Positions 1-40,342 are shown, numbered from the stretch's first letter. The stretch is DNA of 40,342 bases from Frankia alni (GCA_026225295.1 JAMFSN010000295.1:1-40342); one strand, 5' to 3'. Numbers and translations are program-made. The notes: generated from the sequence alone by a model not told the origin.

Positions 1-1
1 A

Positions 2-61
2 GTCGCTGCGATCGAGAGGGATCTCGTGCCCGCCTTCGGAAAGGGTTGGCTCCGGTCATGA
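2..61 (+). CDS. 3' end of a probable HicA-like toxin gene (partial)
   Basis: Only the last 19 codons are in the window, ending ...FGKGWLRS at a TGA. That TGA overlaps the ATG of the next gene as ATGA, which argues for a translationally coupled toxin-antitoxin pair. The tail resembles the C-terminus of short HicA-type mRNA interferases that precede this kind of HicB antitoxin in actinobacteria. This is recall of the family pattern, not an alignment. The catalytic part (double-stranded-RNA-binding-like fold with an essential His) lies outside the window, so identity and intactness cannot be judged. Confidence 0.45.
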   Translation, partial: VAAIERDLVPAFGKGWLRS

Positions 62-483
62 CCACCGGTGAGAAGCGCACCACCTACCGCGTCGAGGTGC
101 ACCGTGAGGGCGACGCGTGGGTCGCGGACGTCCCCGACGTCCCCGGTGCGCACACCTACGCGCGGAGCGTGCGGGCCCTGGAGGGCAACATCCGCGAAGT
201 GATCGCGCTCATGACCGATACCGACGATGAACAGAGCTTCGATGTCGAGGTCGTCCTGGGAGGCGACGAACCGGCGGCGTCGGCGGTGGCCGAGGCGCGC
301 CGCCTTCGGGCTGTCGCGGCCGACGCGGAGCTGAAGGCGAAGGCGGCCTTCGAGATCGCTCTGAAGAGTCTGAAGGGGCTCACCGGGCGAGACGCAGGAA
401 TCCTAATAGGAATGTCTCACCAGCGGGTTCATCAGGTCCGTAAGGGATCATCGAAGCGCGGCCCGCGGAACGTATCCAGCTAG
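58..483 (+). CDS. HicB-family antitoxin with C-terminal helix-turn-helix
   Basis: A 141-residue protein. The N-terminal part (TYRVEVHREGDAWVADVPDVPG, about residues 9-30) is the HicB-type partially degraded RNase H fold that binds and blocks a HicA toxin. The middle (about 70-105) is Ala/Glu/Lys-rich and helical. The end (about 108-132, GRDAGILIGMSHQRVHQVRKG) looks like a helix-turn-helix, as expected for an antitoxin that represses its own operon. The in-frame TTG at 46 is an alternative start, but the purine run at 38-45 (GGAAAGGG) fits ATG 58 better, and ATG 58 overlaps the stop of the upstream toxin-like frame. Family assignment is good; toxin specificity is unknown. Confidence 0.7.
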   Translation: MTTGEKRTTYRVEVHREGDAWVADVPDVPGAHTYARSVRALEGNIREVIALMTDTDDEQSFDVEVVLGGDEPAASAVAEARRLRAVAADAELKAKAAFEIALKSLKGLTGRDAGILIGMSHQRVHQVRKGSSKRGPRNVSS

Positions 484-678
484 GCCGTCCCGCTCTCTCC
501 CTAATCGGCGCTGGCGGACGCGCTGGGGATCGGGCCGAACCGCAAGTCTCGCCCAACCCTCGCGTGGACGTTGATCGATTCTGGCTTCGGTCGCCCGCTC
601 AGCACTGGCCACGCCCGTCCTGAGGAGCCGCTCGTCTAGGGTGCGAACGTCGGGCCCGCTCGTGAAGGAGGCTGTCCA

Positions 679-1455
679 GTGGACGTCGTGCACCTGGAGG
701 TAGAGAAGGGCGTCGCGACGATCCGGCTCGACCGGCCTCCGATGAACGCCATCGACCGGAAACTCACCGAGCAGCTGCGGGGGGCCAGCGAGGAAGCGGC
801 CCGCCGCAAGAACGTCCGGGCGATCGTCATCCACGGCGGCGAAAAGGTCTTCGCGGCCGGCGCCGATATCGCGCAGATGACGCCGATGGGCTACGTCGAG
901 ATCGTCGACTGGATCACCGAGCTGACCGCGACGTTCGAGGTCATCGCCCGGATCCCCAAGCCGGTGGTCGCGGCGGTCACCGGCTACGCCCTGGGCGGGG
1001 GGCTGGAACTGGCGCTGTGCGCCGACTTCCGGGTGTTCGCCGAGAACGCGAAGGTCGGACTGCCCGAGATCCTGCTCGGGATCATGCCCGGGGCCGGTGG
1101 CACCCAGCGGTTGCCTCGCCTGGTCGGCGCCTCGCGGGCCAAGGACCTGATCTTCACCGGGCGGCAGGTCCGGGCGGACGAAGCGCTGCGGATCGGGTTG
1201 GCCGACCGGGTCGTGCCCGCCGACGTGGTCTACACCGAGGCGGTGGCGCTGGCCCGCCGGTTCGCCGACGGCCCGGCACTGGCGCTGCGGGCCGCCAAGC
1301 GGGCCGTGGACGACGGGTTGGAGATCGATCTGGCCGCCGGGCTGCGGCTGGAGAGCACCCTGTTCTCGGGGCTGTTCGCCACCGAGGACAAGCGGGTCGG
1401 GATGGAGTCGTTCATCACCAACGGCCCGGGCAAGGCGAAGTTCAAGGGGAACTGA
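679..1455 (+). CDS. enoyl-CoA hydratase/isomerase family protein
   Basis: A 258-residue crotonase-fold protein, full length for a single-domain enoyl-CoA hydratase, which adds water to trans-2-enoyl-CoA in beta-oxidation. Visible motifs: FAAGADI (58-64) and GYALGGGLELALCADF (102-117) for the oxyanion hole, and GLPEILLGIMPGAGGTQRL (127-145). Both Glu residues that serve as acid/base in true hydratases are present (E110 in GGGLE, E130 in LPE), so hydratase activity is more likely than a divergent isomerase role. The GTG start at 679 has a strong ribosome binding site, GAAGGAGG at 664-671. It appears monocistronic. Its stop codon lies inside the first unit of a 26-bp tandem repeat. Nearby etfBA would fit fatty-acid oxidation, but acyl-CoA dehydrogenase is not here. 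Confidence 0.9.
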   Translation: MDVVHLEVEKGVATIRLDRPPMNAIDRKLTEQLRGASEEAARRKNVRAIVIHGGEKVFAAGADIAQMTPMGYVEIVDWITELTATFEVIARIPKPVVAAVTGYALGGGLELALCADFRVFAENAKVGLPEILLGIMPGAGGTQRLPRLVGASRAKDLIFTGRQVRADEALRIGLADRVVPADVVYTEAVALARRFADGPALALRAAKRAVDDGLEIDLAAGLRLESTLFSGLFATEDKRVGMESFITNGPGKAKFKGN

Positions 1456-1522
1456 ACCCGCGGGGTTCCGCGGCTCACTGAACCCGCGGGGTTCCGCGGC
1501 TCACTGAACCCGCAGGGTTCCG
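1451..1522. repeat. 26-bp tandem repeat of small palindromes between convergent genes; likely bidirectional terminator
   Basis: Two identical 26-bp units (1451-1476 and 1477-1502) are followed by a 20-bp partial unit with one change (1503-1522). Each unit holds the dyad GAACCCGCGGGGTTC, so the transcript from either strand can fold into several successive short hairpins. The first unit contains the stop codon of the hydratase gene, and the array ends 7 bp before the stop of the opposing gene. The position suggests termination for both genes. No U-tract is present, so the terminator role is inferred. Confidence 0.6.
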
Positions 1523-1529
1523 GGCCTGG

Positions 1530-2567
1530 TCAGGTCATGCTCAGGCCGACCAGGACCGGCAGGTGGTCGCTCCCGAACCGGGAGCCGGTCGCGTAGCTGG
1601 TCACGGTGAACCGGCGCGACACCAGCACGTGGTCGATGCGCACGGTCGTCGGCAGCAGCGCGACCGTGGCGCTCCAGGTCGGCGCCCAGCCGGCGTGGGC
1701 GACGTCGTGGGCGTCGCGCAGGCCGGTGTGGGCGACCCGCTCGAACGGCCGGTTGTCGCGGGTGGCGTTGAAGTCACCGGCCAGGATCAGCGGCGCCCCG
1801 CCGCGCTGGTCAGCCCGGGCCGCCTCGTGCAGGTACTGCAACTGGGTGCGCCAGCGGTCGGTCGTCGACCGGGTCTTGGGGGCCATTGTGTGGACGGCGT
1901 ACAGCGTGAACCGCCGGTTGGCGGAGAGGGTGACCGTCACCCGTTGGAACATCGTTCCGGCGACCCGCGGCGCGGCGTCGCCGGTCAGCGGGAACCGCGA
2001 GAACACCCCGGAGCCGAAGGCCCCCAGATCGAGGTGGACCGCCTGGTAGCGGTATCCGGCCAGCGCCCCGGTCCGGCGCAGATCGCCGTAGCTGGTCGGG
2101 GAGAGTTCCTCGAGGACGACGAGGTCGGGGTGCTGGGCCTTGATCTGGGTGCCCAGCCCGCCCGCGGCCGGGTTGTCGTACCGCACGTTGGCGGTCAACA
2201 GCCGTAGCCCGGTCGCCCCGGCCGGGGCCGCCGGTGGGCTGCCCGGCCACACCTCGGGCGCGAGGACCAGCAGATGCAGGACGACCAGGGCCGCCCCGGC
2301 GATGGTGAGCAGGTTGCGGCGTAAGGCGAACCCGACCGCGATGGCCGGGTAGGCGAGCAGGTAGATCAGCGGTGATAGCGCGTCGATCGCCGGATACGGC
2401 CAGCCGATGGCGTCATCGAGGTGGCTGTAGCGACCTACCGCGATCAGCGCCAGACCGCCGAGCACGGTCCAGGTCGCCGCGACGAGCGCGACGCGGGCCC
2501 AGGAGTCGGGCGGGTCATCGAGATCCTCGAGGGCGGTCGGCCAGTTCGACCCGGGCGCGGTGGTCAC
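1530..2567 (-). CDS. membrane-anchored endonuclease/exonuclease/phosphatase (EEP) family protein
   Basis: The N-terminal third contains about three hydrophobic segments (VALVAATWTVLGGLALIAV, LSPLIYLLAYPAIAVGFAL, LLTIAGAALVVLHLLVLA). The rest is an EEP domain, the Mg-dependent fold of DNase I and sphingomyelinases: LLTANVRYDN, DLVVLEEL (catalytic Glu), AVHTM, LAGDFNAT (catalytic GDFN), RIDHVLVS and GSDHLPV (catalytic SDH). The domain should face outside or the membrane surface. The substrate cannot be predicted: nucleic acid, phospholipid or phosphoester are all possible. The start is uncertain. The frame is open to a GTG at 2714, which would overlap the upstream gene by 55 bp; other GTGs are at 2609 and 2567. 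I prefer 2567 because it avoids the overlap and precedes the first membrane segment, but none has a strong ribosome binding site. Confidence 0.8.
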   Translation of the reverse strand: MTTAPGSNWPTALEDLDDPPDSWARVALVAATWTVLGGLALIAVGRYSHLDDAIGWPYPAIDALSPLIYLLAYPAIAVGFALRRNLLTIAGAALVVLHLLVLAPEVWPGSPPAAPAGATGLRLLTANVRYDNPAAGGLGTQIKAQHPDLVVLEELSPTSYGDLRRTGALAGYRYQAVHLDLGAFGSGVFSRFPLTGDAAPRVAGTMFQRVTVTLSANRRFTLYAVHTMAPKTRSTTDRWRTQLQYLHEAARADQRGGAPLILAGDFNATRDNRPFERVAHTGLRDAHDVAHAGWAPTWSATVALLPTTVRIDHVLVSRRFTVTSYATGSRFGSDHLPVLVGLSMT

Positions 2568-2659
2568 CGCACCAGGGTGCCGTGGGCCGTCGTGGTCGCC
2601 GATCACCACCCCCGCCGCCGGCCGGTCGGCGCCGGTTCGCGCCGACCGGGCCGGGCCGC

Positions 2660-4570
2660 CTACGCGGTGGCCGCGGACGGCCCGCGCAGGAGGGCGGCCG
2701 CTTCCGTCCGCCACTCCCGGACGGCGACGATCCGGGAGTGCCCGGCGATCTCGGTGTCCAGCTCGGTCAGTTTGCGGGCCAGCCGACCCGATTCGAGATG
2801 CCGGGCCAGCTGGACGGATCGGTGGCCGGCGTCCAGGGCCGCTTCGACGTCCGAGCTGGGCTGCCGCAGGTAGGCCAGGGCCAGGTCGGCCTCGGCGTAG
2901 CTACGGGTCCGGGTCCGTTCCCCGGACTGGATCCGCCGGGCTTCCAGCAGCCACTTCTCGGCCTCGCGGGGCCGTTTGAGCAGCAGCAGGCAGTGGCCGT
3001 GGCACTCGGCGACGTCGGCCTGGTTGTAGTGCGACGCCCAGGGCGGGCCGCCGTCCGCCGTCGCCTTGTTGATCGCCTTGTCCATGAACGAGAGCTGCCG
3101 GGCGACGCCCGCGTCGTCCCCGAGCCGGGCGTGGGCCCAGGCCGCCTTGTCGTGCAGCATCGCGCGGACACTGGGTGTCGAGTGCCGTTCGGACCGGTCG
3201 AGGGCGGCCCGGGCCAGCGACAGGCTCTGCCGCAGGTGGCCGAGCATCGCCGCCTGGTCGCTCATGGCCGCCAGCACCCGGCCGGACAGCATCACGTCCT
3301 CGGCGTGCTCGGCGAGCGCCAGGGCCTGGACGTAGTACCGCTGGGCCAGCGACTGGCGGTCGGAATCCTGGGCGAGCCAGCCGCAGAACTGGGTGAGTTC
3401 GGACAGGGCGGAGAACAGGTCCGTCCCGGTGCCCCCGCCGCCCAGCGCGGCGCGGGTGCGGTCGTGCAGAAAACTGATCACCTGGGCCCGGATCTCGCCG
3501 CTGCCGTACCGGGCGTCGAGCCGCCGGAACGTGTCGGTCATGTCCCGGATCATCGAGCCGGTCGGGGCGGGCCCGAACCCCTGGTCGGCCGGGGGATCCC
3601 CGACCGGGTCGATGACGCCGGTCAGGGCGCGGAGTACGGGGTCGGCAAATGCCGTGGCGACGAAGGCCGTTCCTTCGAGTATGAGGTCGCGCCGTCGCAT
3701 GTCTCTTCCTGACAGACCAACAAGGGTTCGCAAAGTGTCGGTGGGGTGGTCGGCCACGCCGAGCCCGAGCTCGTCGTCGCCGAAATGTGTTTCGCCGCGC
3801 CAGCCGAGATCGGCCGGGCTCACCGGATAGCCAACGACGGCCGACAGTTCCGCGGCGGCCAGTTCGGCGACCATCGGATCGCGGGGCCGCATTCCCCGTC
3901 GCCAGTGGCCGATGGTGGTGCGGGCCAGGCCGAGTTCCGAGCGCCGGTGGCGCCGCGACCGTTCGTTCACCTGCCGGGCGAACCGGCTGTCGGAGACGCC
4001 CGTTTCGGCGAGCAGTCGGGCAAAGAAATTTGCTCCCGCGGCATCCGGTGCGGCGACCGACTGGTGCGGCGGGCCCGGTGGCCCCGGGGGAGCCTCGGGA
4101 GCCGGACGCGCCGGGTCGGCCGGCGGTGACGCGGTGCAGGCCGGCGGTGGTGGCGCGGCGGGGGGAGGGGCGGACAGCTCCGGGTTCGGGGGTCGGGCCG
4201 CCAGATGGGCCCGGACCCGGGGCCGGGCCGGCGGTGGCGGGCTCTGGGTCGGTAGAACCGGGGGGCTGGGCAGCACTGGGGGGGCTGCCGGGCTGACCGT
4301 GGCGGTCACCCTCGCGACGGCGGTGGCCGCGGTGACGGACGCCTTCGATGAGGTGGCCGCTGATGAGGTGGCCCCGAATGACGCCGGTGCGCCGGGCGGA
4401 CGGCCCGGCAAGGAATCGGGAGGTCCGCCGGGCGGCCAGCCCGGCGGCGTGGTGGTCAACCGGCCGGGTTGCTCACCCGGCGATGTATCTGGAGGTCCGC
4501 CCGTCGCTGAACCGGACGGAACCGTGGGCGTTTCGCCGCCTGGATCGACGGTCGCCGGCATGCCATTCAT
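2660..4570 (-). CDS. helix-turn-helix/TPR-type regulator with long Pro-rich N-terminus (NsdA-like)
   Basis: A 636-residue protein. Residues 1-180 are low-complexity Pro/Ala/Gly-rich and probably disordered. About 180-255 (NFFARLLAETGVSDSRFARQVNE...TTIGHWRRGMRPR) is an XRE-like helix-turn-helix, followed by SPADLGWRGE. The long C-terminal half is all-helical with TPR-like repeats (for example LAQRYYVQALALAEHAEDVMLSGRVLAAMSDQA). This layout matches the actinobacterial family that includes NsdA-type regulators of differentiation and antibiotic production; assignment to NsdA itself is not claimed. The chosen ATG at 4570 has a GGGGG four bases upstream, and a second ATG follows at 4561. The Pro-rich leader is longer than I expect for the family, so a downstream start is possible. 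No ligand or target can be inferred. Confidence 0.7.
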   Translation of the reverse strand: MNGMPATVDPGGETPTVPSGSATGGPPDTSPGEQPGRLTTTPPGWPPGGPPDSLPGRPPGAPASFGATSSAATSSKASVTAATAVARVTATVSPAAPPVLPSPPVLPTQSPPPPARPRVRAHLAARPPNPELSAPPPAAPPPPACTASPPADPARPAPEAPPGPPGPPHQSVAAPDAAGANFFARLLAETGVSDSRFARQVNERSRRHRRSELGLARTTIGHWRRGMRPRDPMVAELAAAELSAVVGYPVSPADLGWRGETHFGDDELGLGVADHPTDTLRTLVGLSGRDMRRRDLILEGTAFVATAFADPVLRALTGVIDPVGDPPADQGFGPAPTGSMIRDMTDTFRRLDARYGSGEIRAQVISFLHDRTRAALGGGGTGTDLFSALSELTQFCGWLAQDSDRQSLAQRYYVQALALAEHAEDVMLSGRVLAAMSDQAAMLGHLRQSLSLARAALDRSERHSTPSVRAMLHDKAAWAHARLGDDAGVARQLSFMDKAINKATADGGPPWASHYNQADVAECHGHCLLLLKRPREAEKWLLEARRIQSGERTRTRSYAEADLALAYLRQPSSDVEAALDAGHRSVQLARHLESGRLARKLTELDTEIAGHSRIVAVREWRTEAAALLRGPSAATA

Positions 4571-4589
4571 CGTGCCCCCGTTCGCACCG

Positions 4590-4622
4590 ATGTAGACGAT
4601 TTGTAATATTTAGTTGTATTTC
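4590..4622 (-). promoter_or_regulatory. AT-rich promoter candidate for the helix-turn-helix/TPR regulator gene
   Basis: About 30 bp with mostly A and T, including the palindrome AATATT (4605-4610), sit 20-50 bp upstream of the leftward ATG at 4570. In DNA of this GC content such a patch usually marks an RNA polymerase melting region. No clean -35 hexamer is visible, so the sigma factor class is unknown. Confidence 0.35.
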
Positions 4623-5011
4623 TCCGCCGGCTTAGCCGCCGCGGGAGGGGGCGATCGGCGACCCCTATTTCGCTTTGTTAGGTGCTATCCCGCCTTCCGT
4701 TGCCTCTTGGGTTCAGAAAGTAGTGGATCTGTAACCAGCACGGTGGTCGGTGTGCAGAACCGGGCGCGAGTGCACAGTCGCCGCGGGCGGGTCGCCGGTG
4801 GGTCGCGGGCGGCGGATGGTCCGCCCGGCCGGGTCCCGGCGGCGGGGCCCGCTCGGCGGCGGGCCCCGGCCGCACACCGCGAGCGCTGGGCCGGACGTCT
4901 GAACCGGACAACGGTTAGTGTTGGTCGTAACGATTCGCTGGGTCGGTGCGGCAAGGCCCGACCCGGTCGGCACAACATCGGTCGCGCCTTGTCAAGATGC
5001 GGCGAGCATCA

Positions 5012-5026
5012 CGGTGACGATCACCG
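5012..5026. promoter_or_regulatory. 6-3-6 inverted repeat upstream of etfB; operator candidate
   Basis: CGGTGA and TCACCG form a perfect dyad with a 3-bp centre. It sits 77 bp before the etfB start, a position suited to a dimeric repressor. No regulator is identified. Confidence 0.3.
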
Positions 5027-5102
5027 CGCGTGTACGTGCAACAGGTGCGACGATGTCGATGAGTAAGCATCACCATGTGCGTGTCTACGGAGGCCCAAAG
5101 GC

Positions 5103-5888
5103 GTGAACATCGTCGTTACCGTCAAGCAGGTGCCTGACACCTGGGCGGAGAAGAAGCTCGACGCATCGGACCGGACCACGGACCGAAAGAGTGTCGACAA
5201 CGTCATGAACGAGATGGACGAGTACGGGGTCGAGGAGGCTCTGCGCATCAAGGAAGCGCACGGTGGTGAGGTGACGGTTGTCACCATGGGCCCCCAGAAG
5301 GCCGTCGAAACCATCCGTAAGGCCCTTTCCATGGGGGCCGACAAGGCGGTTCACCTGACCGACGACGCGCTGCACGGCTCGGACGCCCTGCAGACCTCGA
5401 AGGCGCTGGCCAAGGTCATCGCGACCTTGTCGCCGGACCTGGTGATCACGGCGACCGAGGCTTCCGACGCCCGGGGCGGGGTCATGGGTGCGCTGCTGGC
5501 CGAGCGGCTCGGCCTGCCGCAGCTCACGCTGGCCCGCAAGGTGACCGTCGACCCGGCCGCCGGCACGGTCCAGATCGAGCGTCAGGCCGACAACGGCTAC
5601 GCGCTCGTCGAGGCGTCGCTGCCGGCCGTGGTCGGGGTCGTCGAGAAGATCAACGAGCCGCGGTACCCGTCCTTCAAGGGCATCATGGCCGCGAAGAAGA
5701 AGCCACTGACGACGTTGGGGGTCGGCGAAGCCGGTCTGGACGCGTCCGAGGTCGGGCTGGCGTCCGCGGGCAGCAAGGTGGACGACGCCGAGCCGCGGCC
5801 GCCGCGTCAGAGCGGCACGATCGTCAAGGACGAGGGTGACGGCGGCGCGAAGATCGCCGAGTTCCTCGCCACGCAGAAGCTGATCTGA
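5103..5888 (+). CDS. etfB: electron transfer flavoprotein beta subunit
   Basis: A 261-residue EtfB (FixA) protein, standard length. It starts NIVVTVKQVPDTWAEKKLD and shows the EtfB core MNEMDEYGVEEALRIKE, VTVVTMGP, the AMP-binding-region segment VITATEASDARGGVMGALLAERLGLPQLT, and VVGVVEKINEPRYPSFKGIMAAKKKP. With EtfA it forms a soluble heterodimer that carries electrons from acyl-CoA and other dehydrogenases to the membrane via ETF-quinone oxidoreductase. The GTG start has GGAGG at 5089-5093, nine bases upstream. etfA follows 13 bp later in the same operon. Confidence 0.96.
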   Translation: MNIVVTVKQVPDTWAEKKLDASDRTTDRKSVDNVMNEMDEYGVEEALRIKEAHGGEVTVVTMGPQKAVETIRKALSMGADKAVHLTDDALHGSDALQTSKALAKVIATLSPDLVITATEASDARGGVMGALLAERLGLPQLTLARKVTVDPAAGTVQIERQADNGYALVEASLPAVVGVVEKINEPRYPSFKGIMAAKKKPLTTLGVGEAGLDASEVGLASAGSKVDDAEPRPPRQSGTIVKDEGDGGAKIAEFLATQKLI

Positions 5889-5901
5889 GGGGTTTCGATC
5901 A

Positions 5902-6858
5902 ATGGCTGAGGTTCTCGTTCTCGTCGAGCACGCCGACGGGGAACCGAAGAAGGTCACGGCCGAGCTGCTGACCTTGGCCCGCACGCTCGGAGAGCCGTCG
6001 GCGGTCTTCCTCGGTGGCCCGGGCACGTACGCGAAGGCCAAGGAGTACCTGGCTCAGTACGGCGCGGCCAAGGTCTACGTCGGGGAGTCCGACGACCTGG
6101 CCGACTACGTCGTCGCGCCGGCCGCCGAGGTGCTCGCGAAGCTGATCGCGTCGGCCTCCCCGGTGGCGGTCCTGACCGCCGCGACGCCGGACGCCCGGGA
6201 GACCGCCGCCCGCGCGGCGGCCAAGTCCGACTCGGGATTTCTGTGGGACGCGGTCGGCCTCACTCCGGAGCTGGTCGCCACCCAGGGCATCTTCGGTGGT
6301 TCCACGATCGTCCAGTCGCACGTCACCAAGGGCATCCCGGTGATCGCGGTCCGGCCGAACTCGACGGCCGCCGAGGCCGCTCCGGGGACGCCCACCGAGG
6401 AGCAGCTCACCATCGAGGTTTCCGACGTCGCGAAGACGGCGAAGATCGTCGACCGGGTGGTCGAGGCGAAGTCCGGGCGGCCGGACCTCACCGAGGCGCA
6501 GATCGTCGTGTCCGGTGGGCGCGGCCTGGGCGCGGGCGAGAACTTCGCCCTCGTCGAGAAGCTCGCCGACTCGCTCGGGGCGGCGGTCGGCGCGTCCCGC
6601 GCGGCGACCGACGCGGGCTGGTACCCGCACCAGAATCAGGTCGGCCAGACCGGCAAGACGGTGTCGCCGCAGCTCTACGTGGCGGTCGGCATCTCCGGGG
6701 CGATCCAGCACCGGGCCGGCATGCAGACCTCGAAGACGATCGTGGCCATCAACAAGGACCCCGAGGCGCCGATCTTCGAACTGGCCGACTTCGGGCTGGT
6801 CGGCGACCTGTTCCAGGTCGTTCCGCAGCTCACCGACGAGGTCGAGAAGCGCAAGTAG
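5902..6858 (+). CDS. etfA: electron transfer flavoprotein alpha subunit
   Basis: A 318-residue EtfA (FixB), full length. The N-terminal Rossmann-like half ([22 protein letters not shown]) is followed by the FAD domain: [41 protein letters not shown] and the EtfA signature [17 protein letters not shown]...IVAIN with its FAD-contacting residues. The ribosome binding site GAGGGG (5887-5892) overlaps the etfB stop codon, so the two genes are coupled. The gene ends at a strong hairpin shared with the opposing mycofactocin-type pair. ETF receives electrons from several dehydrogenases; a direct link to the neighbouring mycofactocin genes is only suggested by position. Confidence 0.96.
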
Positions 6859-6881
6859 CTTTCGTCCGGTCTCCAGCGTCC

Positions 6882-6916
6882 CGGCCGGGCCGCGGCCTCG
6901 CGCCGTGGCCCGGCCG
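6882..6916. terminator. 15-bp-stem hairpin between etfA and the convergent SDR gene
   Basis: The left arm (6882-6896) and right arm (6902-6916) pair at 14 of 15 positions around the 5-nt loop CTCGC. It lies 24 bp after the etfA stop and 50 bp before the opposing gene's stop, so it can terminate from both sides. There is no U-run, as is usual for actinobacterial terminators. Confidence 0.7.
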
Positions 6917-6966
6917 TTGCGCGTCCCGACCTGTCTGCCTGGTCGGCGCCGGCTCCCGTGTGCTCG

Positions 6967-7770
6967 TCAGCCCTGGAAGCCGGCGTCGACCGGCAGGACC
7001 GTGCCGGTGACCGCTCCGGCGGCCGGGGAACACAACCAGGCGACCGCCGCGGCGACCTCGGCCGGGTCCAGCAACCGACGTTGCAGGGCGTGGTCGGCGA
7101 ACGATTCGACTCCCGCGAGGCCGTAGATCCGGGCTGTCTCGGCGAGCATCGTCGTGTCCATCGAGCCGGGACAGACGACATTCGCGGTCACCCGGGTCCC
7201 GACCAGGTCGGCGGCCAGCCCCCGGACCAGCCCGACCACCCCGTGCTTGGCGGCGCAGTAGGCGGCCAGACCGTACAGCCCGCGGGTCCCGGCGGCCGAC
7301 GAGACCGCCACGAAGCGGCCGGCGGGCGCGTTCCTGATCGCGGGCAGGGCTGCCCGGACCAGGTGGAACACGCCGTCCAGGGCGACGGCATTGACGGTCC
7401 GCCAGGTCTCGTCGTCGGTCTCCCACAACGGTCGGCCGCCGGCGATGACGCCCGCGACGGCCACCGCCACGTCCAGGCGGCCGAATTCCCGCAGGGCGAG
7501 CGCCGCCGCCGCGTCGAGTTCACCCTGCTCGCGCACGTCGGCCCGGATCGCGATCGCCTGTTGGCAACCGGCCGCCACCGCGTCGAGGTCCGCTTTGGTC
7601 GAGTTCGGGTAGCCGTCGGCGGGGTGGTGGTCGGCCGGCTTGTCGAGGGCGATGTCGGTTGCGATGTCGGTGAGGACGAGGCGGAAGCCGGCCGCGTCGA
7701 GCGCGGCGGCGACGGCCGCGCCGAGCCCCCGGCCGGCTCCGGTCACCAGCGCGACGGGGGCGTCATCCAT
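6967..7770 (-). CDS. SDR oxidoreductase of the mycofactocin-associated type
   Basis: A 267-residue short-chain dehydrogenase with the NAD-binding motif TGAGRGLG (10-17), AVAG (105-108), N127, S157/S158 and the catalytic YxxxK (Y171, K175). Between beta-strand 2 (LVLTDIA) and the ADVR segment it has about 40 extra residues (37-75, including [18 protein letters not shown]). That insertion characterises the actinobacterial SDR groups that depend on or accompany mycofactocin, where NADH stays bound and mycofactocin takes the electrons. Its start overlaps the end of mftE by 8 bp, so the two are translated together. The substrate is unknown (alcohols or terpenoid-like alcohols in relatives). An ordinary 3-oxoacyl-ACP-reductase-like role is the main alternative. 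Confidence 0.82.
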
Positions 7771-8506
7771 CCGGCTCTCCTTCGTATGCCGTTGGGGCCG
7801 GGTCCCGGGCCGCGACCGCGGCCACCAGGTCGTTCCGCAGGTCGGTGAACAGCCGTTCTCCTTCGGCGGCCGAGGCGCCGGCCGGGTCGCCGAGCACGCC
7901 GTTCGGACTCAGGGCCCGGACCCCGTGCCGGACGAGCTCCGCGACCGTCGGTGGCGGTGACGGCCCGGCGGCCGCCGCGCCCGACCGGACCAGGCCCGGC
8001 GCCAGGTGCAGCATCAACGACGTCTCGTCCCGGCCGGCATGCTGTCCGCCGCGCCCCGCGGTCGAGGGTCGCGGCGCCCACACCAGCACCCGCCGGCCTT
8101 CAGCGGCGAGCAGTCGCGCGGCCCGGCCGACCGCCACCGCGTTGCCACCGTGCCCGTTGACCAGGACGATCCCTCGGGCGGTGGCGTCCAGCGAGCGGAC
8201 GAGTTCGACCACCGCCAGTTCCAGCACCGCGGTGCCGAGCGACATCGTCGCCGGGAATCCGGCATGCTCGCCGCTCGCGCCGTAAGCCAGCGCGGGCGCG
8301 ACGAGCACATCGGGACGGTGGGCGGCCAGCGCGGCGGCCAATGCCGCGGCGACGATCGTGTCGGTGCCGGCGGGCAGGTGCGGGCCGTGCTGTTCGGTGC
8401 TCCCGAGGGGGAGCGCGACCAGCGGCAGCGCTTCCCTGGCGGGCCCGGCCAGCTCCGGCCACGTCAGCCGATCCAGCCGCCGCTCCCCATCGGCCTCCGC
8501 GTCCAT
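7763..8506 (-). CDS. mftE: mycofactocin maturation peptidase MftE (creatininase family)
   Basis: A 247-residue creatininase-fold metalloprotein. Metal-ligand motifs are all present: GSTEQHGPH (E38, H40), TDT (D49), VNGHGGN (H119) and GRDETS (E161). The segments APALAYGASGEHAGF and NGVLGDPAGASAAEGERLF match MftE rather than creatininase proper. In the known pathway MftE cleaves the MftC-modified MftA peptide, releasing the C-terminal Val-Tyr-derived part that MftD oxidises. I chose ATG 8506; the frame is open to 8626, but the extra 40 residues are Arg/Gly/Pro-rich and unlike the family. No strong ribosome binding site is seen. It overlaps the mycofactocin-type SDR gene. mftA, mftB, mftC and mftD are absent from this window. 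Confidence 0.85.
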   Translation of the reverse strand: MDAEADGERRLDRLTWPELAGPAREALPLVALPLGSTEQHGPHLPAGTDTIVAAALAAALAAHRPDVLVAPALAYGASGEHAGFPATMSLGTAVLELAVVELVRSLDATARGIVLVNGHGGNAVAVGRAARLLAAEGRRVLVWAPRPSTAGRGGQHAGRDETSLMLHLAPGLVRSGAAAAGPSPPPTVAELVRHGVRALSPNGVLGDPAGASAAEGERLFTDLRNDLVAAVAARDPAPTAYEGEPDG

Positions 8507-8700
8507 GACCCCATCTAAGCCGTCCGCCGGGCCGGCCGGGCTTCCCGCTCGGGTGGCCCGGGTCCGACCGGTCGACTCGGATCTCGGCGCCGCGGGCCCT
8601 CGGATTTCCCGGCGAACTGCCCTCATGTTTCTCCTTGAACGGGCCTCACGTTTCGTAATGGATCACGTCGAGGCCGCAGTTCCGCAGGTAGGCTACGTGG

Positions 8701-10005
8701 GTGGCTGAGCCGCTGGTACGCCTTGCCCCCCGGCGGATGGAAGCCGTCGTCGAGGCACTGGCGCGGGACGAACCGGTGATCGTCCTGACCGGCCCACGGA
8801 CCGTCGGCAAGAGCACGCTGCTTGCGGAGTTGGCGCGCCGCTGGGACCGGGAGGTGCTCGATCTCGACGACCTGACCACGCGGCAGGTCGTCGCGGACAA
8901 CCTCGCGCTGTAGGCGGCCGGCCCGCGTCCGGTCCTGATCGACGGGTTTCAGGTTCTCCCGGACCTGCTTGACGCGATCAAAGCGGAACTGAACCGCGAG
9001 ACCGCGCCGGGTCGATTCGTTCTCACGGGTTCCACGCGTTACTCAACCCTTCCGCGAGCGGCCCAGTCGTTGACCGGTCGCGTGCACGTGATGACGGTCT
9101 GGCCGCTTTCCCAGGGGGAGATCGACGGCCGTCACGAACGGTTCGTCGAGCGACTGCTGACCGAGCCGGAATCGCTGGCCGACCAGGAGCTGTCCAGGAC
9201 GTCCCGGGACGACTACGCCGACCGTGTCCTCACCGGCGGCCTTCCGTCCGCGCTGCGTCGCACGAGTGTCCCGGCCCGTATGCGCTGGTTCTCCGACTAC
9301 GTGCAGCTCGTGATTGAGCGCGACGTGCTGGACATCCGAAAAATCAAGCAGCGGGAGGTACTTCCCCTGTTCCTCCGCCGACTAGCGGCCCAGACCGGGC
9401 AGCTGCTCAACATCAGGCGGGCGGGAGCCGAAGCCGGCCTGAGCTCGGCCACCGCCGAGGACTACGCACAGCTGCTGGAAGCGGTCTTCCTGGTTCATCG
9501 GCTGCCGGCGTGGGGGACGACGCTCGCGGCGCGGGTCAACCGGCTACCGAAGCTTCACCTCATGGACACCGGGCTGGGCGGCAGCCTGCTCGGCATCACG
9601 ACCCGGGGAATCGAGCGTCGAATCCCCGCCGCTATGAGCGAGTTTGGCCACCTCCTCGAAACGTTCGTCGTCAACGAGATCCTCAAGCAGGCGGAATGGG
9701 TCGACACCCCGTTGCGCTTTGGGCATTTCCGCACCCCGGAAAATCTTGAAGTTGATCTGGTGATCGAAAATGCCGAGAACGACGTATTCGCGGTGGAGGT
9801 GAAGGCCGGGTCGAGCTATCGGTCCGACGACCTGCGCGGGTTGATCCATCTGCGGGATCGTCTGGGCGACCGCTTCGGGGCCGGGGTGCTTGCCTATACG
9901 GGGGACCGGGCCGCGCGGGTGAGCGACCGGATCTATCTGGTGCCGATCGACAGTTTGTGGCAGGACCGGCTACGGCCGGGCGTCGGTCCGGCCTCACCGC
10001 CGTGA
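8701..10005 (+). pseudogene. DUF4143-type AAA ATPase gene interrupted by an in-frame TAG
   Basis: One frame runs from GTG 8701 to the TGA at 10003-10005 and would encode about 433 residues, the normal size for this family. It is broken by TAG at 8911-8913 (codon 71). Before it: Walker A GPRTVGKST (31-39). After it: PVLIDGFQ, FVLTGSTRY, LTGRVHVMTVWPLSQGEI, then the DUF4143 part with ...FRTPENLEVDLVIENAENDVFAVEVKAGSSY, a nuclease-like E-D-ExK region. The Walker B Glu of the usual LIDEFQ is Gly here, a second damaging change. Everything after the stop remains open, so decay looks recent, unless the amber is suppressed or is a sequencing error. A start with AGGTAGG at 8686-8692 is plausible. Such ATPases are often accessory genes of unknown or toxin-like role. 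Confidence 0.85.
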
Positions 10006-10008
10006 CCG

Positions 10009-10416
10009 TCACGCGTCCTCCGGAACGATGGTTGCTCGGGCAAGCTGTGTTCCGCGGGGCGTTCGGGAAGACAGCCCGGCGACGGCCGAGGAGACGTCGT
10101 TGTGCCAGCCGCGCAGCTCGGCGGCCGTCGGGGCGAGCTCGTAGGAGTGGTGGTGGCCGACGCTCGACAACGTCACCCACAGGTGGTTGACGCGCTGGCC
10201 GACCTCGTCGCCGACCACGGTCGGCAGGACGAGCAGCTGGGCCCGGGTCGGGACGCGGGCGATCTCGGGTCGGGTCCGCGCCCAGACCTCGGCCAGGGCG
10301 GTCTCCAGCGCCAGCCGCAGCATCCAGACGCAGGCCCGCGGCCAGAGCCCGCGGGTGCCGCGGACCTCGTCCCGCAGCAGGCGGTCGGTCTCGGCGAGGA
10401 TCTGCTCGGCGTTCAT
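10009..10416 (-). CDS. small partner protein of the Rad50-like ATPase; possible HEPN-like helical domain
   Basis: A 135-residue mostly helical protein with no family name I can give. Its ATG (10416) overlaps the stop of the large ATPase gene as ATGA, so the two are coupled. Features: an amphipathic segment WPRACVWMLRLALETALAEVWART (25-48), TRAQLLVL (57-64), RVNHLWVTLSSVGHHHSYELAP (75-96) and ELRGWHNDV (100-108). The pattern of LALE...TRAQLL...R.N..W...H can be laid over the C-terminal 110 residues of the ATPase, suggesting a shared helical fold, perhaps HEPN-like with the HHH as a candidate active or binding site. I recall similar pairs in other actinomycetes, but no function. The last codons lie within a palindromic repeat also found upstream of the ATPase. 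The open frame upstream of 10416 is not coding. Confidence 0.75.
   Translation of the reverse strand: MNAEQILAETDRLLRDEVRGTRGLWPRACVWMLRLALETALAEVWARTRPEIARVPTRAQLLVLPTVVGDEVGQRVNHLWVTLSSVGHHHSYELAPTAAELRGWHNDVSSAVAGLSSRTPRGTQLARATIVPEDA
10013..10063. repeat. palindromic repeat, copy A, at the 3' end of the two-gene ATPase module
   Basis: A 51-nt element with arms at 10013-10026 and 10049-10062 (outer part GCGTCC..CGGAAC, inner arm GTTCCGCGG.GCGT) around a 22-nt loop. It shares CGGAACGATGGTTGC and GTTCCGCGG.GCGT, in the same order and exact spacing, with copy B at 13119-13169. It overlaps the last codons of the small partner gene. It may be a mobile palindrome, a recombination scar or a shared terminator. 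Confidence 0.55.
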
Positions 10417-12965
10417 GCCGTCCGACGGAGCTGCTCGACGAGCCTTCCGGTGTCCCGGACCAGCGGCTTCATATCGCCGGCGGACTGGCCGTGGGCACCG
10501 GCCCGGACCGCCTGGAAGGTGTCGCCGGCCCACCGACCGATGCGGTTGAGTCGCGGCAGCACGTCCTGGCCCCGGTTCACGTCGTCCAGCAGGGCGAGCG
10601 CGGCCTTCTGATTGGTGGACCGGGCGGCCCACAGCGCCTCGTCGACGTCGACGTGGCGGGCCCCGGCGGCGAGCCGCCGGTTGCGGGTCAGCTCGACGAA
10701 CACCTGCTCCAGGGCGTGCCGGCAGAAGGCCGGGACGAGCATGGTCAGCACGTCGGGCGGGAGATCCGCGGTGAGGGTCAGCGCTCGCGCGTCGTCGAGG
10801 CAGGACGCGACCGGGTCGCGGACCTGCCGTACCTCGACGACGGACCGTTCCCGGCGGACGACTTCGAGCACCTCGGCGCCCAGCTCAAGCCGGCGGGCCG
10901 CCTCGGCCAGGCGGTCGTCGTGGGTGAAGACGATGACCTGATGGCTGGCGGCGACCGTGGCCAGGACCCGGGCCAGCCCGTCGACCTTGGCCGGATCCAT
11001 CGCCTGGACCGGGTCGTCGATGACCAGGAACCGGAACGGGCTGGTCGCGGCCATGGCGCGGGGGAGGAACAGGGCCAGGCCGAGCGCGTGCAGCTCACCC
11101 TGGCTCATCACGCCGAGCGCCGCGCCTTCCACGCCGTCGACGGTCACGTCCACGGCGACCCGGCGGCGGGTGGCGGTGCCCTCGAGGCGGATCGGCCCGA
11201 GATCGACGCTGCTCTCCTGCCGCAGCTGGGCCCAGATGTCGGCTGACTGCTCGGCGAAGGGCGCGAGGCGCTCCTCCCGCAGCGCCTGAGTGGTGGCCCG
11301 CAGCCAGGTCAGGGCGGCCTTCACCGCCGCGAGGGCCGGTCCGTCGGCGGTCACGGACCGGGCCCGGCCGATCCAACCGGCCACCCGGCCGGCGAGCGGT
11401 TTCCAGGAGGCGTCGAGCATTTCCCGTTCCCGCGCGGCCCGGGCGACGAGGGCGGTGACGGCCTCGACGAGCGGCGGATGGGTGGCCGTCAGGCCGTCGG
11501 CGAGCGCATCCGGGTCCGTCGTGGTCCGCAGCTCGGACCAGGCCCGCCAGTGGTCGCGGGCGGCGTCCGCTTCGGGTTCGGTCAGGACGGTGAGCGCGTC
11601 CGGGGCAGCGGTGAGGAGGGCCCGCGCCGCGTCCCGGGCATCACGCAACCGGGTCCGGGTGGTGACGGCGGCGGCCGCGATCTGCTCCTGCCGGTCGATC
11701 TCGGCGCGGGTGGCCGCCTGCCAGGCCTGATCGAGCCGGCCGGCCCCGCAGACCGGGCACGGGCCGTCCCCGTGGGCTTCGTGATGCTCGAGTGCGCGCC
11801 GCAGCAGATCGGCCAGGCGGGACGCTTCCTCCGGCGGAGTTCCGGCCAGCTGCCGGGCGGCGGCCGCGGCCTCGCGCAGATCGTGGACCTGGGCGTCGAC
11901 GGCGTCCGCGGTCGGCAGCGTGATCGTCGTGAGGTCGGTCAGCGTGCCGGCCGGTTCCGGGTCCGCGGTGCCGGTGGTGATCGACTCGGCGGTGTCCAGA
12001 TCGGGGCGCCGGCCGCCGAGCGCGGCCGCGACCCGGGCGGCCCGCTCGTCCGAGCAGCTCGCGAGGTCCTCCCGGAGCCGGCCGAGGTCCTGCTTGACCG
12101 CCTTCGCGCGGGCATCAAGATCTTTACGGGCCGTGGTCAGGCGCGCTTCGGTGGCGACCAGCTGCTCGAGGCCGAGGATCGCGTGCAGCGCGTCGTACAT
12201 CTCGCTGGGCCGACCGTGTACGAGCTTGCCGAGTTCCGCGTAGGACAGGAAGGGGCGGTAGGTGGCGAGGATGGCCGGCCAGTCCTGGTCGGCGAGCAGC
12301 TCCCGCCGGGCGCCGGCCCGTTGGACCGTGCTGGTCCCGTCCTCGAGGGCGTCGCCGGCCGGCCAGCGCCGCTCGACCGTGACCGGCCGGTGCTCGCCCT
12401 CGACCGTGAGGTCGACCTCGATGTGGGTTTCGGTGTCCTGGCCGGCGTGAAAGTTGCGCCACCCGCCGCGCCAGACGGCGCCGCCGTCCCGGTCGGCCCA
12501 GCGGAAGCTGTCGCCGGTCATCACCAGCTCCGCGGCCTCGGCGAAGCTGGACTTGCCGGAGCCGTTGCGACCCATGACGAGGGTGAGGCCCGGTCCGGGC
12601 CGCAACGGCAGCACCGTCTCGCGCCCGATTCCGCGAAAGCCCTCGACGACCACGGACCGCAGGTAGATACCGGCGATCTCCCCGGGACCGGCCGGGCGGC
12701 GGGCGGACGGCGCGCGGGTCGTCACGGCGCCGTGCAATGCCTCAGCCAGTTGCCGGTCACCTTCGTAGGCCGCGAGCAGCACGTCGGCGACATCGTCGGG
12801 CAGGTCCGCCGCGCAGACCCGGTCGAACAACAGCTCGTACATCGCCAGGCGCGGCGCGTCCATGGCGTCGCCCGCCGTCGCACCGACCCCGGCGCCGGCC
12901 GCCGGGTCGGCGGCCTCGGTGGGCGCCGGGCCTTCGGTCATCGCTTCGGATAGTGCGTCTGCCAT
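10413..12965 (-). CDS. Rad50/SMC-like ATPase with zinc hook and C-terminal helical (HEPN-like?) domain
   Basis: An 850-residue protein. Residues 1-95 are an N-terminal extension. The ABC head follows: YLRSVVVEGFRGIGRETVLPL, Walker A GRNGSGKSS (132-140), then coiled-coil-like arms (270-310, 360-395, 410-450, 495-570) meeting at a Rad50-type zinc hook CPVC (403-406). The second head lobe has the signature SQGE (621-624), Walker B FLVIDDP (646-652), the D-loop region and the switch His in FTHDD (681). Unlike Rad50, about 110 residues follow the head (740-850, FCRHALEQVFVELTRNRR...VRAGAHGQ), resembling the small partner encoded next. RloC-type anticodon nucleases also join a zinc-hook ATPase to a nuclease tail, which is an analogy only. 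The ribosome binding site GGGGGG (minus strand, 12973-12978) sits 7 bases before the ATG. Probably a DNA-end or DNA-state sensor in defence or repair. Confidence 0.85.
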   Translation of the reverse strand: MADALSEAMTEGPAPTEAADPAAGAGVGATAGDAMDAPRLAMYELLFDRVCAADLPDDVADVLLAAYEGDRQLAEALHGAVTTRAPSARRPAGPGEIAGIYLRSVVVEGFRGIGRETVLPLRPGPGLTLVMGRNGSGKSSFAEAAELVMTGDSFRWADRDGGAVWRGGWRNFHAGQDTETHIEVDLTVEGEHRPVTVERRWPAGDALEDGTSTVQRAGARRELLADQDWPAILATYRPFLSYAELGKLVHGRPSEMYDALHAILGLEQLVATEARLTTARKDLDARAKAVKQDLGRLREDLASCSDERAARVAAALGGRRPDLDTAESITTGTADPEPAGTLTDLTTITLPTADAVDAQVHDLREAAAAARQLAGTPPEEASRLADLLRRALEHHEAHGDGPCPVCGAGRLDQAWQAATRAEIDRQEQIAAAAVTTRTRLRDARDAARALLTAAPDALTVLTEPEADAARDHWRAWSELRTTTDPDALADGLTATHPPLVEAVTALVARAAREREMLDASWKPLAGRVAGWIGRARSVTADGPALAAVKAALTWLRATTQALREERLAPFAEQSADIWAQLRQESSVDLGPIRLEGTATRRRVAVDVTVDGVEGAALGVMSQGELHALGLALFLPRAMAATSPFRFLVIDDPVQAMDPAKVDGLARVLATVAASHQVIVFTHDDRLAEAARRLELGAEVLEVVRRERSVVEVRQVRDPVASCLDDARALTLTADLPPDVLTMLVPAFCRHALEQVFVELTRNRRLAAGARHVDVDEALWAARSTNQKAALALLDDVNRGQDVLPRLNRIGRWAGDTFQAVRAGAHGQSAGDMKPLVRDTGRLVEQLRRTA

Positions 12966-13038
12966 CGCGGAACCCCCCGTTGCGCGCCGACGTCCGGCAC
13001 AGTGTCCGGCGCATGGATCGGCGCGGCGACCGGACGGG

Positions 13039-13059
13039 GATCACCATAGAGGCGTGATC
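13039..13059. promoter_or_regulatory. inverted repeat GATCAC-N9-GTGATC; operator candidate for the ATPase module
   Basis: The perfect 6-bp arms lie about 75 bp upstream of the ATPase start codon. Spacing and position suit a dimeric regulator. No matching repressor gene is adjacent, so the role is inferred. Confidence 0.3.
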
Positions 13060-13118
13060 AAGGTCCGGTGTGCGGTCCTTGGGATTAATTACCTTCGGTC
13101 CGCCGGCTGGTGCGCCGC

Positions 13119-13169
13119 GCGTCCCGCGGAACGATGGTTGCCTACGCACCTGGCGTTCCGCGGAGCGTC
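13119..13169. repeat. palindromic repeat, copy B, upstream of the two-gene ATPase module
   Basis: The arms GCGTCCCGCGGAAC (13119-13132) and GTTCCGCGGAGCGT (13155-13168) are nearly perfect inverted copies around a 22-nt loop. It is in direct orientation with copy A, with 38 of 51 positions alike and the arms almost identical. Read leftward it also recalls the last codons of the small partner gene (ATIVPRDA against ATIVPEDA), with an in-frame stop before them. Confidence 0.55.
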
Positions 13170-13321
13170 CCGTCCGCCGCGGCCCTTGCGAATCCGTCGA
13201 ACCGTGTCGGGGATCGTGCCCCGATAGGCAAACCATGTGACGCTCCGGCAGCGGGGCGCTACCGTTGTTTCATGCCTTTCGTCCGGTTCCGGGCGGTCGC
13301 GCGCGGGTCGGGAGTCCGCGG

Positions 13322-14923
13322 GTGACCGGCCGTCCGGCCGACTGGGCGGTGCTCGATCTGTCCGGCGATCCGACGCCCGGCGCGCCGTTGGACATCCGCG
13401 ATCTGGCCGGTCGGCTGCTGCGGTTGGCCGCCGACGCGGCCGATGCGTCGGTGCGGTTCCGTCGGGCCGGCGCCGACGAGGCGGTCGCCTCGTGGACCGG
13501 TCTGTCGGGCGATGCGTATCGCGCCGAGATCGGCGCCTTCCCCAGTGATCTCGACAAGTTGTCGGCGTCCTACGGGATGGCCGGCCGGGCGTTGACCGCC
13601 TACGCGGGCCGGCTCGACGGTGCCCAGACCCAGGCGGACGTGGCCCTGGCCCGTGGCCGCGATGCGCGGGCCCGGCTCGTCTCGGCGCAGAACGGACTCT
13701 CGGTGGCGACGTCGGTCGAGGTCACCACGTCGCGGGCGCTGACGGGTGTCCGCAGTGCGATGCCCGACCCGGCCACGGTGACCGCCGCCGTGCGGAACCA
13801 CGCCGCGGCGGCGACCCGTCTGGCCCAGTCGCGCGGCGCGGTCGAGGCGGTCGAAGGTGAGCTCGACGCGGCGCGGCGGTTGGCCCTGGCGGCCCGGTCC
13901 TTACGGGAGGAGGCCGAGGACGCGGCCGCCTGGGAGATCCACGCGGCCTCCCACGCTGGAATCCGGAACAAGAAATGGTGGCAGAAGCTCCCCGGGGAGC
14001 TGGCCCGGGGCTGGCACATCCTGGTCAAGGTCGCGAAGATTGTCGTCCTGGTCCTGGGTGTTATCGCACTGATAATCGGCGGTCCGGCCGCGTGGATTCT
14101 CTTCGCCGCCGCGCTCATTGTGCTGACCGACACGCTCATCAAATACTCCGAAGGAAAAGCGAGTATCTGGGCGGTGGCCCTCACTGCGCTGGCCTGCATT
14201 CCCGGCACCAAGGGACTGACCAGTCTGGGCGAGATTTCGTCGGCGATCCGTGAGGGGGAAGGTCTGCTCGGCGTCGGCCGGCTGATCGCCGTCGGCGGCC
14301 GGACTCAGCTCGCTGACATGGTTTCAGCGGTCCGGGGCGTCGGCCGTGGGCTGACCACCATCGTCAGGGGGTTGCCCGGAGCACTGGCCGACTCGATCCG
14401 CATCGTCGAGACGGCCGGCGCGGACGGTTCCCGCCTGATCGCCGGCATCGTCGGCGACCCGACCCCGCTCCGCAACCTCCTGATGTCAGCCATCTCAGAC
14501 GGAGGGAGTGCCGGCGGACTGCCGGCTGGATGGAAATCCAGCGTCACCGCCTCCGAGTTCAATCTTATGAAGGGTGGCGTGGGCATTCTGTCGACGCTGG
14601 ATCGGGACGGCATTCTGGAACTCGCGGTCGACGCGGGCCCCGCTTCCGAGCTGCGTGGACACGTCCTGTTCGATGCGGCCATGGCGCACTTCGGGGACGC
14701 CGTGAAGGTGGTGCAGGGAGCGTGGTTCTACGGGGACAACCTCGGGAAAGTGAACGAACTCGTGGCGAGCGGTGTCGATCTCGAACGCGCGATCACAGGT
14801 ACCTGGACCGCGACGCAGGCGGCGCGCCACGGGTTCTCGATCTCGACGGTTGTCGAGAGCGAGCTTGAATCGCCTGGCCTATACGATCACGTGATCGCTC
14901 ACTTCACTCGACCGGGAGGATGA
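13322..14923 (+). CDS. WXG-like polymorphic toxin candidate with membrane segments
   Basis: A 533-residue protein. The N-terminal 200 residues are helical and WXG100-like, with SWTGLSGDAYRAEIGAF as the helix turn, a type VII secretion-type leader domain. Two or three hydrophobic helices follow (about 230-285: VKVAKIVVLVLGVIALIIGG, AAWILFAAALIVL, IWAVALTALACIPG). The C-terminal 110 residues (GVGILSTLDRDGILELAVDAG...TWTATQAARHGFSISTVVESELESPGLYDHVIAHFTRPGG) look like a separate effector-type domain that I recall at the ends of other actinobacterial polymorphic toxins, without a known activity. GTG 13322 has GGGAG (13310-13314) seven bases upstream; the frame is open to 13265 but lacks a site there. 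The small downstream gene overlaps or abuts it, as in toxin-immunity pairs. No type VII secretion genes are in the window. Confidence 0.7.
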   Translation: MTGRPADWAVLDLSGDPTPGAPLDIRDLAGRLLRLAADAADASVRFRRAGADEAVASWTGLSGDAYRAEIGAFPSDLDKLSASYGMAGRALTAYAGRLDGAQTQADVALARGRDARARLVSAQNGLSVATSVEVTTSRALTGVRSAMPDPATVTAAVRNHAAAATRLAQSRGAVEAVEGELDAARRLALAARSLREEAEDAAAWEIHAASHAGIRNKKWWQKLPGELARGWHILVKVAKIVVLVLGVIALIIGGPAAWILFAAALIVLTDTLIKYSEGKASIWAVALTALACIPGTKGLTSLGEISSAIREGEGLLGVGRLIAVGGRTQLADMVSAVRGVGRGLTTIVRGLPGALADSIRIVETAGADGSRLIAGIVGDPTPLRNLLMSAISDGGSAGGLPAGWKSSVTASEFNLMKGGVGILSTLDRDGILELAVDAGPASELRGHVLFDAAMAHFGDAVKVVQGAWFYGDNLGKVNELVASGVDLERAITGTWTATQAARHGFSISTVVESELESPGLYDHVIAHFTRPGG

Positions 14924-14925
14924 CG

Positions 14926-15180
14926 GTGTCCACTGATCAGTGGCCTGGAGAGCTACACCGCCTCGCGGAAAATCGTGACGCGGATATTGTCGACATTCTC
15001 AATGCTATGGCTGCTCGCCACGATGAGTTCCGGATCCAGTCGATGGTGGCTGCGGCGGCCGTGCGAGAGGGAACCGGAATATCGGTGACCTTGGCGAATC
15101 CTGTGATTGGGTGGCTCAAAGGTCAGGTCAGCGACGAGAAACTGCGGCGTCTGGTGCCGCGCTCCTCGTTCAGGATGTAG
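14926..15180 (+). CDS. small protein following the WXG-like toxin; immunity candidate
   Basis: An 84-residue soluble protein (STDQWPGELHRLAENRDADIVDILNAMAARHDEF...SVTLANPVIGWLKGQVSDEKLRRLV). It has no signal peptide, membrane segment or recognised domain. I prefer GTG 14926 because GGGAGG (14914-14919) lies six bases upstream; the in-frame ATG at 14920 would form ATGA with the toxin stop but leaves no spacing. Its codons are less GC-rich than its neighbours, consistent with transfer. Its position directly after a toxin-like gene is the only basis for the immunity idea. Confidence 0.6.
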   Translation: MSTDQWPGELHRLAENRDADIVDILNAMAARHDEFRIQSMVAAAAVREGTGISVTLANPVIGWLKGQVSDEKLRRLVPRSSFRM

Positions 15181-15235
15181 GGCCGGGGCGGCCGAAGTCG
15201 TTCGGTCTGGGCCCATCCTTCGTAGGTTGGCTTCC

Positions 15236-16729
15236 GTGCCGACCGATGTACCGCTGCCGTCCGGGTTCCGCGTCCAGTCCGACCCGGACCTGGCCGTGCG
15301 GGCCGCCGACCGGGTGGTCATCGGCGGATCGCCGCTGCGGATGCTGAAGCTGTCGGCGGCCGGGATCGACGTCGTGCAGCGCCTGCTCGACGGCGAGACA
15401 GTCGGCGCGTGCGGTCCTGGCGCCGGGGCCATCGCCCGCCGGCTGGTCGCCGGCGGGCTCGCCCATCCGCTCCCGCCGGCCGGGGGCGGCCCGCCACCGG
15501 CTGACGTGACGATCGCGATCCCGGTCCGGGACCGGGCCGCCGATCTCGCCACCCTGCTCACAGCGCTCGACCGGGACGGCACCGCGGCCGGCGTCCACGA
15601 GGTGCTGGTGGTTGACGACGGTTCCGTCGACGACAGCGGCGCGGTGGCCCACCACGCCGGCGCGCGGGTACTGCGGCACGACACCCCCGGCGGCCCCGGC
15701 CGGGCCCGGGGGACCGCCCTGCGCGCGGCGACCACCCCGGTCGTGGCCTTCCTCGATTCCGACGTCGTGCCGACCCCGGGCTGGCTCGAACTGCTGCTGG
15801 CCCACCTGGCCGATCCGTGCGTCGCGGCCGTGGCCCCGCGCGTCGCGTCCCGGCCGGGCCGCTCGGTCCGCGAACGCTACGAACACGCCCGTTCCCCCAT
15901 CGACATGGGCAGCCGGCCGGCCGCGGCCCGCCTCGGGGGCCGGCTGTCCTACGTCCCGGCCGCTGCCCTGGTGCTGCGGCGGGTCGTGGACGGAACGCCG
16001 GTCGAGATCGACCCGGCCCTGCGCTACGGCGAGGATGTCGACCTCGTGTGGCGGCTCGTCGCCGCCGGCTGGGTCGTCCGGTACGAGCCGGCCGCGACCG
16101 TCACCCACCGGCCACGCGATTCCTGGCGCGGTTGGGCCGCTCAGCGGGTCGGCTACGGCTCGTCGGCCGCCGGGCTGGCCCGGCGCCACCCGGCGCCGCT
16201 GCGGCCCCTGGCCGGCGCGGGCCCGACCCTCGCCACCTGGGCCCTCGCCGCGGCGGGCCGGCCGGTGGCGGCGGCCACCCTGGCCGGGATCGTGACCGGC
16301 CGGGTCGCCCGGCGGTTCACGGCCGGGGGACTGGCCGGACCCGCGACGCCCTGGATCGCCGCGAGCCTCGTGACCCGGGGCCACCTTTACACCGCCCGCG
16401 CGGCAACCGACCTGATCCGGCGCGGCTGGCTACCCCTCGTACCGCTGGCCTTCATCACCGGTCCGAGAGCGACCAAGGCCTGGGCGTTGCTCGCCGTCGC
16501 GGCCCTGCCGGCCCTGCGCGACCACCGGGCCGAACAGCCGGAAATGGGGATATTTCCCTACGGCCTCCTCCGCCTCGTCGACGACGCGGCCTACTGCGTG
16601 GGGGTTTGGCGGGGCTGCTGGGCCGAGCGCACCGTGCGGCCGCTGGTGCCGGCGGTGAAGTGGCCGGCCGCCATGGTGCAACGACCTTCCCGACCCCCCT
16701 TCCGATCGCGGATACGCTCGAGGGTGTGA
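15236..16729 (+). CDS. mftF: mycofactocin glycosyltransferase MftF
   Basis: A 497-residue GT2 protein resembling MftF of mycobacteria throughout. The N-terminus PLPSGFRVQSDPDLAV...VIGGSPLRMLKLS is the family's own short domain. The glycosyltransferase core has VTIAIPVRDRAADL, VLVVDDGSVDD, AFLDSDVVPTPGW (DxD 174-176), VAPRVASRPGRSVRERYEHARSPIDMG, and GEDVDLVWRLVAAGW. The end is hydrophobic with DDAAYCVGVWRG, matching the DDLAYGLGLW end of mycobacterial MftF. MftF adds a beta-1,4-linked glucose chain to premycofactocin, keeping the cofactor in the cell. GTG 15236 has AGGTTGG (15223-15229) upstream; the longer open frame from 15107 is unlikely. Its stop overlaps the next gene's start as GTGA. 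Other mft genes are not adjacent. Confidence 0.87.
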   Translation: MPTDVPLPSGFRVQSDPDLAVRAADRVVIGGSPLRMLKLSAAGIDVVQRLLDGETVGACGPGAGAIARRLVAGGLAHPLPPAGGGPPPADVTIAIPVRDRAADLATLLTALDRDGTAAGVHEVLVVDDGSVDDSGAVAHHAGARVLRHDTPGGPGRARGTALRAATTPVVAFLDSDVVPTPGWLELLLAHLADPCVAAVAPRVASRPGRSVRERYEHARSPIDMGSRPAAARLGGRLSYVPAAALVLRRVVDGTPVEIDPALRYGEDVDLVWRLVAAGWVVRYEPAATVTHRPRDSWRGWAAQRVGYGSSAAGLARRHPAPLRPLAGAGPTLATWALAAAGRPVAAATLAGIVTGRVARRFTAGGLAGPATPWIAASLVTRGHLYTARAATDLIRRGWLPLVPLAFITGPRATKAWALLAVAALPALRDHRAEQPEMGIFPYGLLRLVDDAAYCVGVWRGCWAERTVRPLVPAVKWPAAMVQRPSRPPFRSRIRSRV

Positions 16730-17910
16730 CGTACCTCGACCACGCGGCGACCACGCCGATGCGCCCGGAAGCGCTGGCCGCCTACGCGGCCGCCAGCGCC
16801 GCGGCCGGCAACGCCTCCTCGCTCCACGCGAGCGGTCGGCGGGCCCGGCGGGTGGTCGAGGAATCGCGAGAAACCGTCGCCGCCGTGCTCGGGGCGCGTC
16901 CGTCCGAGGTCGTCTTCACCGGCGGGGGCACCGAAAGCGACAACATCGCCGTCAAGGGGCTGTACTGGCGCCGTAACGCCGAGGATCCGGGCCGTCGCCG
17001 GGTGCTGGTCAGCGCCGTCGAACACCTGGCCGTGCTGGACGCCGGGCACTGGCTCGCCGCCGAGCAGGGCGCCCGCCTGGAGCGGCTCGCCGTCGACGCC
17101 ACCGGTCGCGTGCGCCCGGAGACCCTGCGGGCGGCACTGGCCACCGACCCCGGGTCCGTCGCGCTGGTGTCGGTGATGTGGGCGAACAACGAAGTCGGCA
17201 CGCTCACCGAGATCGGCGAACTGGCCGCGATCGCGCACGCGGCCGGCGTCCCGCTCCACACCGACGCGGTGCAGGCGGTCGGCTGCGTGCCGGTGTCCTT
17301 CGCGGTGAGCGGCGTGGACGCGATGACGGTCAGCGGGCACAAGGTCGGCGGCCCCTACGGGGTCGGGGCCCTTCTGCTGCGGCGCGGTCTCGATCTGACC
17401 CCCCTGACCCACGGCGGTGGCCAGGAGCGGGATGTGCGGTCCGGCAGCCTGGACGGGCCCGGAATCGCCGCGTTCGCCGCGGCGCTCTCGGCGGCCGTGC
17501 GCGAACAGCCGACCGAGGCTGAACGGCTCGCCGGCCTGCGCGACGACCTGGTCCGGCGGGTGCTGGCGGCCGTGCCGGACGCCGTCCTCAACGGGGCGCC
17601 GGCCGGGCCGGGCCGGCTGCCCGGCAACGCCCACTTCTCCTTCCCCGGTTGTGAGGGGGATTCGCTGTTGATGCTGCTCGACGCCCGGGGCATCGAATGT
17701 TCGACCGGTTCGGCGTGCTCGGCCGGGGTCGCCCAGCCGTCCCACGTGCTGCTGGCCATGGGCGCCGACACCGAGGCGGCCCGCGGCTCGCTGCGGTTCT
17801 CCCTCGGCTACTCCTCGACGGCGCTCGACGTCGAGGAACTGGTCGACGTGATCGCGGGGGTCACTGAGCGGGCCCGCCGGGCCGGCCAGTTGGCCACGGC
17901 GAGCGGATGA
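16726..17910 (+). CDS. cysteine desulfurase (NifS/IscS family)
   Basis: A 394-residue PLP enzyme that moves sulfur from cysteine to its own persulfide. Motifs: YLDHAATTP at the start, [19 protein letters not shown] (H100), HTDAVQAVG (D180), the PLP lysine in [10 protein letters not shown] (K206), and the catalytic loop [13 protein letters not shown] (C331). Its place directly before mnmA indicates that it supplies sulfur for tRNA 2-thiouridine formation, as in other actinobacteria, with iron-sulfur assembly as a possible second role. The GTG start overlaps the mftF stop (GTGA). The much longer open frame reaching back to 15817 is the wrong frame of mftF. Symbol withheld because iscS, nifS and the actinobacterial type are not distinguishable here. 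Confidence 0.94.
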
Positions 17911-17936
17911 ACGCGGACGAGGGAGGTATGACCGCT

Positions 17937-19051
17937 ATGACCGGAGAGGCAACGACCGGAACGGCCGTCACCGGAAAGACCGGGCTGCGGGTCCTGGCCG
18001 CCATGTCCGGCGGGGTCGACTCGGCGGTGGCCGCCGCCCGGGCCGTCGACGCCGGTCACGACGTCACCGGCGTCCATCTCGCGCTGTCGCGTTCGCCCGA
18101 CTCGTCGCGGACCGGTGCGCGGGGCTGCTGCACCCTCGAGGACGCGCGGGACGCCCGCCGGGCCGCCGACGTGCTCGACATCCCCTTCTACGTCTGGGAC
18201 CTGGCCGAGCGCTTCGAGGCCGACGTCATCGACGATTTCGTCGCCGCCTACGCGGCCGGCCAGACGCCCAACCCGTGCGTGCGCTGCAACGAACGGATCA
18301 AGTTCGCCGCGGTCCTCGACCGGGCGCTGGCGCTGGGCTTCGACGCGGTCGTCACCGGGCACCACGCGCGGGTTTCCGCGGACGGCGTGCTGCGGCGCTC
18401 CGTCGACCCGGCCAAGGATCAGTCCTACGTGCTGGGCACGCTGCCCACCAGCCGGCTCGCCCGCGCCATTTTCCCGCTCGGCGATTCGACGAAGACGCAG
18501 GTCCGGCAGGAGGCGGCCGCCCGCGGCCTGGGCGTCGCGGACAAGCCCGACAGCCACGACATCTGTTTCGTGGCCGACGGCGACACCGCCGGGTGGTTGC
18601 GCAGGCGGCTCGGGTCGGCCCCCGGACCGGTGGTCGACGGGGCCACCGGCGAGGCGATCGGCGACCACGACGGCACGTTCGGCTTCACCGTCGGGCAGCG
18701 GCGGGGGCTCGGTCTGCAGGTCCCGGCCGCCGACGGCCGGCCGCGCTACGTCCTGGAGATCTCCCCGGTGACCGCGACGGTCACCGTCGGGCCGGCCGAG
18801 GCGCTGGACATCGACGCGCTGGTCGCCGAACGGACGGTCTGGCCGTACGACGGCCCGCGGCCCTGCCTGGCCCAGGTCCGGGCCCACGCCCGGCCGGTGC
18901 CGGCCTGCGCCGAGGCGGTCGGCGACGAACTGCGGGTCCGGCTCGACGAACCGGTCCGCGGGGTGGCCGCCGGGCAGTCCGTCGTCCTGTACGAGGGTGA
19001 TCGGGTCCTCGGCGGTGGTCACATCACCCGGACCGTCAGCCGGGCCGCGGC

Positions 19052-19055
<4 letters not shown>
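17937..19055 (+). CDS. mnmA: tRNA-specific 2-thiouridylase MnmA
   Basis: A 372-residue enzyme from the chosen start. It installs sulfur at C2 of U34 in Lys, Glu and Gln tRNAs, using ATP to adenylate the base. The PP-loop is SGGVDS (24-29). The two catalytic cysteines are C114 in [14 protein letters not shown] and C210 in [19 protein letters not shown]-like [10 protein letters not shown] (160-169) and VGQRRGLGL are also present. Start choice: ATG 17907 overlaps the upstream stop (ATGA) and ATG 17928 lies too near GAGGGAGG (17919-17926), so ATG 17937, ten bases from that site, is best; the leader residues are low-complexity. The gene ends in a GTGA overlap with the MetE-like gene. Confidence 0.95.
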
Positions 19056-22332
<3,277 letters not shown>

Positions 22333-22538
22333 AGACCACGCGCGGGTGGCCGGAGGCTGTCACCGGCGCCGGGGCCCGGCCGCCGGGTTCCCTCCATCGT
22401 GCGGATAAGCGCAGATCACGGGATCGGAAGGGGGTCGGCGGCCCACACGGCGGGCCACTCCGGACCGGGTGATCCGGGTTGTCGCATCTCCCGCGAATGG
22501 CCGGTGGCGGACGACCCACGCCATCCGCCATCTGCTTC

Positions 22539-22555
22539 CTGTCCGGAAAGGACAG
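22539..22555 (+). promoter_or_regulatory. small hairpin overlapping the likely ribosome binding site of the GGDEF-EAL gene
   Basis: CTGTCC and GGACAG are perfect 6-bp arms around the loop GGAAA. The purine run GGAAAGGA (22545-22552) is the best ribosome binding site for GTG 22564, so folding would hide part of it. Translation control is possible, but a chance hairpin is not excluded. Confidence 0.35.
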
Positions 22556-22563
22556 ACTACGGT

Positions 22564-25038
<2,475 letters not shown>

Positions 25039-25042
25039 GGGC

Positions 25043-25057
25043 GCCCGGTCACCGGGC
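25043..25057. terminator. short GC hairpin between convergent genes
   Basis: GCCCGG-TCA-CCGGGC lies 5 bp after the GGDEF-EAL stop and 19 bp before the end of the opposing ACT gene. A shared terminator is likely from position. The stem is short, so confidence is moderate. Confidence 0.4.
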
Positions 25058-25075
25058 CCTCGCGGGCCTCAGATC

Positions 25076-25774
25076 TCAGGCGCCGGCGGTGCGGGCCACG
25101 GTGGCGGCGATGCCGGCCAGATGGCCCAGGCGGTCGACCTCCGAGGCGCGGAAGGTGGGGCCCCCGGGCCGTCCGACCAGGACCGCCAGCTGGGGCGAGC
25201 CGACCGGCGCGGCCGCCAGTTCCATGCCCAGATCGGACCATCGGGCCGGGCACCAGCGGTCGTCGCGTTCCAGCCGGGCCGCCCCGGCCAGCGGCATCCA
25301 GGGGGGCGTGGCCCGGATCCGTTCCGGGGTGGCCAGATCGTCCCCGCCGAGGGACGGCGCTCCGCCCGAGGCTTCCCGGACCCGCACGTCGTCCGGGCCG
25401 ACCCACTCCAGCAGGACCGACCAGTCGGCGTGGAAGACGCCGGCCACCAGGTCGGCCAGCAGCCCCAGGGCCTCCTCCGGCCGGGCCGCCATCGCGTCGA
25501 CGAGCTGCAGGTCGTCCTGGATTCCGGACCCGCCGTCGAGGAACGGCCGCAGCGACTCGACCCGCACGCCGGGGACCGACTGCGCCGCGGTGACCACCGT
25601 GTCGGCCAGCCCCCCGGGGGGCAGCATGACGATCAGATCGTCGACCGCCCCGGTGTCCCCGCGCTCCACGATGGCGATGCTCGCGATGTCGATCCCGCTG
25701 CGCCCGAGCGCGGTGGCGACCGCCCCCAGGGCCCCGGGTCGGTCCGGGAGCGCGAGTCGCAGCAGGTAGGACAT
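25076..25774 (-). CDS. ACT-domain protein with GAF-like C-terminal region
   Basis: A 232-residue protein. Residues 1-80 form an ACT domain (MSYLLRLALPDRPGALGAVATALGRSGIDIASIAIVE), the amino-acid-sensing fold; the DRPGALG loop is the typical ligand-binding turn. The remainder (VDAMAARPEEALGLLADLVAGVFHADWSVLLEW...RASEVDRLGHLAGIAATVART) looks like a GAF-type sensory domain. No catalytic domain is attached, so it may be a stand-alone allosteric sensor. I recall such genes near ligA/gatC in actinobacteria, with no assigned role. ATG 25774 gives the usual ACT start; ATG 25789 and GTG 25801 are also in frame. No clear ribosome binding site is seen. Confidence 0.75.
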   Translation of the reverse strand: MSYLLRLALPDRPGALGAVATALGRSGIDIASIAIVERGDTGAVDDLIVMLPPGGLADTVVTAAQSVPGVRVESLRPFLDGGSGIQDDLQLVDAMAARPEEALGLLADLVAGVFHADWSVLLEWVGPDDVRVREASGGAPSLGGDDLATPERIRATPPWMPLAGAARLERDDRWCPARWSDLGMELAAAPVGSPQLAVLVGRPGGPTFRASEVDRLGHLAGIAATVARTAGA

Positions 25775-26060
25775 CCGGCGAGCGTCCATCCCGGAGGTCA
25801 CGGCCCGGTAACGGGCCCGTCACGGTCGGACGTCAGGGCGGGGCAGCCAGTGCCTGACCGGTGCGGATCGCCCGACCCGGTATCCTCGGGACAAGTGACG
25901 ACGCGGGCCGACGGCACCGGTTCGGACACGCGGGGATCATGAGCCGGTCCCGGTCACCCACCGGTGAATTTCGGCCCATGGGCGGCGGGACGCGTCGACC
26001 GGTCGACAGTCGGACGGACGCCGCCGGCCAGCCGCTTACGGATCCCAGGGAGTGCACCAC

Positions 26061-26357
26061 ATGGCGATCACCCGGGACGAGGTCGCGAACCTCGCCCGTC
26101 TCGCGCGCATGGCGCTGTCGGGCGACGAGCTGGACCATCTGGCTCCCCAGCTCGACGTGATCCTCGGCTCGGTCGCCCGGGTCGCCGAGGTCGCCGCCGC
26201 CGACATCCCGCCGACCAGCCATGCCGTGCCGTTGACCAACGTCTTCCGGTCCGACCTGATCCGCCCGTGCCTGTCCCAGGCCGACGCGCTGGCCGGTGCC
26301 CCGGCCACCGAGGACGGGCGTTTCCGGGTTCCGCGCATCCTCGACCCGGAAGACTGA
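26061..26357 (+). CDS. gatC: aspartyl/glutamyl-tRNA amidotransferase subunit C
   Basis: A 98-residue GatC, the small subunit that stabilises the GatAB complex making Gln-tRNA(Gln) and Asn-tRNA(Asn) from mischarged tRNAs. Typical features: [39 protein letters not shown] and the conserved end [13 protein letters not shown] 26061 has AGGGAG (26047-26052) eight bases upstream; an earlier in-frame start at 26052 overlaps that site. gatA follows after 7 bp. Confidence 0.95.
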
Positions 26358-26364
26358 GGGCGAC

Positions 26365-27876
26365 GTGACCGATCTTCTGCACCTGTCCGCCGCCGAAACG
26401 GCCGCCGCCATCGCCCGCGGCGAGACCAGCGCCGTCGAGGTGACCCGGGCCGCGCTGGAACGCATCGAGAAGGTGGACGAGAGCGTCCACGCGTTCCTGC
26501 ACGTCGCGCCGGACGCGGCCCTGGCCGACGCGCGCGCCGTCGACGAGCGCAAGGCGGCCGGTGAGCCGCTCGGCCCGCTGGCCGGCGTCCCGCTCGCCCT
26601 CAAGGACGTCTTCACCGCGCGGGGCATGCCGACGACCTGCGGCAGCCGGATTCTGGACGGCTGGTACCCGCCGTACGACGCGACGGTGGTCGCGAAGCTG
26701 CGGGCGGCCGGCGTCATCACGGTCGGCAAGGCCAACATGGACGAATTCGCGATGGGCTCCTCCACCGAGAACTCGGCGTACGGCCCCAGCCGCAACCCCT
26801 GGGACCTGACCCGGATCCCCGGCGGCTCATCGGGTGGTTCGGCCGCGGCGGTGGCCGCGTTCGAGACCCCGCTGGCGCTCGGAACCGATACCGGCGGCTC
26901 GATCCGTCAGCCGGCCGCCGTCTGTGGCCTGGTGGGCGTAAAGCCGACCTACGGGGGGGTCAGCCGCTACGGGCTGGTCGCGTTCTCCAGTTCGCTGGAC
27001 CAGGCCGGTCCGCTGGCCCGGACGGTCAACGACGCCGCCCTGCTGCACGCGGCGATTGCCGGCCATGATCCGATGGATTCGACCAGCGTCGAGGCGGCCG
27101 TCCCGGACGTCGTGGGCGCGGCCCGGATCGCCGACGTCACCGGCCTGCGCATCGGCGTGGTGAAGGAACTGACCGGCCCGGGCTTCGCGCCCGGCGTGGT
27201 CGCCCGCTTCAGCGAGGCGGTCGACATGCTCGCCGCGCTCGGGGCGGACGTCGTCGAGGTGTCCTGCCCGCACTTCGAGTACGCGCTGGCCGCGTACTAC
27301 CTGATCGCGCCGAGCGAGTGTTCCTCCAACCTGGCCCGCTTCGACGCGATGCGGTTCGGGCTGCGGGTCGGGGACGCGGTCGGCGCCTCCGGGGGCGAGG
27401 CCGACGCGCCGGGCGCCGAGGAGGTCATGAGCCGGACCCGCGGCGCCGGGTTCGGAGCCGAGGTCAAGCGCCGGATCATCCTCGGCACCTACGCCCTGTC
27501 CTCGGGCTACTACGACGCGTACTACGGCCAGGCGCAGAAGGTGCGCACCCTGATCGGCCGGGACTTCGCCGCCGCGTACGAGACCTGTGACGTGCTGGTC
27601 TCGCCGACCACGCCGACGGTCGCGTTCCCGCTCGGGGAGCGGGTCGACGATCCGGTCGCGATGTACCTGACCGACCTCGCGACGATCCCGTCGAACCTGG
27701 CCGGCGGCCCGGCCATGAGCCTGCCGGCCGGCCTGTCCGACGGCCTGCCGGTCGGCTTCCAGATCATGGCCCCGGCGTTCGCCGACGACCGGCTCTACCG
27801 GGTCGGGGCGGCCCTGGAGGCGGCGCTCGACGTCCGGCGGGGCCACCCGTTGCTCGACGAGGCGCCGGTCCTTTAA
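26365..27876 (+). CDS. gatA: aspartyl/glutamyl-tRNA amidotransferase subunit A
   Basis: A 503-residue amidase-signature protein that releases ammonia from glutamine for the amidotransferase. The catalytic Ser-cisSer-Lys triad is visible: K80 in LALKDVF, cis-Ser in [13 protein letters not shown] (about 155), and nucleophile S179 in [12 protein letters not shown]. The C-terminal GatA part includes [15 protein letters not shown] and [15 protein letters not shown] 26365 follows GAGGG of the gatC stop region. The stop TAA shares a base with the ATG of the small membrane gene. Confidence 0.97.
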
Positions 27877-28163
27877 TGGTCGCGCTGCGCAGCGGGGGAC
27901 GGCAGGACGCCGTCCTGCTGATGGTGGTCTGGGGGCTGACGGTCGCGGCCCTCGTGCTCGGGATCATCCTGGTCGCGCCGATCCTGATCTTCTGGGGCGT
28001 GGTCGGCCTGATCGGGGCGGGTTTCCTGACCCGGATCCACCGCCGGACCGGGGCCGCCCAGCACCCCGGCGCGCCCGAATCCGCCGACCAGAGCCCCGCC
28101 GCGCCCGACAACGGACCGGCCGACCCGGTGGGGTCGGCCGACGACGAGGAGAAGATCCCGTGA
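27876..28163 (+). CDS. small two-helix membrane protein between gatA and gatB
   Basis: A 95-residue protein with hydrophobic segments at about 12-33 ([22 protein letters not shown]) and 34-51 ([18 protein letters not shown]), then RIHRR and a 40-residue acidic, Pro/Ala-rich tail ending DDEEKIP. Its ATG overlaps the gatA stop by one base and its TGA overlaps the gatB GTG (GTGA), so it is translated within the gat operon. No family is recognised. The tail would face the cytoplasm if RIHRR follows the positive-inside rule. Confidence 0.75.
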
Positions 28164-29671
28164 CGGTCCTAGCCGACCTGCCCACCTACGACGAGGCGCT
28201 GGCGGTCTACGAGCCGGTCATCGGCCTGGAGACCCACGTCGAGCTGGGCACCGAGTCGAAGATGTTCTGCGGCTGCCCGACCGCGTTCGGCGCCGAGCCC
28301 AACACCCAGGTCTGCCCGGTCTGCCTCGGCCTGCCCGGCGCGCTGCCGGTCGTCAACGAGGCCGCGATCCGGTACACGGTGATGATCGGGCTCGCCCTGA
28401 ACTGCACGATCGTGCCCTGGTCGCGCTTTGCCCGGAAGAACTACTTCTACCCGGACATGCCCAAGGACTTCCAGATCAGCCAGTACGACGAGCCGTTGTG
28501 CGTCAACGGCTGGCTCGACGTCGACGTCGACGGGCAGACCCACCGGGTCGGCATCACCCGCGTCCACATGGAGGAGGACACCGGCAAGTCGTTGCACGTC
28601 GGCGGTTCGACCGGCCGGATCCAGGGCGCCACCCACTCGCTCGTCGACTACAACCGGGCCGGCATTCCGCTCGTCGAGATCGTCACCGAGCCCGACGTCC
28701 GCTCCCCGGAGGTCGCCCGCGCGTACGTCGAGGAGCTGCGGGAACTGTGCCGGGCGCTCGGCATTTCCGACGTGCGGATGGAGCAGGGCTCGCTGCGGTG
28801 CGACGCCAACGTGTCGTTGCGGCGGCGCCCGGCGACGCCGGACGGCCCGGAGAACCCGTTCGGCACCCGGACCGAGACGAAGAACCTGAACTCGCTGCGG
28901 TCGGTGGAGCGCGCGGTCCGGTACGAAATCAGCCGGCAGGCGTCCCGGCTTTCGGCCGGCGAGCGCATCGTGCAGGAGACCCGCCACTTCGACGAGGGCG
29001 CCGGGGTCACCTCGGCCGGTCGGTCCAAGGAAGAGGCCACCGACTACCGCTACTTCCCGGAGCCCGACCTCGCCCCGGTGGCGCTGTCGCGCGAGTTCGT
29101 GGAGGCGGTGCGGGCCACCCTGCCCGAGTCGCCGGCCCAACGGCGGACCCGCCTGACCGGCGACTACGGCTACACGCTGACCGACATCGCGAACCTGCGC
29201 GGGGCCGGGGTGCTCGACCTGGTCGAGCAGACCGTCACCGCCGGCGCGACGCCCGAGGCGGCCCGCAAGTGGTGGCTCAACGAGCTGGCCCGCCGGGCGT
29301 CGGACGCTGAAATCCCGCCGTCGCAGCTGGCGGTCACGCCGGCCGACGTGGCCCGGGTGGCCACGCTGATCGCCGCCGGGGAGCTGACCGACGCCCTGGC
29401 CCGCAAGGTCATCGACGGCGTGCTCGCGGGCGAGGGCGGCCCGGACGCGGTGATCGAGGCCCGGGGCCTGAAGGTGGTCAGCGACACCGGTGCGCTCGAC
29501 GCGGCCGCCGACGCGGCGATCGCCGGCGCTCCGGCGATTGCCGAGAAGGTCCGGGGCGGAAAGGTCGCGGCGGTCGGCCCGTTGGTCGGCGCGGTCATGA
29601 AGGCGATGAAGGGCCAGGCCGACGCGGGTGCCGTCCGGGCCCTGCTGCTGGAGAAGCTCGGCGTCTCCTGA
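28160..29671 (+). CDS. gatB: aspartyl/glutamyl-tRNA amidotransferase subunit B
   Basis: A 503-residue GatB, which binds the mischarged tRNA and phosphorylates the acyl group. Signature regions: [28 protein letters not shown] (metal-binding Cys-rich start), [56 protein letters not shown], and the YqeY-like tail with [30 protein letters not shown] 28160 overlaps the small membrane gene. This is the last gene of the gat operon; I see no strong hairpin after it. Confidence 0.97.
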
Positions 29672-29761
29672 CCGGCCGAGCGCCCGGGTCTTGACCGCGA
29701 CGAAAGTCGTCCCGGCGTGGATGCACGAGCAGATCGCGGCCGAGCAGTACGACTCCTGGTC

Positions 29762-30139
29762 CTATCGGTCCGGCAGACCGGCAAATGCCAGCGAATTGGG
29801 AAGCCGTACCCGGTCGGTCTCGATCAGTTCGTGCGACCGGGGTGAGACGTCGAGCTGGACTGCGCCGAAGGGGCGGCCGGCGAGGGACGCGACCGTTTTC
29901 AGACGCCAGGTGACGTGGCCGCCACCGTCCTCCCTCAATCGTTGTGGGCGGGTCGCTGTGATGATGAATCCATCTGTGTCCGGGTCGGTGGACAGCGCTT
30001 CGATCATCCGGTCATACAGTTCGTCCGCGGCGTTGACCGCGGCGCGCAGGCCCAGATCGACGTCCTTGGTAAGGCGGGCGGCATCCCGGAGACGCACTTC
30101 GAGGGCCATTCGCAGGGCGGCGGGCGTTGCGTACCTCAC
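29762..30139 (-). pseudogene. remnant AbiEii/AbiGii-type toxin gene with internal deletion and truncated end
   Basis: A 125-residue open frame. It starts VRYATPAALR and then jumps directly to MALEVRLRDAARLTKDVDLGLR. In AbiEii-type nucleotidyltransferases about 40-50 residues lie between these, including the GGMALE-type strand with the nucleotidyltransferase Gly/Ser motif. The frame stops just after VRLPNSLAFAGLPDR, where the family normally continues with about 100 more residues. Both losses should inactivate the toxin, which transfers nucleotides to tRNA or blocks growth in characterised AbiE systems. The GTG start overlaps the antitoxin stop (GTGA), the usual AbiEi-AbiEii arrangement. The family comparison is from memory, not an alignment. 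Confidence 0.75.
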
Positions 30140-30732
30140 GGCGCCGACTGATGGTTCAGGGCCCGTTCGATCTCCAGGGCCGCCCGTAGGTCTACCTCGT
30201 CGGCCCGGGTCCGCAGCTGCCGGAAGGTGAGCAGTCCGGCTTCGCGGGCTTCGCCGATGGCGCGGGCCAGGTGGTCAGGATCGGGCCGGCCGACCGCTAT
30301 GTCGACCAGGGTCCGGACCGGGTTCGTGACCGCAAAACCGGCCTGTCCCTGGACGTCGTCGGGGGGAAGGACGTCGTGGTGGAGGACCAGCGCGGGGTGT
30401 TGCCGGGTGAAGCCGGGAGGCACCGTGAGGTGGACCGAGGGCGATTCGAACTCGCCGATTCCGTGTACGGCGAGCGCCGTCTCGTGGGAGACCACCCCCT
30501 GGCCACCCGACCACAGAGCCCACCGGGCCAGCTCGTCGTGGATTTCGGGGACCCACTCGACCAGGTGGAACAGGCCCCGGTCGACCCGGAGCCAGTTCCC
30601 GGCCCGGACGTGATGCGCCTGGGCCTGGTACGAATAGCCGATCTCGACCGCCTGGGCCGCGGAAAAGAACCCACCCTGGCCGGCGGCCAGGGCGAAGAGC
30701 CTCCGGTGCAGATCGCTGCGACGGACCGCCAT
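30136..30732 (-). CDS. AbiEi-type antitoxin / winged-helix autorepressor
   Basis: A 198-residue protein. The N-terminal winged helix (LHRRLFALAAGQGGFFSAAQAVEIGYSYQAQAHHVRAGNWLRVDRGLFHL) is typical of AbiEi, followed by the conserved SHETALAVHGIGEF, VHLTVPPG and TNPVRTLVDIAVGRPDPDHLARAIGEAREAGLL. AbiEi proteins bind their own promoter and, in the type IV scheme, counteract AbiEii without direct binding. It appears full length. ATG 30732 has AGGATGGG on the minus strand just upstream. It is kept intact while the toxin is decayed. A strong palindromic operator lies 15 bp upstream. Confidence 0.88.
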   Translation of the reverse strand: MAVRRSDLHRRLFALAAGQGGFFSAAQAVEIGYSYQAQAHHVRAGNWLRVDRGLFHLVEWVPEIHDELARWALWSGGQGVVSHETALAVHGIGEFESPSVHLTVPPGFTRQHPALVLHHDVLPPDDVQGQAGFAVTNPVRTLVDIAVGRPDPDHLARAIGEAREAGLLTFRQLRTRADEVDLRAALEIERALNHQSAP

Positions 30733-30746
30733 CGTCCCATCCTAAA

Positions 30747-30791
30747 GCCAAACTTTAGTTTGGCAGCGATGAAGCGGCTGAAACTCAAGTT
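30747..30791 (-). promoter_or_regulatory. paired palindromic operator of the AbiE locus
   Basis: GCCAAACTTTAGTTTGGC (30747-30764) is a perfect 8-2-8 dyad. Its core AACT-N2-AGTT recurs at 30782-30791, exactly 31 bp (three helical turns) away. CTTTAG also repeats at 30753 and 30795. The site lies 15-60 bp upstream of the antitoxin ATG. AbiEi antitoxins are known to repress by binding inverted repeats at this position, so this is the likely autoregulatory site. Confidence 0.7.
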
Positions 30792-30871
30792 AATCTTTAG
30801 GTTGACCAGGCTTGGATGGATCCGCGGGCCGGCCCGGGCGGGTGGGGGTCCGGCGCGAGCCGGCCCACGGA

Positions 30872-33037
30872 TCAGCTGGTGGTCGGCTGGGACAGGTCGT
30901 AGACGGTCTGGCCGCCGACCGTGATCGCCTTGAAGTGCGCGGTCACCCAGGTCGAGATGGAGCTGTTGCCTCCGCCTCCGCCTCCGAAGCCACCCCCACC
31001 GACGAAGTAATGGATCTTGTGGGCGGTCACGTCGGCCTGGAATTGGGCGAGGGTGGGTGACGGGTCGCTTCCGCTGAAGCCGCCGATCGGCATGACCGCC
31101 CTGTTGCTGGCCAGTTGCAGGCCGGCCGCGGTATTGGAGCCGACGGTGGCGGCGGCCCAGGTGTAGCCGGTCGACTTCTTGAGCAGGGTGGTCAGCGCGG
31201 TGCTGGCCGTGCCACCCCCGGTGCCACCCGCAGCGCCACCGCCGACGGCGGTCCCGCCTGGTCCGGCCGCCGTCCCCGAGCCGGACGCGGCACCTGTGCC
31301 GGTTCCGGTTCCGGTTCCGCGACCCTCGGCCGTGCCGGTCGGGCCGCCGAAACCGCCGGCCCCGCCGAATCCCTCGGCCCCGGTGCGTGCGCCGCCCTGA
31401 CCGGTGAACCGGCGGGTGGCGCCGCCGAAGCCGCCCTGGCCTCCGGGGCTCCCGCCGCCGAAGCCACCCTGGCCGCCGCCCGGGCCGGACGTCGGGATCG
31501 AGCCGGTGTGGGGGGTGGAAGCGGTGTCGACCGCGTACGCGGCCGGCGCGCCGACCAGGGCCACGACCGCGGCCAGGGCCAGCCCGATCGTCGCCCGGGC
31601 CAACAGCCGTCCGCCGATGAGCAGCGCGCCGGCCACCAGCAACGCGGCGATCAGCACGATCCAGCGCAGTTCGGGGTACCAGTTCGGGGTGCGGTCGAGG
31701 AGCCGGAAGTCCCACAGTCCGGTGGCGGCGACCAGGACGGCCAGAACGACGCCGGAGATCCACTGGTCGCGGGCCCGCCACAAGGTGATGCCGCCGATGG
31801 CCACCAGCGCGGCGACGGCCGGGGCCAGCGCGACCGTGTAGTAGTTGTGGATCACCCCGCTGCCGAAGCTGAAGACCAGTCCGGTGACCAGCAGCCAGAG
31901 ACCCCACAGCAGCAGCGCGGCCCGGGTGCGGTCGGTACGGGGCGCGCGCCGGGTCAGCCACAGGCCGCCGGCCAGCGCGATCAGTGAGGCGGGTAGCAGC
32001 CAGGAGATCTCGCCGCCCATGGTGGTGTTGAACAGCCGCGTCCAGCCGGTGGCGCCCGAGAACATGCCGCCCCCGCCGCCGCCCCCGCCGCGCCCACCGC
32101 CGCCCCCGGGACCGCCCTCGTTGCCGGTGAGGCGGCCGATGCCGTTGTAGCCGAAGATCAGGTCGAGTTCGCTGTTCTTGTCGGAGCCACCGATCCAGGG
32201 CCGGGATCCCTTCGGCCACAGCTCGACGGCGGCCACCCACCAGCCGGCGGACACGATGATGGCGGCCGCGCCGGCCAGCACCCCGACGATTCGGCGGCCC
32301 AGCGAGGTCGGCGCGCACACCAGGTAGACCGCGCCCAGGGCCGGCACGACCAGGAAGGCCTGCAGGGTCTTGCTCAGGAATGCGAACCCGATGGCGGTCC
32401 CGGCCAGGATCAGCCACCGGGTCGACCCGTTCTCCAGGGCCCGGACGGTGCAGTACGCCGCGGCCACCATGAACAGGACGAGCAGCGCGTCGGGGTTGTT
32501 GAACCGGAACATCAGCGCCGCGACGGGGGTGAGGGCGAGCAGGGCGCCGGCCGCCAGGCCGGCGGCCGGTCCGAACCACCGCTTCACCGTCGCGTACAGG
32601 ACGGCGACGGTCGCGACGCCTTCAAGGGCCTGGGGGGCGAGCATGCTCCAGCTGGAAAAGCCGAAGATGCGGCCGGAAATGGCCATCACCCACAGCGAGG
32701 CCGGGGGTTTGTCGACGGTGATGGAGTTGCCCCAGTCCGACGATCCGAAGAAGAGGGCTTTCCAGCTTTTGGTGCCGGACTGGACGGCGGCGGCGTAGAA
32801 GCTGTTGCCGTAGCCGGAGGCGGACAGGTTCCACAGGTACAGGAGGGCGGTCGCGGCGAGCAGGGCGATCAACGCCGGCCGCACCCACCGCGGGTCGACC
32901 GTCCGAACCGCGGCGACGTCGGCGGTGGTGTCGGACGGCGGCGCGGCGGGCGTCCCGGACCGGCGCCACCGCCGGAGGCCGTCCAGCGGCGAGCCGCCGC
33001 TCCCGCCCGGCCGCTGTTCCAGATCGGCGGTGGTCAT
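30872..33037 (-). CDS. polytopic glycosyltransferase of the ArnT/PMT (GT39/GT83-like) type
   Basis: A 721-residue membrane protein. After a short cytoplasmic leader come about 12 hydrophobic segments. The first outer loop contains YGNSFYAAAVQSGTKSWKALFFGSSDWGNSITVDKPPASLW; the DKPP motif and the preceding acidic/aromatic loop match lipid-phosphate-sugar-dependent transferases. NNPDALLVLFMVAAAYC is another family motif. A long Gly run (GGPGGGGGRGGGGGGGG) sits in a middle loop, and the outer C-terminal domain starts with Gly/Thr-rich repeats, then YTWAAATVGSNTAAGLQLA...FVGGGGFGGGGGG. It probably moves a polyprenyl-phosphate-linked sugar onto a cell-wall polymer or protein. ATG 33037 overlaps the stop of the GT2-GtrA gene (ATGA) and has GGAGG eight bases upstream, so the donor-making enzyme is coupled to it. 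Confidence 0.88.
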   Translation of the reverse strand: MTTADLEQRPGGSGGSPLDGLRRWRRSGTPAAPPSDTTADVAAVRTVDPRWVRPALIALLAATALLYLWNLSASGYGNSFYAAAVQSGTKSWKALFFGSSDWGNSITVDKPPASLWVMAISGRIFGFSSWSMLAPQALEGVATVAVLYATVKRWFGPAAGLAAGALLALTPVAALMFRFNNPDALLVLFMVAAAYCTVRALENGSTRWLILAGTAIGFAFLSKTLQAFLVVPALGAVYLVCAPTSLGRRIVGVLAGAAAIIVSAGWWVAAVELWPKGSRPWIGGSDKNSELDLIFGYNGIGRLTGNEGGPGGGGGRGGGGGGGGMFSGATGWTRLFNTTMGGEISWLLPASLIALAGGLWLTRRAPRTDRTRAALLLWGLWLLVTGLVFSFGSGVIHNYYTVALAPAVAALVAIGGITLWRARDQWISGVVLAVLVAATGLWDFRLLDRTPNWYPELRWIVLIAALLVAGALLIGGRLLARATIGLALAAVVALVGAPAAYAVDTASTPHTGSIPTSGPGGGQGGFGGGSPGGQGGFGGATRRFTGQGGARTGAEGFGGAGGFGGPTGTAEGRGTGTGTGTGAASGSGTAAGPGGTAVGGGAAGGTGGGTASTALTTLLKKSTGYTWAAATVGSNTAAGLQLASNRAVMPIGGFSGSDPSPTLAQFQADVTAHKIHYFVGGGGFGGGGGGNSSISTWVTAHFKAITVGGQTVYDLSQPTTS

Positions 33038-34389
33038 CGACCGGCCTCCGCGCTCTCGGGCCCGTCAACGGCCGGGGCCTGGCTGACAATCTCGGGCGGC
33101 GGGCCGCCGGCCAGTGGCGCCGGCTGGCGGTGCGGATGGAAGACCCAGGCCCGCAGCAGGACGAAGCGCAGCAGGGTCGCGGCCAGGTTGGCGCCGATCA
33201 GCACGCTCAGCTCGACGGCCCGGGCCGGATGCGCGCTGGTCGCGTTCAGAATCGCCAACGATCCGCTGGTCAGGGCCAGGCCGAGGCCGAAGACGGCCAG
33301 GCCTTCGAGCTGGCTGCGGGCGGCGTTGGCGCTGCCTCGGACGCCGAAGGTCAGCCGCCGGTTGGCGGCCGTGTTGGCGATCGCGGTCAGCAGCAGGGCC
33401 AGCGCGTTGGCCGGCTGAGCCCCCATGGAGCCGCGCAGCAGGACGAACAACACCAGGTAGGCGGCGGTCGATGCGATGCCGATGCCGGCGAAGCGCACCA
33501 TCTGGCGGGCCAGCCCGGCCGGCACCCCGGGAACCGGGGCCGGCAGTGGGCCTCGGCCGAGCCGGGCCCGCAGCTGGGCGATGGGCAGCGTGCCGGTCGA
33601 CAACGCGCGCAGCATCCGCGCCACCCCCCGCAGATCGGTCAGGGCGGTGGCCACGATGTCGACCCGGCTGTCGGGATCATCCACCCAGTCGACCGGCACC
33701 TCGTGAATACGCAGACCGACCCGCTCGGCCAGGACCAGCAGTTCCGTGTCGAAGAACCAGCCGGTGTCCTGTACGAGCGGCAGCAGCTCCCGGGCCGCGT
33801 CGGTCCGGATCGCCTTGAAACCACACTGGGCATCGGAGAAGTGCGCGTGCAGGGTGGTCTTCAAAATGAGGTTGTAGCACCGGGAGATCGTTTCCCGTTT
33901 CGCGCCCCGGGTCACCCGCGACGAACGGGCCAGCCGACTGCCGATGGCCAGATCCGAATGGCCCGACATCAGCGGCGCGATCAGTGGGAGCACCGCGGCC
34001 AGGTCCGTCGACAGGTCGACGTCCATGTAGGCCACGACCTGGGCCCGGCTGGTCGACCAGACGGTCCCGAGCGCCCGGCCCCGACCCTTCAGCGGTAGCC
34101 GCACCGCACGGACCTCGGGCAGCAGCTGCTCGAGGTGGCGCGCGATCGCCCAGGTGTTGTCGGTGCTGGCGTTGTCCGCGATCGTGATCTGAAATGTGAA
34201 AGGAAAGTTACCGGTAAGAAACGAATGGAGCCGGCGGACACTCGGCCCGAGATCGCGGTCCTCGTTGTAAACCGGGATCACTATTTCGACGTCGCGGATT
34301 CCACCGCCGTCGGTCTGCGGGTCCGCGCCGCTTTCCGACCCGGGTTCGTGAACCGCGTCGGCAGCGCTGAGCGCTGAGGTCGTCGTCAT
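33034..34389 (-). CDS. fused GT2 (dolichol-phosphate-mannose-synthase-like) and GtrA membrane protein
   Basis: A 451-residue protein. Residues about 30-265 are a GT2 domain: DVEIVIPVYNEDRDLGPSVRRL, ITIADNASTDNTWAIA, YMDVDLSTD (metal-binding DxD), GSRLARSSRVTRGAKRETISRCYNL, and FKAIRTDAARELLP with DTGWFFDTELLVLA. Residues about 290-430 are a GtrA-like bundle of four membrane helices (FAGIGIASTAAYLVLFVLL...). Such fusions make polyprenyl-phosphate sugars on the inner face and help present them to outer-face transferases, here most likely the coupled ArnT/PMT-like enzyme. Three TCACAGC-type boxes (34423-34451) lie 34-62 bp upstream. Confidence 0.9.
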   Translation of the reverse strand: MTTTSALSAADAVHEPGSESGADPQTDGGGIRDVEIVIPVYNEDRDLGPSVRRLHSFLTGNFPFTFQITIADNASTDNTWAIARHLEQLLPEVRAVRLPLKGRGRALGTVWSTSRAQVVAYMDVDLSTDLAAVLPLIAPLMSGHSDLAIGSRLARSSRVTRGAKRETISRCYNLILKTTLHAHFSDAQCGFKAIRTDAARELLPLVQDTGWFFDTELLVLAERVGLRIHEVPVDWVDDPDSRVDIVATALTDLRGVARMLRALSTGTLPIAQLRARLGRGPLPAPVPGVPAGLARQMVRFAGIGIASTAAYLVLFVLLRGSMGAQPANALALLLTAIANTAANRRLTFGVRGSANAARSQLEGLAVFGLGLALTSGSLAILNATSAHPARAVELSVLIGANLAATLLRFVLLRAWVFHPHRQPAPLAGGPPPEIVSQAPAVDGPESAEAGR

Positions 34390-34410
34390 AGCGGTAAGCC
34401 TGTCGTCTCG

Positions 34411-34451
34411 TTGTTAGGCAAGTCTGACGGTGAACTGTGAATCCGCTGTGA
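34411..34451 (-). promoter_or_regulatory. PhoP-type boxes and -10 element upstream of the glycosyltransferase operon
   Basis: Read leftward: TCACAGC (34451-34445), 4 bp, TCACAGT (34440-34434), 4 bp, CGTCAGA (34429-34423), 6 bp, then TAACAA (34416-34411) as -10. The 7-mers recur every 11 bp, the arrangement bound by OmpR-family regulators; TCACAGC-N4-TCACAGC is the direct repeat reported for mycobacterial PhoP. The predicted 5' leader would be about 15 nt. Confidence 0.65.
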
Positions 34452-34466
34452 GTCCCGGCCGGCTTC

Positions 34467-35363
34467 TCACCCGCCTACCGGCGCGGACGGCCGACCGGAC
34501 GGCGCCGCGCCCGTACCACCCGTGCCCGGGGCGCCGGAAGCCGAACCGGCGCCGGCCGGGCCCGCCGCGCCGGCCCCCCCGAGCCCCAGCGCGGTACCGC
34601 ACGACTGCATCGCGGCCCGCACGGTGGCGTTCGACATGTCCAGGCGGGGCAGGGTCGTGGTGCCGGACGAGACGGTCACGCCCTTTTCCTTGAGGCAGGC
34701 GACCAGCTTGGTGAGCTGCGCGGTCGTCAACGCGGAGCGGCCGGTCCCGGTCGTGCCGCCCCCGGCGGCGGTTCCACCACCCTCGCCGGTCGTCCCGCCG
34801 AGCGCCCCCTGACCGGTGGCGGCGGTCCCGGACCCGCTGGTTGCGGCGGCCGAGCTGCTGTTGTTGTTGGTGACGACCAGGATGGCGGCCACGATGATCG
34901 CGATGGCCACCAGCGCGGACGCGAGGAGTTGGATCCGGGGCCGTCCCCGCAGGCCCTGGCCGTCGCCGCCGGCCCCGGTCCCGAGGGCGCCGGCGGCCGC
35001 GGCCGGGGTGGTGCTGCCCCGGTAGTCCGGCCAGGCGGTGGCGCCCCGCCGCCGGCCGGCCGTGGCGGCGATCAGGTCGGCCGCGGCCTGGTCCCCGGTG
35101 ATGGTGCCCACCGCTTCGGGCCGCACCTGTTCGGTGACCTCCCGGGGTACCTCCCGCCCGGCCGGGGCGACCAGCAGCAGCGAGATGTCGGCCGGTCGGG
35201 CGGCGAGGGCCTGCAGCAGCTGCCGTTCGTCGCTGGTGGCGACGGCCAGCGACTCGCGGGGCGGAAGGTCGGTCGGGGGGGCGACCGTGTGCTGGTCGGA
35301 CAGGAGCGCGGCGACGTGCGCACGGTCCACAGGAAGGGCGGGGCTCAGCCAGATGACAGTCAT
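34467..35363 (-). CDS. single-pass membrane protein with Ser/Thr/Gly-rich outer domain and conserved-type Cys pair
   Basis: A 298-residue protein. Residues 1-120 are cytoplasmic and start MTVIWLSPALPVDRAHVAALLSDQHTVAPP; the part ISLLLVAPAGREVPREVTEQVRPEAVGTITGDQAAADLI resembles a small alpha/beta domain. One membrane helix follows (IQLLASALVAIAIIVAAILVV). Then comes a Gly/Thr/Ser/Ala linker and a small domain with two cysteines about 33 residues apart (LVACLKEKGVTVSS...LDMSNATVRAAMQSCG), a pattern seen in actinobacterial exported proteins, likely a disulfide. Function unknown. ATG 35363 is preferred over GTG 35384, which lies within the last regulatory box. Four CTG-centred boxes at an 11-bp period lie just upstream. 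Confidence 0.75.
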   Translation of the reverse strand: MTVIWLSPALPVDRAHVAALLSDQHTVAPPTDLPPRESLAVATSDERQLLQALAARPADISLLLVAPAGREVPREVTEQVRPEAVGTITGDQAAADLIAATAGRRRGATAWPDYRGSTTPAAAAGALGTGAGGDGQGLRGRPRIQLLASALVAIAIIVAAILVVTNNNSSSAAATSGSGTAATGQGALGGTTGEGGGTAAGGGTTGTGRSALTTAQLTKLVACLKEKGVTVSSGTTTLPRLDMSNATVRAAMQSCGTALGLGGAGAAGPAGAGSASGAPGTGGTGAAPSGRPSAPVGG

Positions 35364-35384
35364 GGGGCCACCGTTCCCGATCAC

Positions 35385-35424
35385 TCTGTCGCTGGACTGT
35401 CAGGAACCTGGGCGCGAGCTGTGA
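35385..35424 (-). promoter_or_regulatory. four 11-bp-phased PhoP-type boxes upstream of the membrane protein gene
   Basis: Plus-strand 7-mers at 35418 (GCTGTGA, perfect), 35407 (CCTGGGC), 35396 (ACTGTCA) and 35385 (TCTGTCG) share the CTG core at exactly 11-bp steps. Read leftward these are TCACAGC-type sites. They lie 22-61 bp upstream of the start codon and partly inside the 3' end of the kinase gene. Two boxes are weak. Confidence 0.5.
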
Positions 35425-37163
35425 ACCCGGATCCGGGCCGGACGGCCCACCCGGGTGGACGCCGGGACCGGCCGGCCGGCCGCCGGGCCCGGGTCGGCGA
35501 GCGCTCGTCGCCGGTCAGCGAGCGCTGCCACCGGGTGAGCGGGCCCCGGGTGGGCCGGCAGCCGGACGGTGAACGCGGTGGCCCCCGGTTCGCTGGTGAG
35601 ATTGACCGTGCCTCCGTGGGCGGTGACCACCGCGGCCACGATGGCGAGCCCCAGCCCGGTGCTCCCGGCCGCCCGGGACCGGGATCCGTCGCCCCGGGCG
35701 AACCGCTCGAAGACGTGCGGCTGGATCTGCGGCGGGATGCCCGGACCGTTGTCGAAGACGCCCAGCGTCACGGTCGGGTCGTCCGGGCTCGCGCCGCGCA
35801 CCCAGACCGTCACCGTCGTCCCGGCCGGCGTGTGGGACCGGGTGTTGGCCAGCAGGTTGGCCAGGACCTGGTGCAGGCGGTCGACATCGCCGGTCACGAC
35901 GACCGGCTCGTCCGGCAGGTCGAGCACCAGCCGGTGATCCCGGCTCACCGCGTAGGCGTCGCTCGCCGCGTCGACGGCCAGCCGGGACAGGTCGACCGGT
36001 TCCCGGGCCAGCGGTCGGCCCGAGTCGAGCCGGGCCAGCAGGAGCAGGTCCTCCACCAGCGTGGTCATCCGGCCGGCCTCGGACGCGATCCGCGCCAACG
36101 CGTGCGCGATCTCGGGCGGCGCGCCATCCCGGGTCCGCAACGCCAGTTCGCTGTACCCGCGGATGGCGGCGAGCGGCGTCCGCAGCTCATGGCTCGCGTC
36201 GGCCACGAACTGCCGCAGCCGGGTCTCGCTGGCGTGCCGGGCGCCGAGCGCGCTGCTCACGTGGCTCAGCAGGCGGGTCAGGGCCGCGCCGACCTGCCCG
36301 ACCTCGGTGCGGGGGTCGGTGTCGAGCGCGGGCAGATCGCTCGGCAGCGCTCCGGTGCCCCGGTCGAGCGGCAGGTGGGTGACCCGGACGGCCGCCGCCG
36401 CGACCCGGCCCAGCGGCCGCAGGGTCACGCGGACGATCGTCGTCCCGAGCAGGCCCGCCATCAGCAGGCCGGCGCCGATGACGGCCGACTCGGTGATGAT
36501 CAGGCTCCGGATCGTCGCGTTCACGGCGCTCAGGGGGAGCCCGGCGACCAGGACCGACCCGTCGGCCTGGGGCACCGCGACGACCCGGTAGCTGCCGTGC
36601 CCGGCGATCGTCCGGGTGTGGCCGTGCCCGTCGGTCGGAACGCTCAGCAGACCGGCCTGGTCCGGGGTCGACAGGGTGCGCAGGGTGGCCGACCGGTCCA
36701 GGAGTCCAGCCGACGTCACCCGGCCGGCGACGAGGTGGGCCCCGACCGTCCCGACCTGGGCACCCGGCCCGGTCAGGAACGTCGCGGCGGCCCGGGAGCC
36801 GGTGGTGCCGGACCGGCCGGTGGTGCCGGCTTCGCCGGTGGTCGGCGTGGACCCGGGCCCCGCGGTGGCCGGATCGTAGGGGTCGTTGCTCCCGCTGGGA
36901 TGGTGCAGCGCCGCGGCGAAGCGGCCGTCGGCGTCCGCGACCTGACCGTCGAGCCGGTCGACGAGATAGTGGCGCAGCCCGACCCCGGTCACCACGCCGA
37001 TCACGATGCAGACCACCGCCGTCAATCCGAGCAGGGCCGCCACCAGGCGGGTCCGCAACGGCCAACCGCGCCAGCGGACGGCCCGCCGGAGCGCCCGGAC
37101 GCCGGTCCCTCCCGGACGTCGCCGGAGTCCGGTCCCTCCCGGACGTTGCCCGAGCCGGGTCAT
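35400..37163 (-). CDS. sensor histidine kinase (PhoR/MprB-like architecture)
   Basis: A 587-residue kinase. Two membrane helices (about 38-63 and 221-246) enclose a 155-residue outer sensor domain with a low-complexity Gly/Thr/Ser segment. HAMP follows (LRPLGRVAAAAVRVTHLPLD), then HisKA with phospho-acceptor H325 in ASHELRTPLAAIRGYSEL, and HATPase motifs LANLLANTRSHTP (N box), GVFDNGPGIPP (G1), VFERFARG (F) and GSTGLGLAIVAAVV (G2). All are intact. The ATG at 37163 overlaps the regulator stop (ATGA). The start region holds a 27-bp duplication (37102-37155) encoding RPGGTG twice. The much longer open frame reaching 38198 is a wrong-frame run through the regulator gene. Confidence 0.94.
   Translation of the reverse strand: MTRLGQRPGGTGLRRRPGGTGVRALRRAVRWRGWPLRTRLVAALLGLTAVVCIVIGVVTGVGLRHYLVDRLDGQVADADGRFAAALHHPSGSNDPYDPATAGPGSTPTTGEAGTTGRSGTTGSRAAATFLTGPGAQVGTVGAHLVAGRVTSAGLLDRSATLRTLSTPDQAGLLSVPTDGHGHTRTIAGHGSYRVVAVPQADGSVLVAGLPLSAVNATIRSLIITESAVIGAGLLMAGLLGTTIVRVTLRPLGRVAAAAVRVTHLPLDRGTGALPSDLPALDTDPRTEVGQVGAALTRLLSHVSSALGARHASETRLRQFVADASHELRTPLAAIRGYSELALRTRDGAPPEIAHALARIASEAGRMTTLVEDLLLLARLDSGRPLAREPVDLSRLAVDAASDAYAVSRDHRLVLDLPDEPVVVTGDVDRLHQVLANLLANTRSHTPAGTTVTVWVRGASPDDPTVTLGVFDNGPGIPPQIQPHVFERFARGDGSRSRAAGSTGLGLAIVAAVVTAHGGTVNLTSEPGATAFTVRLPAHPGPAHPVAALADRRRALADPGPAAGRPVPASTRVGRPARIRVHSSRPGS
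37102..37155 (-). repeat. 27-bp tandem duplication at the start of the kinase gene
   Basis: The units at 37102-37128 and 37129-37155 differ at a few positions and encode RRPGGTGVR- and QRPGGTGLR-like segments in the cytoplasmic N-terminus, before the first membrane helix. It is a likely slippage duplication without an obvious role. Confidence 0.75.
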
Positions 37164-37942
37164 CGGGGCGCCGGCTTCAGGACATAGCCGGCCCCCCGCA
37201 CCGTGTGGATCATCGACTCCCGGCCGACGTCGACCTTCTTGCGCAGGTAGGAGATGTAGAGCTCGACGACGTTGGACTGGCCGCCGAAGTCGTAGTTCCA
37301 GACGTTGCGCAGGATCTGGGCCTTGCTCAGCACCCGGCGCGGGTTGCGCATCAGGTAACGCAGGAGCTCGAACTCGGTCGCGGTCAGATCGATCTGCTGC
37401 CCGCCGCGGCGGACCTCGTGGCTGTCCTCGTCGAGTTCGAGGTCGCCGACCACCACGCCGGCGGTCGCCGCGGACGTCATCCGCCCGGCCCGTCGCATCA
37501 GCCCCCGCAACCGGGCCACCACCTCCTCCAGGCTGAACGGCTTGGTCACGTAGTCGTCGCCGCCGGCGGTCAGGCCGGTGACCCGGTCCTCGACCGCGTC
37601 CCGGGCGGTCAGCAGGAGCACCGGGAGATCCGGGTGGTCGCCCCGCAACTGCCGCATCACCTCCAGGCCGTCGACGTCCGGCAGCATCAGGTCGAGGACG
37701 ACCGCGTCGGGCCGGAACTCCCGGGCCGTGCGCACCGCTTCCCGTCCGGACCCGGCCGTGCGGACCTGCCAGCCCTCGTAGCGGAAGGCGATCGACAGCA
37801 GCTCGGCGAGCGAGAACTCGTCGTCGACGACCAGCACCCGGGGACGGACCTCGGCGGGCGCCGCCCCAGTCGGGGAGGGCGCTCCGGTCGCGGTGGGCGC
37901 CCCGGTCGGGTCGGGTCGGACCTCGCGCATCGGGATCGTCAT
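37160..37942 (-). CDS. OmpR/PhoB-family response regulator, PhoP-like
   Basis: A 260-residue regulator. After a 30-residue Pro/Thr leader the receiver domain shows VVDDE (D40, D41), phospho-acceptor D84 in VVLDLMLPD, T/S in LLTARDA and K134 in DDYVTKPFSLEEVVARLR. The winged-helix DNA-binding domain contains IDLTATEFELLRYLMRNPRRVLSKAQILRNVWNYDFGGQSNVVELYISYLRKKVDVG...HTVRGAGYVL. Both domains read like mycobacterial PhoP, although orthology is not proven. ATG 37942 is preferred; the frame is open to 38131 but the extra part is Pro/Arg-rich. TCACAGC-type boxes 33-61 bp upstream suggest that it activates its own operon. Confidence 0.94.
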   Translation of the reverse strand: MTIPMREVRPDPTGAPTATGAPSPTGAAPAEVRPRVLVVDDEFSLAELLSIAFRYEGWQVRTAGSGREAVRTAREFRPDAVVLDLMLPDVDGLEVMRQLRGDHPDLPVLLLTARDAVEDRVTGLTAGGDDYVTKPFSLEEVVARLRGLMRRAGRMTSAATAGVVVGDLELDEDSHEVRRGGQQIDLTATEFELLRYLMRNPRRVLSKAQILRNVWNYDFGGQSNVVELYISYLRKKVDVGRESMIHTVRGAGYVLKPAPR

Positions 37943-37962
37943 GGTCCCAGGTTGACCTGCTC

Positions 37963-38003
37963 CGATTAGCGGGCCCTGAGCGTTGGCTGTGAGTCTGCTG
38001 TGG
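37963..38003 (-). promoter_or_regulatory. PhoP-type boxes and -10 element upstream of the response regulator
   Basis: Read leftward: CCACAGC (38003-37997), 4 bp, TCACAGC (37992-37986), 4 bp, GCTCAGG (37981-37975), 6 bp, TAATCG (37968-37963) as -10. Box spacing, the 6-bp gap to the -10 and the distance to the ATG (33 bp) match the glycosyltransferase promoter almost exactly, pointing to autoregulation. Confidence 0.65.
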
Positions 38004-38199
38004 GCCGGGTCCGGGCCGGGTGGGCCGTCGACGGCGAGTCGGGTGGCGCGACCCGGCCCGGACCGCCGGTGGGTCGGACGGTGACCGCGGGCCGGCCGTC
38101 CGTATCGTTGGGTCCGCCGTGGGGGTGGCACAGCCCGGATCCCCGTGGCCCGTCCGGCCCCGCCGCCGGTCCGGCGCCCGCGGAAGGAGCACGATCAAC

Positions 38200-39960
38200 G
38201 TGTCGCTGAACCCCGGCTATGGGAGCTCCGGCTACGGGTCGCTGCGCCCCCGCCGACGCGGCCGCGGCCGTCGGATCGCTTTCATTGTCGGCCTCGTGGT
38301 GGTCGTCCTGCTGGCCGCGGGGGTCACGGCCTTCGTACTGAAGAAGCAGTCCGACGAGCGGGCCCGGACCAACGCCGCCCGGTCGGCCGCCGCCGCGTAC
38401 CTGGCCGCGTGGACGGCGGTCGACGCGGCCTCGCCGGCCGCCGCCCCGGCGGCCACTTCCCCGTCGGCGTCGCCGTCGACCAGCCCGGCCCGGGCCGGCG
38501 CGACCACCGCCGCGACGCCGGCCGCGGTCGCGGCGCAGGGCCGTTTGACCAGCGCCCTGGTCACGGACACGGCGACGGTTCCCGCGATCGTCACCGCGAT
38601 CACGACCTCGCGCGACAAGCTTCAGCTCACCGCCGCGACGTACACGGCCGGGACGCTGTCCCGGCACGGTTCGACCGCGACGGTTCCGTACCACGCGTCG
38701 CTGACCCTGGCCGGGCTGTCCGGGGCCTTCACCTACGACGGCACCCTGACGCTGCGGCGGGCCGGCGGGGTCTGGCGGGTCGCCGCCCGGCCGGACGCGG
38801 TGTACCCGACCCTGGCCGCCGGCCAGCATCTGGGCCGGACGACCTCGACCGCCGCCCGGGGCAAGATCGTGGACCGGACCGGCAACCAGTTGTCCGACGA
38901 CACCGAACTGGCCGGCAACCTGGTCGGCGCGGCCACCCCCACGCCGACCGGCCTGCAACGGGTCTACAACGCGCGGCTGACCCCGTCCGGGGGCGCGGTC
39001 GTCATCGCCGGCCCGGCCGGCCAGGTGGTCCGCCAGTTGCGGGCCTATCCGATGGCCGACGGGCAGGACGTGTCCACCACGCTCGACCTGAACGTCCAGC
39101 GGGCCGGCGAGGCGGCGCTGGCGCCGCTCACCCAGAACGGCGCCCTGGTGGCGATCGACACCACCACCGGGGGCGTACTGGCCATCGTGAACCATCCGCT
39201 CAACGGCTACGGGCGGGCGGTCCGCGGCACCTACGCGCCGGGTTCCACCTTCAAGATCATCACTGCTACGGCCGCCCTGATGTCGGGCCAGACGGCCAAC
39301 ACGCCGCTGGACTGCTCGGACAAGGTGTCGGTCGGGGGTCGGACGTTCCAGAACGCCGAGTCCGAGAAGTTCGGGAAGATCAGCCTGTCCGAGGCGTTCG
39401 CGAAAAGCTGCAACACGGCCTTCATCAACCTTGAACGGTCCCTGCCGGCCGGCGCCCTGACCAGGGCGGCCCGGCTCTACGGTTTCGATGCGGCGGGCAC
39501 CGGGCCGTTGCCGATCACCTCGTTCGGCGGGTCCTTCCCGGCCCCGGGCGACGCGGTCGCGGCGGCCGCCTCGGCGATCGGCCAGGCCCAGGTGGAGGCG
39601 AGCCCGGTGCAGATGGCGAGCGTCGCGGCCGCGGTGGCCAGCGGAACCTGGCGTCAGCCGTTCGTGACCGGCACCGCGGCCAGCAGCCATCCGTTGCCGG
39701 CCGGGGTCGCCCCGACGCTGCGCGGGTTCATGCGGGAGGTCGTCACCACCGGCACCGCCGCGGCGGTGAAGTTCCCGGGCGTCGTGTACGGCAAGACCGG
39801 CACCGCCGAGTACGGCACCGACAACCCGCCCAAGACGAACGCCTGGTTCGTGGGCTACCGCGGTACGGTCGCGTTCGCCGTGATCGTCGAGGACGGCGGG
39901 TTCGGGGCCGACACCGCGGCGCCGGCCGCCGCCCGCTTCCTCACCGCGCTGGGTAGCTGA
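38200..39960 (+). CDS. class B penicillin-binding protein (transpeptidase with NTF2-like domain)
   Basis: A 586-residue protein. It has a short basic cytoplasmic tail, one membrane anchor (IAFIVGLVVVVLLAAGVTAFVL, about 26-47), then an NTF2-like MecA-N domain (about 58-200), a shortened dimer domain beginning RGKIVDRTGNQL (220-231), and the transpeptidase. Active-site motifs: S349-TFK in APGSTFK, SCN (403-405) and KTG (532-534, GKTGTAEYG). It crosslinks peptidoglycan outside the membrane. GTG 38200 has AAGGAG (38184-38189) ten bases upstream; the longer frame from 38020 is unlikely. It is divergent from the response regulator, about 200 bp from the boxes, so shared control is possible but not shown. 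The stop lies in a 16-bp degenerate tandem repeat. Confidence 0.94.
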   Translation: MSLNPGYGSSGYGSLRPRRRGRGRRIAFIVGLVVVVLLAAGVTAFVLKKQSDERARTNAARSAAAAYLAAWTAVDAASPAAAPAATSPSASPSTSPARAGATTAATPAAVAAQGRLTSALVTDTATVPAIVTAITTSRDKLQLTAATYTAGTLSRHGSTATVPYHASLTLAGLSGAFTYDGTLTLRRAGGVWRVAARPDAVYPTLAAGQHLGRTTSTAARGKIVDRTGNQLSDDTELAGNLVGAATPTPTGLQRVYNARLTPSGGAVVIAGPAGQVVRQLRAYPMADGQDVSTTLDLNVQRAGEAALAPLTQNGALVAIDTTTGGVLAIVNHPLNGYGRAVRGTYAPGSTFKIITATAALMSGQTANTPLDCSDKVSVGGRTFQNAESEKFGKISLSEAFAKSCNTAFINLERSLPAGALTRAARLYGFDAAGTGPLPITSFGGSFPAPGDAVAAAASAIGQAQVEASPVQMASVAAAVASGTWRQPFVTGTAASSHPLPAGVAPTLRGFMREVVTTGTAAAVKFPGVVYGKTGTAEYGTDNPPKTNAWFVGYRGTVAFAVIVEDGGFGADTAAPAAARFLTALGS

Positions 39961-40038
39961 AGGTTCGGGTAGCTACGGGTTCAGGCAGCTGGGGGTCCGG
40001 GCGGCTGGGGGTTCTGGTGGCTGGGGGCGTGGGCCGGC
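39944..40038 (+). repeat. degenerate 16-bp tandem repeat at the end of the penicillin-binding protein gene
   Basis: Units starting at 39960, 39976, 39992 and 40008 follow the pattern GGGTTC.GG..GCTG. A diverged unit overlaps the last codons and stop (GGTAGCTGA) and another follows at 40024. It resembles the position of the 26-bp repeat after the hydratase gene, although the units are unrelated. A role in termination is not evident, since no stable inverted repeat is formed. Confidence 0.65.
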
Positions 40039-40342
40039 AAGGTTTGTCCGGGGTTGGACGCCGCCCGACCGGGGTGATGCGGGTGGGTGGCAGTGTGAGC
40101 GGTCGTACGGCGTCAGCGTGAACGTAATCTGTGCGCGCGCTGACTATGCCAGTCGCCTAACCCGGCGCCCACGTCCGTGTCCCCGCATGTCCCCAGTCCC
40201 GCTGACGATGACAGTTCGGGGGCCCGCGCCGACCGTCAGCGTCCCGGCGCGTTGGAGCGGACGCCGACTCTGCCGCACTGGCCCATTTGTCCCGGGCTGC
40301 GCTTCGCTTGACCGAACTCGGGTCGGCCACCAGGTCGGCAGC
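39961..40342. other. 382-bp stretch at the window end without a convincing gene
   Basis: It begins with the 16-bp repeats. It then holds four copies of the heptamer GTCAGCG in alternating orientation: forward at 40112 and 40235, reverse (CGCTGAC) at 40138 and 40200. The two facing pairs could act as operators or form hairpins. A TTGACC at about 40309 might be a -35 element of a gene beyond the window. No tRNA or ORF was recognised. Confidence 0.5.

Follow-up and report, generated by a model that had tools for sequence, protein, structure and literature searches.

A zinc-hook Rad50-like ATPase and its co-encoded HEPN-fold protein in Actinomycetota: a candidate two-gene, RloC-like defence system

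A gene pair in Frankia alni, encoding a zinc-hook Rad50-like ATPase and a small protein with a predicted HEPN fold, belongs to a conserved two-gene family, carried by soil actinobacteria, that is probably a defensive, RloC-like abortive-infection system, in which a putative HEPN ribonuclease (RNase) would be divided over two proteins, the ATPase and a second subunit. The pair lies at positions 10009 to 12965 of the stretch of DNA that was analysed, hereafter the window (40,342 nt; Frankia alni GCA_026225295.1 JAMFSN010000295.1:1-40342). A more specific version of this reading, which we hold only tentatively, is that one half of the RNase is fused to the Rad50-like ATPase and the other half is a free subunit, that the two act as a nuclease solely when joined in an ATPase-gated heterodimer, and that the family is the actinobacterial counterpart of RloC. 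We did not find the pair described in the open-access literature, and an earlier in-silico mention may exist. Searches of Pfam, NCBIfam and PADLOC assigned neither protein to a named system, in agreement with an earlier note, written from the sequence alone, whose author knew no name for the pair.

Anatomy of the gene pair

The first gene (P0001; 10413 to 12965, minus strand, as are all features of the pair) encodes an ATPase of 850 residues with a bipartite head and a CxxC motif within a coiled coil, which defines it as a zinc-hook Rad50/SMC-like ABC ATPase. Translation of the open reading frame placed Walker A (GRNGSGKSS, residues 132-140; 12546 to 12572), the CPVC zinc hook (residues 403-406; 11748 to 11759), the ABC signature SQGE (residues 621-624), Walker B (FLVIDDP, residues 646-652) and the switch His (residue 682) where the earlier note had located them, and its coordinates for the module, 10009 to 12965, were also right. 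The region from the signature to the IDDP of Walker B (residues 649-652) spans 11010 to 11105. In an alignment of 94 sequences the hook Cys, Walker A, SQGE, both Asp residues in IDDP and the switch His show 96 to 100% conservation (C403 100%, C406 99%, Walker A 96 to 99%; S621 to E624, D650 and D651 invariant). Walker B carries an Asp in place of the usual catalytic Glu of ABC ATPases, and the RloC proteins used for comparison share this DDP. The only families to exceed the Pfam cut-offs were of the ABC/SMC type (SMC_N, 8e-16; AAA_23, 1e-9; and AAA_21), and NCBIfam and PADLOC returned generic ABC-ATPase matches only. An AF2 model of the protein (pLDDT 83.6) has long helices on either side of the CxxC hook and resembles Rad50 heads most closely (Z 26.4, 307 residues, rmsd 3.3). 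Near the N-terminus, a short helical segment at about residues 40-80 (12726 to 12848; modelled helices 31-53, 57-68 and 70-77) is alignable among relatives.

The second gene (P0002; 10416 to 10009) encodes a protein of 135 residues with an LSxxxHHHxYEL motif. Its start overlaps the stop of the ATPase gene by ATGA (10413 to 10416), as had been noted previously, and 57 of 79 relatives offer the same 4-nt overlap.

HEPN domains and their conserved residues

The structural model of the partner is confident (pLDDT 89.2), and a Foldseek search against the PDB returned mostly HEPN proteins as top matches with a probability of 0.97 to 0.98, but with E-values >0.1. VIA Z-scores were highest for 2hsb (12.5; 109 residues aligned, rmsd 2.4), followed by 2q00 (12.0), the HEPN domain of sacsin (11.8), HepT (11.3) and LsoA (10.7), values to be read with the caveat that helical bundles reach middling Z by chance. 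On this modelling, the partner is predicted to have a HEPN fold. No family in Pfam, NCBIfam or PADLOC covers it, and a sequence search of the PDB with the partner profile found nothing relevant. The canonical Rx4-6H motif of HEPN proteins is absent from the partner, in which the residues just before the His vary; its conserved Arg sits in an earlier helix, in an R-x3-E arrangement like that of PrrC/RloC.

The region of the ATPase beyond the head, put at about 110 residues in the earlier note, is in fact about 130 residues long (about 718 to 850), and in the model its helices follow the same order as those of the partner (residues 718-850). With deeper profiles, hhalign aligned the two domains over 108 columns (E 0.0013) and brought both the R-x-A-x-E helix and the later His into register; the score was 24.4, whereas none of 15 column shuffles exceeded 13.6. 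When both domains were aligned jointly (82 sequences), conservation stayed at 90% or more in the R34, A36, E38 and H88 columns. By this sequence evidence the C-terminal domain of the ATPase (about residues 710-850, with R749, E753 and H825; 10416 to 10838) is homologous to the partner, and hence a second HEPN domain. The effector is therefore likely to be a two-domain HEPN module rather than one separate effector under the control of an ATPase, so that the HEPN-like effector envisaged in the earlier note stands as regards the predicted fold of the small protein but not as regards its being the one, separate effector. Pfam searches with 82 members of the two HEPN domains produced scattered chance matches only, and no family claims either domain. 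The nearest approach was to the DUF4145-like HEPN proteins (PF13643), which share an RxALE helix and a later GxxxH, and whose six-sequence profile matched both the partner (E 0.0018) and the C-terminal domain (E 0.0076). However, the match is centred on the R-x-A-L-E helix only, and DUF4145 is absent from the 25 Pfam families listed for the 82 members.

The anticodon-nuclease triad of RloC and PrrC is R-X3-E-X36-52-H, and mutation has shown R692, E696 and H737 of RloC to be required (PMC2610378). In the partner, R34-x3-E38 is followed by H88, and the gap from the E column to the H column is 43 to 52 residues in each of the 95 alignment rows, which is within the published spacing. In the C-terminal domain, R749-x3-E753 is separated from H825 by 68 to 73 residues in all rows but one, outside that range. 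These residues are well conserved in both the partner (R34 98%, E38 100%, H88 89%) and the C-terminal domain (R749 99%, E753 99%, H825 88%; 94 sequences), with the His missing from one or both domains in ~10% of loci. All 10 Lentzea loci have H88 replaced by Arg and H825 replaced by Asp or Glu or missing, the two proteins being altered together; as Lentzea is a single clade, these changes count as one event.

Distribution and genomic neighbourhoods

A scan of 84,980 species genomes yielded the best 80 loci. They belong mostly to Actinomycetota (Nocardia, Lentzea, Micromonospora, Pseudonocardia, Parafrankia, Blastococcus, Actinoplanes, Streptomyces and others), with a few in MAGs labelled Acidobacteria, Spirochaetaceae or Vicinamibacteria. 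Of these 80 independently fetched loci, 79 have the partner gene immediately downstream of the ATPase gene and on its strand, the sole exception being at a contig edge, and the partner gene was present in 29 of 29 loci of a second set from other genomes. The association proposed in the earlier note is thus not due to chance and, since no other neighbourhood gene is constant among the best 80 loci, the ATPase and partner together constitute the unit. Among 296 genomes sampled evenly across the phylum, the ATPase occurs in 15 (5%) and the partner in 18, mostly the same genomes, and a sample of the class contained the ATPase in 55 of 346 genomes (16%), counting in the HEPN-less clade described below. 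Presence is patchy even within the window's own family, where 15 of 35 genomes have the pair. In Nocardia (about 27 species) the pair is in fixed synteny and looks vertically inherited; a cluster of MoxR AAA_5, VWA_CoxE, DUF5682 and DUF5691-SWIM genes accompanies it there (L053 and about 26 other loci, at 1 to 10 kb). The ATPase was found on three plasmid records. Phage records and viral contigs contained no family member, indicating that the pair is not phage cargo.

In a sister clade from one family of genomes in the class, recovered as a single group in a tree of the ATPase core (support 1.0), the ATPase relatives end right after the head. All 11 of these loci examined lack the partner as well as the C-terminal domain, and one sister-clade genome has, elsewhere, a full-length copy of the ATPase with its partner. 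This joint absence means that the C-terminal HEPN domain and the partner come and go together, as a heterodimer would require. The sister-clade loci (L218 to L226, L228 and L229; e.g. L225:4600-6723) adjoin a gene for a SbcC_Walker_B protein of ~1400 aa, with which the HEPN-less ATPase possibly forms a two-SMC complex. MaoC and MurB genes come next in L225.

The near neighbours of the relatives are defence-rich. Cluster analysis placed type I restriction-modification (R-M) genes within 10 kb of 15 of the best 80 loci, in several genera and often divergent from the pair, and HsdR is directly upstream at one locus (L227). Other neighbours include TerB, BrxC/D with a DEAD helicase, GmrSD, PLD-ResIII-DUF3427, and a DNA methylase with a UvrD-PDDEXK protein. 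In a matched comparison at a threshold of 1e-15, 95 flanking genes from 16 loci matched 190 PADLOC models compared with 19 for 95 control genes, model counts that overstate gene counts because related models match one gene. The control genes came from 14 other regions of actinobacterial genomes, one of which happened to contain DISARM genes. The accessory island suggested in the earlier note is accordingly borne out by the neighbourhoods of relatives, but the argument is weak in the window itself because the pair is surrounded there by mycofactocin genes, a DUF4143 gene that is broken, and what may be a polymorphic toxin. The DUF4143 protein (9070 to 10005, plus strand) is without an N-terminal AAA match and probably broken, and a 552-aa protein without a Pfam match (13265 to 14923, plus strand) resembles a secreted polymorphic toxin. 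The mycofactocin biosynthesis genes MftE (7763 to 8626, minus strand) and MftF (15107 to 16729, plus strand) flank the pair region and are divergent, about 6.5 kb apart. In some genera the ATPase gene is preceded, immediately or at a short distance, by a gene of the same orientation for a DEDD exonuclease (with BRCT) or an RNase H-like protein (L041:7935-9308, L045:9127-9966, L074:9051-9878). Lentzea loci (L047, L056, L062 and others, 12.5 to 16.3 kb) have genes for a metallophosphatase and AAA_27 (SbcD/SbcC-like) directly after the pair, in the same genomes that lack both HEPN His. Among the best 80 loci, SbcD/SbcC-like genes are adjacent only in Lentzea, and in general no Mre11/SbcD-type nuclease gene travels with the pair.

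The chief rival to a defensive role is a DNA-repair or maintenance complex, in which a Rad50-like end sensor would be combined with HEPN domains whose task is structural rather than catalytic, namely holding a protein partner or binding nucleic acid. We consider such a complex unlikely. The resemblance of the ATPase head to Rad50, the fixed synteny in Nocardia, the His-less Lentzea copies beside SbcC/SbcD-like genes, and the pairing of the HEPN-less sister clade with a large SbcC-like protein are all consistent with it. It is less easily reconciled with the patchy presence of the pair in the window's own family, with the defence-rich near neighbours, or with the general absence of an accompanying Mre11-type nuclease. 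The retention of the Arg and Glu (98 to 100%) and of the His (88 to 89%) in the two HEPN domains also suggests catalysis, judging by conservation.

Proposed mode of action and relation to known systems

In the RloC-like abortive-infection system that we favour, the zinc-hook Rad50-like ATPase would serve as both sensor and gate, and its C-terminal HEPN domain would dimerise with the partner to form a heterodimeric HEPN ribonuclease. The ATPase head would keep this RNase module inactive in the uninfected cell. The trigger may be DNA ends, or loss of function of a neighbouring restriction system during phage attack, upon which an ATP-driven rearrangement of head and hook would set the RNase free. 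The freed RNase would cut tRNA or another essential RNA, and this cutting would stop the infection with the cell being sacrificed, presumably as a protection against phage. As such a system, this unnamed and widespread two-gene family would join the small group of SMC/Rad50-type immune ATPases. Its members are found in Nocardia, Streptomyces, Micromonospora, Lentzea and relatives of Frankia, in which defence systems are poorly mapped, and two extra HMMs in current defence finders would detect them. With its halves separate and a natural clade without both, the pair also offers a clean test case for how a break-sensing ATPase turns on a HEPN RNase.

Two homologous HEPN domains encoded by translationally coupled genes of one operon might alternatively point to a toxin-antitoxin-like pair, in which one HEPN domain would be a toxic RNase, the other, as its inactive copy, would keep it in check, and the ATPase would act as a regulator. 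HepT-MntA, a HEPN toxin with an antitoxin encoded by a second gene (HEPN-MNT), is among the best structural matches and has its HEPN fold in common with the partner (Z about 11), but the pair has an ABC ATPase instead of a nucleotidyltransferase. Both domains retain the Arg, the Glu and usually the His, so that neither looks generally inactive, and they are lost or altered jointly, not singly, which makes this explanation quite improbable.

The split, ATPase-gated RNase that we prefer most resembles RloC, with which the ATPase shares its order of parts (head, coiled coil with CxxC hook, head, C-terminal HEPN domain) and an IDDP-type Walker B, and whose R-x3-E...H spacing is matched by the partner. 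RloC is, however, a single protein, whereas the second HEPN domain of the pair is the product of a separate, always co-encoded gene, and neither the ATPase sequence nor the HEPN sequences place the pair in RloC. PrrC is likewise an ABC ATPase with a HEPN domain and is linked to type I R-M loci, but it is one protein without a zinc hook, and type I R-M genes occur within 10 kb of only the 15 of 80 pairs noted above. Lamassu LmuB/LmuC also combines a Rad50-like and often zinc-hooked ATPase with a small protein; the ATPase of the pair, by contrast, carries a HEPN domain of its own. We rejected a Lamassu identity, as the pair is not accompanied by a gene for the effector LmuA and LmuC models do not recognise the partner, and the mad3 match was dropped as generic. 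That the family is an outlying branch of a named system (RloC/PDC-S06, Lamassu LmuB-LmuC or MADS mad3), at the very limit of what the models detect, is very unlikely despite the PADLOC matches of the ATPase to mad3 (4e-21), LmuB (4e-15) and PDC-S06 (9e-12) and its RloC-like order of parts, because the mad3 match is unspecific (4 of 95 control genes match too), the PDC-S06 match of four family ATPases is local (about 65 to 90 residues) when RloC proteins match full length (1e-256 and 1e-269), the partner matches no PADLOC model, and RloC and PrrC are single proteins.

The RloC proteins used for these comparisons came from genomes in the phylum of a Spirochaetaceae MAG. PF13166, the RloC/PrrC-type family, was found in none of 148 genomes of the class, and the Pfam model AAA_13 scored the ATPase at 14.2 bits, below its cut-off of 36. 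Profiles of the RloC HEPN domain did not match the partner (score 8 to 9, equal to shuffles) and gave a weak, motif-only match to the C-terminal domain of the ATPase (15.0, with shuffles reaching no more than 10.8). On viral contigs (IMG/VR; L162 to L181), many RloC-type proteins retain RRILE but no longer have the downstream Ser-His motif.
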